Part shown: in pieces, positions 1 through 64,000 of the stretch
How positions within the stretch are numbered: the first letter of the stretch is position 1
How the letters are laid out: each line of letters begins with the position of its first letter
Assembly: GCA_019419865.1 (NCBI GenBank)
Contig: JAHZIG010000010.1
Coordinates: forward strand, 23,213 to 87,212
Direction: 5' to 3'
Length of the DNA: 64,000 nt
From: Clostridiales bacterium
Lineage (GTDB): Bacteria > Bacillota > Clostridia > Monoglobales > Monoglobaceae
The notes under the pieces: model-generated
Database searches by the model: none
What the model was told of the DNA's origin: nothing
Seen by the model: only the letters and a program-made list of their open reading frames with translations
Translations under genes and position numbers: made by a program

Positions 1-34
1 CGGCCGCCGCCGCTAACGCTTTATTTCTTTTCAT
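1..34 (-). CDS. 5' end of a probably secreted protein, cut by the window edge
   Basis: Only the first 11 codons are visible, reading MKRNKALAAAA from an ATG at 34-32. The basic N-terminus followed by an Ala/Leu stretch looks like the start of a signal peptide. An AAGGGTG ribosome binding site lies 7 bases upstream. The gene runs off the left edge, so its function cannot be told. It occupies the place downstream of dnaA where most Firmicutes carry dnaN, and DnaN does not begin with such a sequence. Confidence 0.5.
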   Translation of the reverse strand, partial: MKRNKALAAAA

Positions 35-109
35 AATATATCACCCTTACAGCTTCTTATATTTTACGGTTTATTATATTACGACGCAAAATCCGTCTTA
101 ATATCAACA

Positions 110-136
110 GTCCGCCGTACATGCGCTCCGGCGGAC
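110..136. other. GC-rich hairpin downstream of dnaA
   Basis: A perfect 8-bp inverted repeat (GTCCGCCG / CGGCGGAC) with an 11-base loop lies in the 200-base gap after the dnaA stop. It could end dnaA transcription on the minus strand, but no clear T tract follows on either strand, so it is only terminator-like. Nothing else is recognisable between 35 and 237. Confidence 0.3.
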
Positions 137-237
137 AGGGTTATCGTATTAAAAATCAGCTCGCGGCGCGGATCGTATTCGTTCCGCTTATATATCGCAA
201 TATATTAATATATAAGGTATAAACCGCAGTCTATATG

Positions 238-1563
238 TTATTTTTTCTTTATGTTTTCAACAAGCTCCTTGATGATCGATTCCAGCTCGGCGTCTCCGCT
301 GAGGTTGGCCTTGATCTTCTTGACCGCGGTCATTACGGTGGTGTGGTCGCGGTTGAACTCCTCGCCGATCTTAGGATACGACTCGTCGAGTATGACCCTC
401 GATATATACATCGCTATATGTCTCGGATACGCGATGTCGTTCGAGCGTTTCTTTGTGACGAGGGAGCCTTTGGGGAGTCGGAAATACTTTTCTACCTCGT
501 CGATTATGACCTGAACGGTTATATTTCTCTGAGGCAGGGTCGAGAGTATGTCCTTGAGCGCTTTTTGAGCGAGTTCCATCGATATGGTGTTGGTGCGCTC
601 GATCCCCGCGTAGGCGAGTATTCTCTTGAGTCCGCCCTCTAAGTCTCGGACGTTCGAGGTGATGTTGTTCGCCACGAACTCGACGATCTCCTCGTCGAAC
701 GTGAAATATTCCTCCTCGAGCTTGCTTCTTAGGATCGCCATTCTTGTCTCGTAGTCGGGCGGCTGGATATCCGCCAAAAGCCCCATCTGGAACCTGGTCT
801 TGAGCCTCTCCTCAAGATGCGGAGTCTCGGACGGCATCCGGTCGGACGTCAGGATTATCTGTTTGCCGGCCTCGTACAGCGCGTTGAACGTGTGGAAGAA
901 CTCCTCCTGCGCCAGCTCCTTGGTGGACAGGAACTGTATGTCGTCCATAAGCAGCAGGTCGACCGTTCTGTGTTTGTTTCTAAATTCCTGGTTTGTCTTT
1001 TCCCTTATGGCGTTTACCAGCTCGTATGTAAATTTTTCGGTAGTGGTGTAGAGCACCTTTTTGCCCGGATAATTTTTAAGGAAGTAATTGCCCACGGCCT
1101 GCATGAGGTGGGTCTTGCCGAGGCCGCTGCCGCCGTAGATGAACAGCGGGTTATATATCTGCGACGGCGATTCCGCGACCGCGAGGGCGGCGGCGTGCGC
1201 CAGGTTGTTGCTGTTTCCTACGACGAAGTTTTCAAACGTATATTTGGGGTTAAGAGCGCTCTCAAGCTTAATGGGATCGTCAACCTCTTGTTTTGACATA
1301 TCGTCTTCGAACTCTATGGCCAGCTCGTATTCCGAACCCGTAACCGCGGTTATCGCGCTCTCTATCAAAGAGCGGTATTTGGTCAGTATCATATTTTTAT
1401 TAAGACCGCTTTTTTGCGAATTGCCCGGCACCGTAAGCGTGATCGTGGTATTAGATATCGCCGCGGGCGAGATGGGCTTTATCCATGTGTCGAAAGCTAC
1501 GCTCGACATTTCGTCTTTAAGGTAACGCGTAACCTCTTCCCAAATTTGATTAACGTTCTCCAA
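238..1563 (-). CDS. dnaA: Chromosomal replication initiator DnaA
   Basis: DnaA binds DnaA boxes at oriC, forms an ATP-dependent filament and opens the duplex for helicase loading. Four family domains are visible: an N-terminal domain I (VNQIWEEVTRYL and FDTWI), a short linker, an AAA+ domain with Walker A GGSGLGKTH near residue 144 and Walker B LLLMDDIQF near 203, and a C-terminal DNA-binding domain with the signature DHTTVMTAV. The length of about 440 aa is normal. I chose the TTG start at 1563 because AGGAGAG lies about 8 bases upstream and the protein then begins MENVNQIW. A second in-frame TTG at 1587 adds 8 residues but has no ribosome binding site. The gene is divergent from rpmH, so both lie on leading strands if the origin is between them. 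Confidence 0.97.
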   Translation of the reverse strand: MENVNQIWEEVTRYLKDEMSSVAFDTWIKPISPAAISNTTITLTVPGNSQKSGLNKNMILTKYRSLIESAITAVTGSEYELAIEFEDDMSKQEVDDPIKLESALNPKYTFENFVVGNSNNLAHAAALAVAESPSQIYNPLFIYGGSGLGKTHLMQAVGNYFLKNYPGKKVLYTTTEKFTYELVNAIREKTNQEFRNKHRTVDLLLMDDIQFLSTKELAQEEFFHTFNALYEAGKQIILTSDRMPSETPHLEERLKTRFQMGLLADIQPPDYETRMAILRSKLEEEYFTFDEEIVEFVANNITSNVRDLEGGLKRILAYAGIERTNTISMELAQKALKDILSTLPQRNITVQVIIDEVEKYFRLPKGSLVTKKRSNDIAYPRHIAMYISRVILDESYPKIGEEFNRDHTTVMTAVKKIKANLSGDAELESIIKELVENIKKK

Positions 1564-1587
1564 TTCTGTATTCTCTCCTATTTTCAA

Positions 1588-1882
1588 GCGAAAGAGCGAA
1601 GCTAAAAAAGGGTGTTTTGGGGATAAACGCCCTTAAAACGCCGCAAAAAGTTGATAACTTGCCGTTTCGCACATAATCTTTCTACTATTTTAACAGAATT
1701 TATTTTACATTTCAACATAAAAACAAATAAATTTTAGCGCCAAAAATTTGTAATAAAAGACAAATAACTAAATATAGATATTAAAAATTTATCGCACAAC
1801 AATATCTTTGAATTTTGACTGAAAAAATTTTTTAATAAATTGTTAAAAAATTTTTAATCGAGCTATTCTGTAAAAATTAGGC
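1588..1882. other. Candidate oriC segment (dnaA-rpmH gap)
   Basis: This gap separates divergent dnaA and rpmH, a common origin position in Firmicutes. The stretch from about 1690 to 1870 is extremely AT-rich, with runs of A and T around 1800-1858, and would suit a DNA unwinding element. TGGGGATAA at 1618-1626 differs by one base from the DnaA-box complement TGTGGATAA, and AGTTGATAA at 1649-1657 differs by two. No perfect box is visible, so the main box cluster may lie elsewhere. The dnaA promoter must also lie here, but I could not fix it. Confidence 0.45.
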
Positions 1883-1911
1883 TTGACAACAGCTTTTCGG
1901 CGTGATAGAAT
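1883..1911 (+). promoter_or_regulatory. Sigma-A promoter of rpmH
   Basis: TTGACA at 1883-1888 and TAGAAT at 1906-1911 are separated by exactly 17 bases. The start codon of rpmH is about 60 bases downstream, with an AAGGAGGG ribosome binding site at 1961-1968. Confidence 0.8.
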
Positions 1912-1974
1912 ATATTAGATTTTTTATGTGAGTAAATCAATTTGTATATTGAACTTGTAGAAGGAGGGATATAG

Positions 1975-2109
1975 ATGTTAAGAACATATCAGCCTAAAAA
2001 AAGACATAGATCTAAGGTTCATGGCTTCAGAAAAAGAATGAGCACAAAGAACGGCCGTAAAGTATTGGCGAGAAGAAGACTTAAAGGCAGAAAGAGACTC
2101 TCGGCATAG
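1975..2109 (+). CDS. rpmH: 50S ribosomal protein L34
   Basis: A 44-residue, very basic protein starting [18 protein letters not shown] and ending [11 protein letters not shown], which matches L34 along its whole length. L34 is a small structural component of the large ribosomal subunit that binds 23S rRNA. It has an excellent AAGGAGGG site and a consensus promoter, and is followed by an intrinsic terminator that may let only part of transcription reach rnpA. The order dnaA (divergent), rpmH, rnpA is the classical origin-region arrangement. Confidence 0.97.
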
Positions 2110-2120
2110 TATAGTATTTT

Positions 2121-2147
2121 AAAGACGCCGTATTGGGGGCGTCTTTT
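2121..2147 (+). terminator. Intrinsic terminator or attenuator after rpmH
   Basis: AAAGACGCC and GGCGTCTTT form a perfect 9-bp stem around an 8-base loop, ending in TTTT. The short T run suggests partial termination, leaving readthrough into rnpA; no other promoter for rnpA is obvious in the GC-rich 2150-2300 stretch. Confidence 0.7.
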
Positions 2148-2309
2148 GCCTTATTTGGGCGAATACTCGGATTATCGGGCGAGCGGGCTCGGACGGCGTA
2201 TAAACCTTTTCGCGGCTTCGGCGGACGTGCGAGTCCGCGCGCAAGGGTCGAACGTTCCGGCTCCGCCCCCGAAGAGCGAGCCGCGCGTCTTAATTGAAAG
2301 GACGGTTAT

Positions 2310-2651
2310 ATGAGCAAGATAACCAGTTTAAAAAAGCCCGCGGAGTTTAGATATATCTACCGCAAAGGCGCAAGCGTCGTGGCTCCGGCGTTCGTTATAT
2401 ACGCGGTAAGGAGCAGGGGCAAACGTGCGAGGCTCGGCCTGACCGCCGGGAAGAAGGTCGGCGGCGCCGTGCAGAGAAACAGGGCGAAGCGCCGGCTCAG
2501 AGAGCTGTTTAGAAAACATTCGGATAAAATAAAGCCGGGTTACGATTTTGTTATAGTGCTTCGCGCCGCGGCGGTGAAGTTTAAAGCTCCGGCGCTTGAG
2601 AGAAGTTTTTTAAACGGGCTTAGAAACTTAAACGTACTAAACGCGGACTGA
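2310..2651 (+). CDS. rnpA: Ribonuclease P protein component
   Basis: A 113-aa basic protein that assists the RNase P RNA in removing 5' leaders from pre-tRNA. The family signature is present as NRAKRRLRELFR (around residues 63-74), preceded by LGLTAGKKVGGAVQ. Length is typical. The ATG is preceded by AAAGGACGG. It sits between rpmH and yidD as in most Gram-positive bacteria. Confidence 0.96.
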   Translation: MSKITSLKKPAEFRYIYRKGASVVAPAFVIYAVRSRGKRARLGLTAGKKVGGAVQRNRAKRRLRELFRKHSDKIKPGYDFVIVLRAAAVKFKAPALERSFLNGLRNLNVLNAD

Positions 2652-2731
2652 GAAGTTTTGGTTTAGAGAGACGGGTTATTTGAAGAATTCGATTGTTATG
2701 GAAAAACCGTTAGAAAGCGGGATGAGGCGAT

Positions 2732-2968
2732 ATGAAGCTATTAGACGGCCCGAGCCGCGTCGTAAAGACGGCGCTCATAGGCATGATAAGATTGTATCAA
2801 AAGTATATTTCGCCGCTCAAGCGTCCCTGCTGTCGTTTTTATCCAAGCTGTTCGCAGTACGCTATTCTTGCGATAAAGAAATACGGAGTATTTAAAGGAC
2901 TGCTGAAGGCGGTTTGGCGAATACTCAGATGCAATCCGTTTTCCGACGGAGGTATAGATTTTCCGTAG
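2732..2968 (+). CDS. yidD: Membrane protein insertion efficiency factor YidD
   Basis: A 78-aa protein with the YidD hallmarks [16 protein letters not shown] (here [11 protein letters not shown]), [11 protein letters not shown] and a C-terminal RCNPFSDGG. YidD is a small, amphipathic, membrane-associated protein that aids YidC-dependent insertion. The conserved cysteine-rich CRFYPSC core is intact. The start codon follows GATGAGGCGAT. The gene lies between rnpA and yidC as expected. Another frame across the same DNA (2680-2895) has no family match and is a shadow. Confidence 0.95.
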
Positions 2969-3076
2969 ATCCGGAAGAGTAAAGGATCGAACGCAACGTT
3001 TTCACAGGCGCGGCAGGGCGGAAGATTTTTATATACGATATGATTTTTTGATTTAACATACTCAAGACAGGAGGGC

Positions 3077-4114
3077 ATGAGTTTGTCCTATATAATGATG
3101 GGACTCGGTTGGGTCCTGAAATTAATGTATATGCTTTGCAGCAACTACGGCGTTGCGCTGATACTTTTTACTATAATCGTTAAAGCGATATTGTTTCCTT
3201 TGACGCTCAAGCAGCAGAAGTCGATGATGAAAACCCAGAAGCTTCAGCCGATCTTGAACGAACTGCAGCAGAAATACGGAAACGATAAAGAAAAATTGAA
3301 CCAGGAAACAATGAAGATTTATCAGAAGTATAAGATAAATCCGATGAGCGGATGCTTGCCGCTGCTTATTCAGTTGCCTATACTGCTCGCGCTGTACTGG
3401 GTCGTAAGACAGCCGATGGTCTATATAATGGGCTTCGGCGAGAGCGAGGTTTGGAGGGCGATCAACGCTATCGAAGAGTTTTCGGCGACGAACCCGGACG
3501 CGGTAAACGCGCTGCTGTCCTCGATGAACATAGAGGGTTTCAACGTATTCAGAGACGCCAACTACAGTAATTTTGGCATGTACGAGATACAGGTAGCCAG
3601 ATTCCTGCAGGATTATCCCGACGTTATGAACAGCCCGTGGATTACCGAGATGGGCAGGAATATACTTGTGCTGAACTTCGACTTTTTGGGAATAGATCTG
3701 TCGCAGACGCCGGATCTATGGTCGATAGTCGGATTGATAACGGGAAATATACCCGAGAACTTCGGCTGGAGTACCGTAGGGCTTTGGCTTATTGCGATAC
3801 TCTCCGGCGTGAGCGCGTACGCGTCTTCGAAGATCAGTCAGGCTTTGCAGCCTCAGCAGCAGCCGCAGGTTGACGAGAACGGCGTTGAAAAGGCGAATCC
3901 TATGAAAACCATGATGATAATCATGCCGATATTCTCGGCGTGGATCGCGTTTACGCTGCCGGCGGCGATAGGTTTTTATTGGGTGCTGAGCAACGTTATC
4001 CAGATAATTCAGCAGGTCGTAATAACAAAGTTTGCGTCGGTCGATATAAGCGATGAGGAGATAGAAGGAGAGATACTTAATGCCAAGAAAAATAGAAAAA
4101 AACGCAAAAAGTAG
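3077..4114 (+). CDS. yidC: Membrane protein insertase YidC/Oxa1
   Basis: A 345-aa polytopic insertase that places proteins in the cytoplasmic membrane alone or with SecYEG; the F0 subunits encoded at 28.7 kb are typical clients. The family core is visible: a first membrane segment (NYGVALILFTIIVKAILFPL), the cytoplasmic hairpin with KQQKSMMKTQKLQP and KYKINPMSGCLPLLIQLPI, then further membrane segments and a basic KNRKKRKK tail. The stretch between segments 2 and 3 (residues 120-220) is longer than in many Gram-positive homologues. There is no lipoprotein signal; the protein begins directly with MSLSYIMMGLGWVLKL after ACAGGAGGG. Its 3' end overlaps jag by 35 bases. Confidence 0.95.
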   Translation: MSLSYIMMGLGWVLKLMYMLCSNYGVALILFTIIVKAILFPLTLKQQKSMMKTQKLQPILNELQQKYGNDKEKLNQETMKIYQKYKINPMSGCLPLLIQLPILLALYWVVRQPMVYIMGFGESEVWRAINAIEEFSATNPDAVNALLSSMNIEGFNVFRDANYSNFGMYEIQVARFLQDYPDVMNSPWITEMGRNILVLNFDFLGIDLSQTPDLWSIVGLITGNIPENFGWSTVGLWLIAILSGVSAYASSKISQALQPQQQPQVDENGVEKANPMKTMMIIMPIFSAWIAFTLPAAIGFYWVLSNVIQIIQQVVITKFASVDISDEEIEGEILNAKKNRKKRKK

Positions 4115-5048
4115 AGAAGAAGCGTTAGAGCTCGCGGCGAAGGAGTTTGGAGTATCTGTCGACGAGCTGTCGTACACTGTCGAACGCGAGGTCGGCAAAG
4201 GTCTTCTGGGCTTGTTGCTGGGCAAAGAGGTCATAATCTCGGCATGGGTTACCAAAGAGGCGGAAGAGGAAGAACGTCTCAAAGCCGAGCGCAGCAAACG
4301 ACGAGAAATGCGCGAGAGAAAAGCCGAGATGGATAATTCGAGAAAAACGAACAGGGACGCGTCGGCTCGCGAGGAGCGTACGTCCGGTTCGGATAATAAA
4401 GAGCGCAGAGAACCCCAAAAGAAGGCGGCCGGCGGAGCGAAGAGAACGCAGAACCCGGCCGAAGCCGCGCCGAAGCCGCGCCGCGAAAGCCAGGCTCGTC
4501 CAAAGGCTAAACCGGCGGCGGAAGCCGCTATGGAGGCCGCGCCCGAGGCAAATTCCAAGCCCGCGGCGCACGATAGAAAGGACAGAGAGGTTACCGAGCA
4601 ATCGCTTAAGGACGCGGAGTATTTTGTAACCGAGCTGGTTCATAAGATGGGGTTAGAAGACGCTAAGGTCGACGTTAAGAACGGCGGAACCGCGATCGAC
4701 GTCGACGTAAGCGGTTCGAGAATGGGACTGCTGATCGGCAAGCGCGGCGACACGCTTGACGCGGTTCAGTACCTTACGGGTCTGTATGTAAACAAGCCGA
4801 ACAATTCCTACATAAAGGTCAATATAGACACCGAAGGCTACAGAAGCAAGAGGGAGGAAACGCTCGTTAAGCTTGCTCGCAGTTTAGAGCGCAAGGTTCT
4901 GCGCGAAAGAAAGTCGGTAACTTTAGAGCCCATGTCGCCGAATGAAAGAAGAATTATCCATGCGGCGCTTCAAAATAGCGAGGATGTAAGAACCTACAGT
5001 ATTGGCGAGGAGCCAAACAGAAGGGTCGTTGTTGCGCTGAACAGATAG
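4080..5048 (+). CDS. jag: RNA-binding protein Jag/KhpB (Jag-N, KH, R3H)
   Basis: A 322-aa RNA-binding protein of the Jag/KhpB family, which with KhpA affects cell division and cell-wall growth. Residues 1-60 form the Jag_N domain (REEALELAAKEFG, GLLGLLLGKE). Residues 60-180 are a charged, Ala/Pro-rich linker of low complexity. Residues about 180-260 form a KH-like domain with GLLIGKRGDTLDAVQ, and the C-terminus is an R3H domain (SPNERRIIHAAL). The ATG at 4080 lies inside the end of yidC and is preceded by AGAAGGAGAG, so the two genes are probably translationally coupled. A terminator follows; the usual next genes mnmE and mnmG are absent. Confidence 0.94.
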   Translation: MPRKIEKNAKSREEALELAAKEFGVSVDELSYTVEREVGKGLLGLLLGKEVIISAWVTKEAEEEERLKAERSKRREMRERKAEMDNSRKTNRDASAREERTSGSDNKERREPQKKAAGGAKRTQNPAEAAPKPRRESQARPKAKPAAEAAMEAAPEANSKPAAHDRKDREVTEQSLKDAEYFVTELVHKMGLEDAKVDVKNGGTAIDVDVSGSRMGLLIGKRGDTLDAVQYLTGLYVNKPNNSYIKVNIDTEGYRSKREETLVKLARSLERKVLRERKSVTLEPMSPNERRIIHAALQNSEDVRTYSIGEEPNRRVVVALNR

Positions 5049-5129
5049 CATGGACTTTAAGTTTTAAATATTGACGGATCGAAAAAATTTTATGGGAATT
5101 TTCAGACCGTCGCATTATAAACTGAGTCG

Positions 5130-5167
5130 AAAGCGGAGCAAGACCTTGGCGTCTGTTCCGCTTTTTT
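5130..5167 (+). terminator. Intrinsic terminator after jag
   Basis: AAAGCGGA at 5130-5137 pairs with TCCGCTTT at 5157-5164, with an inner AGAC/GTCT helix, and is followed by a T run to 5167. It closes the rpmH-jag unit. Confidence 0.8.
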
Positions 5168-5218
5168 GGTTTTATAAGATATACGCTGTAAAAATTTAGA
5201 CGAAACGGAGACATATAA

Positions 5219-6430
5219 ATGGAGAAGAAACATTTAGACTTAAACGAAGTAATAGATCTTGATAAGAAATACTACATGAATACCTTCGGAGACCGCATAC
5301 CGGTCTGCTTTGTGAGCGGAAAGGGAATAGAGCTCACAGCGACCGACGGAAAGGTATATAAAGACTTCTTCGCCGGGATAGCGGTAAATTCGCTCGGCTA
5401 CGGCGACGAGGAATTCACATCGACGCTTAAGGAGCAGATAGATAATCTGATCCACACGTCGAGCGTGTATTATGTGGAAAATCAGGCGCGGCTCGCCAAG
5501 GAGCTGGTCGAAAATACCTGCGCCGACAGGGTGTTCTTTGCGAATACGGGCGCCGAGGCGAACGAGGGCGCGATAAAGCTCGCGAAAAAATACCAGCTTA
5601 CCTGCGGCAGACCCGAAAGGCGCGAGTTTGTAACTCTTTTTGATTCGTTCCACGGCAGAACGCTCGCGACTGTGGCGGCTACGGGGCAGCCTAAGTATCA
5701 GAAGCCGTATCTGCCGCTTTTGGAAAAGTTCGTGCATATCGAGAGAGACGATATGGAGGGACTGAAGAACGCGGTAAACGATAAGACTGCGGGAATAATA
5801 CTCGAACTCATCCAGGGCGAGAGCGGCGTGCATCCGCTGAGCGAGGAGTTCGTCCATGAAGTAAGACGCATATGCGACGAGAACGATATAGTTCTGATCG
5901 TCGACGAGGTGCAGACCGGCGTCGGCAGAACGGGAAAGCTGTTCGCATACGAGCGCTACGGGATAGAGCCGGATATATTCACCATGGCTAAAGGTCTCGG
6001 CGGCGGCGTTCCGATCGGAGCATTCGCGGCGAAAGAGAAAATTGCGGACGCGTTCAAACCCGGCGATCACGGGACTACGTTCGGCGGCAATCCGCTGTCG
6101 ACCAGAGCGGGATTGGTAGTATTGGATAAGCTGCTGAATAAAGGGCTGCTAAAACACGCCGAAGAGACCGGCGAATATTTCGAGGAAAAGTTAAACGCGC
6201 TGAAAGCCGATAACCCGATCGTCAAAGAAGTCAGAGGCGCCGGGTTGATGCAGGGCTTGGAGTTTAGCGAGCCTGTCGCCAAAGAGGTAAATAATAAACT
6301 GTTTGAAAGCGGGTATCTCGTTGGGACGATCGGAGACAGGACGCTCAGATTGGTTCCGCCGCTGGTCGTTACCAAGGCGGATATAGACGGGCTGGCAGCC
6401 TGCCTCGGCGGTATATTAAAAGAATATTGA
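5219..6430 (+). CDS. argD: Acetylornithine aminotransferase
   Basis: A 403-aa class-III PLP-dependent aminotransferase that converts N-acetylglutamate semialdehyde to N-acetylornithine in arginine synthesis. Visible motifs are the substrate-loop FANTGAEANEGAIKLAKKY, SFHGRTLATVAATGQ, the Asp-containing LIVDEVQTGVGRTG, and the PLP-lysine motif MAKGLGGGVPIGA followed by GTTFGGNPL. Length is normal. The neighbour argF fits the arginine pathway, although argB, argC and argJ are not in the window. Related ornithine or lysine-epsilon aminotransferases have similar motifs, but the argF linkage favours ArgD. Confidence 0.92.
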   Translation: MEKKHLDLNEVIDLDKKYYMNTFGDRIPVCFVSGKGIELTATDGKVYKDFFAGIAVNSLGYGDEEFTSTLKEQIDNLIHTSSVYYVENQARLAKELVENTCADRVFFANTGAEANEGAIKLAKKYQLTCGRPERREFVTLFDSFHGRTLATVAATGQPKYQKPYLPLLEKFVHIERDDMEGLKNAVNDKTAGIILELIQGESGVHPLSEEFVHEVRRICDENDIVLIVDEVQTGVGRTGKLFAYERYGIEPDIFTMAKGLGGGVPIGAFAAKEKIADAFKPGDHGTTFGGNPLSTRAGLVVLDKLLNKGLLKHAEETGEYFEEKLNALKADNPIVKEVRGAGLMQGLEFSEPVAKEVNNKLFESGYLVGTIGDRTLRLVPPLVVTKADIDGLAACLGGILKEY

Positions 6431-6474
6431 ACTATAATATTATAAATTAATTTAAAATTCAGGAGGAATATATA

Positions 6475-7392
6475 ATGAAGCATTTGATAAGTATACACGA
6501 TATAACCTTCGAGGAGTTCAATCAGATCCTCGCGCTGGCGCAAAAGCTCAAAAGGGAGACCAAAGAGGGCAAGACCCATCATATATTAAAGGGAAAGACG
6601 CTTGGAATGATATTTACCAAGTCTTCGACAAGAACGAGGATCTCGTTCGAGGTCGGAATGTACCAGCTCGGCGGACACCCGATGTTTCTGAGCGCAAACG
6701 ATATGCAGCTCGGCAGAGGGGAGAGTATATACGATACCGCCAACGTGATGAGCAGATTCGTAGACGGTATAATGATCAGAACGTACGCGCATCAGGACGT
6801 ATTAGACCTTGCGAAGTACGGTTCCGTTCCGGTGATAAACGGTCTCACCGATCTTCTGCATCCGTGTCAGGCGCTCGCCGACCTGCTTACGGTATACGAG
6901 CACAAAGGCAAACTGCGCGGTCTTAAGCTCGCGTACGTCGGAGACGGCAATAACGTCGCTCATTCGCTGCTTTACGCCTGCGCCAAAGCGGGTATGGATA
7001 TGAGCGTAGCTACGCCCAGGGGCTACGAGTGCAACGAAGAGGTAGTGGCTAACGCCAAAGACGACGCTAAGGAGACAGGCGCTGAAATAATAATAACCAA
7101 CGACCCCGTAGAAGCGGTGACCGGCGCGGACGTGGTCTGCACCGACACATGGGTAAGCATGGGTCAGGAGGCTGAAAAGGCGGAGCGCGTAAAGGTGTTT
7201 AAGGATTATCAGGTGAACTCGGAGCTGTTCGGAAAATCCAAGGAGGACAGCATATTCATCCACTGTCTGCCGGCGTACAGGGGCTACGAGGTCACGGAGG
7301 ACGTGATCGACGGACCGAGAAGCGTGGTATTCAACGAGGCGGAAAACAGACTTCACGCTCAAAAAGCGGTCATGGCGCTTTTGATGATATAA
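6475..7392 (+). CDS. argF: Ornithine carbamoyltransferase
   Basis: A 305-aa transcarbamylase that forms citrulline from ornithine and carbamoyl phosphate. The carbamoyl-phosphate motif STRTR is at residues 51-55, HPCQALAD at about 129-136, the ornithine-binding DTWVSMG near 215, and HCLPAYRG near 264. All key residues are present and the length is typical. It follows argD after 44 bases with a strong CAGGAGGAA site, so the two are probably co-transcribed. Confidence 0.96.
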   Translation: MKHLISIHDITFEEFNQILALAQKLKRETKEGKTHHILKGKTLGMIFTKSSTRTRISFEVGMYQLGGHPMFLSANDMQLGRGESIYDTANVMSRFVDGIMIRTYAHQDVLDLAKYGSVPVINGLTDLLHPCQALADLLTVYEHKGKLRGLKLAYVGDGNNVAHSLLYACAKAGMDMSVATPRGYECNEEVVANAKDDAKETGAEIIITNDPVEAVTGADVVCTDTWVSMGQEAEKAERVKVFKDYQVNSELFGKSKEDSIFIHCLPAYRGYEVTEDVIDGPRSVVFNEAENRLHAQKAVMALLMI

Positions 7393-7408
7393 CGGGAGCG
7401 AACGCGAT

Positions 7409-7444
7409 TACCCCGGATCGAGCCCGCGCGGGCGGCGGGGGTTT
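7409..7444 (+). terminator. Possible GC-rich terminator after argF
   Basis: ACCCC pairs with GGGGT around an inner GCCCGC/GCGGGC palindrome. Only three T residues follow, so this is a weak candidate. The remaining 110 bases to the next gene hold a promoter but nothing else recognised. Confidence 0.3.
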
Positions 7445-7497
7445 AGAATAGATCCAAGCGGCTTCGCTCGGCGGATTTTTGCGGTCGGGAGAAAATA

Positions 7498-7526
7498 TTG
7501 CGGCGCAATAATCGGCGGCATAGAAT
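7498..7526 (+). promoter_or_regulatory. Possible promoter of the GNAT-asnS unit
   Basis: TTGCGG and TAGAAT are separated by 17 bases. The -35 is imperfect. The downstream gene starts about 30 bases after the -10. Confidence 0.4.
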
Positions 7527-7556
7527 ATTAAGACATAATTTGGCAGGTGAATAATA

Positions 7557-8039
7557 TTGGATAAGCTTTACGCTTTTGAGGTAAAACGCGCGACCGTGGA
7601 GGATATCCCGGCAATAATAAAGATAACCAAGGACGCGTTTTTGAAATATTGCGAGATGGCGGGTCTCGACTACGATATCGAGGCGCTCAACGAGACGTAC
7701 GACGACGTTAAAAACGATATAGAGACAAAAGAAGTGTACGTTGTGTTCATAGACTCGGAACCGGTCGGCGCGGTGCGCGTCGAGCTGCTCGGCGACGGGG
7801 AGGCGTATCTGAGCAGGTTCGCGGTAAAATCGACGCAGCGCAACAACGGTATAGGCAAGATACTTATGAGCGTAGTCGATAAGACGATGCGCCAGAACAA
7901 CGTAAGAATACTGAGACTTCACACGGGCTCGCACGTGACCCCGCTCATACGGTTTTATTACGGCAGAGGCTTTTACATAAAATCGGTAGAGGAGAGCCGC
8001 GGCTATCCCCGCGCCGAGCTTATTAAGGTATACGACTGA
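7557..8039 (+). CDS. GNAT-family N-acetyltransferase
   Basis: A 160-aa member of the GCN5-related acetyltransferases, which transfer an acetyl group from acetyl-CoA to an amine. The acetyl-CoA loop is visible as [10 protein letters not shown] (around residue 100), preceded by the beta-4 strand [10 protein letters not shown], and the C-terminal GFYIKS element is present. The substrate cannot be told. The start is TTG at 7557, supported by GGCAGGTGA 6 bases upstream. The asnS start codon follows after 16 bases, so the pair is probably one transcript. Confidence 0.85.
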
Positions 8040-8055
8040 CGCCGGAGGTAGAACC

Positions 8056-9456
8056 ATGAAGATAAAGACGTTGTACGATAGCCTCAAAAAGCCGGATAAT
8101 TCCGCGATCGGCGGCGAAGACCGGGTCAATGTAAACGGCTGGATCCGATCCAAGCGCATGTCTAAGGAGTTCGGTTTTATCGAGCTCAACGACGGCTCCT
8201 GTTTTAAAAATCTTCAGGTCGTCGTTGAAAAGAGCCGGCTTGACAACTTTTTGGAGCTGTCTAAGCTGAACGTGGGCGCGTCGCTCCGCGTCGAAGGATC
8301 GATAGCGCTGACGCCGGATTCAAAACAGCCGTTCGAACTGAAGGCCGAGCGCGCTTCGATAGAGGGCGCGAGCGCCCCCGACTATCCGCTACAGAAAAAG
8401 CGCCACAGCTTCGAGTATCTGCGAACCATACCCCATCTTCGCGCCAGAACAAACACGTTCTCGGCGGTGTTCAGAGTGCGGTCTCTGGCCGCGCAGAACA
8501 TTCACCGTTTCTTTGCGGACAGGGGGTTCGTATACGCCCACACGCCGATAATAACCGGGAGCGACTGCGAGGGAGCCGGCGAGATGTTTAGGGTCTCGAC
8601 ATTGGATCTTTCCGATATACCGCTTCTGAAGGGCGGAGAGGTCGACTATTCAAAGGACTTCTTTTCGCGCCCGGCCAACCTGACGGTGAGCGGTCAGCTC
8701 GAGGGCGAGGAATTCGCAATGGCGTTCGGGGATATATATACCTTCGGCCCCACGTTCAGGGCGGAGAATTCAAACACCGCGAGACACGCCGCGGAGTTCT
8801 GGATGGTAGAGCCGGAGATAGCGTTCGCGGATCTTGAAGACGACATGCGGCTCGCCGAGGATATGCTTAAGTATTTGATAGAGAGTATATTAAACCAGGC
8901 TCCGGACGAGATGGAATTTTTTAATAAATTCATGGACCACGGTCTCTTAGAGCGTCTGAATAATCTGCTTTGCAGCGAGTTCGGGAGAATAACCTACACC
9001 GAAGCGGTCGAAATACTCAAAAACAGCGGCGCCGAGTTTAAGTATCCGGTCGAGTGGGGTATGGATCTTCAGACCGAGCACGAGAGGTACTTGACGGAAA
9101 ACGTATTTAAAAAGCCCGTCTTCGTGACCGACTACCCGAAAGAGATCAAAGCGTTTTATATGCGCATGAACGACGATAACAAAACCGTCGCGGCGATGGA
9201 TTGCCTGGTCCCGGGGATAGGCGAGATCATAGGCGGTAGCCAGAGAGAGGAGCGGCTGGATATACTGCTCTCGCGCATGGACAAGCTCGGTCTCAGCCGG
9301 GACGATTACAAGCGTTATCTCGACCTGCGCCGCTACGGCGGAACAAAGCACGCGGGCTTCGGTCTGGGCTTCGAGCGGTTTATTATGTATATAACCGGAG
9401 TCTCAAACATCCGCGACGTACTGCCATATCCCAGATGCGCGGGGAGCATGTATTAG
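8056..9456 (+). CDS. asnS: Asparaginyl-tRNA synthetase
   Basis: A 466-aa class IIb synthetase that charges tRNA-Asn. The N-terminal OB-fold anticodon-binding domain ([21 protein letters not shown]) is followed by the catalytic core. Motif 2 is visible as [25 protein letters not shown] at about 240-260 and motif 3 as [13 protein letters not shown] near the C-terminus. Features such as the [19 protein letters not shown] loop (here [15 protein letters not shown]) are typical of AsnRS rather than AspRS. The ATG follows CGGAGGT. Confidence 0.96.
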
Positions 9457-9636
9457 TGCGAGGATATATCCCGTGCGGAGCGCGTTTTGCGGGCTGAGTA
9501 AAATTCTGCTTTGCGGATAAAAAGCGCGGCGGCGAAAATTTTTATGGATCAAGCTTGCGGCGCGGGGATCGCGGATAGAAAGACCCGCGCGGATCTATAG
9601 AAAAATATAAGGCGGCGTTTTACGCTCCGGGAGTTA

Positions 9637-9678
9637 GTCCTGGCGCAGCGGCGGATAAAAAGCCCGGGACGCCAGGAC
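9637..9678. repeat. 9-bp inverted repeat in the asnS-TPR gap
   Basis: GTCCTGGCG and CGCCAGGAC form a perfect inverted repeat with 24 bases between the arms, in the 282-base gap between asnS and the TPR gene. No T tract follows. It may be an RNA hairpin in the TPR gene leader. Nothing else in 9457-9738 was recognised. Confidence 0.35.
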
Positions 9679-9738
9679 GCGGACCGGCGGGAGACGGGAG
9701 CGGGCCGCCAAATAAAAAATATATAAGGAGAAAGAGTC

Positions 9739-10500
9739 ATGACACTGTTCGGAGTTCCGATATGGAGATGGATACTGATAATCGTACTTATTATAATAGT
9801 AGTAAAACGCGCGAATATCGTCGCGCTGTTCGCTAAATATAAGTACAGCAAGGGCGATTACTTCGGCGCGCTGAAGATATTCAACGTAGCCGATAAGATA
9901 GGAAATCTAAACCTCGGCAACAAAATACTCTACGGCTATAACTGCCTCCGCTGCGGCGAGCTGGACGCGGCGCGCAAGGCGTTCAACCTGGCGGATAACC
10001 TCGCGAGACCGAAAACTGCCGACAAATATCGTATAAAATCGCTCAAGGCTCTGCTGGCGTGGAAGGAAGACGATATAGAGACCGCCGTCGAGCTGCTCGA
10101 GGAGGTTTACGAGGACGATTACAAGACCACGACGATCTACCAAAACTTAGGCATAATGTATAACCTGGCGGGCGAGTACGAAAAGGCGCTGGAGTTTAAT
10201 CTCGAAGCCTACGACTACAACTCGGACGACAATATAATAGTAGATAACCTGGCGGAGAGCTACGCGCTTACCGGCGATCTGAAGAAGGCGGCGGAAGTCT
10301 ACGAGGAACTGCTTTCAAGGGATCCCGAGCCGCGTTTTCCCGAAGCTTATTACGGTTACGGCGAGGTCTTGATCGAGCTGGGCGAGAAAGAAAAGGGGCT
10401 TGAACTGATAGAAAAGTCGCTTACAAAGCCGTTCTCGTTCCTGAGCATAAAATCAAAAGAGGAAATCGAGAATTTATATAACGAATTAAAGTCGAAATAA
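9739..10500 (+). CDS. Membrane-anchored tetratricopeptide-repeat protein
   Basis: A 253-aa protein with one N-terminal membrane segment (WRWILIIVLIIIVV, residues 9-22) and then a soluble part made of TPR-like helical pairs. Repeats are seen at about residues 35-70, 75-105, 130-160 (IYQNLGIMYNLAGEYEKALE), 165-195 (DNLAESYALTGDLKKAAEVY) and 205-235. TPR proteins are scaffolds; the partner is unknown. The short N-terminus suggests the repeats face the cytoplasm. The start follows AAGGAGAAAG. No enzyme motif is present. Confidence 0.8.
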   Translation: MTLFGVPIWRWILIIVLIIIVVKRANIVALFAKYKYSKGDYFGALKIFNVADKIGNLNLGNKILYGYNCLRCGELDAARKAFNLADNLARPKTADKYRIKSLKALLAWKEDDIETAVELLEEVYEDDYKTTTIYQNLGIMYNLAGEYEKALEFNLEAYDYNSDDNIIVDNLAESYALTGDLKKAAEVYEELLSRDPEPRFPEAYYGYGEVLIELGEKEKGLELIEKSLTKPFSFLSIKSKEEIENLYNELKSK

Positions 10501-10582
10501 ATACTGAAAAAATTCTTGTAACATATTTTGCGTCAAGGTTGATTTTGCATAAAATGCTACGAATTTGCGAATATTTTTATTG

Positions 10583-10612
10583 GCCGCCCTAATAGCTGGG
10601 GCGGCTCGATTT
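10583..10612 (+). terminator. Terminator-like hairpin after the TPR gene
   Basis: GCCGCCC (10583-10589) pairs with GGGCGGC (10599-10605), followed by a T-rich but interrupted tract. It separates the TPR gene from the promoter of the large SLH gene. The rest of 10501-10898 is AT-rich leader sequence. Confidence 0.55.
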
Positions 10613-10732
10613 GTTTATATGGACGCTAAATCAAAATATACTGCGCGCGGACATTATGACCTAAAAATCAAACCAAAAATTGGATATGATGAATAATGTA
10701 TAAAATGTGTGCTTAGAAATACAAAAAAGTTA

Positions 10733-10761
10733 TTGAAATTGATAAAAGAGTGTGTTATAAT
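10733..10761 (+). promoter_or_regulatory. Promoter of the 3072-aa SLH protein
   Basis: TTGAAA and TATAAT are separated by exactly 17 bases. Transcription would begin near 10768, giving an AT-rich 5' leader of about 130 bases before the AAAAAGGGGG ribosome binding site. Long stable leaders are common for abundant S-layer proteins. Confidence 0.75.
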
Positions 10762-10898
10762 AAATGCAATATATGGTTATCAAAATGTTTAAATTAAAAG
10801 GAGAAAATTCAGTAATTCAATAAAATAATGCTTACTTAGGAAAATAAATTAATTATTCATAAAAAATTCAAAAATACAAAAAAGGGGGAAATTTTCTT

Positions 10899-13800
10899 AT
10901 GAGTAAGACAAGAAGAGCGCTGTCGGCAATACTTGCTATAGCTATGGTTTTATCAACGCTTAGCGTAGTCACAGTATCCGCGGCGGCGTTCGACGATACC
11001 ACAGGACACTGGGCCGAGGCCGCTATAGACACATGGAGCGACCGCGGCGTTATCCAGGGTTACGGCGACGGAACATTCCGTCCGGACGATTCAATAACGC
11101 GCGCGGAGGTAGCGACGGTTTTGAACAATGTGCTTTCGTATACGACGGTAAGCTCTAACACGTTCAGCGACGTCGCTTCATCCGACTGGTTTGCAGACGC
11201 AGTGCTTAAGCTCAACGCCGCGGGCGTGCTCAACGGCAACGGCGACGGCACGATGACGCCTAACTCTAACATGACGCGTGAAGAAGCGACTACCGCGATA
11301 GCTCGCGCGTTCGGCGTTACGGCGTTCGATACGTCTATAACCCAATACTCCGACTACGCTCAGATCTCGGATTGGGCTGCGGAGTCGATCGGCGCTATGA
11401 CCGCTAACGGTTATGTTCAGGGCGACGCTAACGGCTTCAGACCTCAGGACACGATTACAAGAGCGGAGATAGTCACTATAATCGACAACATAGTTAAGCT
11501 CTACATCACTGAGCCCGGTACTGTCGACGCTCAGTACGTAAGCGGTATCGTTGTAGTTAAGTCCAACGGCGATTTGACGATAAACGGTATTATAGCGGAC
11601 GGCATAGTTATCTCCGAGTCTGCGAGCGGTACGGTAACGGTATCGGGTTCGCAGATAAGCGGCAAGATAGTTAACCTTTCTCCTAACGTTAACCTCGTAA
11701 CCAGCGGAACGAACGTGGTAGAGGACGTCAACACGACTCCCGACGACGATACCAGTTCGCTGATCACCAGCTGGGGCGGCGGCGGTACCGGCGGTTCGAG
11801 AAGGACTCCGGCTCCGACGGCTACACTGAGACCCGGTCAGGCTACGCCTACGGCTGTTCCCGGACAACCTACCGCTACTGCGGACAATATGGCGGAGGTA
11901 AACTTCGACTATAACAACGGATCCGGCGTTATAGTAAGCGACAGCATAGAGACCGGCGGCTATCCCACGGTTCCGACAGAGGAGCCCGCAAGGGAAGGCT
12001 TCACGTTCGTAGGTTGGTCTACTGACAGATACGCTGCGGCGGACGAAGTTTTAGATCTGTCTACATATGTTATAACGGGCGATACGACATTCTATGCAAT
12101 ATTCACTCCCGACGAGGGTACGGTAGCTATAGTAACTCGTCCGGAAGTTTCGGCTCCGGAAGGCGTTGACGTTACGGCTGACGCCGATACGGCTTACGCT
12201 GTTCCCGGCGAAGAAGTTACATATAATACCGAGACGTCCGACGGCAGCATAGTAAGCGGCGCTGACGTAGTTATCATAACGCCTGAAGGCGAAGACGATA
12301 TAACGATTGAAGACGTAACGGTAGACCCCGAGACGGGCGATATCACCTTTACGATCCCCGAAAACGTTCCGGAGGGTTCGACTATAGAGATAACGATCAC
12401 GGACGTAACGGCTCCGCCGTCTCCGGCTCCTACTCAGGAACCTGCGGAACCGACGACTCCGGCAGGCGAACCTACGGCTGAGCCGACGGCTCCCGCGGGC
12501 GAACCCACGGCTCCGGCAGGCGAAGCTACTGCAGAGCCTACGGCTCCGGTAGAACCCGATACATATACGCTGACGCTCGATAAGACGGGTACCGAAGCGG
12601 ACGCCGCTACATTCGAGGTAGTGGATGAAGTTCCCGGCCAGGCTACGGAAGCTCCGGCTGAGCCGACCGAGGCTCCGGCTGAACCGACTACCCCGGCGAC
12701 TTCGGCAAACTCGGTATACTATCCGACAAGCTCGACTTCGTTCGGCAACGACGAAGTTATATTCGACGACGATAACCTGACAGTAACGGCTGTATGGGCG
12801 GCTTCGGCGGCTGAAAGCCAGTATTCGGTCGACGGTTTTGGCGAAGGCTACCAGTTCATATTCCGCATGGGCGGTACTTCGAACATAACGGCGCACGTAG
12901 ATTCTGTGACCAGCGCGGGCGGTCAGATCCCTCAAAACTCTGATAATCAGACTACGCTGTTGGTCAACGCGAAAGCGAACGGTACGCTGACGACATATGT
13001 CGGCGTAGCGGCAGGAGACAGAACGATACGTCTGTGGGATAACACGATAGATTCCGAGCAAGCCGATACGGAAACTGTTCCTGAAGGCGGCGGAGCAGTT
13101 ACAAGCGAATTTAATATAGTAGAAGGACATCAGTACATCCTGTATACAAGAGGCGTTACGGGTCAGTTCTTAGGTTTTGAGTTCGCTCCGAGCGCTGCGG
13201 CTGCGGCTGAGCTCGCGGAAGACTATACGGGCTACGAAGGCGGCGAGACGGTATATCTCCACGCTGATCCCGCTATAGACGCGGCTAACATCACCTCGAG
13301 CGTAGAAGGCGTGACGGTGACTGCGATAGACGGCGCTGAAGGTTACTACAGCTTCACAATGCCCGAGAGCGACTTAACGCTCACGGCTCTCTTCGGAGAA
13401 GCTGTTCCCGAACCGACCGCAGAACCGACGGCGGAGCCTACCGCTCCTGCTGGCGAAGCTACGGCTGAACCTACGGCTCCGGTAGAACCGGATACGTATA
13501 CTTTAACGCTTGATAAAACTGGAACGGATGCTCCGACGGCTACTTTTGAAGTCGTAGACTCGGTTCCGGGTATGGAACCCACGGCTGAGCCTACGGCGGA
13601 ACCCACGGCAGAACCGGAGCCAAAAGTTGCCGGAACAACTTATAAAATAGGCGATATAACGACTGGAGACGTTCAGAGTTATCCAAGCGACGCTACGTTT
13701 AGCGCAAATGAAAATTACGCAGGTTTGGCGGATACATTATTTGGGGCGGCGGATACGTTATTGACCGAGTATCCTCAGTATAGTAGCGTTGTTGAGGAGA

Positions 13801-16800
13801 CGTTAACGTTCGACTTAGCGGCCGGCGATTATACGATTTATCTGCTTCAGAGAGAGTATGACGGCAGAGGCTGGTCCGTATCTGTAAACGGCGGCGCTGC
13901 AATCAATACCTATGAGAACCAGACGCGAATTGGATCCATGACTTGGATGGGTACGGAAGGCGAGAGCAGCATAAATGTGGGTGTTGCTCAAGGCGCGTTT
14001 ACTGTTGCGGAATCCGGTCAAGTAACTATTTCGCTTACGCAAAATAGAGGTTCATATTTGACTGCGCTCAAAGTTGTTGCGAACGACGCGGCAGCGGCTG
14101 AGCTTGCGGAAGACTACACGGGCTACGAAGGCGGCGAGACGGTATATCTGCACGCCGTTCCTGCTATAGACGTTGCTAACATCACGTCGAGCGTAGAGGG
14201 CGTAACGATAACTGCTATCGACGGCACTGAAGGTTACTACAGCTTCACAATGCCCGAGAGCGACTTGACGCTCACGGCTCTCTTCGGAGAAGCCGTTCCC
14301 GAACCTACGGCAGAACCGACCGCGGAACCGACTGCAGAGCCTACGGCTGAACCCAGCGCAACTCCTGTGACCGAGGCTACTGTAAGAACGTTGGACGAGC
14401 TGCAGACGGCTCTCGCTAACGAAGACATCGAGACCATCACGGTCGCAGAGGACATAACGTCGGACGCTACGATAGCTATAAGCAGAACCAACCCCGTTAC
14501 GATAAAGGGCGCGGACGCTGAGAAGACTATAACGGTCACGCCTCAGGCTACGGGAGTTTCCGATAAGGACGGCATAGTTGTAACAAAAGGTCTTGTTACG
14601 TTTGAGAACGTCAATATAACCATATCGGATAAGACAGACGGCTGGGATGGTCAGTATGTAGTCCAGGCTTATGATAATTCCGCGGTAGATCCGGGAGACT
14701 CTACGACGACGACTCCTCAGACCGTGGTATACTTCGACGGCGTAACCCTTTCGGGCGGCGACGCGGGTCTGTTGGTAAACGGCGCGTTGGTCAACGTAGT
14801 AGCCGATAGTATACTTGACGTAAGCGGCAACGAGTTCGGCGGTATAGAAGTATCGAAGGGCGCGAACGTTACCAGAACGTCCGCTTTGACGGTAGACGGT
14901 AATATCCAGAACACCAGCGAGGCGGCCGGCCTGCCTACGATCTGGATCGACGGTTATGCGGAGGACTTCGCAAGTTCGAGCGCTTCGCTGACCGGTAACC
15001 TCCCTCAGTATACCGATACGCTGACGACGGACCCCGACGGCAAGGATCAGCTCCAGTATTTTATAAATGAAGCGAACCTTCCGTCAACGGAACCGACGAC
15101 TTACACGGCTTCGATCGGCGAAGTGACCGGTGGTACTGTTCAGATTGTAGCAAGCTCTGTATCCGGCAGCAACGCGACGTATAACGCGCCTTCGGCGGGA
15201 ACGGCAATTCCTGCGGGAACATATATAATAGATAACGATTATGTTGATATTTTAACAACCAATACTGTAACTGTAGCCCAGACTGTTGATGGGGCGTACA
15301 CTCCGGCAACGTATCCGAATTCTATACCGTTTAGAGGTAATGCGACTATCTCGGCGCATTTGGACGACGTTGTAAACGGGAATAATCGTGCTGATAACAC
15401 CAATATTGTTATAAGACCTACGGTTTCCGGAACATTTATAGGTACCGTTGGACTCAATTACGGTAACAGAACGATGAGACTTTGGGACAACACAACAAAT
15501 GCAGAGGTTGCATCATATAGCACCGGATCGGAAACGTCTGATAAAGGAGTTTATACTCTAACTCATACGTTGGAAGCGAATCATGAGTATCTCTTCTATG
15601 TGGCTGGTACGAGCGCGTCCTTGATGGGAGTTCAATACAATGTTGCGGAAAGCGAGCAGTTGGTAAGTACTCTCGAGAACTTGAACGAGGGCGATACAGT
15701 AACGCTCAAAGCCGTACCCACAACGGACGGGCACGAAGTGGAGTTTAGCACGACTCCGGACAATATCCAGATAACGCCGGTTCATGAAAGAGAAAATTAT
15801 TATACTTTTGAAATGCCGGCAAATGCAGTAACAATAAACGCTTCGTTCGCAGATCCTGCGAGCGAAGCTACCGCAGAGCCTTCGGCTGAGCCGACTGCGG
15901 ACCCGACAGCTCCCCCGACGCAGGAGCCGACTTCGGAGCCTACGTTAGAGCCTTCGGCAGAACCAAGCGCAGAACCTACGGCTCCGGCTACGGCAGAACC
16001 GATCGAGTCTACCGACTGGACAAATAATTCTGCGGATACTACAGGTAAGACCGTTACGGTAGTCGAAGATGCGGAAAACGGCGACTACTATGCTTTAACG
16101 TATGCGGACGCTACGACCGGCGACGGTTTTAGCTACGATCTCGCAGCGGCTATGGAAAATAGACCGGCTGATATATCGACCTTGACGGACGGTACGATAA
16201 CAGTTGAGTTTGATATGAACATTCCGACTGCAAATTCGGATTACTTTATAGACCTTTCCGGTTCGACGGCGATCGCAAGTTGGCATGGCGGCGGCGATAA
16301 TATATTCGCAAGATTGGCCGGCAACAGCGGCTGGGGAACGGTCAGATATGTAGGCGGTTCGGCAGCGACGACAAACTCCGGGTACAGTGGCGCGAACCAA
16401 GTGACCGGCGAAGGAAACTGGGTGCATGTCGTATTTGAGATCGACATGGCAGATCAGGAAAACGTTGCAATAAGCTACAACGGCGACCGTCAGGAAATAG
16501 CTGGATTTGCTAATACAGTTGCTAACGCTTTGTATCTTAACATTCAGCCTTCTACAAACGGCGGAGTGACCGTTAATATCAAGAATATCTCGGCTACGTA
16601 TGAATCCGCTCAGCAGCCCGCAGACCCGACGGCTACGCCGGCTCCCACGGCAACAGCGATCCCGATCGGTTCAATATCGATAACGGGCGGCGACGCTCCT
16701 GTGATCGGAACGACTCTTACAGCGTCTATGGCTGAGGGAACCACGGCAAGCTTTGCTTGGTATAGAGCGAGCGCTGGCGATATAGAAGACGTAACGGCTC

Positions 16801-19800
16801 AGGGTAGCGGCGCTACGCAGATCCAAGGCGCGGATTCGCCCGGATATGTTCCCACTAACGACGACGTCGGTTCATATCTCTATGTAGTAGCTACGGCCGG
16901 AACCGGTTACACAGGTACGGCTCAGGCGTTAACTTCGGCTACCGTAAACGGTCTTAGCATAGGCGACGGCTTGAATGTCGACGCTGACGACATAGTCGCC
17001 GCGGGCGGCAACCACCAGGGCGGCGGAAACGATGCAGAGGTCGCTACAAGAAGCCTCGGAAACTTCCAAAATGTAGACGATAAGATCAGAGCGTTCTATC
17101 CGGATGCTGTTGACGGAGAACCTATAGGCGAAGTTAAATACATAAACGGAATAGACAACGATTCTAATTCCCCGCAGTGGGTCGGTTATGTCGATATAAC
17201 CGTAAACGCGGCTGAGGCTGGAAACTACACAGTCTATGTTATCGGACACACGAACCCGAGCACAGGACGTCAGGTTGCGGTGACGAACATGACGACGAGC
17301 GGCGAGGAGACGACTTTGGGTACAATTACCCAATACGGTACCACAAATACGGCTTTGATGCTGTACGAGGGCGCAGTAGAGCTGGCTCAGGGGAATAATC
17401 TTCTCAAGGTGCAGGCTCCGACCGGCGCGTCAGGTCCCAACTTCATAGGATTGTATGTTGAAAAGGTAGCGGATACGCCGACTACGACCGCGCTTAATTC
17501 GGTTTCTATCTCAAACGGAACGGCTCCGACAGTAGGAACCGAGCTTACGACTACAATAGATCCGACCGGCGCAACCGCTTCTTATCAGTGGTACAGAGCG
17601 ACGGCGAACGATATTCAGGACGTAACGGCTCAGGAGAGCGGCGCGACCGCTATAGCGGAAGCGACAAGCGCAAACTACACACCGACTAACGACGACGCGG
17701 GTAATTACCTCTATGTAGCGGCTACGGGTAACGGAGACTACTCCGGTACGGTTCAGGCGGTTACAAGCGCGGCTGTTGCACAGCCTGTCACATACGTGGC
17801 AAGCGTAGCGCTTGACGGCGGCGCGGCTCAGAATTACGAGAGCTTTGCGGCGGCCGTAACGGCGGCGAACGGAGCGACCGAATCGGCTGTGATCACATTG
17901 CTTGGCGACGCTGAGATAACCGAACAGGCAAGTTTTACTAAAGACGTAACGATAAAGGCGGCTGAGGAAGGTATCGTATTATCGACCAATATCATAGCAT
18001 CGTCGACTCCGTCAATATTGGTTGCAAGCGGCGCAAGCGCTAATGTAACTCTTGACGGTACCGACAATACGTTTACTTTTGCCGGAAATCCCGAGAGTAC
18101 TTACGCAAGCACGCCGATAGAGGCTTCCGGCGGTACGATAACCTTAAGAAATATAACCGTTAAAGATATAGCTACAAACGACAGATCCGCTGTTTGCGCA
18201 AAGCAGAATGGTGCGCTCGTTATTGATGGCGTAACGTTTGAGAATTGTACGTCTCAGCATGCTTCAAACGCGTGCGTAATCTTTAACGGAAGAACTCTCG
18301 TATTAAACGGCGATATTACTTTCACCGATTGTCAGGCGACGAACGTATATACCGAAAATAACGACGTTACTGCCGACGGAGGAAGTAGCGCGGCTATAAC
18401 CATATGCAGAAAAGACGCGGCGGCTATTAACGATTTTATCAAGAACGCTGAAGGCGGTTCATTGGCGGCGGCGGACTTCGCGTTGGTTGACAGTACGGGC
18501 GCCGTACTTAACGATTATATACTTCAGTTAAACGGAAGCGGAAACTTGGATATAATTGAGGCTCCCCAAAACGTAGCCACGGTAACTATTGACACTGCTG
18601 ACAGCGGAAGCGCCCAGCAGAGTTTTACAAACTTTGACGATGCGCTCGCATATGCGAGAACCGCTAAAAGCGCGGCGACGATCGAATTGTTGGACGACGT
18701 TACGATAAATGACAGGCTTGCGGGTGAAAACAGTAAGTCGATAACGATAACCGCAAACACGCCGGTTACTATTACGAGTAACGTTAGCGGTAAAGTTGCA
18801 TTCTTGGCGGGCGGAAATACAGGCGAAGGAGTTAGTTCAACGCTGACCTTCGACGGTACCGCGGATAAGAATATAACGTTTGAAGGTTATAACGGAACAA
18901 TAAACAGTAATTTATTCGAGGCGAGCAGCCGCGGAACGTTGAACCTTGTTAATGTAAAGGTTACGAAGTTTGCGTCGTCGCATAATCAGGGCGTAGCTTC
19001 GGCTAAGACCAGCGGAAAAATAAGATTTGAAAACGTCGACTTCGACGGAATAACTCTTACGAACGCGGATAGAAGAAATGTTATTTCGGCTGGCTCGGCT
19101 ATTGAGCTTGCGGGTAATAATACCTTTACGAATATTAGCGTCGGCGCTGATCAAGAGGGTTATTACGACATATATGTCGATACCAATTCTAATATTCAGG
19201 CTTACAATCTGACAAATACGACGCCAATAAACTTATACTATAATGCAACCGGAGAGAAGTCGGATATAATAAGAAATAGCTCCGGCGACGAAGCAAATCT
19301 TGCAGAGAAGTTTAACCTTCTCACCGATGGTTACGTATTTGCCGTTGATTCGGGAAACGGTAACCTTGACGTGGTAGTTGCGACTCCTAAAATAGCAGGT
19401 TCTATCACAATAACCGGACAAAGCCTGAATACTGGAAATAAAGTTGACAGTTATAAGTTAACAGCTAACGATTTAACGGTTACGCTTACGCCAACGGCAG
19501 GAGGCGATCCAATAACTGCTACCGTTACAGGTAATGAAACAGATGGAACTTTAGCGTACACGGCTAATGTTGCTAACAACACGGTATATACTGTCAGCGT
19601 AAGCCAGGATTTGACGGGTATCAATCCAGCATACGGCGTAAATGAATATATTGTAGAAGAAGGTTCCGTTACTTCTGCAGAGACCGGAGCGGACACAGTA
19701 ACAAAAGATATTACTGCGGTTAAAACATACACTATGCAGTATACCGTTAGGTTATCACAGGATGCAATAGACGCTTTAAACAGCGCGGGTATCGATATAT

Positions 19801-20117
19801 TATATCTTAGATCGAACAGAACTACGAATATAAATAATGTAAGCGGTAATGAATATGTATTGCCTACGTGTTCGTTCGAAGTAGCTGATTTGGTTGCCGG
19901 TACAGATTGCTATGTATACCAGAATAATATACGCGCGATCAATACCACCGGTGAGACGGACGTTTATCATAAGGCTATATTAAGCACGTCTGAAGACAGA
20001 GATACAATGATAGATGGATGGACGACGTCAGGAGCTAATCAGGATAGCGTTCAGGATTCAGAGGAACAGCAGCCCATAATGCGTATACAACGCGTTGAGA
20101 TGACTGTTGCTGCGTAA
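10899..20117 (+). CDS. Giant SLH-domain surface protein with multiple beta modules and Pro-Thr linkers
   Basis: A 3072-aa secreted protein. Residues 1-29 are a signal peptide (hydrophobic core ILAIAMVLSTLSVVTV, AlaXAla-type end). Three SLH domains follow at about 30-75, 87-136 and 148-200 (GHWAEAAID, SDWFADAVLKL and ISDWAAESIGAM, with FRPDDSITRAE and FRPQDTITRAE). SLH triplets bind pyruvylated secondary wall polymer, so the N-terminus should hold the protein on the cell wall. Beyond a Gly/Pro/Thr linker come InlB-type B-repeats, two copies of a beta-sandwich sharing RTIRLWDNT/RTMRLWDNT, other carbohydrate-binding-like domains, two Ig-like repeats with TPTNDD/VPTNDD, and three beta-helix-like blocks. 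These are separated by TAEPTAEPTAEP linkers. No catalytic domain and no LPXTG motif were found. Function may be S-layer structure or glycan adhesion; binding specificity is unknown. Confidence 0.85.
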   Translation: MSKTRRALSAILAIAMVLSTLSVVTVSAAAFDDTTGHWAEAAIDTWSDRGVIQGYGDGTFRPDDSITRAEVATVLNNVLSYTTVSSNTFSDVASSDWFADAVLKLNAAGVLNGNGDGTMTPNSNMTREEATTAIARAFGVTAFDTSITQYSDYAQISDWAAESIGAMTANGYVQGDANGFRPQDTITRAEIVTIIDNIVKLYITEPGTVDAQYVSGIVVVKSNGDLTINGIIADGIVISESASGTVTVSGSQISGKIVNLSPNVNLVTSGTNVVEDVNTTPDDDTSSLITSWGGGGTGGSRRTPAPTATLRPGQATPTAVPGQPTATADNMAEVNFDYNNGSGVIVSDSIETGGYPTVPTEEPAREGFTFVGWSTDRYAAADEVLDLSTYVITGDTTFYAIFTPDEGTVAIVTRPEVSAPEGVDVTADADTAYAVPGEEVTYNTETSDGSIVSGADVVIITPEGEDDITIEDVTVDPETGDITFTIPENVPEGSTIEITITDVTAPPSPAPTQEPAEPTTPAGEPTAEPTAPAGEPTAPAGEATAEPTAPVEPDTYTLTLDKTGTEADAATFEVVDEVPGQATEAPAEPTEAPAEPTTPATSANSVYYPTSSTSFGNDEVIFDDDNLTVTAVWAASAAESQYSVDGFGEGYQFIFRMGGTSNITAHVDSVTSAGGQIPQNSDNQTTLLVNAKANGTLTTYVGVAAGDRTIRLWDNTIDSEQADTETVPEGGGAVTSEFNIVEGHQYILYTRGVTGQFLGFEFAPSAAAAAELAEDYTGYEGGETVYLHADPAIDAANITSSVEGVTVTAIDGAEGYYSFTMPESDLTLTALFGEAVPEPTAEPTAEPTAPAGEATAEPTAPVEPDTYTLTLDKTGTDAPTATFEVVDSVPGMEPTAEPTAEPTAEPEPKVAGTTYKIGDITTGDVQSYPSDATFSANENYAGLADTLFGAADTLLTEYPQYSSVVEETLTFDLAAGDYTIYLLQREYDGRGWSVSVNGGAAINTYENQTRIGSMTWMGTEGESSINVGVAQGAFTVAESGQVTISLTQNRGSYLTALKVVANDAAAAELAEDYTGYEGGETVYLHAVPAIDVANITSSVEGVTITAIDGTEGYYSFTMPESDLTLTALFGEAVPEPTAEPTAEPTAEPTAEPSATPVTEATVRTLDELQTALANEDIETITVAEDITSDATIAISRTNPVTIKGADAEKTITVTPQATGVSDKDGIVVTKGLVTFENVNITISDKTDGWDGQYVVQAYDNSAVDPGDSTTTTPQTVVYFDGVTLSGGDAGLLVNGALVNVVADSILDVSGNEFGGIEVSKGANVTRTSALTVDGNIQNTSEAAGLPTIWIDGYAEDFASSSASLTGNLPQYTDTLTTDPDGKDQLQYFINEANLPSTEPTTYTASIGEVTGGTVQIVASSVSGSNATYNAPSAGTAIPAGTYIIDNDYVDILTTNTVTVAQTVDGAYTPATYPNSIPFRGNATISAHLDDVVNGNNRADNTNIVIRPTVSGTFIGTVGLNYGNRTMRLWDNTTNAEVASYSTGSETSDKGVYTLTHTLEANHEYLFYVAGTSASLMGVQYNVAESEQLVSTLENLNEGDTVTLKAVPTTDGHEVEFSTTPDNIQITPVHERENYYTFEMPANAVTINASFADPASEATAEPSAEPTADPTAPPTQEPTSEPTLEPSAEPSAEPTAPATAEPIESTDWTNNSADTTGKTVTVVEDAENGDYYALTYADATTGDGFSYDLAAAMENRPADISTLTDGTITVEFDMNIPTANSDYFIDLSGSTAIASWHGGGDNIFARLAGNSGWGTVRYVGGSAATTNSGYSGANQVTGEGNWVHVVFEIDMADQENVAISYNGDRQEIAGFANTVANALYLNIQPSTNGGVTVNIKNISATYESAQQPADPTATPAPTATAIPIGSISITGGDAPVIGTTLTASMAEGTTASFAWYRASAGDIEDVTAQGSGATQIQGADSPGYVPTNDDVGSYLYVVATAGTGYTGTAQALTSATVNGLSIGDGLNVDADDIVAAGGNHQGGGNDAEVATRSLGNFQNVDDKIRAFYPDAVDGEPIGEVKYINGIDNDSNSPQWVGYVDITVNAAEAGNYTVYVIGHTNPSTGRQVAVTNMTTSGEETTLGTITQYGTTNTALMLYEGAVELAQGNNLLKVQAPTGASGPNFIGLYVEKVADTPTTTALNSVSISNGTAPTVGTELTTTIDPTGATASYQWYRATANDIQDVTAQESGATAIAEATSANYTPTNDDAGNYLYVAATGNGDYSGTVQAVTSAAVAQPVTYVASVALDGGAAQNYESFAAAVTAANGATESAVITLLGDAEITEQASFTKDVTIKAAEEGIVLSTNIIASSTPSILVASGASANVTLDGTDNTFTFAGNPESTYASTPIEASGGTITLRNITVKDIATNDRSAVCAKQNGALVIDGVTFENCTSQHASNACVIFNGRTLVLNGDITFTDCQATNVYTENNDVTADGGSSAAITICRKDAAAINDFIKNAEGGSLAAADFALVDSTGAVLNDYILQLNGSGNLDIIEAPQNVATVTIDTADSGSAQQSFTNFDDALAYARTAKSAATIELLDDVTINDRLAGENSKSITITANTPVTITSNVSGKVAFLAGGNTGEGVSSTLTFDGTADKNITFEGYNGTINSNLFEASSRGTLNLVNVKVTKFASSHNQGVASAKTSGKIRFENVDFDGITLTNADRRNVISAGSAIELAGNNTFTNISVGADQEGYYDIYVDTNSNIQAYNLTNTTPINLYYNATGEKSDIIRNSSGDEANLAEKFNLLTDGYVFAVDSGNGNLDVVVATPKIAGSITITGQSLNTGNKVDSYKLTANDLTVTLTPTAGGDPITATVTGNETDGTLAYTANVANNTVYTVSVSQDLTGINPAYGVNEYIVEEGSVTSAETGADTVTKDITAVKTYTMQYTVRLSQDAIDALNSAGIDILYLRSNRTTNINNVSGNEYVLPTCSFEVADLVAGTDCYVYQNNIRAINTTGETDVYHKAILSTSEDRDTMIDGWTTSGANQDSVQDSEEQQPIMRIQRVEMTVAA
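12412..12700 (+). repeat. Pro-Thr-Glu-Ala linker repeats in the SLH gene (first block)
   Basis: The coding DNA is a run of degenerate 9-18 base repeats specifying EPTAPAGEPTAEPT and TEAPAEPTEAPAEPT. Similar blocks lie at 13400-13490, 13570-13620, 14300-14365 and 15860-16010. Codons vary between copies, which limits slippage, but the blocks are likely places for length variation between strains and for O-glycosylation. Confidence 0.75.
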
Positions 20118-20170
20118 AGCCTAACGCTTATAAATTTCAAACATACGGCATAAAATGTAAACCCATATAC

Positions 20171-20204
20171 AGGGCGTCCGCGGGAAACCGCGGCGCCCTT
20201 TTTT
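20171..20204 (+). terminator. Strong terminator after the 3072-aa SLH gene
   Basis: GGGCGTCCGCGG, a GAAA tetraloop, then CCGCGGCGCCC and six T residues form a very stable hairpin with one unpaired T. Confidence 0.9.
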
Positions 20205-20297
20205 ATTCCCCGGCGTGGGCGCGCCAAAGACCGCGTCAGGACTTTAGCTGTATATACGCGGCGCTTACAAATATTAATAAAATTTCCCAAAAACCTC

Positions 20298-20344
20298 TTG
20301 ACATATAATTCTAAACGCTACGCGTTTAAAATATATAATTCTAA
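20298..20344 (+). promoter_or_regulatory. Promoter region of the peptidase cassette with a palindromic operator
   Basis: TTGACA lies at 20298-20303. It is followed by two copies of ATATAATTCTAA at 20303-20314 and 20333-20344, exactly 30 bases apart, and between them the perfect inverted repeat TAAACGC-TAC-GCGTTTA at 20312-20328. No good -10 sits 17 bases from the TTGACA; TATAAT occurs inside each repeat. The layout suggests a regulated promoter with a repressor or activator site, but the exact start point is unclear. Confidence 0.5.
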
Positions 20345-20402
20345 CTGTGTTATAGTATATACATAACATCCGGATGCAAAAAAATTGTCAGGAGGTAAAA
20401 TC

Positions 20403-21455
20403 ATGAATACGCAGAAAAACGACATAAACGAGGAGCTTGAGCGAGGCTTTACAGACGTTTTGGCGGAGAAGCTGCCAAAGGCGCTCCCGACTATTGTGGA
20501 CGCGTCCTTCGAGCCGGTGATCTATCCCGCCGGTTTCAACTACGGATTGACTTATGGCGCTAACGCTTATTATAACCCCGCTTCGCTCTCGACCCTGAAC
20601 TCAACGCTTGAATTTGATCCGAGCGGCGAGGCCGGCATCAGCAATCAAAAACTTTCGGATTTGTATATATCCGTTTTGCAAAATTCAGTGTACGCGTTTT
20701 CAAACGCTACGCAGAAACAGCTTAGCGAACTCGACAACGAGGCCGAGAGCCAGATAGCGTCGGTACTCAGAGCGTTTGAAAATTCTAACTTTAAATACAG
20801 CGACCCTCTGCCGCCCGGCGGCAAGATAGCCGACGTCTTTAACCAGCTCACCGCCCTGTACGGACCGATAACTGAGAACTGCGACAACCTGCCGATAACG
20901 CTGAGCTCGCTCAGAGACGCGATCTCGACCTATATCGAGGCGTCGGGTCAAGCGTACAACCTTCACTCTCGCGCCGCGCAGGCGACCGCCGCTCTTAAGG
21001 CCGCGATCCAAAACGCTAAGACGCCAAGCTCGAAAAACGGCGGCATGCAGACCGGCGACGACGCGTATTACGTAGGCTTCGATAAGCTGCCGTCCGCGAA
21101 TCAGCTTATCGGATCTCTAAAGACTGACTCTAACGCTTTTACCATAAGTATCTCCGGCGATTCTTTCTCGGAAGAGGAGTGCGACGTATACGTCGAGTCC
21201 AAAGCCAAGATACCTATCCCGATAGGTTGTCTGCTCGAGATACAGGTCGAACATTCTTCGGTCGTAAACATCAGCGACTACACGTCGTCGGAAACGTCTT
21301 TCTCCATGAAGATATCCTACCCGGGCGTGACCGCCCTGAGCGTCCTGCCGCTGAGCCTTTCAAGCGATAACAAGACCGGCCGGTACTCGGTCAATATCCT
21401 CGAAGAAATTAAAAACAAGACCGGCGACCCAAACGCCGACGGATATAAACTTTAG
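20403..21455 (+). CDS. Unrecognised protein, N-terminal part before an in-frame amber codon
   Basis: 350 codons from an ATG with a strong AGGAGGT site to TAG at 21453-21455. I do not recognise the family. The first third is mixed helix (NEELERGFTDVLAEKLPKAL), the middle has long Ala/Ser helices (residues 90-215), and from about residue 235 the sequence turns beta-rich (AFTISISGDSF, EIQVEHSSVVNI). There is no signal peptide or membrane segment, so the product should be cytoplasmic unless exported by a special route. Reading continues in the same frame after the TAG for 114 codons with the same composition and no new start near the stop. The intact gene would encode about 465 aa. The peptidase gene follows 36 bases after the final stop. 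Confidence 0.65.
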   Translation: MNTQKNDINEELERGFTDVLAEKLPKALPTIVDASFEPVIYPAGFNYGLTYGANAYYNPASLSTLNSTLEFDPSGEAGISNQKLSDLYISVLQNSVYAFSNATQKQLSELDNEAESQIASVLRAFENSNFKYSDPLPPGGKIADVFNQLTALYGPITENCDNLPITLSSLRDAISTYIEASGQAYNLHSRAAQATAALKAAIQNAKTPSSKNGGMQTGDDAYYVGFDKLPSANQLIGSLKTDSNAFTISISGDSFSEEECDVYVESKAKIPIPIGCLLEIQVEHSSVVNISDYTSSETSFSMKISYPGVTALSVLPLSLSSDNKTGRYSVNILEEIKNKTGDPNADGYKL

Positions 21456-21800
21456 GGCGGCGAGTTCTCGACGGGCGAACTCTTCGGTAAGACCGGCAGG
21501 CTTAACTACTTTAAGACGCTTATTGTCAGCCGGACTCCGAGCGTGGAAGTAACGTTTAATAAAATAGACGTATCCGAGTTTACCAAATACGTCCATACCG
21601 ACAATAACGTCAAGATCAAGCTGTTCGACTTCATCCCTCTCGGCGACGTAGACCACAGCTATACCCTAAACGACGTCGATTTTAGCGGGAGCGAACAGTC
21701 CGTGACCATGAAGTTCGGCTCGCCTGAGATAAGCGGCTCTATCCCGCTCGAACAGCAGGTAGCTTATGTTCTCGGCGGATCGCCGGAATATGTGGATTGA
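21456..21800 (+). pseudogene. C-terminal continuation of the interrupted gene
   Basis: These 114 codons continue the frame of the preceding gene directly after its TAG, beginning GGEFSTGELFGKTGRLNYF and ending GGSPEYVD before TGA. The composition is beta-rich like the end of the upstream part. The first ATG (21639 or later) has no ribosome binding site, so separate translation is unlikely. Options are a nonsense mutation, a sequencing error, or UAG readthrough giving a low level of a C-terminally extended protein. Confidence 0.6.
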
Positions 21801-21835
21801 GGTTTGTCTAAAGCCTGATTAAGGAGGTAAAGAGA

Positions 21836-22339
21836 ATGAAAGAGATAGCCGGTTTCGTATACGACCGAATGCAGCGGGACAACGACTGCTGGGTGAGCGC
21901 CGCCATAATGATATATAATTGTATGAGAAGCGATAAGATTGACAGGACGAATCGGATCATACAAGACGACCCCAACTTCAGAAACGGCCAAATGGGTTCG
22001 GCGTCCGATCTTTTATGGAAGCTCGGAATAAAAAATTACGTATACACCACAGCGCGGTTCCCGACGAGGGAGCAGATAGGCAAATATATCGACAAAAATA
22101 AACCGCTTCTGTGCTGCGTCGGCGCCGATTATCCGGGCAGAAAACCGGATATAAATTATCAGGGCGGACATTGGGTCGTGATATACGGTTACGAGGTAAG
22201 CGGGGGAACGCTGAGCCAAAGAGTTGTGAATCAGGTAAGAGTAGCCGACCCCGACCCGAACGTCGGCTGCGTAACGGTAGCCTACGACGAGGCGGTGTAC
22301 GGAACGAACTACTGGGAAAACACGTCGTATATGTCGTGA
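21836..22339 (+). CDS. Papain/C39-like cysteine peptidase
   Basis: A 167-aa protein with a papain-fold catalytic set: Gln13 (oxyanion hole) and Cys18 in MQRDNDCWVSAA, His112 in GGHWVVIYGY, and Asp138 in VRVADPDP. The spacing and motifs fit C39-like or AvrRpt2-like papain-fold peptidases. It has no signal peptide, membrane segment or ABC transporter partner, so it is probably a cytoplasmic or specially exported enzyme rather than a bacteriocin-leader peptidase. The start follows TAAGGAGGT. It is the second gene of a two-gene unit with the interrupted unknown gene. A peptidase-substrate, toxin-immunity or processing relation is possible but not shown by the sequence. Confidence 0.75.
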   Translation: MKEIAGFVYDRMQRDNDCWVSAAIMIYNCMRSDKIDRTNRIIQDDPNFRNGQMGSASDLLWKLGIKNYVYTTARFPTREQIGKYIDKNKPLLCCVGADYPGRKPDINYQGGHWVVIYGYEVSGGTLSQRVVNQVRVADPDPNVGCVTVAYDEAVYGTNYWENTSYMS

Positions 22340-22351
22340 CGGATCCACTAT

Positions 22352-22370
22352 ACTTTAAATTATTTAAAGT
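22352..22370. repeat. 19-base perfect AT-rich palindrome
   Basis: ACTTTAAAT-T-ATTTAAAGT lies 12 bases after the peptidase stop codon. It may be an operator or a weak hairpin; there is no T run behind it. Confidence 0.5.
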
Positions 22371-22482
22371 TATGAGAATAGGGGGGCGTTATTACGGCTA
22401 AGATCATATTCCCGCAGTAAAACCGATCTTCGTTTAAGCGTTTATTAAATGGATTAAAAATATACGAATTTATCACGCCTGA

Positions 22483-22507
22483 GGAGACGCGTCCCGCGTC
22501 TCCTTTT
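22483..22507 (+). terminator. Terminator of the peptidase cassette
   Basis: GGAGACGCG, loop TCC, CGCGTCTCC and TTTT form a perfect 9-bp stem. Together with the terminator at 20171 it isolates the cassette as its own transcription unit. Confidence 0.8.
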
Positions 22508-22592
22508 CATTAGTATCCGTCGCGAAGTCCTACTTTCCGGCTTCAAATCAAATTTATGCAATAAATTTATTTTAAAATCCCCAAGTCCTCTC

Positions 22593-22621
22593 TTGACTAA
22601 AATGCACGAAAGCGCTATAAT
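22593..22621 (+). promoter_or_regulatory. Promoter of the 1842-aa SLH protein
   Basis: TTGACT and TATAAT are separated by exactly 17 bases. The leader is about 100 bases long and ends in a TAAGGAGGT ribosome binding site. Confidence 0.8.
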
Positions 22622-22728
22622 TTACTATGTCTGAATATATGCAAAATATCTATATTGCACATTATTTCACAGCTTATACACAGAAAAAATAAAAAACACA
22701 CATATATATTTAAGGAGGTAGTCAAACT

Positions 22729-25700
22729 ATGACTAAGAGAAGACGTCTTTTGGCTTCCGTTATAGCCGTCTGCATGATCCTGACGATGGTTCCGATGAGC
22801 TTCGCGGCCTTTGGGGCGACGTACGGCGACACAAGCGGACACTGGGCGGAAAGCGCGATAGACAAGTGGAGCGAGACTGGCGTTATACAGGGGTACGACG
22901 GGTATTTCCGTCCCGACGACAATATAACCCGCGCCGAGGCGGCTACGGTTCTCAATAACGTACTGTCTTACACAGAGACAAGTTCTAACACGTTCAGCGA
23001 CGTAAACTCGTCGGATTGGTACGCGGACGCGGTTCTTAAGCTGAACGCGGCGGGCGTATTAAACGGTAACGGCGACGGTACCATGGCGCCGAACGCCAAC
23101 ATGACCCGCGAGGAAGCGGCGACCGCGATAGCGAGAGCGTTCAGCGTTACGTCCTCGCAGTCGGCTATAACCCAATACGGCGACTACGCTCAGATATCCG
23201 ATTGGGCGAGTACTTTTGTCGGCGCTATGACCGGCGAGAGCTATATCCAGGGCGATAACGGTATGTTCAGACCTCAGGATAATATCACCCGCGCGGAGCT
23301 TATTACTATAATCGATAATATAGTAAAGCTGTATGTTACATCTCCGACACAGATAAACGACCAATATGTGCCCGGTATAGTTGTGATCAAGTGCGGCGGC
23401 GTTACGGGCAACGGTTTGGTGGCTAAGGGAGTAGTGGTATCCCCATCGGCGAGCGGAACCATCCAGTTCACCGGTTGTCAGTTCTACGGCAACGTTGTTA
23501 ACATGTCGCCTGACGTAGAACTCTCGAGCAACAGCGGTACGATAATCGACCCGTATTCGAATACCGACTCAACTTCGTCGAGCGGAATATTATTCGGCGG
23601 CGGCAGCTGGGGCGGCGGTTCGACGGGCGGAGGTTCGACGGGCGGCGGTTCTACAGGCGGCGGTTCTACAGGCGGTAATCCTACGCCTACCCCGACGGCG
23701 GAGACCGACTACACTGTTACGATAGACTTCGCTAACGGCGACGCGGCGGTCACGGCTACGTACGAATCCGGCGCGGTAATCGAAGAACCCGCCGAGCCGA
23801 CAAGGCTTAACCACACGTTCTCCGGCTGGAATACCGAGAGAGACGGAAGCGGTACGGCGGTCAGATTCCCGTACACAGTGAGAGGCGACGCGACGATCTA
23901 CGCATGCTATACATTGAACGATGGAGTACAGTCGATAGACTCTATCTCCGGCGAAGACGTATACTACACCGCCGGCGACGATATGGTCGGCGTAACGGCG
24001 AGCGGTAACCTCGACGGAGTAACTCCGGGCGAGACGGTCACGGTCGCCCTGACGCCTGAGAATGCAGAATATGCGGTAAGCGGCGTATCCGGCGCGTATA
24101 TTAGTTATACCGACTCGTCGGGCGCGGCTCAGACGATAGCGATAGACGAGAGCGCGATCAGCTATATAGGTTCCGGCAGCGTTAATATCTCCATCCCCGC
24201 GGATATAGAGATACCGGCCGGCGCTTCCGACCTGAGCCTGGTAGTGGTACCCGAGGTGACCACGGTAGCGCCTCCGACTCCGGACGCGGATATCGAGATA
24301 GACCCCGAGACCGGAAAGGTTCTGAATATCAACAGATCCGATCTGAAATACTACGACAGATCCGGCAATCTGCAGGAGAGCCTGCCGATGGGTTATTCTA
24401 AGATATTCAACGGCGTGACAGACGACGATAGCGAGGTAAGCAGTATACGAACCCAGACCTTCCTGGTTATCGATTTGGGCAACTACTATAGAATAAATTC
24501 GGTAAAAGCATATTTCCCGAATTCGGCAAACGGCGGTAACGGAACCACGATGGTTGCGATATCCAACGACGGCACGATAAACGACCGCTTTGATATTATC
24601 CGCACAAACGGTTCAGTTCAAAGCGGTATTCCCATCATAGATATGGATACAACCTCTCAGGACGCGACTAACTACGTAGAAGTAGGACCTATCGAACCGA
24701 TCGCTGTTGAGAGCTATGAATTCAGATACATAATAATATACGACTGGTCCGCGTCGGCAAGCCTTAACGAGCTTGAGATATACGTCGATACCGACAGCAT
24801 GCCGGATCCACTTCCGACGGCGACCATAGCTCCGACTCCGGACGCGACAACAGAACCTACGGCGGCTCCGACGGCGACAAGCGGAACGGAACCCGTTCCG
24901 ACTCCGGATGCGACAACGGAACCTACGGCGGCTCCGACTCCGGGTGCGACATTGGAACCCACGGCGGCTCCGACGACAGCCCCGACGGCTACGGCCGAGG
25001 CGACAGAGCCGGACGTATGGGATACGCTCGCGGACGAGTTTACCGGCGAGGCGGACGACTACAGCATAGTATGGTATAAGTCAAACGGCGACAACGCAGG
25101 AGCAAGTTATACGCTCGAAGACGGCGTTATGACCATAACGAGCGACCCAAACGTCGATCTCAGCGCGGATGAAAACGGAGTATTGTATACGATGTCGGTA
25201 GCGATCAAGAATATCAAGCCGGATACGGAGTATCAGATAACGTTTGACGAGCAGGCCAATATAACGGAGCGCGTAAACAACGGTTTCTATCTCTACGCCG
25301 ACACGCGTTATACGGACGAAAGCACGGTAACGGCAAACGACGGGAATATGCCGGCTGTTACGGACAATTCGACCGGAATGGATCCGGCTCCGGTAAGAAA
25401 CAACGGCAGAGTAGCGTTTATACACGATCAAGTAGTAAGCGACGCGGATTGGGAGACTCAGAGCTACACATGGACCTCCGGATCCAGAGTTCTTGAGGAC
25501 GGCGAGACCCTCGTGGCTAAATTCTCATTTACTCTCAGAGGCAGCCACGGAAGCGTCAGCGTAAGAAATATAAGAATAACCGAGGCGGAGGAAGTCGAGG
25601 CTACGCCGAGCCCGGCGCCGACCAGCGGAACTGAGGTAAGCCCGAGCCCGTCGGCAACAGCGGGAACGGCAGTAAGCCCGAGCCCGGCGCCGACAGAAAA

Positions 25701-28257
25701 TCCGACGACGCCTCCCGAGGCGAGCGCCGAGCCTCAACCGACGGCTCCTACAGGAATAACCATAGATCCGAAAACCGGTAAAGTGGAGGGGATTACGGAG
25801 AGCAACGTTAAGGCGTATCGCGGTTCCGACGCGACTGTTGTAGATCCTCTGCCGGCAAACTGGGGATCGTTGTTCGACGGAGATACGGACGTTGTGTTTG
25901 ATTCAATGTCGAACCAGCAGTATCTTGTAATCGATCTGGAACAGGCATACCCGATAAGCAAGATCAGAACTTACTTCGGGCATGATATAATCGAAGACGG
26001 TTCCGAGACAAATTCCAACGGAACTATGGTAGCCGTAAGCAACAACCCGATCCCGAAGGAGAACGGCGCAGACACATATATCAACGCGCTAAGGGTAAGA
26101 GGCGACTTGCAGAACGGAGTTCCGGTGATCGCCGACGAGACGGATGTAGTATCGACGGATTCGATCAACTGCTTAACGGTAGGTCCGGTGACGCCAAGCG
26201 GAACCGAAACGGCGCCGGCGGACGAAAACGGCGAGTACAGATACGTGATGGTATATAACTGGTCAAATCCGGGCGCAAGACTTAACGAGCTTGAGATCTA
26301 TATAGACCTTAGCGAAGACGAACCGGCAGAGCCGACCGAGGAGCCTGCGGCGAGCGCGAGCCCCGAGCCGGGAGCTACAGAAGAACCGGTATCGACCCCG
26401 GGAACCGGAATAACGATAAATCAGGAGACCGGTAAGGTTGAAAATATAACCGAGGACAGCTTATCGTATTACAGAGGTACGAATACCGAGCCCGAGGAGA
26501 CGGTTCACGCGGATTGCAGCAAGCTGTTCAACGGAATAGTTACAAACGACGACGCTTCGAATATAACAAGACAGACGTTTGTGGCGCTCGACCTTGGCGA
26601 AGCGTATGATATCGCAAGTATAAAAGCGTACTTCCCGAACGGAGGTACGGGCAACTCGATGGTTGGCGTAAGCAATACGCTGCCGCCGAGACCGGATAAC
26701 GTAGAAAGCTTTATGACCGTACTCAGATCAAACGGTACGGTTCAAAATGGCGTAAGCGTTATCTCCAGCGATATAACGTCTACAGATAAGGAAAACTATG
26801 TAGAAGTAGGACCGGTAAAGCCTACCGGAGCTAAAGCTTCCGCAGACGGCAAGTACAGATACATAATAATTCAAAACTGGTCGGCGGCGATAGTATTTAA
26901 CGAGGTTGAGATCTATATAGACTTAGACGGCGGCGAACCGGCCGAGCCTACGGCGAGCCCGAGCGCGGATCCGGGAGCTACGGCCGTACCTGAACATAAC
27001 GTAACTGCGGGAGCTAATATGACTGTAGACGCTCAGACGGCTCGCGTCGGAGATACTGTTAACATCGAGACTGCGGACGTCGCCGGCTCGAACATAGCAG
27101 GCGTTAGATATACCTACGAAGTAGACGGAACTCTGACGACCGCTTGGGCTGACAGATCCGCGGCGGATCAGTCCGCGGTGGTTACCGACGAGTTTACCAT
27201 TGTTATGCCGGACGCTGATATAACCCTTGAAGCGGTATACCAGAGCGGAAACGTAGCTCGAGTCGGATCGACCGAATACGCGTCCATAGCGGCTGCGGCT
27301 GAAGCTGCGGCTGCGGACAGCGCTGAAACCGCTCAGGCCAACCCCGTAGTGATAACGGCGGACGCATATTTGTCTGAACAGATTTGGATAGCGGACAATA
27401 AATATGTAGCAATAGTATCAGACGGCACGCCTCATACAATCACAAGGGTTCCGGTTGCCGGAAGAGAACAGGCTGGAATGACAGTCGCGGACGCGGGTCC
27501 GATATTCTTAAGAAACGGTAACGTGATAATCGGTTCTGCGGACGGAAGCGACGATAATGTAAGTCTGACCTTTATCAACGCCGAAGGCTATACGTCTATA
27601 AATCCGCTTATAGGCTGTTATACTGCGAACAATTCGACCAACACGGCCGTACTTAATCCAGGCGTGGCGTACAGTAATATGAGCCGCGCAACGTACGGGC
27701 TCATAGCCGACGTTGCGAAGAGAACGACGCTTACGGTAAACGGCGGCGTATTCAGCGGCAACTCAGCGGGCGCGCTGACGACTGAAACCGATTCGGCGCA
27801 GGAGCAAGCGGCGCTGTTCAGAGTAAGAGACAATACTTCGTCTTTGACGGTAAATGGAGGTATATTTAGCGATAACGAGACCAACGCGGGCGTTATATAC
27901 ACAACCAACGCGGCGGTCGCGATAAACGGCGGAACATTTGAGGGTAACAAAAACAGAAACGGCGCGGGCGCTCTGCTCTATACCAATAGAACCAATACGG
28001 ACGTATCCGTTTCGATAAGCGGAAATATAACGGTCGGCGAGGGTCAGGATATAGCTTTGACAAAGGGCAACGCGGTTAATATAACCGGAGCTTTGACTAA
28101 CGCTATAACAATAACCCCCGCGTCTAACGCGGCGGCGGGCGACGCCGTAGCAACGTTTGCGAGCGGCGTTACGCCGGATATAACTAAAGTAACTGTCAAT
28201 TCGGCTGAATTTACCGCCGAGCTCAGCGGACAGAATGTAGTTCTTGCCGCGGTATAG
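22729..28257 (+). CDS. SLH-domain surface protein with three F5/8-type C modules and a beta-helix
   Basis: An 1842-aa secreted protein. A signal peptide (residues 1-27, core LLASVIAVCMILTMVPM) precedes three SLH domains (about 30-200) closely related to those of the 3072-aa neighbour, including the shared VLNNVLSYT and VLKLNAAGVLNGNGDGTM. A Gly-Gly-Gly-Ser-Thr linker follows, then an InlB-type repeat (HTFSGWNTERDGSG). Three discoidin-like modules, each opening I-DPETGKV or I-NQETGKV and ending ARLNELEIYI-like, lie at about 520-690, 1010-1196 and 1227-1400. Between modules 1 and 2 is another carbohydrate-binding-like beta-sandwich. The C-terminus (about 1505-1842) is beta-helix-like with TVNGGVFSGN and TVNGGIFSDN rungs. 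No catalytic domain is evident. The likely role is wall-anchored binding of plant or host glycans. Confidence 0.85.
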   Translation: MTKRRRLLASVIAVCMILTMVPMSFAAFGATYGDTSGHWAESAIDKWSETGVIQGYDGYFRPDDNITRAEAATVLNNVLSYTETSSNTFSDVNSSDWYADAVLKLNAAGVLNGNGDGTMAPNANMTREEAATAIARAFSVTSSQSAITQYGDYAQISDWASTFVGAMTGESYIQGDNGMFRPQDNITRAELITIIDNIVKLYVTSPTQINDQYVPGIVVIKCGGVTGNGLVAKGVVVSPSASGTIQFTGCQFYGNVVNMSPDVELSSNSGTIIDPYSNTDSTSSSGILFGGGSWGGGSTGGGSTGGGSTGGGSTGGNPTPTPTAETDYTVTIDFANGDAAVTATYESGAVIEEPAEPTRLNHTFSGWNTERDGSGTAVRFPYTVRGDATIYACYTLNDGVQSIDSISGEDVYYTAGDDMVGVTASGNLDGVTPGETVTVALTPENAEYAVSGVSGAYISYTDSSGAAQTIAIDESAISYIGSGSVNISIPADIEIPAGASDLSLVVVPEVTTVAPPTPDADIEIDPETGKVLNINRSDLKYYDRSGNLQESLPMGYSKIFNGVTDDDSEVSSIRTQTFLVIDLGNYYRINSVKAYFPNSANGGNGTTMVAISNDGTINDRFDIIRTNGSVQSGIPIIDMDTTSQDATNYVEVGPIEPIAVESYEFRYIIIYDWSASASLNELEIYVDTDSMPDPLPTATIAPTPDATTEPTAAPTATSGTEPVPTPDATTEPTAAPTPGATLEPTAAPTTAPTATAEATEPDVWDTLADEFTGEADDYSIVWYKSNGDNAGASYTLEDGVMTITSDPNVDLSADENGVLYTMSVAIKNIKPDTEYQITFDEQANITERVNNGFYLYADTRYTDESTVTANDGNMPAVTDNSTGMDPAPVRNNGRVAFIHDQVVSDADWETQSYTWTSGSRVLEDGETLVAKFSFTLRGSHGSVSVRNIRITEAEEVEATPSPAPTSGTEVSPSPSATAGTAVSPSPAPTENPTTPPEASAEPQPTAPTGITIDPKTGKVEGITESNVKAYRGSDATVVDPLPANWGSLFDGDTDVVFDSMSNQQYLVIDLEQAYPISKIRTYFGHDIIEDGSETNSNGTMVAVSNNPIPKENGADTYINALRVRGDLQNGVPVIADETDVVSTDSINCLTVGPVTPSGTETAPADENGEYRYVMVYNWSNPGARLNELEIYIDLSEDEPAEPTEEPAASASPEPGATEEPVSTPGTGITINQETGKVENITEDSLSYYRGTNTEPEETVHADCSKLFNGIVTNDDASNITRQTFVALDLGEAYDIASIKAYFPNGGTGNSMVGVSNTLPPRPDNVESFMTVLRSNGTVQNGVSVISSDITSTDKENYVEVGPVKPTGAKASADGKYRYIIIQNWSAAIVFNEVEIYIDLDGGEPAEPTASPSADPGATAVPEHNVTAGANMTVDAQTARVGDTVNIETADVAGSNIAGVRYTYEVDGTLTTAWADRSAADQSAVVTDEFTIVMPDADITLEAVYQSGNVARVGSTEYASIAAAAEAAAADSAETAQANPVVITADAYLSEQIWIADNKYVAIVSDGTPHTITRVPVAGREQAGMTVADAGPIFLRNGNVIIGSADGSDDNVSLTFINAEGYTSINPLIGCYTANNSTNTAVLNPGVAYSNMSRATYGLIADVAKRTTLTVNGGVFSGNSAGALTTETDSAQEQAALFRVRDNTSSLTVNGGIFSDNETNAGVIYTTNAAVAINGGTFEGNKNRNGAGALLYTNRTNTDVSVSISGNITVGEGQDIALTKGNAVNITGALTNAITITPASNAAAGDAVATFASGVTPDITKVTVNSAEFTAELSGQNVVLAAV

Positions 28258-28279
28258 AAATAATAAGTTATAACGCATT

Positions 28280-28310
28280 TATCCCGGAGAATTTTTCTCC
28301 GGGATATTTT
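28280..28310 (+). terminator. Strong terminator after the 1842-aa SLH gene
   Basis: TATCCCGGAGAA and TTCTCCGGGATA form a perfect 12-bp stem with a 3-base loop, followed by TTTT. Confidence 0.9.
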
Positions 28311-28410
28311 TATAAAAACTTTACGTTTGTGTTAACATTTGGATACAGAAAAAAGATTTGTTGAAAAATTAATAAAAAAAAGTTATTTGTGTTCACATTC
28401 TTTGTCAGAA

Positions 28411-28619
28411 ATGAGATTGACTTTACAAAGAAATGGGAATATACTTATAACTGTTGACGGAAACATAGATCCGATACAATTGAATATAGGCGTTCAACTT
28501 TAAAAAACGGTTATTTTCTAAAGTATATACGACATCAACAAGATGATTGGAATTCTAATACTGTTATAGAAATCAAAGGCGATTTTATTTACTTCGTTGG
28601 AGATTTCTTTTTTTGTTGA
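28411..28619 (+). pseudogene. Possible remnant of a decayed gene
   Basis: The gap between the second SLH gene and atpB is more AT-rich than its surroundings. A 30-codon stretch from ATG 28411 (MRLTLQRNGNILITVDGN) ends at TAA 28501. One frame over, 28503-28619 reads on as KNGYFLKYIRHQQDDWNSN and EIKGDFIYFVGDFFF to TGA. Both look protein-like, and one base change would join them. There is no ribosome binding site before 28411. It could be a degraded fragment of a transferred gene, or chance. Confidence 0.3.
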
Positions 28620-28644
28620 ATGAACTTGTATTAATGCATAATAA
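28616..28644 (+). promoter_or_regulatory. Possible promoter of the atp operon
   Basis: TTGAAT and TAATAA are separated by 17 bases, 25 bases before the atpB GTG. The -10 is imperfect. It is the best candidate within the short leader. Confidence 0.4.
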
Positions 28645-28668
28645 TAGCAATAAAGGCGGTGAAAAAGC

Positions 28669-29355
28669 GTGAGTATTTCTGAGAGATTAATTGAAGAACT
28701 TGATACTAAATACGCGTTTACTGTTCCTATCTTCGGTGGGATACCGGTGCCCGAGTCGGCGGTTGTGACTTGGGGGATAATGGCGGTCTTGGTTTTGTTT
28801 TCAATAATATTTGTGAGAAACCTGAAGCTCAGACCGAAGCCGAACAGCCTGCAGATCTATTTAGAGACGTTCATAGGCTTTTTGAATAACTTCTTCACGG
28901 AGATACTCGGCGAGGAGGGCAAACGTTATATCCCCTACCTGTCGACGGTGATCATTTATCTGGGAATATCTAATATTATAGGAATTTTTGGAATCACTCC
29001 GCCGACCAAGGATCTAAACGTTACCGCGGGACTTGCGATAATGAGCATAGTTCTTATCCAGTACGCCGGGATACGCGCTAAGGGAGTTAAAGGCTGGCTC
29101 AAAAGTTTTGTTCAGCCGATGGGCTTTATAGCTCCGATAAATATAATGGAGTTGGTTATTAAACCGTTGTCGCTCTGTATGCGACTTTTCGGAAATGTGC
29201 TCGGCGCGTTTGTTATAATGGAGCTTATAAAATTTGTCGTACCGGCGGTCGTACCGGCGATATTCAGTATATATTTCGACTTTTTCGACGGCTTCATTCA
29301 GGCGTATGTGTTCGTATTTTTGACCTCGCTGTTTATGAAAGAGGCTATGGAATAA
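28669..29355 (+). CDS. atpB: ATP synthase F0 subunit a
   Basis: A 228-aa membrane subunit with several hydrophobic helices that forms the ion half-channels next to the c-ring. The essential arginine is in the conserved helix SLCMRLFGNVLGAFVIMEL, and the last helix carries the conserved QAYVFVFLTSLFM. It starts with GTG at 28669 after AAAGGCGGTG. It is the first gene of a complete atpBEFHAGDC operon; no atpI is seen in front. Confidence 0.95.
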   Translation: MSISERLIEELDTKYAFTVPIFGGIPVPESAVVTWGIMAVLVLFSIIFVRNLKLRPKPNSLQIYLETFIGFLNNFFTEILGEEGKRYIPYLSTVIIYLGISNIIGIFGITPPTKDLNVTAGLAIMSIVLIQYAGIRAKGVKGWLKSFVQPMGFIAPINIMELVIKPLSLCMRLFGNVLGAFVIMELIKFVVPAVVPAIFSIYFDFFDGFIQAYVFVFLTSLFMKEAME

Positions 29356-29373
29356 GCGGCGGGCGGCACGTAT

Positions 29374-29397
29374 AGTAAATAATAAAGTAAATAATAA
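29374..29397 (+). repeat. Two tandem copies of a 12-base AT repeat before atpE
   Basis: AGTAAATAATAA occurs twice back to back in the 96-base atpB-atpE gap. An AU-rich leader before atpE may raise its translation, since many c subunits are needed per complex. Confidence 0.5.
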
Positions 29398-29451
29398 AAT
29401 TTAATTATATTATTTTAGAAAGTTATAGCAAATCAAAGGAGATGTTTAATT

Positions 29452-29676
29452 ATGGGAGCATTGATAGCATTAGGAGCAGGTATAGCGGCTTTGTCGTGCG
29501 TAGGCGCGGGTATTGGTATAGGTATAGCGACGTCTAAGGCGACGGAAGCTATTGCAAGACAGCCGGAGGCTAAGGGCGATATCAACAAGGCGCTGCTGTT
29601 AGGCTGCGCGCTCGCAGAGGCTACGGCTATCTACGGTTTTGTTATAGGAATAATGATAATCTTATTCTTAGGCTAA
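29452..29676 (+). CDS. atpE: ATP synthase F0 subunit c
   Basis: A 74-aa two-helix proteolipid that forms the rotating c-ring. The polar loop ARQPEAKGD joins the helices and the ion-binding carboxylate is Glu56 in [11 protein letters not shown]. In Na+-dependent c subunits helix 1 carries Gln at the position aligned with Ile23 here, and Ser follows the Glu where Ala57 is found here. Both changes argue for proton coupling, although Thr58 and Tyr61 of the Na+-type pattern are retained. The start follows CAAAGGAGA. Confidence 0.95.
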
Positions 29677-29684
29677 TATCTCAG

Positions 29685-29726
29685 AATCCAAAGTCGGGTA
29701 CCGAAAACGCTTCGGCTTTGGATTTT
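29685..29726 (+). other. Hairpin between atpE and atpF
   Basis: AATCCAAAG (29685-29693) pairs with CTTTGGATT (29716-29724), followed by TTTAAT. It could be a partial terminator or an mRNA stability element that gives atpE more transcript than the downstream genes. The rest of the 183-base gap holds only the atpF ribosome binding site. Confidence 0.5.
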
Positions 29727-29859
29727 AATATAGCCGGTTGGATTTAGGAAAGCGGTTTATGCGCGTTTTCTTAGCCCAAGCGCGGCGACCGGCCGCTGAT
29801 ATGGGGCGATAGAGTTTAGAAAACTGCGCGTAGCGCCGTTTGAAACGGAGGCGGAAGAG

Positions 29860-30372
29860 ATGCTTAATTTGAACTGGGATATAATTTATACTTTTATAAA
29901 CCTCATAGTTCTGTTTATTTTACTTAAAATATTTTTATTTAAGCCCGTTACCAATATGATGAAAAAGCGGGCGGATATTATAAACAACGATCTTGACTCC
30001 GCGGCGGAATCCAAAAAGGAGGCCGAGCGTCTTAAGATCGAATATACGGATAAGCTGAAGGCGGCGGAAGATAAGGCGAACGAGATCGTCAAAGAGGCTA
30101 AGGTATCCGCCGGCGCGGAGAGGGAAAGAATCATATCCGAGGCCGAAGCCGACGCTTCCGGAATCATCGAGAGAGCCAATAAGCAGATCGAGCTTGATAA
30201 AGAGAACTCTATGAGGGGGATCAAAGTAGAGATAGCCGAGATAGCGCTTGCGGCCGCGCAGCGCGTTACGGCAAAAGGCGGCTCGGATCTTAATTCGGTG
30301 GACGATTTCATATCTGAGATCGACGGCGCGGACGAGTCAAGCGGCGGAGAGGCTGGCGCTGAAAATGAGTAA
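29860..30372 (+). CDS. atpF: ATP synthase F0 subunit b
   Basis: A 170-aa peripheral-stalk subunit: one N-terminal membrane helix (IIYTFINLIVLFILLKIFLF, residues 8-27) and then a long charged coiled coil of heptads (residues 35-140). The acidic C-terminal tail after residue 150 is longer than usual. It starts after CGGAGGCGG, and its stop codon overlaps the atpH start (ATGAGTAA), so the two are translationally coupled. Confidence 0.93.
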   Translation: MLNLNWDIIYTFINLIVLFILLKIFLFKPVTNMMKKRADIINNDLDSAAESKKEAERLKIEYTDKLKAAEDKANEIVKEAKVSAGAERERIISEAEADASGIIERANKQIELDKENSMRGIKVEIAEIALAAAQRVTAKGGSDLNSVDDFISEIDGADESSGGEAGAENE

Positions 30373-30889
30373 CAGGACGACTATTATAGACGGAGTTTCC
30401 AAGAGATACGCCGGAGCGTTGGCCGAACTGAAGATAGATCCCGCGGCGGTCAGAGAAGCGGCGGTTTTGGCTGAGGAGAACGCCGAGCTTACGGAGGCTA
30501 TGACCAATCCGTCGATCGGTCTTACGGAGAAATACCGGGCTGTAGATCGACTCTTTAGCGAAGATATATCCGCGTTTATCAAGGTTTTATGTAAGAACGA
30601 CGATTTTCATAGACTTCCGGAGATAGCCGAGGCGTACAGAAGAAACGAGCTTAAAACAAAAAATATAGCCGAGGTAAGATTTGAATACGCGGTAGAGCCG
30701 AACGAGGAGCAGTTACAGAAAATCAAGAGCGCGCTTATCAAAAAATTTGGTTTAAGCGACGTCGTACTAAAACTTGATGAAAACCGAGACTTGATCGGCG
30801 GATACAGAATGACGATAGGCGATAAGGTATATGACAAGAGCGCGGCGGGAGCATACGAGAGAATGCGCGCGGCGTTTACACGGAGGTGA
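30365..30889 (+). CDS. atpH: ATP synthase F1 subunit delta
   Basis: A 174-aa subunit that joins the peripheral stalk to the top of F1. The N-terminal helical domain begins VSKRYAGALAEL and the C-terminal domain contains the conserved DLIGGYRMTIGDKVYDKS. The ATG at 30365 overlaps the end of atpF by 8 bases. A longer frame upstream has no support. Confidence 0.93.
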   Translation: MSNRTTIIDGVSKRYAGALAELKIDPAAVREAAVLAEENAELTEAMTNPSIGLTEKYRAVDRLFSEDISAFIKVLCKNDDFHRLPEIAEAYRRNELKTKNIAEVRFEYAVEPNEEQLQKIKSALIKKFGLSDVVLKLDENRDLIGGYRMTIGDKVYDKSAAGAYERMRAAFTRR

Positions 30890-30895
30890 GCGTAA

Positions 30896-32464
30896 GTGAG
30901 CGGTATTAAGACAAGCGACGTTATTTCCATCTTAAAAGAGGAGATACAGAATTTTGATACAAAGACCCATGTCGACGAAATAGGCAGCATAATAACGCTC
31001 GGCGACGGAATCGTTTCCGTCTACGGTTTGAGCGAAGCCGTCTACGGCGAAATGGTTATTTTCGAGACGGGAGTTAAAGGAATGGTTCAGAGCCTGGAGG
31101 CCGACAGCGTGAGCTGCGTTTTGCTGGGAAGCGACTACGGCCTGCACGAGGGCTCTAAGGTAAAACGAAGCGGACGCAGAGCGGGCGTTCCGGTCGGCGA
31201 TAATTTGATCGGACGCGTTGTGGACGCGACAGGCGCGCCCATAGACGGTAAGGGCGAGATAAAGACGACAGAGTTCTATCCGGTCGAAAGCCCGGCTCCC
31301 GGCGTAATCGAGAGAAAATCGGTATCCGTTCCGCTGGAGACGGGTATCATGGCTATTGACAGTATGTTCCCTATAGGCAGAGGCCAGAGGGAGCTTATAA
31401 TAGGCGACAGACAGACCGGTAAGACGGCTATCGCGGTAGATACCATAGTAAACCAAAAGGGCAAAGACGTAATTTGTATATATGTGGCTATAGGCCAAAA
31501 GGCTTCGACGGTCGCGAAACTGGTCAACGATCTCGAAAAACACGGCGCGATGGATTATTCGGTAGTAGTCTCGGCGTCCGCGAGCGACCCGGCGCCCCTT
31601 CAGTATATAGCGCCTTACGCGGGAACCGCTATGGCGGAATACTTTATGCATCAGGGCAAGGACGTGCTGATCGTATACGACGACCTTTCAAAGCACGCGG
31701 TAGCTTACAGAGCGATGTCCCTGCTTTTGGAGAGACCGCCCGGCCGCGAAGCTTATCCGGGAGACGTATTCTATCTGCACTCGAGACTGCTTGAGCGCTC
31801 GAGCCGCCTTGACGACGAACACGGCGGCGGTTCGATAACCGCTCTGCCTATAATCGAGACTCTTGCGGGAGATATTTCGGCGTATATACCGACAAACGTT
31901 ATTTCTATCACAGACGGCCAGATATTCTTGGAATCGGAGCTGTTTTTCGCGGGTCAGCGCCCGGCGGTAAACGTCGGACTTTCGGTATCCCGCGTCGGCG
32001 GCGCGGCGCAGACCAAGGCGATGAAGAAGGTCGCGGGTTCTCTGCGTATCGACCTTGCGCAGTACCGCGAGATGGAGGTATTTACGCAGTTCAGTTCGGA
32101 TTTGGATCCGGCGACTAAGGAACTGCTCGACCACGGCGACAGGATAATGGAACTTTTGAAACAGCCGCTTTTGAATCCTCTGCCGCTGCACGCTCAGGTA
32201 TCGTTGCTGTGCGCGGCTAAGCATAAATTGTTTATGCCCGTTCCACTCGGCGATATGAAAGAGTTTAAAACCGAGCTCGTTTCTTATCTCGAAAGAAGCG
32301 CGCCCGAACTGATGAAATCGATAGACGAAGAAAAGGAACTCAGCGACGAGAGCGAGAATAATTTGGTAGCGGAGATCAAAGAGTTTGTGTCCGGCAGATA
32401 CGGAAGCGTCGAAGAAGCGGTAAACGACGCGGCCGAGGAGAAGGCGGAGAATCAGGAGAAGTAG
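30896..32464 (+). CDS. atpA: ATP synthase F1 subunit alpha
   Basis: A 522-aa non-catalytic nucleotide-binding subunit. Visible are the N-terminal beta-barrel, the P-loop [10 protein letters not shown] near residue 170, and the subunit signature [14 protein letters not shown]. The C-terminal 20 residues are Glu-rich and slightly longer than usual. It starts with GTG at 30896 after CGGAGGTGAG, 6 bases from the atpH stop. Confidence 0.97.
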
Positions 32465-32474
32465 GTGAACTGAT

Positions 32475-33374
32475 ATGGCTAACATACGCGAGATCCGCGA
32501 TAGGATAAAGAGTATCAAGGATATAATGAAGATAACGAACGCTATGTATCTTATTTCTTCGTCCAAGATGAAAAGAGCCAAAAAGGCTTTAGACGACACG
32601 GCTCCGTATTTTCATACTCTTCAAAGCACGATCGACCATATCCTGAAGCATACGCCGCACACGAGCAATCTGTTCTTTCACAGGCGGGAGGAGATCCCCG
32701 AGGAAAAGCGTAAAAAGGGGTATTTGGTTATAACCGCGGATAAGGGCTTGTGCGGAGCGTATAATCATAACGTACTTAAAATACTCGACGAGGAGCTTAA
32801 AAAGAAGGGCGAGCACAAGCTGTTTATAATAGGCCAGTCGGGAAGGATGTACTGTTCGAGAAACGGGATAGAATACGAGGAGTATTTTAGGTATACGGCG
32901 CAGAATCCGAGACATCACAGGGCGAGAGAGATCGCGGATATCTTGATCGATAAATTTCTTAATGAAGAGATAGACGATTTATACGTAATATATACCGAGA
33001 TGGTGACCGCCATGAGCGAAGAAGCCAAGATCAAGATGATACTCCCGTTCAAGCGCGAGAAGTTCCACAGCAGGATAGGAACCGTAGACTACGAGGTAAG
33101 AGAGATACATCATACGGCGACGTTCGATCCGTCGCCGGAGGTCGTAATGGATAACCTTGTGCCCAACTTCTTAAGAGGGCTTATATACGGCGCGATGGTC
33201 GAGTCGTTCGGCAGCGAGCAGCACGCGCGTATGACGGCTATGGACTCGGCTACTAACAGCGCGAGAGACATAGTCAGGGAGCTGGAATTGGTATATAACC
33301 GCGCGAGACAGGCGGCGATAACTCAGGAGATAACCGAGATCGTCGGCGGCGCGAACAGTTTGAAGAATAAATAG
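32475..33374 (+). CDS. atpG: ATP synthase F1 subunit gamma
   Basis: A 299-aa central-shaft subunit. The N-terminal helix begins IREIRDRIKSIKDIMKITNAM and the C-terminal helix contains ARMTAMDSATNSARDIV and RARQAAITQEITEIVGGAN, both diagnostic. The internal domain contains ITADKGLCGAYNHN. Length is normal, and the gene follows atpA after 10 bases. Confidence 0.96.
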   Translation: MANIREIRDRIKSIKDIMKITNAMYLISSSKMKRAKKALDDTAPYFHTLQSTIDHILKHTPHTSNLFFHRREEIPEEKRKKGYLVITADKGLCGAYNHNVLKILDEELKKKGEHKLFIIGQSGRMYCSRNGIEYEEYFRYTAQNPRHHRAREIADILIDKFLNEEIDDLYVIYTEMVTAMSEEAKIKMILPFKREKFHSRIGTVDYEVREIHHTATFDPSPEVVMDNLVPNFLRGLIYGAMVESFGSEQHARMTAMDSATNSARDIVRELELVYNRARQAAITQEITEIVGGANSLKNK

Positions 33375-33428
33375 ACCGTGCGTTTTAAACATAAACGTTG
33401 TCGGCGAGACAGAAGGAGGAATCCTTAA

Positions 33429-34814
<1,386 letters not shown>

Positions 34815-34831
34815 GCTTTGGCGTAGATGTT

Positions 34832-34870
34832 GGAGGTATTAACGCGAAAGTTCCTTTCGCGTTAGCCTCC
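34832..34870 (+). other. Long hairpin in the atpD-atpC gap
   Basis: GGAGG/CCTCC encloses the perfect 10-bp stem AACGCGAAAG/CTTTCGCGTT with a 3-base loop. No T run follows, so it is probably an mRNA stability or processing element, not a terminator. Confidence 0.6.
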
Positions 34871-34929
34871 GGCAGGATTAAAGCGCCCGCGTGAAATTTT
34901 CCTCGCATAGAATGCTCGGAAACACGCAT

Positions 34930-34980
34930 GGGCGAAATGATCTCTTATCATTCCCAGCCCTGCGGATAAGAGAAATTTTC
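34930..34980 (+). promoter_or_regulatory. Two mutually exclusive hairpins before atpC
   Basis: AATGAT-CTCTT-ATCATT (34936-34952), flanked by GGG and CCC, can form one hairpin. TCTCTTATC (34941-34949) can instead pair with GATAAGAGA (34965-34973), followed by a T-rich tract. The two share the same bases and cannot form together. This resembles an attenuator, but such pairs can arise by chance. Confidence 0.35.
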
Positions 34981-35023
34981 ATTATTATTTTTGCCGACGC
35001 AGGGCGGCGGAATGGAGATTATT

Positions 35024-35437
35024 ATGGCGAATACGTTTAAATTAGAGATACTTGCCAGCGACAAGCCGTTCTACACAGGCGAGTGCGAAATGTTGGTATT
35101 TCCGGCGTTCGACGGAGAACAGGGCGTTCTGCCTCACCATGAGACTACCGTAACCTGCAACGTCGCGGGCGAGCTCAGGTTCAAGGTAGACGGCGAGTGG
35201 CGTTATGCCGCCGTCAGCGAGGGGATAGTCGAGATAATGCCGACGTATGTGACCTGTCTCGTAGAGACCGCCGAGCGTCCGGAGGATATAGATATAAAAC
35301 GCGCCCGTGAAGCTAAAGAGATAGCCGAGGAGAGGCTCAGACAGAAGCAGAGCGTACAGGAGTATTATAAGACCCAGGCGGCTCTAAACCGAGCCGTAAG
35401 CAGGCTTAAAGTCACGAGTAAGTACAGAATAGGTTGA
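35024..35437 (+). CDS. atpC: ATP synthase F1 subunit epsilon
   Basis: A 137-aa subunit of the central stalk that can inhibit ATP hydrolysis. The N-terminal beta-sandwich contains MLVFPAFDGEQGVLPHH (the family GxxGxLPxH type motif), and the C-terminal helical hairpin runs from about residue 90. I chose the ATG at 35024 because GGAG lies 6 bases upstream; the ATG at 35012 is the alternative. Unlike the other atp genes it is separated from its neighbour by 209 bases of structured sequence. Confidence 0.92.
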   Translation: MANTFKLEILASDKPFYTGECEMLVFPAFDGEQGVLPHHETTVTCNVAGELRFKVDGEWRYAAVSEGIVEIMPTYVTCLVETAERPEDIDIKRAREAKEIAEERLRQKQSVQEYYKTQAALNRAVSRLKVTSKYRIG

Positions 35438-35446
35438 TATATTATT

Positions 35447-35474
35447 AACGCCGCCGAATCGAGCGGCGTTTTTT
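35447..35474 (+). terminator. Terminator of the atp operon
   Basis: AACGCCGC and GCGGCGTT form a perfect 8-bp stem with an 8-base loop and end in six T residues. Confidence 0.9.
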
Positions 35475-35475
35475 C

Positions 35476-35504
35476 TTGCTTTTGTTTAAAACATATGCTA
35501 TACT
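35476..35504 (+). promoter_or_regulatory. Promoter of the O-acetyltransferase gene
   Basis: TTGCTT and TATACT are separated by 17 bases, directly after the atp terminator and about 40 bases before the start codon. Confidence 0.5.
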
Positions 35505-35542
35505 TACCCCGAATCAATAACCGCTTTAGGAGGAGCAATAGA

Positions 35543-36166
35543 ATGACTGAGAAAGAGAGAATGGTCGCGGGCAAGCTTTATTCGCCGCTTGATAAAGAAC
35601 TGAGAGCCTGTTTTGCAAGGTCGAGAAAGCTGATCAGGGAGTTTAACCTATCCGAGGCTAACGATTTCGGCTACCGTCAGAAAATCATACAGACCCTTTT
35701 CGAGAGTACGGGAGAAAATCTGCATATCGAACCGACGTTCAGGTGCGACTATGGTATGAATATATCGGTCGGCGAGAATTTTTACGCTAACTACGGCTGC
35801 GTGATAATAGACGTGTGCAAGGTCAAAATAGGCGACAACGTTATGTTCGGCCCCAACGTCGGTATATACACCGCCGGACACCCGATAGACGCGGAGGTCA
35901 GAAACAGCGGACTCGAGTTCGGAAAGCCTATAACGATAGGCGACAATGTCTGGATAGGCGGAAGCTCGGTCGTAAATCCGGGCGTCAGCATAGGCGACTG
36001 CGTCGTTATCGGCTCCGGCTCGGTCGTAACTAAAGATATACCCGATAACGTGATCGCCGTCGGGAATCCGTGCAGGGTCCTGCGCCCGATCACCGAAGAT
36101 GATAAAAAGTATTGGAGAGCCGAAAGAGACAGATATTACGCTGAAACAGAAGATATGTCCAAATAA
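35543..36166 (+). CDS. Maltose/galactoside O-acetyltransferase family protein
   Basis: A 207-aa enzyme of the hexapeptide-repeat (left-handed beta-helix) acetyltransferases, which acetylate the 6-hydroxyl of sugars or galactosides with acetyl-CoA. The N-terminal Mac domain begins EKERMVAGKLYSPLDKEL. Hexapeptide rungs run from about residue 70 to 180, and the catalytic His is in IYTAGHPIDAEVR. The start at 35543 is supported by TTAGGAGGA; an upstream extension is not. Maa and LacA cannot be separated by eye. It has its own promoter and terminator. Confidence 0.88.
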   Translation: MTEKERMVAGKLYSPLDKELRACFARSRKLIREFNLSEANDFGYRQKIIQTLFESTGENLHIEPTFRCDYGMNISVGENFYANYGCVIIDVCKVKIGDNVMFGPNVGIYTAGHPIDAEVRNSGLEFGKPITIGDNVWIGGSSVVNPGVSIGDCVVIGSGSVVTKDIPDNVIAVGNPCRVLRPITEDDKKYWRAERDRYYAETEDMSK

Positions 36167-36172
36167 AGATTT

Positions 36173-36200
36173 TACCCGGAGCCAACGCTCCGGGTATTAT
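36173..36200. terminator. Bidirectional terminator between the acetyltransferase and GH3 genes
   Basis: TACCCGGAGC and GCTCCGGGTA form a perfect 10-bp stem with loop CAAC. T-rich sequence flanks it on both strands, which suits the convergent genes. Confidence 0.7.
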
Positions 36201-36231
36201 TGGGAAGAATCGAATATATAAATATATTTAA

Positions 36232-39200
36232 TTATTTTTTGGTTTCATATAAGTCCCGATCCAGCTCGAACAGCTTAGCGCCGTTTTCGGCATAGCCGGA
36301 TATCGTTTTTCCATTTGCCGAAAGAGCGGCTATGTCGGCTTCGCAGGACTTTTTTAGTATATTGCATTTTCTGCAGTTTTTGAATACGAGGAGCGCGCCG
36401 TTGTCGCACGCCGCGAATAAATTTTCGCCGCAGACGGCTATGTCGTTTATCCTAAACTCCTCGTCTCCGGTCAAAACTATATCGCTCTCTTTAAACATAC
36501 CGGGTATTAGCTCCGTCCATATGTTTTCGAGCTCCGAGACCGACAGCGTTGTCTCTCCGTTCGTAAGACTGCGCGTCAGTCTCACTGTAGAATCGTTCCA
36601 TTTAATTTGTTTCACTATTTCGGTCTCTCCTGCGTCCGAGCCGCCGCAGTCGTCGTACTCGACTATTAAGGCGTAGATGTTTTTATTCTGACCGTCGCCG
36701 TAAGTGTATACCGGGCTCGATATGTCCGTTATCCTGCGGCTGAGAACGGTAACGCCGTTTACCGTCGAGTTTTCGGAGGATAGCTTTATTCCGTTTTGGA
36801 CGATATGCTGAGCCCTGCCTTCGCCTCCGTTGCCGTTGAATATTACGGTGAGCGCGCAGGGCGCTTTCGGCTTAAAGAATAAGCAGCTCTGAGTTTCGTT
36901 TCCCTCTCGCGAGCGCCATGCGCTTGAGAAGGTATATACTTCGCCGCCGTATTCATACTCGAACGGGGCGCGGCTATCCGGGCGTTCGTATAAGCCGTAG
37001 CCGGTGAGCCCGTCTATCTCGGGCAGCTTCTCGCCGTTTTTGTCCGTAAAGAAACCGGCGTATCTGTCGTCGCTTGCGCTGTATACTATGACGTTCGTCC
37101 GCTTCGGCGTGTTATATATATGCTCGCTCCGGTCGGAAAGCGCTTCGCCGTCGTCCGAACCGCTTAGGACGAATACGCATACCTTGTCGCCCGGAGAATA
37201 ACCGCCGTCTATTCGGTATTTCCCGCCGCCGCAGACCTCGGACTCCGTATGCGACGCGGCGCGCCCGTCTTTATCGTAAATTACAGCCGTAAGAACGCCG
37301 CGCGGCTCTCTGCTCGAACCGATATATTTAAGCGATACGTCTATAGTTCCGCCCTCAGAGTCCGCTATCTCCGCGATCTTATACGGAACCGCGTCGTCTA
37401 TATCTTCGTATTCAAGACGCATATAGTCGAATACCGCGCCGTTCATCTGCACGTATAGCGTAGTAAGCCCGTTTTTATCCTTTTCGGCGCCTGAGAGAAC
37501 GCCTTCGTCTATACCTATCTCTATTTCTCTCCAGCCGGGCTGTCCGCTCGTCTCCTTTGCGGTCGCAGAACCTAAAAGCTCGCGCGGCGCGGAACTTCTG
37601 CCGAGACTTATGTTGATCGTTGAAACGCCGTTTTCCGGCAAGCAGCGTATTTTAATGCCGCTTAGACCTTCGACGAATACGTCCTTAAATTCCAGACGGT
37701 AGTTTTTGGTCTCCGATATGCAGTTTGCGCCCTCTCTGTCGCCGCTCGCGCCGGGCAGGTTAGCGTTTACGTTAGCTTCTTCGGCGTCGTCCGCGGTCTT
37801 TATCAGCGTGTTGATATGGATTACCGACTCGCCGAATTTGAGATTATTCATATCTATCGCGCTTATCTTGATAAGTCCGCTTTCGTATACAGTCAGCTCG
37901 CCGGTATCGGCGTCTACGACCGCGGGAACGCGCTTTGAACCGCCGAGGTTTTCAAGCCGCCAAACGACCCCGTTCTTTTTTACATTTCCTTTTTCATCTT
38001 TAACGGCCAGCGCTATCTTGTACGGAGCGTTTCGCGTAACCGCGCCGATAACCTCGGACGGCTCCGCTTTATACGTCGGGATACCTTCTCCGCCGTCGTC
38101 GTAATCGATCCTGCCGCCCCTTAGATACGCGCCGTTTTCTGAGAAGATCGTATACGCTTCGGTAAGCCTTTCGGCTTTGACGCTTCGCATTTGTTCTAAA
38201 GCGGAGCTTTGCAGCGCGCTTAGCGCGTCCATATCCCGGCAGAGCGCCGCGTCCGACTTGGCTTTAGCGGCAATATCTATGATCCGTTCGTACGCTTCGC
38301 TTGAGTACGCGTCCTTGTTGTATGAGCGTAGCTCGCCGTCCAAAACGGAGCCGAACTCCTCTCTCAGCTTTTCGGTTACCGCCTGCTTAAGCTTGCAGAC
38401 GACCGGGAACGAATCCGACTTGGTAACGCCGCCGATGGTGACCGAGGCAACGACGGTCGTAACGCCCTCTTTCGTTCCGGAAACTACCCGTCCGGCGCCG
38501 TCGACAACAGCGATGTCCGGATTCTTGCTTTCGTATACTACGCGCGCTTCGGGCGAGCTTAGATCGAAGACAAGCTCGTCGCTCATTACGGCGGAAACGC
38601 GCGAGTCGATATGATCCGTCGGTTCGGACGGAGCGCCGTCCTCGAACGTGGACAATCCGTTTACCGTAAGCCCGGTGGGCATGGCTTTAACGGTCTTGAG
38701 TACGGAAGGCAAACTTCCGCGTACTTGAAGAGCGGTCTTCGGAGCGTTCTCGTCGTCTGCGTTTTTGGCTATACTCAATGAATACGCGCCGTTTGGAACG
38801 TATATACGCCGTTCTTTCTCATCGAACAGCGTAAAGTCCGCGCTGTCAAGCTCCAGCTCGACGGTTTTAGTCTCGCCCGGAAGCAGGGATATTTTTGAAA
38901 ATCCCTTAAGCTGTTTAAGCGGCGCGTTTATTCCGTCGTGATCCGGGAAGGATACGTAAAGCTGAACGGTCTCCTTGCCGGGAACGTCTCCGGTATTTGT
39001 TACGTCGACCGATACCGTCAGTCTTTCCCCGGGGGTTATAACGCTTTTGGAGACGGTCGGGGTTGAGTATGTAAATTCAGTATAACCGAGACCGTAGCCG
39101 AACGGATACGCGGCCTTGCCCGAATAGTACTGGTAAGTCCTGCCCGGGAAACCGTCCGCCTGTTGAATGTTATAATTGTTGTAGTATCTGGTTACGCCGT

Positions 39201-41283
39201 TTTCGGCGACGGTTTTTTCAGCGTTTATCGGCATTTTTTCGAGGTCCGCCGCGTCGTACCATGTCGTCGTGAGCCTGCCCGAAGGATTCGCCGCGCCGGT
39301 CAAGATCCTGCCTACGGCGGTTCCCTGGGTCTGACCGTTATACGAGGTCCAGAGTATCGCTTTGGCGCCCTTCTCAAACGGAGCGGTATCTATCTGCCCG
39401 ACCGTCTGCATAACGACTACGGTTTTGTCCGGGTACATATCCGTCAAAGCCTGAACATGCGATTGAGATCTTGGCAGAAGTATGTTTTCACGGTCGTGCG
39501 ATTCGGAGGAATCCTTGAGCGTCGTACCCGCGTATGCGATTATTATATCGGCTTGGTCGAGCCGAGCCTTGTATTTTTCAACGGAGAACTCGACCGAGTT
39601 CGCGGACGCCGATATGTATAGGTCCGCGGTCTGGTTGTAACCGCCGGAGGTCCCGGTGTATTCGGCGTAACATTCTATATATTCGCCCTTCTCCCGCGCG
39701 GGTTTGGAATTTAATACCGCCACGGCGGGGCCGCCGTTTCCGTATTGCAGGGTAAGCGAGCCGCCCGGAACGTCGAACGCCGAAAATTTAACTCTGACGG
39801 ATTCGACGTTGGAAAAATCCACGTCCTTTATTACCGCGCGGCATTTTCGAGTAACGTTTTCAAACCCGTTTTCAGAAAGAGCGGCGCCCGATACCGAGTC
39901 TGCCTTGGAGAGATCTATTTTTCTGATCCCGCCGCCGCTAAGTACAAATTCTAAGTCCTTTATGCTGAATAAGACGGCGTCGTCCGTTATTCCACCGAGA
40001 TAATTCAGTTCGGCGTTCGGGCGGGTCTCTGAGAGAGTCCGCTTAACGCCCTCGTACGGGGTTGTTTGCATATCGGGAGTACTTGAATAGTCGCCGAGGA
40101 CTACCTCGTCTGCCAGCGCGCCTACAAGGGCGACGTTTTTAATATCTTTTTTCAGCGGCAGGATATTATCCTCGTTCTTAAGCAGGACCCAGGATTCCTC
40201 TGCCAGCTCTTCGGCGATCGCTATGTGTTCGTCCTTTTCGAGTACGTCCGGGGTTATGTCTCTGTAGCGCGGATCGGGGTCGAATTCTCCGAGGCGCATC
40301 CTCTGCAAAAACAATCTGTATACGACGATATTCAGCTCTTCTTCGGACATATATCCGTTTAGGACGGCCTCGAGTCCGTTCGGTTTCGACGCGTTGCCGC
40401 AGTCTATATCGTTGCCAGCCTGTATGCTTTTGGCTATAGTGGCGGACTGAGGGATCTTGGAAATATCCTCGCTCGGGAACAGCGTCTGTTTATACGCCGC
40501 CTTGTCGTTTAGGTCCGCGACGGCTCCGCAGTCGCCGGTCACATATCCGCTGAAGCCCCAGTTGCGTCGCAGCAGATCTATCAGCGTATACGGGTTCGCG
40601 GCGGACGGGACGTAGTCGAATACGGTCTCCCCGCCCCTTGTTAGAGTGACCGCGTTGTACGAACTCATCGCCGAGGCCGGATCGGCGGCCTCGACTATGT
40701 ACTGAAACACCTTTGCGTAGTATTCGCGAAGAGTTTTTTCGCTCATGACGGACGTGCCGCCGCGGCGCTCCTTTTCGCAGTTGTTGGCTATAAAATGCTT
40801 GACGGTGGCTATCGTCTTAAGATATTTTTCGTCGTCGCCCTGCATACCGCTGACGAACTGGATACCGAGCTGACCGGTCAGGTACGGATCCTCGCCGAAC
40901 GTCTCCTCGTTCCTGCCCCAGCGCGGGTCGCGCGCCATGTTGACCGTCGGGCTCCAGTAGGACAGGTTGAGTTTGTTGTTCTTGCCCCTCGCTTCGGTCG
41001 CGGTCATATCCGCCATTTTATGTATCAGCTCGCGGTTCCAGGTATTGGACATCGAGAGCGGCGACGGAAAACTGGTCGCCTTGCCCTGTCTCGCCACTCC
41101 GTGCAGCGCCTCCCGCCAGTAGTCGTAACCGCTCACGCCGAGCCGGTTGACCGCCGCCGCCAAGTAGCCGATCTGAGCGACCTTTTCTTCTAAAGTCATG
41201 CGCGAGACGAGATCCGCCGCGCGTTCCTCGAACGAATAGTTTGTATCCATGTATATTGGTTTTGATTTTGCGCCTGTTTTCAT
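36232..41283 (-). CDS. Large multidomain GH3 glycoside hydrolase
   Basis: A 1683-aa protein. Residues about 15-330 are the GH3 (beta/alpha)8 domain with RDPRWGRNEETFGEDP, KHFIANN and the nucleophile Asp251 in GYVTGDCGAV, a form typical of beta-xylosidase/alpha-arabinofuranosidase-type GH3. The C-terminal GH3 domain is interrupted by a carbohydrate-binding-like insert (about 450-590) before the acid/base region DSSESHDRE. A fibronectin-III-like domain (about 745-850) follows, then a Big_2-type domain, an alpha-helical FIVAR-like stretch, another beta module, and a segment like the C-terminal module of the secreted enzymes. There is no signal peptide: it begins MKTGAKSKPIYMDTNYSFEE with a good GGAAGGTGA site. 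The location is therefore uncertain despite the extracellular-looking domains. It is divergent from an AraC regulator. Confidence 0.88.
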   Translation of the reverse strand: MKTGAKSKPIYMDTNYSFEERAADLVSRMTLEEKVAQIGYLAAAVNRLGVSGYDYWREALHGVARQGKATSFPSPLSMSNTWNRELIHKMADMTATEARGKNNKLNLSYWSPTVNMARDPRWGRNEETFGEDPYLTGQLGIQFVSGMQGDDEKYLKTIATVKHFIANNCEKERRGGTSVMSEKTLREYYAKVFQYIVEAADPASAMSSYNAVTLTRGGETVFDYVPSAANPYTLIDLLRRNWGFSGYVTGDCGAVADLNDKAAYKQTLFPSEDISKIPQSATIAKSIQAGNDIDCGNASKPNGLEAVLNGYMSEEELNIVVYRLFLQRMRLGEFDPDPRYRDITPDVLEKDEHIAIAEELAEESWVLLKNEDNILPLKKDIKNVALVGALADEVVLGDYSSTPDMQTTPYEGVKRTLSETRPNAELNYLGGITDDAVLFSIKDLEFVLSGGGIRKIDLSKADSVSGAALSENGFENVTRKCRAVIKDVDFSNVESVRVKFSAFDVPGGSLTLQYGNGGPAVAVLNSKPAREKGEYIECYAEYTGTSGGYNQTADLYISASANSVEFSVEKYKARLDQADIIIAYAGTTLKDSSESHDRENILLPRSQSHVQALTDMYPDKTVVVMQTVGQIDTAPFEKGAKAILWTSYNGQTQGTAVGRILTGAANPSGRLTTTWYDAADLEKMPINAEKTVAENGVTRYYNNYNIQQADGFPGRTYQYYSGKAAYPFGYGLGYTEFTYSTPTVSKSVITPGERLTVSVDVTNTGDVPGKETVQLYVSFPDHDGINAPLKQLKGFSKISLLPGETKTVELELDSADFTLFDEKERRIYVPNGAYSLSIAKNADDENAPKTALQVRGSLPSVLKTVKAMPTGLTVNGLSTFEDGAPSEPTDHIDSRVSAVMSDELVFDLSSPEARVVYESKNPDIAVVDGAGRVVSGTKEGVTTVVASVTIGGVTKSDSFPVVCKLKQAVTEKLREEFGSVLDGELRSYNKDAYSSEAYERIIDIAAKAKSDAALCRDMDALSALQSSALEQMRSVKAERLTEAYTIFSENGAYLRGGRIDYDDGGEGIPTYKAEPSEVIGAVTRNAPYKIALAVKDEKGNVKKNGVVWRLENLGGSKRVPAVVDADTGELTVYESGLIKISAIDMNNLKFGESVIHINTLIKTADDAEEANVNANLPGASGDREGANCISETKNYRLEFKDVFVEGLSGIKIRCLPENGVSTINISLGRSSAPRELLGSATAKETSGQPGWREIEIGIDEGVLSGAEKDKNGLTTLYVQMNGAVFDYMRLEYEDIDDAVPYKIAEIADSEGGTIDVSLKYIGSSREPRGVLTAVIYDKDGRAASHTESEVCGGGKYRIDGGYSPGDKVCVFVLSGSDDGEALSDRSEHIYNTPKRTNVIVYSASDDRYAGFFTDKNGEKLPEIDGLTGYGLYERPDSRAPFEYEYGGEVYTFSSAWRSREGNETQSCLFFKPKAPCALTVIFNGNGGEGRAQHIVQNGIKLSSENSTVNGVTVLSRRITDISSPVYTYGDGQNKNIYALIVEYDDCGGSDAGETEIVKQIKWNDSTVRLTRSLTNGETTLSVSELENIWTELIPGMFKESDIVLTGDEEFRINDIAVCGENLFAACDNGALLVFKNCRKCNILKKSCEADIAALSANGKTISGYAENGAKLFELDRDLYETKK

Positions 41284-41468
41284 TCCATCACCTTCCGTCT
41301 TGTAGTCATGTTTACTGTATATTATATATGCCGAGCGTCTAATTTTCGCTTTTATTATTTATACCGCCGCCCAAACAAGCCAAAATTTTACTATGGGGCG
41401 GAGATAGAGTTTATTTAAACGACCGCTAAATTTGTCACTCTTATATAAATATATATCGCATTTTATAC

Positions 41469-41497
41469 TTGTATTATAGCGCTATATATGATAAAAT
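41469..41497 (+). promoter_or_regulatory. AraC gene promoter with a palindrome in the spacer
   Basis: TTGTAT and TAAAAT are separated by 17 bases. The spacer holds the perfect 12-base palindrome TATAGCGCTATA (41475-41486), a plausible operator for autoregulation or for control of the divergent GH3 gene. The rest of the 268-base gap is AT-rich; no clear minus-strand promoter was fixed. Confidence 0.5.
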
Positions 41498-41551
41498 ACA
41501 CGACAGAATATATTAAAAGTTAGACAAAAATTGCGTAAAGGCGGGGAAACC

Positions 41552-42367
41552 ATGAGACCGTTTTATGAAGTGTATCCCGGATTTAAGACGGCGCCGACGG
41601 GGATATCGGTGATCCATAACCAGAGAGAGCTTTACTTTGCGCCGCATATCCACAGTAATTTGGAGATATTATACGTATATTCGGGAACGCAGCATATGTA
41701 TATCGAGGATAATCATTATAAGATACGCGAAGGCGAAGCCGTCGTTATATTCCCGGAATTCGTGCACGGCTATTACAAGGACGAAGAACGTTACGCCGAC
41801 GAGATATTGCTCAACTGCGATATGAAAATATTCGGCGGCGCTTTTCCGGACATAACCGACTGCTGTCCGGAAGATCCGGTCGTTTCGGCTGATAAGATTG
41901 ACGATAATACAAAAGAAGCGTTTAAAAGGATAAATAAGGACGACGTATTCACGGTTAAGCTGGGCTGGATGTATATAATACTCTCCTGCCTGTTTGAAAA
42001 CTTAGCCCTTGGAAACAGGGATAAGACGCCGGTGTATGATATAACATACGAGCTGATGAATTATATCAAGGATAACTTTACCGAAAACATAACGCTCGAT
42101 TCGCTGTCGGAGAGATTCCATCTGAGCAAATACTATATCTCAAGGATCTTTTCGGACAGGATCAAAATGAGTTTTAGGAGCTATATAGGCCTGATCCGTT
42201 CCGAGCGCGCCGCGAAGCTGATAAGAACGACCGACGATACGTTGACGAAGATAAGCTCCGACTCCGGCTTCGACAGTCAGAGGACGTTTAACAGGGTCTT
42301 TAAATCGGTTCACGGGCTGACGCCGAGCGAATACAGGCATAAGACGAACAGGGAAAGCAAAGCGTAA
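41552..42367 (+). CDS. AraC-family transcriptional regulator
   Basis: A 271-aa regulator. The N-terminal cupin-like sugar-binding domain carries HIHSNLEILYVYSG and VVIFPEFVHGYYK. The C-terminal AraC DNA-binding domain has two helix-turn-helix motifs (ITLDSLSERFHLSKYYISRIF and TLTKISSDSGFDSQRTFNRVF). Such regulators usually activate carbohydrate genes upon binding a sugar. It is divergent from the GH3 gene, which is the most likely target. The start at 41552 follows AAAGGCGGGG. Confidence 0.9.
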   Translation: MRPFYEVYPGFKTAPTGISVIHNQRELYFAPHIHSNLEILYVYSGTQHMYIEDNHYKIREGEAVVIFPEFVHGYYKDEERYADEILLNCDMKIFGGAFPDITDCCPEDPVVSADKIDDNTKEAFKRINKDDVFTVKLGWMYIILSCLFENLALGNRDKTPVYDITYELMNYIKDNFTENITLDSLSERFHLSKYYISRIFSDRIKMSFRSYIGLIRSERAAKLIRTTDDTLTKISSDSGFDSQRTFNRVFKSVHGLTPSEYRHKTNRESKA

Positions 42368-42383
42368 TTGCTGAAAACGGCGC

Positions 42384-42412
42384 TTGACAGATGCGCTTTT
42401 AGGCGTTATAAT
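42384..42412 (+). promoter_or_regulatory. Perfect consensus promoter of the ABC-F gene
   Basis: TTGACA and TATAAT are both perfect and separated by exactly 17 bases. It should be strong and constitutive, which fits control by attenuation in the 280-base leader. Confidence 0.85.
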
Positions 42413-42442
42413 CACAGAAACAGCTATGACGGAGGTGCGAAG

Positions 42443-42463
42443 ATGATTATTTTTTCCTGCTAA
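42443..42463 (+). CDS. Putative six-residue leader peptide
   Basis: ATG ATT ATT TTT TCC TGC TAA encodes MIIFSC. An excellent GGAGGTG site is 5 bases upstream, and the ORF lies 30 bases after the perfect promoter. A strong ribosome binding site on so short a frame suggests that ribosome stalling here senses translation-inhibiting drugs and controls the downstream ABC-F gene. Confidence 0.55.
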   Translation: MIIFSC

Positions 42464-42543
42464 ATATTTTTATGGCGCAGACGAATTTTTATATTATAAG
42501 ATCCGCTTATTTTTAGGCGGAGTTTCGTCGTCGTATAGCGCCG

Positions 42544-42670
42544 CGCGGGAGAAATAACAGCTTCGCATTGGAATATTGTCGCGTTCGATGAGCCGCGCGT
42601 TTGCGGCCGTTTTGCGCATGGATATTTTCAGACTGCGGGATCGTTATTTCCCGCGGTCTTTATTAATTTT
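42544..42670 (+). promoter_or_regulatory. Attenuator: terminator with a competing antiterminator arm
   Basis: The terminator is an 11-bp stem (42630-42640 with 42649-42659, one G-U pair) followed by TTTATTAATTTT, ending 30 bases before the ABC-F start. Upstream, CGCGG-GA-GAAATAAC (42544-42558) is complementary to GTTATTTC-CCGCG (42643-42655), so pairing of these would break the terminator. Leader peptide, antiterminator and terminator together form a classical ribosome-mediated attenuation layout. Confidence 0.6.
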
Positions 42671-42699
42671 GAAATATTTGCGTGAAGGAGGGATGCGCT

Positions 42700-44181
42700 G
42701 TGTCGATTATAAGCGTAGATAACTTAACTTTCGGCTACGACGGCGCTTCTGAGAACGTGTTTGAAAACGTAAGCTTTAAGATAGACACGGACTGGAGGCT
42801 TGGATTTATCGGACGAAACGGCAGAGGGAAGACCACGTTTTTACGGCTCTTGCTCGGCGAATACGAGTATTCCGGTAAGATAAGCGCCGACGTGGAGTTT
42901 AATTATTTTCCATATCGGGCGCCAAGCGAGGACGAAGCCGCGATCGCCGTCGCGGAGAGCGTATGCGCCCGGGAGGACTGGGAGATAATTAGGGAAGTTT
43001 CGTATCTGAACATGAATATAGAGTCGCTGTATAAGCCGTTTTCGGTCTTGTCGGGAGGGGAGCGGACAAAGCTGATGATCGCCGCGCTGTTTTTAAAGGA
43101 AAACGGGTTTTTGCTTTTGGACGAGCCGACAAATCACTTAGACGTCTATGCCAAAAACGCGCTCCGCGATTATTTAAGTAAAAAGAAAGGTTTCATTTTG
43201 GTCTCGCACGACCGGCGGCTGCTCGACGGCTGCGCGGATCATATACTTTCGATCAACAGAGACGGGATCGAGGTCGTAAAGGGAAATTTTTCTTCCTGGA
43301 AGGAGGAGTTCGATCTAAAAAACCGCGCGGAGCTTAAGAAGAACGAGGAGCTTAAAAAGGATATAAAGAGACTTAAGGCGTCCGCGGCCGAGACCGAGAA
43401 ATGGTCGCATAGAACAGAAAAGAGTAAAAACGTCGGCAGAGGCGCCGCCGGAGTCAATAAGATCGACAGAGGCTACGTAGGGCATAAGTCCGCAAAGCTG
43501 ATGAAGCGGGCTAAAAATATAGCGTCGAGACAGCTCAAGGCCGCGGAGGAGAAAGGGGCGCTGTTGAAAAACGTGGAATATTCGGGCGCGCTCAAACTAT
43601 CGCCGCTCAGCTTTCCGAAAAGTACGTTGGTCGAGCTAAATAACGTTTCGATCGGCTACGACGGCAGGGAAGTCTGCGGCGGGATCGGCTTTTCGGTGGA
43701 GCGGGGCGAACGCGTATGCCTAAGAGGCGAAAACGGCGCGGGCAAGTCGAGCGTTCTTAAACTGATAGTCGGCGAAGATATCGAGTATTCCGGCGATCTG
43801 CTCAGGAGCGAAACGCTTAAAATATCTTACGTCCGTCAAGACTCGTCCGGTCTTAGCGGAACGCTTAAAGACTACGCCGGGAGCCTCGGCGTCGACGAGA
43901 CGCTGTTTATGACGATACTTAGGAAGTTGGATTTTCCGAGAGAGGTATTCAGGTATGATATTTCAAGCTACAGCGAGGGACAAAAGAAGAAGGTCATGCT
44001 GGCCGGAAGCCTGTCGGAGCGGGCGCATTTATACGTATGGGACGAGCCGCTGAATTATATAGATATTATTTCGCGGATACAGATCGAGGAGCTTATATTA
44101 AAGTTCAAGCCGACTCTGCTTTTTGTAGAGCACGACGAAGAGTTTTGCTCCAATATAGCGGATAAGTTTGTGGAAATTTAA
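42700..44181 (+). CDS. Lsa-type ABC-F ribosomal protection protein
   Basis: A 493-aa protein with two ABC ATPase domains and no membrane segment. Domain 1 has Walker A GRNGRGKTT (residues 38-46), signature LSGGERTKL and Walker B FLLLDEPTNHLD. The interdomain linker (about 185-275) is charged and helical. Domain 2 has GENGAGKSS, SYSEGQKKKV and LYVWDEPLNYID. The opening MSIISVDNLTFGYDG, IDTDWRLGFIGRNGRGKTTF and the linker KNVGRG/IDRGYVGHKSAKLMKRAK closely follow the Lsa branch, whose members displace lincosamides, streptogramin A and pleuromutilins from the ribosome. GTG 42700 is chosen because GAAGGAGGG lies 7 bases upstream. The promoter and attenuator upstream fit an inducible resistance gene. 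Confidence 0.85.
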   Translation: MSIISVDNLTFGYDGASENVFENVSFKIDTDWRLGFIGRNGRGKTTFLRLLLGEYEYSGKISADVEFNYFPYRAPSEDEAAIAVAESVCAREDWEIIREVSYLNMNIESLYKPFSVLSGGERTKLMIAALFLKENGFLLLDEPTNHLDVYAKNALRDYLSKKKGFILVSHDRRLLDGCADHILSINRDGIEVVKGNFSSWKEEFDLKNRAELKKNEELKKDIKRLKASAAETEKWSHRTEKSKNVGRGAAGVNKIDRGYVGHKSAKLMKRAKNIASRQLKAAEEKGALLKNVEYSGALKLSPLSFPKSTLVELNNVSIGYDGREVCGGIGFSVERGERVCLRGENGAGKSSVLKLIVGEDIEYSGDLLRSETLKISYVRQDSSGLSGTLKDYAGSLGVDETLFMTILRKLDFPREVFRYDISSYSEGQKKKVMLAGSLSERAHLYVWDEPLNYIDIISRIQIEELILKFKPTLLFVEHDEEFCSNIADKFVEI

Positions 44182-44188
44182 AAGATTT

Positions 44189-44213
44189 GGGCGGCGCGAA
44201 AACTGCGCCGCCC
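44189..44213. terminator. Bidirectional terminator between the ABC-F and DUF4186 genes
   Basis: GGGCGGCGC and GCGCCGCCC form a perfect 9-bp stem. The minus-strand side continues into CCAAATCTTTT, and the plus side into a T-rich tract. Confidence 0.75.
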
Positions 44214-44217
44214 TGCG

Positions 44218-44577
44218 TTATTCTGTTTTAAGCTGGCGGTCTATCCAGCCCATGATCAGATTGACTATTTTCTCCTGCCGCTCATTTGAAAGCTCGACGC
44301 CCATCGGTACTTTGTACCATTTATTAAGGCACTTTCGACAACAGCAGGCGGTCGCGTGCTGAGCTATAAAGACCGGGTGACCGCGCATTGGCGTCTGTTT
44401 GCCGTCTTTCGGTATATGCGCCGGGGCGAGGCGGGCGCTTATGAAATCCTCGGCGTGGCCGCGGATAACGCTCAGCCCCTTTTCCCGGATGTATTCCTTA
44501 TCCTTTTCCTTTAAGCGAAAAGAGCTTCTAAAGGAGGAACGCTCCAATTTGTCTAAAGCTTGGTCGATAGTCTGCAT
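44218..44577 (-). CDS. DUF4186 family protein
   Basis: A 119-aa protein of a conserved family with unknown function. Diagnostic stretches are GHAEDFISARLAPAHIP, DGKQTPMRGHPVFIAQHATA and CCCRKCLNKWYKVP. The conserved cysteines and histidines could bind a metal. It is convergent with the ABC-F gene and follows the PL11 gene on the same strand after 29 bases, though in the polysaccharide operon it seems out of place. Confidence 0.85.
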   Translation of the reverse strand: MQTIDQALDKLERSSFRSSFRLKEKDKEYIREKGLSVIRGHAEDFISARLAPAHIPKDGKQTPMRGHPVFIAQHATACCCRKCLNKWYKVPMGVELSNERQEKIVNLIMGWIDRQLKTE

Positions 44578-44606
44578 AAATTTTCAGTCCTCTTTCAAGG
44601 CGGTCG

Positions 44607-47600
44607 TTATTCTATCCCTTGCTCCAAAACCGCGCCGAGATCGTCGTAGAGAGGTTCGTAAGTCTCGCCGTCCCAGATATACGCGTTAACGCTTCCGTTT
44701 TCGGGAGCCTGGGGCAGAGCAAATATGTACGCTTCGTTTGCGGTAAGCCGCTGTTCGGTCAGGTTTGCAAGGCAGTCTTGGGCGTCGTATACCGCAATAT
44801 AAAGCGTCGCGTCTTTAGACGACAGCGCGGATATTTGATCTTCGCCAAGCGCCGAAAAGCCTTCCGGAATAGGCGCTTCGGTAAACGTCGCGGTTATAGT
44901 TACCGCTTGATCCGGCATCGTAAATATCGATTGTATCCCGTCGTAGTCGATCTCGCCGCCGCCCGCGTCGGTTATTGTAAGAGTATCGAGCATATATCCC
45001 GGTTCCGGATCTACCGTTAGTTTGACCTCTTCGCCTTCGGCGCCGAGCGCGCTCGCGGTCGTTGCGCTTCCGTGTTCGGAGTGGAGTATATTTATACCGC
45101 TGAACGTCAGGGAAGCGGACGCGTCGCTCAGATTACTCTCGCCGACCGCGTTTTTAACGCTTGCCCTAAAGTTGTATGTTCCCTCGGTTACCCCGGTTAT
45201 CGCTACCGGAGACGTCGCTCCCGAATAGGTCGTAACGTTTCCCGTCGGATCCTCGCAGCTTACTGCGTATTCGGTTATATCGGCGCCGCCGTTGTCGGGC
45301 GCTTCAACGCTTACGTACGCCGTTCCGCTCTGGCCGTAAGCGCCGATCTCGGTCGGCTCAGCGGGCGAGTATGCGGTGGAGGAATATGTAAGGTTGGTAA
45401 TAACGGGCTTCCAGGTGACGGCGTTAACTCCGTCTACCTTGGATACTACGCGCAGCGTCTTGAAACTGTCGGCGTCGATTTCAATATCCGAGTATGCGTA
45501 GCCGTTTCCGTCGCTGTCGAGAATGGTCATATCGGCGGTTTGATTGTCGAAGTCAAAGGTAACTTTTATACTCCACGTAGTAGTATTGGTAATATGCAGC
45601 CTGGTGGATTCGCCGATAGGCGTTCCGGTGTCGCTGAGATATGTCTTGTCGGCGCCGCGGGAGTAATATTGAACTTCTTCTCTCTCCGTCGTTGAATAGA
45701 CCTTTGACAGAGCGAACAGGATGTTGTCGCCGCTTAAATCCTCTTTTCCGCCGAGTACGTTTATCGCGTTGCCTTCAGAGTCGTATTCCGCGTCCAGGAA
45801 CTGGATCTCAAAGCTGTAGTTTTTATAATAATCGCCGGCGCCGTCGTCCGATCTTTGCGCGCCCATCTTAAAGTCAAAGCTCAGCTCCGCGGTTCCGCCG
45901 TAGACGGGATTGAAGTCTCGGTACATTTCCGCGCCGTCGATGCTGTTCGTCTGATTCAGCGTCCAGCCGCTCTTCGAGAAGGAGACCATGGCGTCGGTTC
46001 CGCCGCCGCATACGAAGTCGTCGAGTTTCCCGTTCTCGGCCGAGCTGTAGAAGGTTCCGTACTCAGAATCCGCCGTTCTGAAGTCGAGCGTGTTCACCGT
46101 TTTCCCGTTATAGATATAGTCGAGCCGGTAATAGCTTTTTGCCGCGTCTTCGGATACCGTTACGACGCCGTCGTTTCCGATCGATACTTCGTTTCCGGCG
46201 TATTCCGTTCCGTCCTGATTTTTGACGGCGTAGGTCAGAGCGCCTGACAGATCTATCTTTATATTCCCGGCGTCCGTAAGATGCTTAAACGAGCGCGGCG
46301 CAAATTTCGTTTCGCCGCCTATCGCCGCCGCCGCGTGCGAAGAATACGGATAAACGGCTTCCGTGGGTCCGCCTATCTGATATATCTTGACGTTGGACAG
46401 GCCTACCGGCGCGGTTCCCGAGCCGTTGCCGCGGTTGAACGCGATCCTGTCTATCGGACGCTCGGCCGTGCCGACGTCGTTTCTCATTCCGCAGACAAGA
46501 TTATCGGTCAGAACTTCGCCTGTGTCCGCGTTCGCGACCGACATGGTCATCGTTCCGCCGCTGAAGTTTATCACATAATGAAGATTAGTTCCGGAGCTTA
46601 CGTTCGCCGATGTTTGATAATTGCTTCCGCCCGCAAACGCGCCTATCTGCGGAACCAGCGAACCGTTGAAACGGATCCCTGCGGTCGTGCCCTGATTATT
46701 GCCGCTGTATACGGTGAGCCCGATAACGTCTCCGCCGGCCGCGCCGGAGTTATCTCCGGTATATACCATGTCGAACTCTACGACCATATCGCTGTAGGAG
46801 CCGTTTAGAGTTCTTGTCACGCTGTCTTCGCCGAGTCGGTATACGGAATATTTAGAGCCGTTCGAAACGTATTCCGAAACGTTCGCGTTTTCGCTCAGCG
46901 TATAGCCGTGGTTTTCGTTTGCCTGGCTGTATCCGTTGGGCCCGAGGTTGGTCGAGTAGATCGAGACGTCGTCCTCGCCCGGCGTTATCTTCTCTTTAAA
47001 TATCAGCGTTATGAGAGTATCGTCTGCGACTGTGAACTTGGTCGAGTCGCTCGCGTCGAAGTCCATTTCGTATATCTTGCCGTCGACCGTTATGTCTTCC
47101 TTATAGCCGTCGTCTAAACTGAAACTGTAATCGCTCGTCTCGGCGAACTTATATTCCGCCACGGTCTCTTCGGGTCGGATTATAGCGCCGTCCGCCGTTT
47201 TCGTCACTGCGTTTACCGAATATGAATCGGACTCCTGCGTTGTAATGTTTACTGTCTGCGCGGTTGTATCTTCAATGCTGACGGCTACGTCGCGCTGAGT
47301 GGAGTAGCCCTGTTTTCTTATCGTATACGTATAATCGCCGGCTATAACGTCTATCTGAGCGGCGCCGTTTGAATCGGTCGCGACTGAGTATGAATCCATG
47401 GTTATTTCGGCGCCCTCTATAGGAGTTCCGTTTGAACTCGTAACGTTAAACGTCAAGCGTACCGGAGTTTTAGCGTAGTATATATTCGGAGAAGTCAACG
47501 CGGATAGATCCATGTCCTCGTTTATGTAGTAGCTCGTATACGGAGGCTGGTTATACGCGACGTTCTGCCATGCTATAGACGTGCGGTACTGACTGTCGTG

Positions 47601-48707
47601 CATGAGCGTGGTCAGCTTATAGCCTGTTGGGATCGTTGTTGTAAATATATTAAGCGCGGTGGAATCGGTGTTTCTATATACTATCTCCTCGCGCCAGTCG
47701 CCGAATAGATCGGCTGTGAGACAGGGGTTGTTCTTGCTGTCGTTGTTGGTGGCGGTATCGTTCCTTTGATAAGTCGTCCATAGCCTGTCGAAGGTGTTGG
47801 CGTTGTCGTTCCATTTAAGCATTCTGGTTCCGTCAAGCTCTTCGCGATAGAGGTCGCCGTCCCAGTAAATATTGAAGTTCGCGCTCGAGCCGTTGCTGAA
47901 CGTACCGTTTGTAGACGGTATTTCCTCGTATTCATAAGCGCCGTCGCCCTTGTCTACCGCGCCGTAAGTTTTAGCCGACGACCACATTATATATTTATAG
48001 TTCGAGCCGTAGTTGCCGATTATACCTCTGCCGACGTCGCCGGAAGGGCTGGTGTCTCTGAATATCGTAGTTCCGGACTTAGCGTCTCTTAAGCTGATGG
48101 CGGGGTTGTCCTCGTGAGGGGTAAATACTTCTAATCTGCCGTCGCCGTCGAAGTCGCCGACATGGGTCGCGTCTCCGTGTCCCCAGCCTTTGTTATATAT
48201 CGGAGTACCGTCGTGATCCAAGGCCGCCGCGCCGTAGATCAGCTCGTCGTATCCGTCGCCGTCGATATCGGCTACGGATAGGTTATGGTTGCCCTGTCCG
48301 TAGAGGGTTATATCCGAGGTCGCGGTAGATCCGTCTAAATATCTGGTCGTACTGGAGTTCCTTTCGCCCGAGTATAGCCACTGTTCGGTCAGGTTGGTCC
48401 CGTCCCAGGTATACGCCGCGATATACGCGTACGTATAGTAGCCTCTGCACATCAAAACGCTTGGACGAACGCCGTCCAAGTATGCGACCGCGGCTAAGTA
48501 GCGTTCGCTGCGGTTGTAAGAGCCGTCGCCCCAGTTCGAGGTTACGTCGCGCGGAGGGTCGTAATCGACGGTTTGCAGAGCTTCGCCGGTTTCGCCGCTG
48601 AATACTGTTAAATATTCTCCGCCGCTTGTTACATGTCCTCTGCTGTTACGGTAGTCTCTGCTGTTGTCCGCGCTGCGTATAGCGCCGGTAGCGCCTACTT
48701 CGGTCAC
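44607..48707 (-). CDS. Rhamnogalacturonan lyase (PL11), C-terminal part after a frameshift
   Basis: These 1366 codons continue the PL11 protein after a one-base frameshift near 48737-48741. The propeller continues with SVADIDGDGYDELIYGA and VGDFDGDGRLEVF calcium motifs and WREEIVYRN, then ends near residue 400. Behind it lie a carboxypeptidase-regulatory-like domain (NGTPIEGAEITMDSYS), two beta-sandwich domains, a fibronectin-III domain (about 1145-1230), an InlB-type repeat and the shared C-terminal module (LYIAVYDAQ to AYIWDG). The GTG at 48707 lies inside conserved sequence and is not a real start. If the frameshift is real, this part is not made and the lyase is inactive. Confidence 0.85.
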   Translation of the reverse strand: MTEVGATGAIRSADNSRDYRNSRGHVTSGGEYLTVFSGETGEALQTVDYDPPRDVTSNWGDGSYNRSERYLAAVAYLDGVRPSVLMCRGYYTYAYIAAYTWDGTNLTEQWLYSGERNSSTTRYLDGSTATSDITLYGQGNHNLSVADIDGDGYDELIYGAAALDHDGTPIYNKGWGHGDATHVGDFDGDGRLEVFTPHEDNPAISLRDAKSGTTIFRDTSPSGDVGRGIIGNYGSNYKYIMWSSAKTYGAVDKGDGAYEYEEIPSTNGTFSNGSSANFNIYWDGDLYREELDGTRMLKWNDNANTFDRLWTTYQRNDTATNNDSKNNPCLTADLFGDWREEIVYRNTDSTALNIFTTTIPTGYKLTTLMHDSQYRTSIAWQNVAYNQPPYTSYYINEDMDLSALTSPNIYYAKTPVRLTFNVTSSNGTPIEGAEITMDSYSVATDSNGAAQIDVIAGDYTYTIRKQGYSTQRDVAVSIEDTTAQTVNITTQESDSYSVNAVTKTADGAIIRPEETVAEYKFAETSDYSFSLDDGYKEDITVDGKIYEMDFDASDSTKFTVADDTLITLIFKEKITPGEDDVSIYSTNLGPNGYSQANENHGYTLSENANVSEYVSNGSKYSVYRLGEDSVTRTLNGSYSDMVVEFDMVYTGDNSGAAGGDVIGLTVYSGNNQGTTAGIRFNGSLVPQIGAFAGGSNYQTSANVSSGTNLHYVINFSGGTMTMSVANADTGEVLTDNLVCGMRNDVGTAERPIDRIAFNRGNGSGTAPVGLSNVKIYQIGGPTEAVYPYSSHAAAAIGGETKFAPRSFKHLTDAGNIKIDLSGALTYAVKNQDGTEYAGNEVSIGNDGVVTVSEDAAKSYYRLDYIYNGKTVNTLDFRTADSEYGTFYSSAENGKLDDFVCGGGTDAMVSFSKSGWTLNQTNSIDGAEMYRDFNPVYGGTAELSFDFKMGAQRSDDGAGDYYKNYSFEIQFLDAEYDSEGNAINVLGGKEDLSGDNILFALSKVYSTTEREEVQYYSRGADKTYLSDTGTPIGESTRLHITNTTTWSIKVTFDFDNQTADMTILDSDGNGYAYSDIEIDADSFKTLRVVSKVDGVNAVTWKPVITNLTYSSTAYSPAEPTEIGAYGQSGTAYVSVEAPDNGGADITEYAVSCEDPTGNVTTYSGATSPVAITGVTEGTYNFRASVKNAVGESNLSDASASLTFSGINILHSEHGSATTASALGAEGEEVKLTVDPEPGYMLDTLTITDAGGGEIDYDGIQSIFTMPDQAVTITATFTEAPIPEGFSALGEDQISALSSKDATLYIAVYDAQDCLANLTEQRLTANEAYIFALPQAPENGSVNAYIWDGETYEPLYDDLGAVLEQGIE

Positions 48708-49474
48708 GTACGCTCCGGTCGCGTCCTTGGAGCCGGCCCGGTCTTGCAGATTATCTCCGCTTTGCCGTCGCCGTCGAAGTCGTAGACCATAAATTGAGTG
48801 TAGTGAGCGCCCGCGCGGATATTAACGCCAAGGTCTATATTCTGGCTCCAGACGCGCGTCCCATCCAGTTTATAGCAGTCCAAGAGAACGTTTCCGGTAT
48901 AGCCGGACTGCGAGTTGTCTTTCGAGTTGGTGGGATCCCATTTTAAAATTATCTCATATTCGCCGTCTCCGTCCACGTCGCCGACGCTGCAGTCGTTTGC
49001 CGTGTATTCAAAGCTTCCGCTCGCCGTACTTCCGCCGTCGGGTTTAACAAGGTCTATGTGAACGTAGGGGTAGTCGGCAAAGTCGGTCAGTATTTCTACG
49101 CTCTTTGAGAGCAGGCCGACCTCGCCGTCGATCACCGGAGCTATCTGATAGTTGTTCGACGGGCTTCCGCCTGTGTGCGTGTAGTTGGTAGCGTCTAGGT
49201 TTTCGGCTATAAGCGAGCCGTTACAATAAACGTTGAATTTTGTGTCCATCGGTTCGGTTCCGAGCAGTCTCCAGCTCATGAACACGCCGCCGCTTACCGC
49301 CGCGCCGATCGCGCCTCTGGAGAGGTACTCCATCTGTCTCGGCTCGTCCGCCGAGAGCGCCGCTTGCTCCGAAACAGTTTCGTCGCCTGCGGCAAATACG
49401 CCGCCAAAGTTTAATACTGATATGAGCATCGAAAGGATTATCAGTGCGGAGATTGATTTGAATAATGGTTTCAT
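48704..49474 (-). CDS. Rhamnogalacturonan lyase (PL11), N-terminal part
   Basis: 256 codons with a signal peptide (MKPLFKSISALIILSMLISVLNFGG), then the PL11 start: RQMEYLSRGAIGA, GVFMSWRLLGTEP and the calcium motifs SVGDVDGDGEYEIILKW and VYDFDGDGKAEIICKT. PL11 enzymes cleave the rhamnogalacturonan-I backbone by beta-elimination outside the cell. After KT the frame should pass to AGSKDATGAYVTEVG, but a missing base in a short G run sends it into a TGA. The start follows GGAGGCGAA and lies 44 bases after the PL1 stop, so both lyases form one transcript. The full gene would be about 1620 codons. Confidence 0.88.
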   Translation of the reverse strand: MKPLFKSISALIILSMLISVLNFGGVFAAGDETVSEQAALSADEPRQMEYLSRGAIGAAVSGGVFMSWRLLGTEPMDTKFNVYCNGSLIAENLDATNYTHTGGSPSNNYQIAPVIDGEVGLLSKSVEILTDFADYPYVHIDLVKPDGGSTASGSFEYTANDCSVGDVDGDGEYEIILKWDPTNSKDNSQSGYTGNVLLDCYKLDGTRVWSQNIDLGVNIRAGAHYTQFMVYDFDGDGKAEIICKTGPAPRTRPERT

Positions 49475-49518
49475 TTAGCGTTCGCCTCCTATTTATTTTT
49501 TATTATACAACCGTATAA

Positions 49519-52476
49519 TTATATACTTTCGCAAAGCGGAGCGTTGTTTACGTCCCATAAAAACGCCTTTGCATCTCCGCTCGGTTTAGAAAATTCGCGA
49601 CTGCCCGAGCCGCCCTCGATCTCGTGCTGAGTAAGATTGAGCAAGCGCCCGTCGTCGCCGTATTCGGCTATGTAGAAAGTCGCGTCCTTCTCCGATTCGA
49701 CGATATATTTGCTCCCGTCGGCGCTCAGAGAGATATAAGTATCCGGTTCGGGATCGGATATCGGTTCCGGTTCCGGAGTGAAAGTTAAGCCGTAGAACTC
49801 AGCCTTTGAATTTGATACGTAAAAATAATACGTTTGCCCCGCGTTTAAAAACGCGCTGGACGAGACGAGTTTGCTGTCTGCAGAAGTATTGTCGTATTTA
49901 TATACAACATTTCCGTTTGAGTCGTTTATATAAAACGATTTATCCTTGCCTATGTTGTAATATACCTTAAGCGTACCGTCCTTATGCGGCGTATACTGCA
50001 TAGCCGCGCCGGCTTTGCCGTTGTCGGACGGGTTGTTTACGCCGCGGACGGAACCGGTGAAGTCGAGCCCGTCTATTGCGATATTGTTTTGGGTATAGCT
50101 CATATCTTCCGATACCTTAAGCCCCATCATTTGATTGTCCGAAGTAGATATATCTTTATACGCCTTCCACACGCTCGTGTGCGGATCTACCTCGAACAGC
50201 GCTCCGAGGAAAAAGCCTTTTGAGCCGCTCGTGAATATGTAATAGGTCTTACCGGCCTCTACTCTGGCGGTGATCGCGAGGTCGGAGCCGCTCGCGCCCA
50301 TAGCCGAAGCGGCCGCTTGATCTATGCCCGAGGCGCCCTCTTCTACTATACAAAACGTTTTGGTCTCTCCGACCCCGGTCGCGTACGCGGTCAGGTATCC
50401 GTCCTCGTAGGCGACATACTCGAAATAGTCGCCGACGGCCTTTCCGTCCGACCAGCCGCCGTTGGTATCTCCGGTCGCGCTGTAGTCGAAGGATTTCCCG
50501 TCGAGGGTTACGCCCGCGTCGTTTTTAGTCCGCAGCGCGAATTGATTGGTCAGACCTTTCATCAGCTCGGTTCCGGCGCCCTTGCCGTTATCGGACGACG
50601 AAGCCGTCCACGAGACGGTAGAGGCGATCAGCGTAATGGAGAACGTTTTATTTACCGTATATTCGCCGAACGTTACGGCGGCGCTGAGCGAGACCGAGAC
50701 GTTTTTGTCGGTCGGTCTGTTTATTTGGGTTATAGCGTTGTTTTCAATAACGACGTCCTTTGAAGAACTCGACCACTCGATCTTAGAGCCGTGGACGCTC
50801 CCTGTAGTCGGGAGGGTCAGGTCGGACGGCTTTGAGATAGAGGACGCGGTCAGGGAGAGCGCCGTCGCGTCCTCCGACGCCTTAAAGTAATCCTCGCCGA
50901 GATCGTAGAGGGTCTTAGACGGCGTTACCACGCCTTCAGGGAAAGCGCTAACGGTCAGATCGTTTATATAGTATTCGATATTGTTATAGCCCTCGCCCAG
51001 ATAATCGCCGGTAGCGTCGGATGCGTCGTTTGGATCGAGGCCTCTCGCCGCTTCCCACTCGTCCGGCATACCGTCGTTGTCGCTGTCGATTATGTCCTTA
51101 GTCAGGACGGCTTCCGGGTAGTATTCGTCGTAGTCGCAGAAGTTTATTCCATAAGTATCTATCGCCGACAAGACGGCGTCGTCGGTGACCGTCGAAAAGT
51201 CGCGGCCGCCGGTCAGCGAGTCGGTTCCCGTTCTGGTCTCGTACAGAACTTGAGCGTCTATCTTGTTTCGGCTGGTATCCGTATCAAACGAGTACGCGGA
51301 GCCGTCGTTGTCCGCCGGGAAAGGCGCCGCGCCCGCGTAGCTAAGCACGTTTTCGTACGCGTCGTTTGCGGATTCCGCGTCGTAGGCTACGGATACGTCG
51401 GCGCCCGTGGACGACGCTACTGAGAACGGGGAGTCGGAGCGGTAGTCTTCTTCTGTATATTCGGCGCTTCCGTAATTTATACCGCCGTTCCAGTTATCGG
51501 AGTTGATAGCGGACGAGTATTCCGAGCCGTCCGGGTTCAATATCCTGTTTCCGGTCATGTAAAATCTGTAGTTCTCGGGAGCCGTGCCGCTCGAGATGTT
51601 TATAAAGCGGTAGCCGCCTTTTGTGGACGGTCCGGCTTTGAGGGTGTTGTTTACATAGTTGATATGTCCAAGCGTGCCGTACGCGGTCTGGTAGCCCCAG
51701 TCGTAGATAACGTTGTTTACAAAATCCATCGAGTTCGTACCGACGACCTTGCCCCTGAAGTTTCTGGAAAGGCTGTGGCATATCAGATTATGATGCCATG
51801 AGTTTTGTCCTTTCCCGAACATGGCGCCGAAACCGTGCGCGCCCTTCGAGTGGTAGGATACGCAGTTGGACGGGCCTATTATCGAGTACTGGACGGTCTG
51901 GTTCATGTTTTCAGAATACAGCCCGAACTGCTCGTCGTTAGCCCAGCCGATAGAGCAGTGGTCGATTATCGAGTTGGAGCCCTTAGAGCCGCCCCACGCG
52001 TCGTAATCGCCGGAGTCGTTTCCCTTCTCGCCGGGACGCGAGGAGATGAACCTTACTATGATATTGTCTCCGCCCATTCCGAATTTACCGCCCTTTAGAG
52101 TTATCCCCTTTCCGCCCGGAGCGGTCTGTCCGGCGATAGTGATGTTGCTTTGGCAGTTTATGTCCGATTTAAGCTCAATCGTCCCCGCAACGTCGAATAC
52201 GACTATGCGGTTAGACGAGGAGACCGCGTCTCTGAGCGAACCGGCGCCCGAATCGTTTAGGTTGGTCACATGATACACCGAGCCGCCGCGCCCGCCGGTC
52301 GCGTGCATACCTCCGCCCTCCGCGCCGGGAAAAGCGGGTATCGAAGCCGCCGCCAACTCGATCGTATCGGCCGCCGCCGGGGCGGGCTCTTCGGCAGAGG
52401 CGACGCCGGAGACGCTCAAACACAAGGCGAGCGCCGGCGCCATTAGAATTTTAGCGATAAGTTTTTTTCTTTTCAT
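49519..52476 (-). CDS. Secreted pectate lyase (PL1) with accessory modules
   Basis: About 985 aa. The signal peptide is MKRKKLIAKILMAPALALCL to VASA. The parallel beta-helix PL1 domain begins AFPGAEGGGMHATGGRGG and contains YHVTNLNDSGAGSLRDAV, DNIIVRFISSRPG, IIDHCSIGWANDEQ and NFRGKVVG, the pattern of pectate trisaccharide-lyases that cut homogalacturonan with Ca2+. A calcium motif DSDNDGMPDEWEAARGLDP follows, then an Ig-like stretch, two copies of a beta-sandwich (GKTYYIFTSGSKGFFLGALF and GQTYYFYVSNSKAEFYGLTF) and the shared C-terminal module (FYIAEYGDDGRLL to KAFLWDVNNAPL). Starts at 52491 or 52509 are possible; 52476 gives the best signal peptide. Confidence 0.9.
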   Translation of the reverse strand: MKRKKLIAKILMAPALALCLSVSGVASAEEPAPAAADTIELAAASIPAFPGAEGGGMHATGGRGGSVYHVTNLNDSGAGSLRDAVSSSNRIVVFDVAGTIELKSDINCQSNITIAGQTAPGGKGITLKGGKFGMGGDNIIVRFISSRPGEKGNDSGDYDAWGGSKGSNSIIDHCSIGWANDEQFGLYSENMNQTVQYSIIGPSNCVSYHSKGAHGFGAMFGKGQNSWHHNLICHSLSRNFRGKVVGTNSMDFVNNVIYDWGYQTAYGTLGHINYVNNTLKAGPSTKGGYRFINISSGTAPENYRFYMTGNRILNPDGSEYSSAINSDNWNGGINYGSAEYTEEDYRSDSPFSVASSTGADVSVAYDAESANDAYENVLSYAGAAPFPADNDGSAYSFDTDTSRNKIDAQVLYETRTGTDSLTGGRDFSTVTDDAVLSAIDTYGINFCDYDEYYPEAVLTKDIIDSDNDGMPDEWEAARGLDPNDASDATGDYLGEGYNNIEYYINDLTVSAFPEGVVTPSKTLYDLGEDYFKASEDATALSLTASSISKPSDLTLPTTGSVHGSKIEWSSSSKDVVIENNAITQINRPTDKNVSVSLSAAVTFGEYTVNKTFSITLIASTVSWTASSSDNGKGAGTELMKGLTNQFALRTKNDAGVTLDGKSFDYSATGDTNGGWSDGKAVGDYFEYVAYEDGYLTAYATGVGETKTFCIVEEGASGIDQAAASAMGASGSDLAITARVEAGKTYYIFTSGSKGFFLGALFEVDPHTSVWKAYKDISTSDNQMMGLKVSEDMSYTQNNIAIDGLDFTGSVRGVNNPSDNGKAGAAMQYTPHKDGTLKVYYNIGKDKSFYINDSNGNVVYKYDNTSADSKLVSSSAFLNAGQTYYFYVSNSKAEFYGLTFTPEPEPISDPEPDTYISLSADGSKYIVESEKDATFYIAEYGDDGRLLNLTQHEIEGGSGSREFSKPSGDAKAFLWDVNNAPLCESI

Positions 52477-52524
52477 GATCCGCACGTCCATTCTATTGTT
52501 ATTTTGCAATTAACCTATTATATG

Positions 52525-52533
52525 ATTATAACA
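52525..52533 (-). promoter_or_regulatory. Extended -10 promoter of the PL1-PL11 operon
   Basis: On the minus strand the sequence reads TGTTATAAT, a perfect extended -10. No good -35 is seen. It lies about 50 bases before the PL1 start codon. Confidence 0.4.
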
Positions 52534-52614
52534 TATTGTAATCGGGTAGGGTAAGGTTATTTTGTTAAAATTTCCTAAAAATCAACGCAATGATGGTTCG
52601 GTCGATATTTTGGC

Positions 52615-52650
52615 GATAACAAAAAACCCCGCTTGCGATACGCAAACGGG
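52615..52650 (-). terminator. Terminator of the GH43 gene
   Basis: On the minus strand CCCGTTTGCG, loop TAT and CGCAAGCGGG form a stem with one mismatch, followed by six T residues. Confidence 0.85.
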
Positions 52651-52677
52651 AGTGTATATTTTAAATAACGTTATGAA

Positions 52678-54657
52678 TCAATATCCTCTGTATTCAAAAC
52701 TGTCGAACTCGGCGCAGGCTTCGTTTTCTCCGGCGTAGGCGTAGAGCCCTATCATAGCTCCGGTAAAGCGTTTGCCTTTGTTTATCGCCTGACTGCATAT
52801 GTAATAGAGGTTTTCTACCGTTCCCAGCTCGTTCCAGTTCTCGCCGTCTATGCTGTAGAGGAACCGGCGTTTGAGCCCGGTAGTGCATATCTTGAGATAG
52901 ATATTTTCGGTATCAGCTATATCCGCCTCGAACGTATACTTTTCAAGCTCGTCTATCTTCTCGAAGAGCTTTAGAGAATACCCGTTTTCGGTCTTGTATA
53001 CGCCGTAGGTAAAATAGGTGTTCTCGTCGTAGTAACCGGTTATCCCGGCGTTTTGGGACGCGTCCGTAAATTTCGGCGCCGGCATCTTTACGGTTACGTC
53101 GAAGTCGAAGTTCTCCTGTCTGCGAACGACCATACCCTTGGCGTCGGTCGAACTGAGCGGATACTTAGAGCCCTTGATCTTTAGCTTGCCGCCGCTTAGA
53201 GCGAACGATCCCGGCTCCGGAGTGCGGGACGTTATCCAGTCGGGGCGCATACCGCTGAGCGCGTTTTCGCCGTTTTCGGGAGTTTGGCCGTCGAAGTCGT
53301 CGAACCAGTAGCCGTCCGATGATTCCTCCGATACGGTCTCGGGCAGGTTCGGCTTTATCTGAAGCGCCGACGGACCTCTGTTTCCGTTTATAATAGGCCA
53401 GCCGTCCGGAGTCCAGGTTATCGGTTCGAGGCAGGTCTCGCGGCCGAGCAGGCCGAAGTCCTCCGGCGTTCCGTCTATCTTTTCGCCGCGGATGAAACGG
53501 CTGCACAGGAAGACGATGTACCAGTCGCCGTTTTGGGTCATGACCGGCTTGCCGTGTCCGCAGCATTGTATCGCTTCTTGACTATCCCTTTGGGTCATTA
53601 TGGGGTTGTACGGACAGGGCTCGTATACGCCCATCAGCGTTTTGGAACGCGAAACGGTTATCTGGTGGAATATCCCCGTTCCGCCCTCGGCCTCGAACAG
53701 GTAATAGTAGCCGTCCTTATATAACAGATGCGGACCCTCGGGCGCGCGCTTATTATATCCGTAGTAGAGCAGGGACGCTTCGCCGATCTTTTCCGTCGCT
53801 TCGTGATTCAGTTCGAATATCCTCGCGCCGCGGTTTAGCAGCATATAGCGTCTGCCGTCCGTGTCGGTGAAGATCGAGGGGTCGATCCCGTCTTCGTCTA
53901 TGAACGCGGGTTTCGAGTACGGACCCTCCGGTTTATCGGAGGAGACCACTATCTGGCGGCGGATCATTTCACCGCCGTCGTTCAGCCTGAGCGTCGCGGT
54001 TATGTAGAACCTGCCGTCGTTATATGAGATGTCGGGCGCCCAGTAGCCTCTGCCGCCCTCGAGTTCGTCGATGTACGCCCACTCAGGGTTGGTTATAGCG
54101 TGACCTATCACCTTCCAGTGAACGAGGTCGGTGGAGTGGGAGATAGGAATACAGGGGAAGAAGACGAACGACGAGTTTACCATATAATAGTCCTCTCCGA
54201 CCCGGACTATAGACGGATCCGCGTAAAAACCGGTGCGGATCGGGTTATGGTACATATCTTCATATTTTGCGCCTACGACTTCCTCAAAGTAGTCTAAAAT
54301 TTCGCCGAGGTTATTTTCGTAGGCGAGCTGATACGGCGTAACGAGGTTTTTATCGCCCTTTACCGGAGACATGCCGACTCTTTCCACAAAGTATTTAACG
54401 GCCTCGAGGTTGCCGGATAGAACCGCTTCGTGCAGGCAGGTGCGTCCGTCTTTTCCGGCCAGGTTAAAGCTCGCCACCGTGTATTCCACGAGATATTTTA
54501 TCATCTCTATATCCCCTGTGCGCGCGATCAGCAGGGACATGGACACGCCGTCCTCGTCCTCCGCGTTCACGAGTTTCGGTTCGCGCCATAGAAGAGTTTT
54601 GATTTGAGCCAGATCGTTATTTAGAATGGATTGTTTTAGGATTTGTTTGTTTTCCAT
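52678..54657 (-). CDS. Ankyrin-repeat GH43 glycoside hydrolase
   Basis: A 659-aa protein without a signal peptide, so probably cytoplasmic. Residues about 3-128 form ankyrin repeats (DGRTCLHEAVLSGNLEAVKYF, LVTPYQLAYENNLGEILDYF). The GH43 five-bladed propeller (about 135-460) has the three acidic residues: base Asp147 in ADPSIVRVGEDYYMVNSS, the pKa Asp in GIDPSIF and the acid Glu in PEGPHLL. The C-terminal concanavalin-like sandwich (about 490-659) is the DUF1349-type domain common in beta-xylosidases/alpha-arabinofuranosidases. It may process imported xylose- or arabinose-containing oligosaccharides. The start at 54657 is supported by AAAGGAGAAA; an upstream extension is not. Confidence 0.9.
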   Translation of the reverse strand: MENKQILKQSILNNDLAQIKTLLWREPKLVNAEDEDGVSMSLLIARTGDIEMIKYLVEYTVASFNLAGKDGRTCLHEAVLSGNLEAVKYFVERVGMSPVKGDKNLVTPYQLAYENNLGEILDYFEEVVGAKYEDMYHNPIRTGFYADPSIVRVGEDYYMVNSSFVFFPCIPISHSTDLVHWKVIGHAITNPEWAYIDELEGGRGYWAPDISYNDGRFYITATLRLNDGGEMIRRQIVVSSDKPEGPYSKPAFIDEDGIDPSIFTDTDGRRYMLLNRGARIFELNHEATEKIGEASLLYYGYNKRAPEGPHLLYKDGYYYLFEAEGGTGIFHQITVSRSKTLMGVYEPCPYNPIMTQRDSQEAIQCCGHGKPVMTQNGDWYIVFLCSRFIRGEKIDGTPEDFGLLGRETCLEPITWTPDGWPIINGNRGPSALQIKPNLPETVSEESSDGYWFDDFDGQTPENGENALSGMRPDWITSRTPEPGSFALSGGKLKIKGSKYPLSSTDAKGMVVRRQENFDFDVTVKMPAPKFTDASQNAGITGYYDENTYFTYGVYKTENGYSLKLFEKIDELEKYTFEADIADTENIYLKICTTGLKRRFLYSIDGENWNELGTVENLYYICSQAINKGKRFTGAMIGLYAYAGENEACAEFDSFEYRGY

Positions 54658-54775
54658 TTGATTTTTCTCCTTTGGAAGTTTTAGCGTTAGCTTATATATA
54701 TAATTTATAATAAAATATAACAAAAATCAAGCGCTAACCGGGAAGTTTTTTGACATATAACACGGCGCTATAGGT

Positions 54776-54804
54776 TTGACCATAAGATCAAATTATGATA
54801 GTAT
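54776..54804 (+). promoter_or_regulatory. Promoter of the MATE gene
   Basis: TTGACC and TAGTAT are separated by 17 bases. The -35 overlaps an imperfect palindrome, TTTGA (54775-54779) and TCAAA (54788-54792), which could be an operator. Confidence 0.5.
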
Positions 54805-54852
54805 ATAGACGATTACGATCAAAACAGAAAGAAAATGGGAGGTAATAAGACG

Positions 54853-56262
54853 TTGGAAAAAGCTGTTCAAACAACGGAGAATAAAATGGGGACCATGCCG
54901 GTCAATAAGCTGCTCCTGACTATGTCGATCCCGATGGTGATCTCTATGCTCATACAGGCGCTGTATAACATAGTCGATTCGATATTCGTCGCCAGGATAG
55001 GGGAAGACGCGCTGACCGCGGTTTCGCTGGCGTTTCCGCTGCAGAACCTGATGATCGCGGTGGCGTCCGGTACCGGAGTCGGCGTAAACGCGCTCTTGTC
55101 AAAGAGTCTGGGCGCGAAGGATTTTAAATTGGCCAACCGAACCGCTAACGTGAGCGTGTTCTTGGCGCTGATGAACTGGCTGGTATTTATAGTGTTCGGA
55201 ATATTTTTTACCGATATTTATTTCAGGGCGCAGACGGATATAGAGGTCATAATAGACTACGGAAACAGCTACCTTAGAATAGTGTCTATAATCTCGATAG
55301 GCGTATTTGGGCAGATAATGGGCGAGCGCCTGCTTCAGGCGACGGGCAAGACTTTCTTTACGATGATAACCCAAGGCGTGGGCGCGATAATAAATATCAT
55401 ATTCGATCCGATAATGATCTTCGGACTTTTCGGTTTCCCCGAGATGGGCGTCGCGGGAGCCGCGCTTGCGACCGTGTTCGGACAGGTCGTGGCTATGATT
55501 CTTACGATAATCTTTAACCTGAAATATAACAAGGACTTGAAGTTCAGTCTAAAAGAGATACGTCCGAACGGGAAAATAATCGCGAGGATATACAAAGTCG
55601 GCGTGCCGTCTATAATCATGCTTGCGATCTCGTCGGTGATGACGTTCGCTATGAACAAGATCCTTATAGCGTTCAGCGCGACGGCCGCGGCGGTGTTCGG
55701 AGTGTACTACAAGCTTCAAAGCTTTGTGTTTATGCCGATAATAGGTATGAACAACGGTATGGTGCCTATAATCGCGTATAACTACGGCGCGGAGAGACCC
55801 GACCGCATCAAGAAGACGATGAGATACGCGGTCTGCTACGCGATAGGTCTTATGCTGATCGGGCTTGCGCTGTTCCAGTTCATTCCGGACAAGCTGTTGT
55901 TTATGTTCAGCGCGTCCGAAGATATGCTCAGCATAGGAATCCCCGCGCTCAGAACGATAAGCTGGAGTTTCTTGATTGCCGGATTCTGCGTGGTCTCGCT
56001 TTCGGCGCTCCAAGCTCTCGGCCGCGGCGTCTCAAGCCTTATAGTTTCGGTATCCAGACAGCTCGTCGTACTGGTTCCGGTCGCATACCTGCTGTCCATG
56101 CTCGGCAACGTAGATTATGTCTGGTGGGCTTTCCCGATAGCGGAATTTGTGTCGCTGGTTATCTGCGTCGTTATGGTGACAAAGACGTTTAAAATCATAG
56201 ACGCGCCGCCAAAAACCGAGACGGGCGACTTTAAAGAGTACGATTCGTATGTGGAGCAATAG
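54853..56262 (+). CDS. MATE-family multidrug or metabolite exporter
   Basis: A 469-aa inner-membrane protein with about 12 hydrophobic helices in two related halves. The N-terminal pattern MPVNKLLLTMSIPMVISMLIQ, LYNIVDSIFVARIGEDALTAV and SGTGVGVNALLSKSLG is typical of the DinF/NorM-like MATE branch in Firmicutes. MATE transporters exchange H+ or Na+ for cationic drugs or metabolites; the substrate here is unknown. I prefer the TTG at 54853 because GGGAGGT lies 9 bases upstream; the ATG at 54835 overlaps that site and has none of its own. A terminator follows. Confidence 0.9.
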   Translation: MEKAVQTTENKMGTMPVNKLLLTMSIPMVISMLIQALYNIVDSIFVARIGEDALTAVSLAFPLQNLMIAVASGTGVGVNALLSKSLGAKDFKLANRTANVSVFLALMNWLVFIVFGIFFTDIYFRAQTDIEVIIDYGNSYLRIVSIISIGVFGQIMGERLLQATGKTFFTMITQGVGAIINIIFDPIMIFGLFGFPEMGVAGAALATVFGQVVAMILTIIFNLKYNKDLKFSLKEIRPNGKIIARIYKVGVPSIIMLAISSVMTFAMNKILIAFSATAAAVFGVYYKLQSFVFMPIIGMNNGMVPIIAYNYGAERPDRIKKTMRYAVCYAIGLMLIGLALFQFIPDKLLFMFSASEDMLSIGIPALRTISWSFLIAGFCVVSLSALQALGRGVSSLIVSVSRQLVVLVPVAYLLSMLGNVDYVWWAFPIAEFVSLVICVVMVTKTFKIIDAPPKTETGDFKEYDSYVEQ

Positions 56263-56313
56263 GAATTTGAGCTTTTAACATTTATAGAATAATTGTTTTA
56301 AATCGATATAAAA

Positions 56314-56344
56314 GCGCGGCTTGCCAATAAACGGTAAGCCGCGC
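56314..56344. terminator. Bidirectional terminator between the MATE and arsR-type genes
   Basis: GCGCGGCTTGCC and GGTAAGCCGCGC form a 12-bp stem with one G-T pair and a 7-base loop between convergent genes. T-rich sequence is moderate on both sides. Confidence 0.65.
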
Positions 56345-56441
56345 CGCGTTATTTCAAACTCTTCGCGCGGCGCGCGATCCGGCGTTTTAGCTATAGACGG
56401 AGCATGGTCTCGGTTTGCTTGTCCGGACGCGTAAGATCCGG

Positions 56442-56804
56442 CTATTCGGACGGGCAGGAGATCTCGACCATCTTTTCTATCATTATATGAAGAAGCTGAG
56501 CCTGATCGGTATCTGCGGCGGTGTAATAAACTTCTTTCCCTTCCCGGCGGCTCACGATCAGCCCGGCGCTCTTTAGCTGGCGAAGATGATGAGATACCGC
56601 CGGACTGCTCATTCCGACAAAGTCGGCCAGATTAGTAACGCAGTCCTCGTAGTGGCAGAGCGCCCAGAATATCCTGATACGGCTCCTGTCGCAGAGCTGT
56701 TTGAATATATCTGAAACTATCTGAAAATCCAAATCCTTCGGCATATCCCCCGGCTTTCCCTCGATAGGTTTTCTGTGGTCGTGGATAGGCGGTATATTTT
56801 GCAT
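56442..56804 (-). CDS. ArsR/SmtB-family metal-sensing repressor
   Basis: A 120-aa winged-helix repressor. The recognition helix is visible as MSSPAVSHHLRQLKSAGLIVSRREGKEVYYTA. Possible metal ligands are the cysteines in LCHYEDCVTNLADFV (the alpha-3 site of CadC-type sensors) and Asp/His/Glu in the C-terminal helix DTDQAQLLHIMIEKMVE (the alpha-5 site of SmtB/CzrA-type sensors). It lies divergent from the metal chaperone and P1B ATPase genes, which it probably represses until Zn, Cd or Pb is in excess. The start follows GAGGAGGAA. Confidence 0.9.
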   Translation of the reverse strand: MQNIPPIHDHRKPIEGKPGDMPKDLDFQIVSDIFKQLCDRSRIRIFWALCHYEDCVTNLADFVGMSSPAVSHHLRQLKSAGLIVSRREGKEVYYTAADTDQAQLLHIMIEKMVEISCPSE

Positions 56805-57007
56805 AAAGATTCCTCCTCTTCAGATCTGTATATAGACGGCTTAAATCAAATAAAGCCGCTTCCTTCTATTATAGCACAAAACCTTAGCCGCGCACAACAA
56901 TTTATTTTTCGCAGCTATATATAAATACGAGCGGAAGCTATTCCCGGAAAGTTTCGCCGCTTAAGTTAAAAAATTTTTATCTCAAACAAAAAATATCGCT
57001 AAAGGTA

Positions 57008-57036
57008 TTGACTTATGCAACCAAAGCGTATATAAT
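57008..57036 (+). promoter_or_regulatory. Promoter of the metal-export genes with a possible ArsR operator downstream
   Basis: TTGACT and TATAAT are separated by 17 bases. Directly downstream, ACAATT and AATTGT (57045-57068) form inverted arms around a 12-base centre, overlapping the start point, where an ArsR repressor could bind. Confidence 0.65.
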
Positions 57037-57099
57037 ATAATTAAACAATTAAACAACTATTGAATTGTAATGAATAAATCCCTGAAAGGAGTAACCATA

Positions 57100-57318
57100 A
57101 TGAAAAAGTCGTATAAAATAGAAGTGGACTGCGCTAACTGCGCGAACAAGATGGAGGAGGCGGCGCAGAAGACGCCGGGGGTCAGAGACGCGGTAGTTAA
57201 TTTTATGACGCTTAAGATGAACGTGGAGTTCGAGGAAGGGCACGAGCCGAAGTCGGTCATGAAGCAGGTCTTAAAAAACTGCAAAAAGGTCGAGGACGAC
57301 TGCGAGATCTATATATGA
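57100..57318 (+). CDS. Heavy-metal-associated (HMA) domain protein
   Basis: A 72-aa single-domain HMA protein with the metal motif DCANCANKMEE. The Asp before CxxC (DCANC) is typical of Zn/Cd/Pb-type domains rather than Cu chaperones. It probably delivers metal to the P1B ATPase encoded next, which lacks an N-terminal HMA domain. The start at 57100 is chosen for the AAAGGAG site; a frame starting at 57070 has no support. Confidence 0.88.
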   Translation: MKKSYKIEVDCANCANKMEEAAQKTPGVRDAVVNFMTLKMNVEFEEGHEPKSVMKQVLKNCKKVEDDCEIYI

Positions 57319-57340
57319 GCCGGTTGAATAGCGATAGATA

Positions 57341-57366
57341 AGCGCCTCTCGAAATCGGGAGGCGCT
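57341..57366 (+). other. Hairpin between the HMA and ATPase genes
   Basis: AGCGCCTC and GAGGCGCT form a perfect 8-bp stem. No T run follows. It may stabilise the HMA mRNA or reduce readthrough. Confidence 0.45.
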
Positions 57367-57384
57367 GTATAAGCGTATAATATA

Positions 57385-57406
57385 TGAACAAGCGCTCATG
57401 TGTTCA
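57385..57406 (+). promoter_or_regulatory. Likely ArsR/SmtB-type operator before the P1B ATPase
   Basis: TGAACA and TGTTCA form a perfect inverted repeat with 10 bases between, inside TATATGAACA...TGTTCAATTATA. TGAACA-type half-sites flanked by AT are the known pattern of ArsR/SmtB operators. The -10-like TATAAT at 57376-57381 abuts it. Confidence 0.55.
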
Positions 57407-57452
57407 ATTATAGAATCAATGTTAAACGCGCGAATAGGATGGAGGATGCGTT

Positions 57453-59339
57453 ATGAGTAAGAAACAGAAAAAGACGTTGACGCGTATTATCATAGCGGCG
57501 GTAATGCTTGTCGCTCTGCATTTTATACCGGCGGAGGGTTGGCCGCGTTTCGGACTTTATTTCGCCGCGTATTTGATAATCGGCTACGACATTTTGATCA
57601 AGGCTGCTAAGGGAATAAAAAACGGACAGATCTTCGACGAGAACTTTTTGATGGCTATCGCGACGGTAGGAGCGTTCGCCTTGGCGGTCTACGAGCGGAG
57701 CGGCGATTACACCGAAGCGGTAGCGGTCATGCTGTTCTATCAGGTCGGCGAGTGGTTCCAGAGTTACGCTGTTGGAAAAAGCCGCCGCAACATCAGCGAT
57801 CTGATGGATATCCGTCCCGACTATGCCAATATAGAGGTCGGCGGAAAGCTTGAAAAGGTCGATCCGGACGAGGTGGAGATCGGCTCCGTAATAGTGGTAC
57901 AGCCCGGCGAAAAGGTTCCTATAGACGGAGTCGTTGTCGAGGGCGAATCCAGCTTGAACACAAGCGCTCTTACGGGGGAGAGTCTGCCGCGCGACGTTAA
58001 GGCGGGCGACGAGATCGTGAGCGGCTGTATCAACATGACCGGACTTTTGAAGATACGTACCGTTAAGGAGTTCGGAGAATCGACCGTCTCCAAGATACTC
58101 GATCTGGTTGAGAATGCAAGCTCGCGTAAGTCCAGATCTGAAGATTTTATCTCAAGGTTCGCCAGGGGATACACGCCCGCGGTTTGTATCGCGGCGCTCG
58201 CGCTCGCGCTTCTGCCGCCTCTGGTTCGCGTTTTGGCAATGGGCTTGGACGCCGGTTGGGACGAGTGGATATACCGCGCGCTGACGTTTCTGGTTATCAG
58301 TTGTCCATGCGCGCTGGTCATAAGCATCCCTCTCTCGTTCTTCGCCGGGATAGGCGGAGCCAGCAACGCCGGCGTTTTGGTAAAGGGATCGAATTACCTC
58401 GAGGCGCTTTCCAAGACGAAGATAGCGGTGTTCGATAAGACCGGAACTCTGACGCAGGGCGTTTTCGAGGTCAATGGGATCCATCACAGCGAGCTTGAAA
58501 ACGCTAAGCTGATCGAATACGCGGCGTTGGTCGAGAGCTCTTCGTCGCATCCGATAAGCAAGAGCTTGCGGCGCGCCTATGGTAAGGAAGTAGACCGTTC
58601 CCGCGTCTCGGATATACGAGAGATAAGCGGAAACGGAGTGATCGCCAAGGTCGACGGAATCGAGGTAGCGGCCGGAAACGATAAGCTGATGGAGCGTTTA
58701 GGGATAGAGTATGTAAACTGTCATAGCGTCGGAACTATTATCCATATGGCGATCGGCGGAAAATACGCCGGGCATATCGTGATCTCGGACGTAGTAAAGC
58801 CCACGTCCAAAGAGGCTATATCCGCTTTGAAGTCAGCCGGCGTACAAAAAACGGTAATGCTCACCGGCGACTCCGGCAGAGTAGCGGAGCGGGTAGCCGG
58901 AGATTTGGGCGTAGACTTAGTCTACAGCGAACTGCTGCCCGGCGACAAGGTGGAAAAGGTAGAGCAGTTGCTTGAAGGTAAGCCGGATAACGCGAAGCTG
59001 GCTTTCGTGGGCGACGGGATAAACGACGCCCCGGTTTTAAGCCGCGCGGATATAGGCATAGCGATGGGAGCCATGGGTTCGGACGCCGCGATAGAGGCCG
59101 CGGACGTGGTGCTCATGGACGATGACCCGATGAAGATCTCCAAGGCCGTCAAGATCTCCCGCAAATGTATGCGGATAGTTTACCAAAACATAGTTTTCGC
59201 GATAGGGATCAAGCTGATCTGCTTAGGACTCGGCGCTTTCGGCGCAGCCAATATGTGGCTGGCGATCTTCGCCGACGTCGGCGTTATGATCATAGCGGTG
59301 TTAAACGCGATCAGGGCGTTGTTTGTGAAGAAACTGTAG
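57453..59339 (+). CDS. P1B-type Zn/Cd/Pb-exporting ATPase
   Basis: A 628-aa ion-pumping ATPase of the ZntA/CadA type. Visible are the actuator motif TSALTGESLP, the membrane CPC motif (residues 284-286), the phosphorylated Asp328 in DKTGTLTQG, the HP motif SSSSHPISKSL, and GDGINDAPVLSRADIGIAMG. The last membrane segments carry DVGVMIIAVLNAIRAL, whose Asp marks the P1B-2 (Zn/Cd/Pb) group. It has no N-terminal metal-binding domain; that function is probably supplied by the separate HMA protein 134 bases upstream. The start follows TAGGATGGAGG. Confidence 0.93.
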   Translation: MSKKQKKTLTRIIIAAVMLVALHFIPAEGWPRFGLYFAAYLIIGYDILIKAAKGIKNGQIFDENFLMAIATVGAFALAVYERSGDYTEAVAVMLFYQVGEWFQSYAVGKSRRNISDLMDIRPDYANIEVGGKLEKVDPDEVEIGSVIVVQPGEKVPIDGVVVEGESSLNTSALTGESLPRDVKAGDEIVSGCINMTGLLKIRTVKEFGESTVSKILDLVENASSRKSRSEDFISRFARGYTPAVCIAALALALLPPLVRVLAMGLDAGWDEWIYRALTFLVISCPCALVISIPLSFFAGIGGASNAGVLVKGSNYLEALSKTKIAVFDKTGTLTQGVFEVNGIHHSELENAKLIEYAALVESSSSHPISKSLRRAYGKEVDRSRVSDIREISGNGVIAKVDGIEVAAGNDKLMERLGIEYVNCHSVGTIIHMAIGGKYAGHIVISDVVKPTSKEAISALKSAGVQKTVMLTGDSGRVAERVAGDLGVDLVYSELLPGDKVEKVEQLLEGKPDNAKLAFVGDGINDAPVLSRADIGIAMGAMGSDAAIEAADVVLMDDDPMKISKAVKISRKCMRIVYQNIVFAIGIKLICLGLGAFGAANMWLAIFADVGVMIIAVLNAIRALFVKKL

Positions 59340-59414
59340 GCCGGACGCGGGAACGAGAAAGGCGTTCTCCCGATTTACCGGCGGATACGACCGTAAAATA
59401 TTTTAATATGATCA

Positions 59415-59451
59415 AGCTTTCACGGCTCTAACTCGCCGTGGAGGCTTTTTG
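59415..59451 (+). terminator. Terminator after the P1B ATPase gene
   Basis: CACGGC and GCCGTG form a 6-bp stem, extended by AAGC/GCTT across a 3-base internal loop, followed by TTTTT. Confidence 0.65.
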
Positions 59452-59488
59452 ATATATTAAAAATATACGATTTGCGACCATATTTTTA

Positions 59489-59517
59489 TTGACAAATTCA
59501 ACCAAAAGGATTAAAAT
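59489..59517 (+). promoter_or_regulatory. Promoter of the peroxide-defence operon
   Basis: TTGACA and TAAAAT are separated by exactly 17 bases. The PerR-type box begins 3 bases after the -10, so a bound repressor would cover the transcription start. Confidence 0.8.
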
Positions 59518-59520
59518 AGA

Positions 59521-59537
59521 ATTAGAATAATTCTAAT
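59521..59537 (+). promoter_or_regulatory. PerR-type operator
   Basis: ATTAGAAT-A-ATTCTAAT is a perfect 8-1-8 inverted repeat and close to the Per box TTATAATNATTATAA. It lies just upstream of the Fur-family gene, indicating autoregulation. Confidence 0.75.
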
Positions 59538-59549
59538 ACAGGTGAGAAT

Positions 59550-59918
59550 ATGACGAAGAACGCGGAGTTGATACTGAATATCATAAACGGTTCGGACGAG
59601 CATTTGACGGCGGAACAGATATACCTTAAGTTAAGCGATCAGAACGAAAAGGCGGCGCTCGCCACCGTTTATAATAATTTAAATTATCTGTACGAGAACG
59701 ATCTTATCAGAAAGGTGTCCGTAGAGGGGTATCCGGACAGATACGACAGAACGATTCGCCACGATCACTTGATTTGTAAGAAGTGCGGCAAGATTTCGGA
59801 TATCGCGCTCGAGGATATGACGGAAAAACTGCGGCGGGCGGTCGGCGAGGAAATCATCTCGTACGATCTGAAGATCAATTATATCTGCGAGGAATGCAGA
59901 GCCGAGGAGAAAGAATAA
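59550..59918 (+). CDS. perR: Fur-family regulator of PerR type
   Basis: A 122-aa metalloregulator. The winged-helix part contains LTAEQIYLKLSD and LATVYNNLNYLYENDL. The structural zinc site is Cys76, Cys79, Cys113 and Cys116. The regulatory metal ligands of PerR can be placed at His18, Asp66, His71, His73 and Asp84; an Asp rather than Glu at the third-position equivalent favours PerR, which senses H2O2 by iron-catalysed histidine oxidation. It is somewhat short for the family (usually about 140 aa). The downstream genes encode peroxide-detoxifying proteins, and the promoter carries a Per-box palindrome, which supports the name. Confidence 0.82.
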   Translation: MTKNAELILNIINGSDEHLTAEQIYLKLSDQNEKAALATVYNNLNYLYENDLIRKVSVEGYPDRYDRTIRHDHLICKKCGKISDIALEDMTEKLRRAVGEEIISYDLKINYICEECRAEEKE

Positions 59919-59973
59919 TATTTACGGCGATCTATGTCGCTTTTAAATAAAAAACTAAAAGGAGGCGCTAAAA

Positions 59974-60633
59974 GTGAAATACGTCTGTCAAATTTGCGGC
60001 TACGTATACGACGAGGAGCGGGAGAAGACTAAGTTTTCGGATCTGCCCGACTCGTGGACGTGTCCGCTGTGCGGCGCGGAGAAGGCGAACTTCAAGCCGG
60101 AGCGGGAAGAAGCTGAAGCGGCGGATACGAAGAACGAAGAAGCAAGATCCGCGATCATGCGCGAGGCTGAGCCGGACATGAAACAGCTTTCCTTCGGAGA
60201 GCTGTCCGTATTATGCTCGAACCTTGCGCGGGGCTGCGAGAAGCAGTATATGCCGGAGGAGGCCAAGCTGTATTCGGAGCTTGCCGAATATTTCCGCCGC
60301 GCGGAGCCTAAGCCGGAGGAGGCGGATATGGAGAAGCTGTCCGCCTTGATCGAAGACGATCTTAAAAACGGATACCCGGAACTTATCGGGAGAGCGGAGG
60401 CGGACTCGGACCGCGGAACGCTCAGGATATGTACCTGGGGCGGAAAAGTAACGCGGATCCTGGACGCGCTGGTAAAGAGGTATAACAGAGAGGGCGAGCG
60501 ACTGCTCTACGATACGAACGTATGGGTCTGCACGGTATGCGGATTCGTTTACATAGGCGATACTGCGCCCGAGCTTTGTCCGGTGTGTAAGGTTCCGAGC
60601 TGGAAGTTTGAGAAAACGGAGGGGAGGAATTGA
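59974..60633 (+). CDS. Protein with two rubredoxin-type domains
   Basis: A 219-aa protein. The N-terminal rubredoxin-like domain has CQIC (Cys5, Cys8) and CPLC (Cys30, Cys33). The C-terminal domain has VCTVCGFVY and [12 protein letters not shown], as in the tail of rubrerythrin. Between them is a mainly helical region of about 140 residues without the paired ExxH motifs of a ferritin-like di-iron centre. It probably carries electrons from NAD(P)H-dependent or ferredoxin donors to the rubrerythrin encoded downstream. It starts with GTG at 59974 after AAAAGGAGGCG. The next gene starts 2 bases after its stop. Confidence 0.78.
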
Positions 60634-60635
60634 CG

Positions 60636-61724
60636 ATGAAAGAGTATGCGGTCAGAAATTTAAGATTATGCACAAAGGAATGTATATGTCTGTACGTCTG
60701 TCCGGTCGGCGCGACCGATACCGAAAACAGTATAATAGATAAAGATAAATGCATAGGCTGCGGAGCGTGCGCCAAGGCCTGTCCGAGCGGGGCTATCTCG
60801 ATGGTCCCGATAACGCTTCCGCCGCAGCAGAAGAAGAGCGGCGAGGTAACGGAGGCCGCGCGGGAATTGATCAGAAGCAAGGCGGAGCAGGAGAAGGCGG
60901 CCGAGAAGATAGCGGAGAATACCGAGCTGGACGGTCTCTATAGGCTCGCTAAGGCCATAGCTAAATCCAACAGGCTTATGGCGGAGGATATAAGCCGGGA
61001 GTCGGGGTATATGCTGCCGCAGAGCGGGAACGCGCGCGCGGCGCTGAAGGAACTGGTAGAAAACCCGCCGGCTAAGGATTTCCCGACAGAGACGGCGAAG
61101 GAACTGCTTAGAAGGATCCCTTGTAACGAAGAAGAAAAAATAAATATAGATAATAAAAATATCACGAAAGATGAAGGAGGAAACAAAATGAGTAAGTATG
61201 CGGGAACACAGACCGAGAAAAATTTAGAGGCGGCTTTTGCCGGAGAATCCGAGGCGCGCAATAAGTATACATACTTTGCGTCCGTAGCTAAAAAGGAAGG
61301 CTACGAGCAGATAGCGGCGCTGTTCTTAAAGACCGCCGACAACGAGAAAGAACACGCTAAGATGTGGTTCAAGGAGCTTGAAGGCATAGGCGATACGGCT
61401 AAAAACTTAGCTTCCGCGGCCGAGGGCGAGAACTACGAGTGGACGGATATGTACGCGGGATTCGCCGAGACGGCTGAGAAAGAGGGATTCCCGGAGCTTG
61501 CGGCCAAGTTCAGAATGGTAGCGGCTATAGAGAAACATCACGAGGAGCGTTATCGCGCGCTGCTTAAGAACGTAGAGCTTGCCGAAGTTTTCGCAAAGAG
61601 CGAGGTCAAGGTTTGGGAATGCAGAAACTGCGGACATATCGTGGTAGGAACAAAGGCGCCCGAGGTATGTCCGGTATGCGCGCATCCTCAGAGCTACTTC
61701 GAGATACACGCGGAGAATTATTAA
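60636..61724 (+). CDS. 4Fe-4S ferredoxin-domain protein read in frame into rubrerythrin
   Basis: The reading frame is 362 codons. Residues about 10-60 contain a ferredoxin domain: a degenerate first motif ([12 protein letters not shown]) and a complete second motif [14 protein letters not shown]. Residues 60-170 are charged and helical. No stop codon occurs before the start of a full rubrerythrin, which has its own GAAGGAGGA site and ATG at 61188. Just upstream of it, an A-rich stretch (61130-61170) would give TAA in the next frame, so a lost or gained base in the A run may have joined two genes. Products could be a fusion, rubrerythrin alone, or both. The start is supported by GGGGAGGAA. Confidence 0.65.
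61188..61724 (+). CDS. rbr: Rubrerythrin
   Basis: A 178-aa protein beginning [20 protein letters not shown]. The ferritin-like domain has the di-iron ligands in [33 protein letters not shown] and IEKHHEERY. The C-terminal rubredoxin domain has [10 protein letters not shown] and [11 protein letters not shown]. It reduces H2O2 to water in anaerobes using electrons from rubredoxin. The internal GAAGGAGGA site 7 bases before the ATG shows that it can be translated separately, even though the preceding frame runs into it. It is the last gene of the PerR-controlled operon. Confidence 0.9.
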
Positions 61725-61744
61725 CAGAAAGATATACAACTACA

Positions 61745-61766
61745 GCGGCGGATAAAATTCCGCCGC
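61745..61766 (+). other. Hairpin after rubrerythrin
   Basis: GCGGCGGA and TCCGCCGC form a perfect 8-bp stem without a T run. It lies just before the true terminator and its CCGCCG arm resembles that of the next stem. Confidence 0.5.
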
Positions 61767-61776
61767 CGTCGTCATG

Positions 61777-61807
61777 CCGCCGAACAAATTAAAGTCGGCG
61801 GTTTTTT
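61777..61807 (+). terminator. Terminator of the rubrerythrin operon
   Basis: CCGCCGA and TCGGCGG form a perfect 7-bp stem with an 11-base loop, followed by six T residues. Confidence 0.8.
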
Positions 61808-61901
61808 GCGTAAAAATATTTAAAATCCGCACCCGTTTTGCAAAGTTTATCTCAAATTATTTTAAGAGAACCGCGGAGCGCTCTCAAGCGCGAATCCGTT
61901 C

Positions 61902-64000
61902 TTACGATATATCGGCCTCAAACGGTTCGGCCTGAGGATCCATATCCCGCCAGATGAATATTTTGATCGCGCGATCGCCGCTTTCCGGGAGGTAGATCGG
62001 TTCGCTTAAAGCGAGATCCAAATTAGCGCCCTCAAAGTTTTCTATATCCTCTATGTGGAGAGATTCCAGAATATCGCCGTTGTAGATTGCCGCGTACAGC
62101 TTTGAATCCTGCGGAATATCGGTATCCGCGCCCTTTTGCAGCGCGACCGACGTCATAGCCGATCCGCCGGGGACGGTCGCTCCGCTTTGGCATTCCACGC
62201 CGCCGACGGTTATCGAGCTTATCTCGAGCGCGTCGAGGTCGAGCAGGGTAGCGCGGCAGAGCTCGAACTTCCAGGTCTTTAAGTATCTGCCGTTCCCGTC
62301 TATCAGCGCGTAAAGATAACCCGTATCGTTCGTCAGCCCGAACGACGCCTCGAATACGTTACCAACATAGTCCTGAGCGTTTACAGTCGTTCCGTCGTTT
62401 AGCGTAGTGTTCTCGGTCTTGACGTTTAACGTATCGGAGATCTTCACACCCGAGGCCCTGACCGCCTCGGCGATCGTATTACAGTTCTCCGCTCCGTCCG
62501 AACTCTGCGCGAGCGCTTCGAGCTGAGCCGGGGACATATCGGATACGTAGTACTCGAGCGTAGCGTTTGAATCTACCGCTCCGATATACGCCGTTGCCGA
62601 GATTATCGGGCTGTCCGGGTCGACTTCGCCGAGGGCGTACGTACCTATGTTGCCGGACTGGTTGTTGTGAAATACCACCGCGGCCGTATTCCCGTCTAAG
62701 TCGGTCGTAGCGTTTTGCGAGCTTCCCACGCGAATGATCCCGGTCGAGCCGGTGTCGTAGACTATGGAATCGACGGCGGATACGTCTTCGTACTCTCTGA
62801 CGGCGTCGTATCTGTAGCCGAAATCTATGCTGTCGTAGTTACCGCCCCAGTTTCCGCTGCTGGAGAGAACCCTCACGAATACGGCGCCAGTTCCGGAAAG
62901 ACCCTCGACTTCTAAGGCCGCCCCGGTATAATTTGTCCATGAGCCGGTCGGAGCGCAGACTATTTCGCCTATCTTATCGGCGTCCGTGAGCTCCGGCTCG
63001 GCGCCGCCTATCTCGGCGTCTGATACGTAGACGCCCAAAACTATGTTATTATCGTTGGTGGACATATTCGCCGTTATGGAGTCCAAGCCGTCGAGTTCCA
63101 CATTATAGAATGCGAAGGTCGTTCCCACTCTTGTCGAGCCTACGCAGGTATCTTCAAAGTTATAGTCGCCCCAGTACCCGTCGGCGGACTCAAACTCCCG
63201 CCTTATATTCACGGTCACGCTCTCGTCCTCAACAAGATTGGCTATAGCTGATTCGAGAGCTAAGATTGCGTTTTTAACGTCCGCCTTGGTAGCGGCTGAA
63301 TTATCTATCGCGGCCGCCGCGTTCTCTATCGCCTCGGTCAGTACAGCTACGCTCTCTTCGGTGTATAGCTTGGTATCTATCGCTAATGCCTCGTCAAGTT
63401 TATCCTTAAGTTCTTCTTTATCGACATAGTTCTCGTCTATCTCAACGTCTATTGTTATATCTATACTGCTCTCGGCGACTCCGTTGTTGGCCATTACCGA
63501 CAGCGTCGTAGTCCCCGCCTGGTTGTTTACCGGAGTCCAGGTCAGCTCGCCCGTGTATTTATCGAGCTCGGCGTATTCCGGGAGATCGGCTATATAATAG
63601 ATAAACTTCTGATCCGAATTCGAATCCGTCTGCGCGTTGAGATTTATGGTAAGTTCCTGTCCGGTCATAGCGCTGTATTCGGTTTCGTTCGTAAAATACG
63701 GCTTCTCATATTCAAGCCCTGCGATCGCGGCGTTTATGGCCGTTTGGTCTCTCAGGTCTATCGCGGACTTAAGCGCGTCCTTTGACTCCTGTGTATAGTT
63801 CTCGGCGAGCAGAGCGCTTGCGTCGGCTACGATCTTGTCCATATTCGCTTCGCCGAGTATGAGGTTTATCCTCGGATCCTCGTCGGTTATAAATTCGCCC
63901 TTATACATTATCCTCGGGACAACTCCGTCGGGGGAGTCGATATTGGCGCTTACAAGCTCGCCGTTTTCCCATTCAAGATCGATCGTATAATTACCCCTCG
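61902..64000 (-). CDS. C-terminal part of a large secreted multidomain protein, possibly GH95
   Basis: The frame stays open to the window edge, so the N-terminus is missing; the ATG at 63908 is internal. The first visible residues, GNYTIDLEWENGELVSANID and VVPRIMYKGE, resemble the C-terminal beta-domain of GH95 alpha-L-fucosidases (pattern GG-VD-EW-DGKV). Next come a FIVAR-like helical pair, an Ig-like domain (NLNAQTDSNSDQKF, LTWTPVNNQAG), a second FIVAR stretch, and two beta-sandwich modules, the first with a CBM6-like opening (RREFESADGYWGDYN). It ends with the shared C-terminal module (KLYAAIYNGDILESL to IKIFIWRDMDPQ). Without the catalytic part the enzyme class is an inference only. Confidence 0.7.
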   Translation of the reverse strand, partial: RGNYTIDLEWENGELVSANIDSPDGVVPRIMYKGEFITDEDPRINLILGEANMDKIVADASALLAENYTQESKDALKSAIDLRDQTAINAAIAGLEYEKPYFTNETEYSAMTGQELTINLNAQTDSNSDQKFIYYIADLPEYAELDKYTGELTWTPVNNQAGTTTLSVMANNGVAESSIDITIDVEIDENYVDKEELKDKLDEALAIDTKLYTEESVAVLTEAIENAAAAIDNSAATKADVKNAILALESAIANLVEDESVTVNIRREFESADGYWGDYNFEDTCVGSTRVGTTFAFYNVELDGLDSITANMSTNDNNIVLGVYVSDAEIGGAEPELTDADKIGEIVCAPTGSWTNYTGAALEVEGLSGTGAVFVRVLSSSGNWGGNYDSIDFGYRYDAVREYEDVSAVDSIVYDTGSTGIIRVGSSQNATTDLDGNTAAVVFHNNQSGNIGTYALGEVDPDSPIISATAYIGAVDSNATLEYYVSDMSPAQLEALAQSSDGAENCNTIAEAVRASGVKISDTLNVKTENTTLNDGTTVNAQDYVGNVFEASFGLTNDTGYLYALIDGNGRYLKTWKFELCRATLLDLDALEISSITVGGVECQSGATVPGGSAMTSVALQKGADTDIPQDSKLYAAIYNGDILESLHIEDIENFEGANLDLALSEPIYLPESGDRAIKIFIWRDMDPQAEPFEADIS

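Follow-up and report, generated by a model that had tools for sequence, protein, structure and literature searches.

A putative transcription attenuator upstream of an Lsa-like ABC-F gene, with a ribosome held on a start codon as its candidate sensor

The leader preceding an Lsa-like ABC-F gene in the window, as the 64,000-nucleotide stretch of DNA analysed here, likely from a gut-dwelling member of the Clostridia, is termed, is probably a transcription attenuator in which a ribosome kept at the start codon of the upstream frame (uORF) MIIFSC serves as sensor. This reading is based on sequence comparison and on predicted RNA folds. When drug is absent, the ribosome would leave the tiny frame and the frame region (strand U) would pair with a downstream antiterminator strand, termed A; with strand A engaged, an intrinsic terminator is predicted to form, halting RNA polymerase. 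A drug blocking the first step after initiation, which as judged from the Lsa-type gene would be a lincosamide, a pleuromutilin or a streptogramin A, would leave the ribosome positioned over the AUG and the 15-18 bases that follow. Strand A, once freed, would pair with the 3' arm of the terminator, and the gene would be transcribed. All three drug classes halt ribosomes at initiation or immediately afterwards, according to the available text of two reports (PMC10201436, PMC12421871), and precedents for the attenuation mechanism are described in the accessible portions of the studies on vmlR (PMC9226507) and cplR (PMC10201436).

Organization of the leader and its gene

The elements of the leader are listed in Table 1. 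A preliminary description had noted the perfect promoter and the six-codon frame with its ribosome site, and both were found as claimed. The segment then proposed to be complementary to the terminator 3' arm is so (42545-42558 with 42643-42654), except for a two-base bulge. The terminator hairpin itself is present, but it ends 40 bases 5' of the GTG start, and its earlier placement just before the gene did not hold. A short frame with a putative ribosome site thus lies upstream of an ABC-F gene, as in attenuators of this class.

Table 1. Elements of the leader and the downstream gene, in window coordinates
Feature	Position	Strand	Basis or remark
Sigma-70-type promoter, TTGACA-17-TATAAT	42384..42412	+	12/12 consensus letters
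GGAGG ribosome binding site for upstream frame	42431..42435	+	Sequence; 7 bases 5' of ATG
Upstream frame MIIFSC, six codons, ATGATTATTTTTTCCTGCTAA	42443..42463	+	Relatives have the same kind of frame in the same place
Anti-antiterminator helix, 5' arm (strand U)	42435..42460	+	Folding; covariation in relatives
Strand U segment like terminator 3' arm	42450-42460	+	Sequence likeness
Inner hairpin P2, GGCGC 42474-42478 : GCGCC 42538-42542	42474..42542	+	Fold; conserved helix 3 in relatives
Antiterminator strand (A)	42545..42568	+	Sequence, folding, cognate-pairing test
Strand A part GCGGGAGAAATAAC, able to pair with uORF or terminator 3' arm	42545-42558	+	
Strand A part complementary to 42435-42442	42561-42568	+	
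Intrinsic terminator hairpin	42630..42659	+	11 pairs, 7 of them G-C
Terminator piece complementary to antiterminator strand	42643-42654	+	Sequence, folding
Weak U tract	42660..42671	+	Sequence
AAGGAGG ribosome binding site of ABC-F gene	42685..42691	+	Sequence
Lsa-like ABC-F gene, GTG start	42700..44181	+	NCBIfam profiles; PDB match

The gene product passes the NCBIfam profile ribo_prot_ABC_F (NF000355; 450.5 bits, cut-off 380) but falls below the cut-off of ABCF_Lsa_all (NF000167; 677.6 bits, cut-off 750), and the gene is therefore named Lsa-like only. The best PDB match is Lsa(A) (7nhk), and the closest relative, at 94% identity, comes from Candidatus Roslinia caecavium, a chicken metagenome assembly of the class Clostridia. 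Within 41500-45000, neither promoter-like sites (3 versus 3.5 in shuffles) nor terminator-like sites (6 versus 4.2) are in clear excess, so that the significance of the leader elements derives from comparison with relatives. An Rfam 15 scan of the window gave no match above the gathering score.

An AraC-family regulator gene (41531-42367) ends 16 bases 5' of the leader promoter, and a convergent gene for a DUF4186 protein (44218-44577, minus strand) lies downstream of the ABC-F gene. Further on, two long minus-strand open frames spanning 44607-49474 (44607-48707 and 48704-49474, overlapping by four bases) match profile positions 1-109 and 121-486, respectively, of the same rhamnogalacturonan lyase domain; since they cover successive parts of one domain, a single lyase gene appears to be split by a frame change.

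A family of related leaders

Among 68 regions upstream of related genes (57 of 60 gene-relative loci, the window and ten other loci), 20 have a ribosome site followed by an M-x(2-4)-S-C frame; 200 shuffled sets gave 0.22 on average and at most 2. Eighteen of the 20 are clearly separate, since L001 and L006 have one sequence, which the window copies closely. The other 48 regions contain no S-C frame, and many of these also lack a match to the second model described here. Two covariance models were built with the window left out, the first from eight leaders including that of lsa(E) and the second from 34 leaders; they recovered the window leader with E values of 7.2e-4 (351 kb searched) and 1.8e-5 (310 kb searched), respectively. 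The first model matched 32 of 391 genomes of the window's class (E up to 0.01), while the second matched 29 of 398 genomes of the phylum (E up to 0.05) and, in one family, group f109, 140 of 295 genomes (E up to 0.01). Such leaders can be found in genomes by means of a covariance model.

All 31 loci of a first fetched batch, four of which are repeat loci, precede an ABC-F gene, Lsa-like in 30. At L097, the leader MIIFSCK (1501-1618, minus strand) precedes an ABC-F gene that resembles the Msr, CplR and Vga models more than the Lsa one, and the leader thus seems exchangeable between ABC-F subfamilies, as judged from sequence. In a second batch, 25 of 28 loci precede an ABC-F gene by protein match, L102 and L109 show the gene start only, and L128 (E 0.04) was rejected as a false model match. 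For group f109 the corresponding count is 28 of 30; in L154 a gene start is visible but the open stretch selected is at another place. L140 had looked like a leader that lacks a gene, a reading set aside because its contig stops 136 bases past the leader.

Other leader types were also observed. L046, L048 and L051 carry a different type upstream of the ABC-F gene, with the frame MRR* in L046 and L051; here the strand that faces the ribosome site has CCUCUCUUUUU at its end and is possibly a terminator arm in its own right. L040, L044 and L055, from Enterococcus cecorum and kin, have another leader frame (MLLESEIVHVLRYTPL in L055) and an AAGUCGG...CCGACUU hairpin 5' of the Lsa-like gene.

Alternative pairings of the antiterminator strand

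The window leader folds better than all of 200 shuffles (z -3.58). The uORF codons UUUUCUUGC resemble the 3' arm of the terminator, and either can pair with one and the same strand. In the predicted fold, the uORF together with the bases past its ribosome site pairs with strand A, which thus has two partners, the uORF region and the terminator 3' arm. Pairing of the MIIFSC codons with the antiterminator strand is a third pairing absent from the preliminary description, and it would make a stalled ribosome matter. The resulting order of anti-antiterminator, antiterminator and terminator is that published for vmlR. The layout of ribosome-mediated attenuation claimed at the outset is accordingly supported by frame, antiterminator and terminator, with the uORF:antiterminator pairing in addition.

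The footprint of a ribosome at the start codon was simulated by blocking 31 bases, from 14 before the A of the AUG to 16 after it, and a control block of equal size was placed between the uORF and the antiterminator strand; the folds are equilibrium predictions rather than transcription kinetics. In the unblocked window leader, the terminator arm is predicted to be in the hairpin at 0.75 and in the antiterminator pairing at 0.00; blocking the AUG changes these values to 0.23 and 0.68, respectively, while the control block leaves the predicted fold unchanged. In a first set, the 41 of 48 leaders for which a terminator arm was available, the AUG block gave a predicted antiterminator gain above 0.3 in 22 and a terminator loss above 0.3 in 19, the equilibrium fold of the other 19 showing no antiterminator gain above 0.3. 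In a second set both changes exceeded 0.3 in 26 of 29 leaders, and the antiterminator gain did not exceed 0.3 in three. Control blocks switched none of the 41 and none of the 29. Sequence and folding together thus predict an intrinsic terminator with a competing antiterminator pairing between frame and gene, and a frame region that pairs with the antiterminator strand such that ribosome occupancy would switch the fold.

Conservation of both pairings

Pairing of the uORF with strand A reached 10.73 of 14 in cognate combinations versus 10.22 in mismatched ones (n = 48; 0 of 5000 permutations), and 10.80 versus 9.94 in 20 dissimilar leaders (2 of 5000 permutations). For the terminator and strand A, the values were 11.03 versus 10.29 (n = 38; 0 of 5000), the terminator arm not being located in 10 of the 48 leaders, and 10.69 versus 9.88 in 13 dissimilar leaders (24 of 5000). 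In direct likeness, the uORF resembles the terminator arm of the same leader hardly more than a mismatched one (0.639 versus 0.622; 252 of 5000), because both lie near one consensus.

In an alignment of 34 leaders fitted to the structure, 14 of 26 pairs changed on both sides, versus 9.6 in shuffles, and 69 cells changed on both sides, versus 25.7; pairing was retained in 86.1% of cells, versus 79.8% when shuffled and 39-55% when slid. An unfitted alignment of eight leaders gave 7 of 21 predicted pairs that stay paired through changes on both sides. These sequence comparisons show each of the two pairings of strand A to be conserved and specific to the cognate leader. An explanation in which the hairpins act in a constant manner, as an unregulated partial terminator or as an element of RNA stability with an incidental frame, would suit the lack of clear enrichment of terminator-like and promoter-like sites over shuffles in the region. 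Given one strand with two mutually exclusive conserved pairings, together with conservation of the start codon, the ribosome site and the spacing, this explanation is very unlikely.

Start codon and reading frame among the leaders

Frames were surveyed in 77 leaders, a set that leaves out L013, L063 and the MRR* types (L046, L051), the repeat places L001, L071, L072, L076 and L099, and the false match L128; start codons were sought at 15-20 and 25 bases from the point where the pairing stretch ends. The start codon stood 18 bases ahead of that point in 65 leaders, and 19, 17 and 16 bases ahead of it in nine, one and two, respectively. M...SC is encoded in 56 of the 77. The S-C frames in 20 of 68 upstream regions versus 0.22 by chance had led at first to the reading that conservation of the peptide drives the pattern. 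Leaders with early stops overturned it: 14 of the 77 frames (MK, MI, MR, MRN, MRK, MKL and M alone) stop before the stretch is read through, and therefore before the Cys codon, yet keep the RNA. On a tree of 75 proteins the early-stop state changed at least 10 times, at least 5 of these by starred branches (quick method), and the sister genes L075 and L082 differ in it.

The same leaders bear on erm-type stalling, in which drug and a nascent xxFSC peptide would halt the ribosome at the Ser-Cys codons and the peptide would be conserved for that purpose. The frequency of S-C frames would fit such stalling; the early stops, the apparent start-stop frames in 72 of 90 leaders of one family, the leader L037 (MRNISR; a weak match, E 0.17), in which Cys is replaced with a matching change in the terminator, and L127, which carries the stretch in another frame, render it unlikely. 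Classical amino-acid attenuation, with scarce charged Cys (or Ser) tRNA stalling the ribosome at UGC, would account for the Cys codon that ends most frames in the survey, and is barely credible considering that frames lacking a Cys codon keep the pairing strands and that nearly all fetched matches precede ABC-F genes and none an amino-acid gene.

What is conserved, as judged from these sequences, is the RNA and a start codon 15-19 bases before the stretch end, and not the peptide, whose FSC is most simply a by-product of codons that resemble the terminator arm. A fixed distance combined with a free frame fits a start-codon sensor, since a ribosome arrested there would lie over the stretch regardless of how the frame reads. 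The preliminary description had named lack of conservation of leader frame and pairing as refuting; among the relatives the pairing (by covariation), the start codon and the spacing are conserved, whereas the reading frame is not. Its remark that the peptide is unlike described ones was borne out, MIIFSC matching none of MIN, MK[L/Q], MR[I/M] and MAGN; what sets the peptide apart is chiefly the likeness of its last codons to the terminator arm, and the sensor is probably not the peptide itself. The leaders form a natural series of frames of 1 to 8 codons on one RNA scaffold, by which peptide sensing and start-codon sensing become directly testable. A study of uORF sequence against inducing drugs is called for in the available text of PMC10201436.

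Start-stop leaders in one bacterial family

From 90 of the 140 matching f109 genomes one leader each was surveyed. In 72 of the 90 (66 distinct sequences) the start codon is followed immediately by a stop; the start is ATG, or GTG in four, and the stops are UAA (42), UAG (21) and UGA (9). Group f109 is likely Paenibacillus kin, since the protein tree places L068, a leader from Paenibacillus urinalis, as sister to one f109 member. An Lsa-type gene start was seen in 72 of the 90 short f109 stretches by a strict simple pattern, which misses L140, L147, L155 and L159, three of which match by protein.

Blocking the start codon flips the predicted fold in 23 of 25 start-stop leaders, which belong to the set of 29 folded above. 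The ribosome site lies 12 bases from the start in 55 of the 72, a spacing longer than usual. In many start-stop leaders an upstream TTG, giving MKRIM, was considered as the true start and may be so, although it abuts the ribosome site and several leaders have none. We infer that the start codon of the start-stop frames is used for initiation. At such a frame, it is release of the initiator residue, rather than formation of the first peptide bond, that the drug would have to block.

The data gave no support for selection of a stop codon at this position: among 75 frames that have TRR next to the start, TGG (Trp) occurs 3 times versus 3.84 expected if variation at the two purines is independent (Fisher p 0.74). 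In 25 start-stop leaders, the bases that follow the start codon face GUUAC (23) or GCUAC (2) in the antiterminator strand. Because of this facing, and because UGG is not depleted, the stop need not be selected and may be a by-product of pairing. The sequence after the start codon seems immaterial in these leaders.

The leader of lsa(E)

The mobile plasmid gene lsa(E) carries a leader of the present family (MYNFSC, L070), and L101 has a gene and leader nearly identical to those of lsa(E). The 389-base stretch upstream of lsa(E), which runs from the uORF to the gene, matches 111 plasmid records, 106 of them from Enterococcus, and at least 80% of the stretch is covered in 102 of the 111; the gene itself is covered to at least 80% in 108 of 114 plasmid records with a match. 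Membership of the leader family predicts that the widespread mobile lsa(E) is inducible.

A second short frame lies between terminator and gene in L070, L101, L075, L082, L083 and L069, with examples M.NKDT.LTHDNLHI in L075, L082 and L083 and MIDNDTMSF in lsa(E), and in the same six loci hairpins lie near the ribosome site of the gene. Second frame and hairpins are possibly a tandem translational attenuator. L069 has the second frame, and by the model no leader of the present family.

On balance we lean towards a broader reading, in which a large undescribed RNA family would sense drug-arrested initiation alone, such that any frame suffices, the sensor of one bacterial family has shrunk to a start-stop, and the lsa(E) leader is a member. 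Start-stop leaders would then read an antibiotic with no peptide bond being made. Counting against a free frame, the uORF sequence matters for induction of vmlR, according to published discussion in the accessible part of PMC10201436.

Comparison with known systems

The general kind of leader is already known from vmlR, cplR, tiaA and are5sc, and from the predicted uORFs MK[L/Q] and MAGN. New, as far as literature and Rfam searches reach, are the RNA family, the use of uORF codons as a pairing strand resembling the terminator arm, frame freedom and start-stop leaders. In one open library, no article was found with six leader peptides of the present family in a leader context, and the matches listed contained neither a description of an lsa(E) leader nor a start-stop uORF in bacterial attenuation.

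Bacillus subtilis vmlR, with the uORF MIN, is similar in that the uORF lies in an anti-antiterminator hairpin followed by an antiterminator, an intrinsic terminator and a PLSA-type ABC-F gene, as described in the available text of PMC9226507. It differs in that its tripeptide uORF occupies a hairpin bulge, whereas in the window the uORF codons are themselves the pairing strand resembling the terminator arm; the same text reports a hairpin that partly masks the ribosome site of the vmlR gene. Clostridioides difficile cplR, with the uORF MR[I/M], has a short uORF in a 5' hairpin and a premature terminator and is induced by lincomycin and retapamulin, in the accessible portion of PMC10201436. In contrast with the window, its peptide and its ABC-F subfamily are different, and its terminator is predicted to mask the ribosome site of the gene.

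The same portion of PMC10201436 gives a predicted uORF, MAGN, before the Lsa-type gene of LsaA. Its peptide consensus, computed at an 80% identity cut-off to LsaA, is another one; the comparison is by consensus only. In Streptomyces coelicolor, tiaA (MVGDDDISG) and are5sc (MLV) are controlled by attenuation in which, as toeprinting showed, the ribosome stalls on the start codon of the uORF, according to the available text of PMC12421871. Compared by description only, these differ from the present leaders in preceding actinobacterial ARE5 genes, while sharing the start codon as the site of arrest proposed here.
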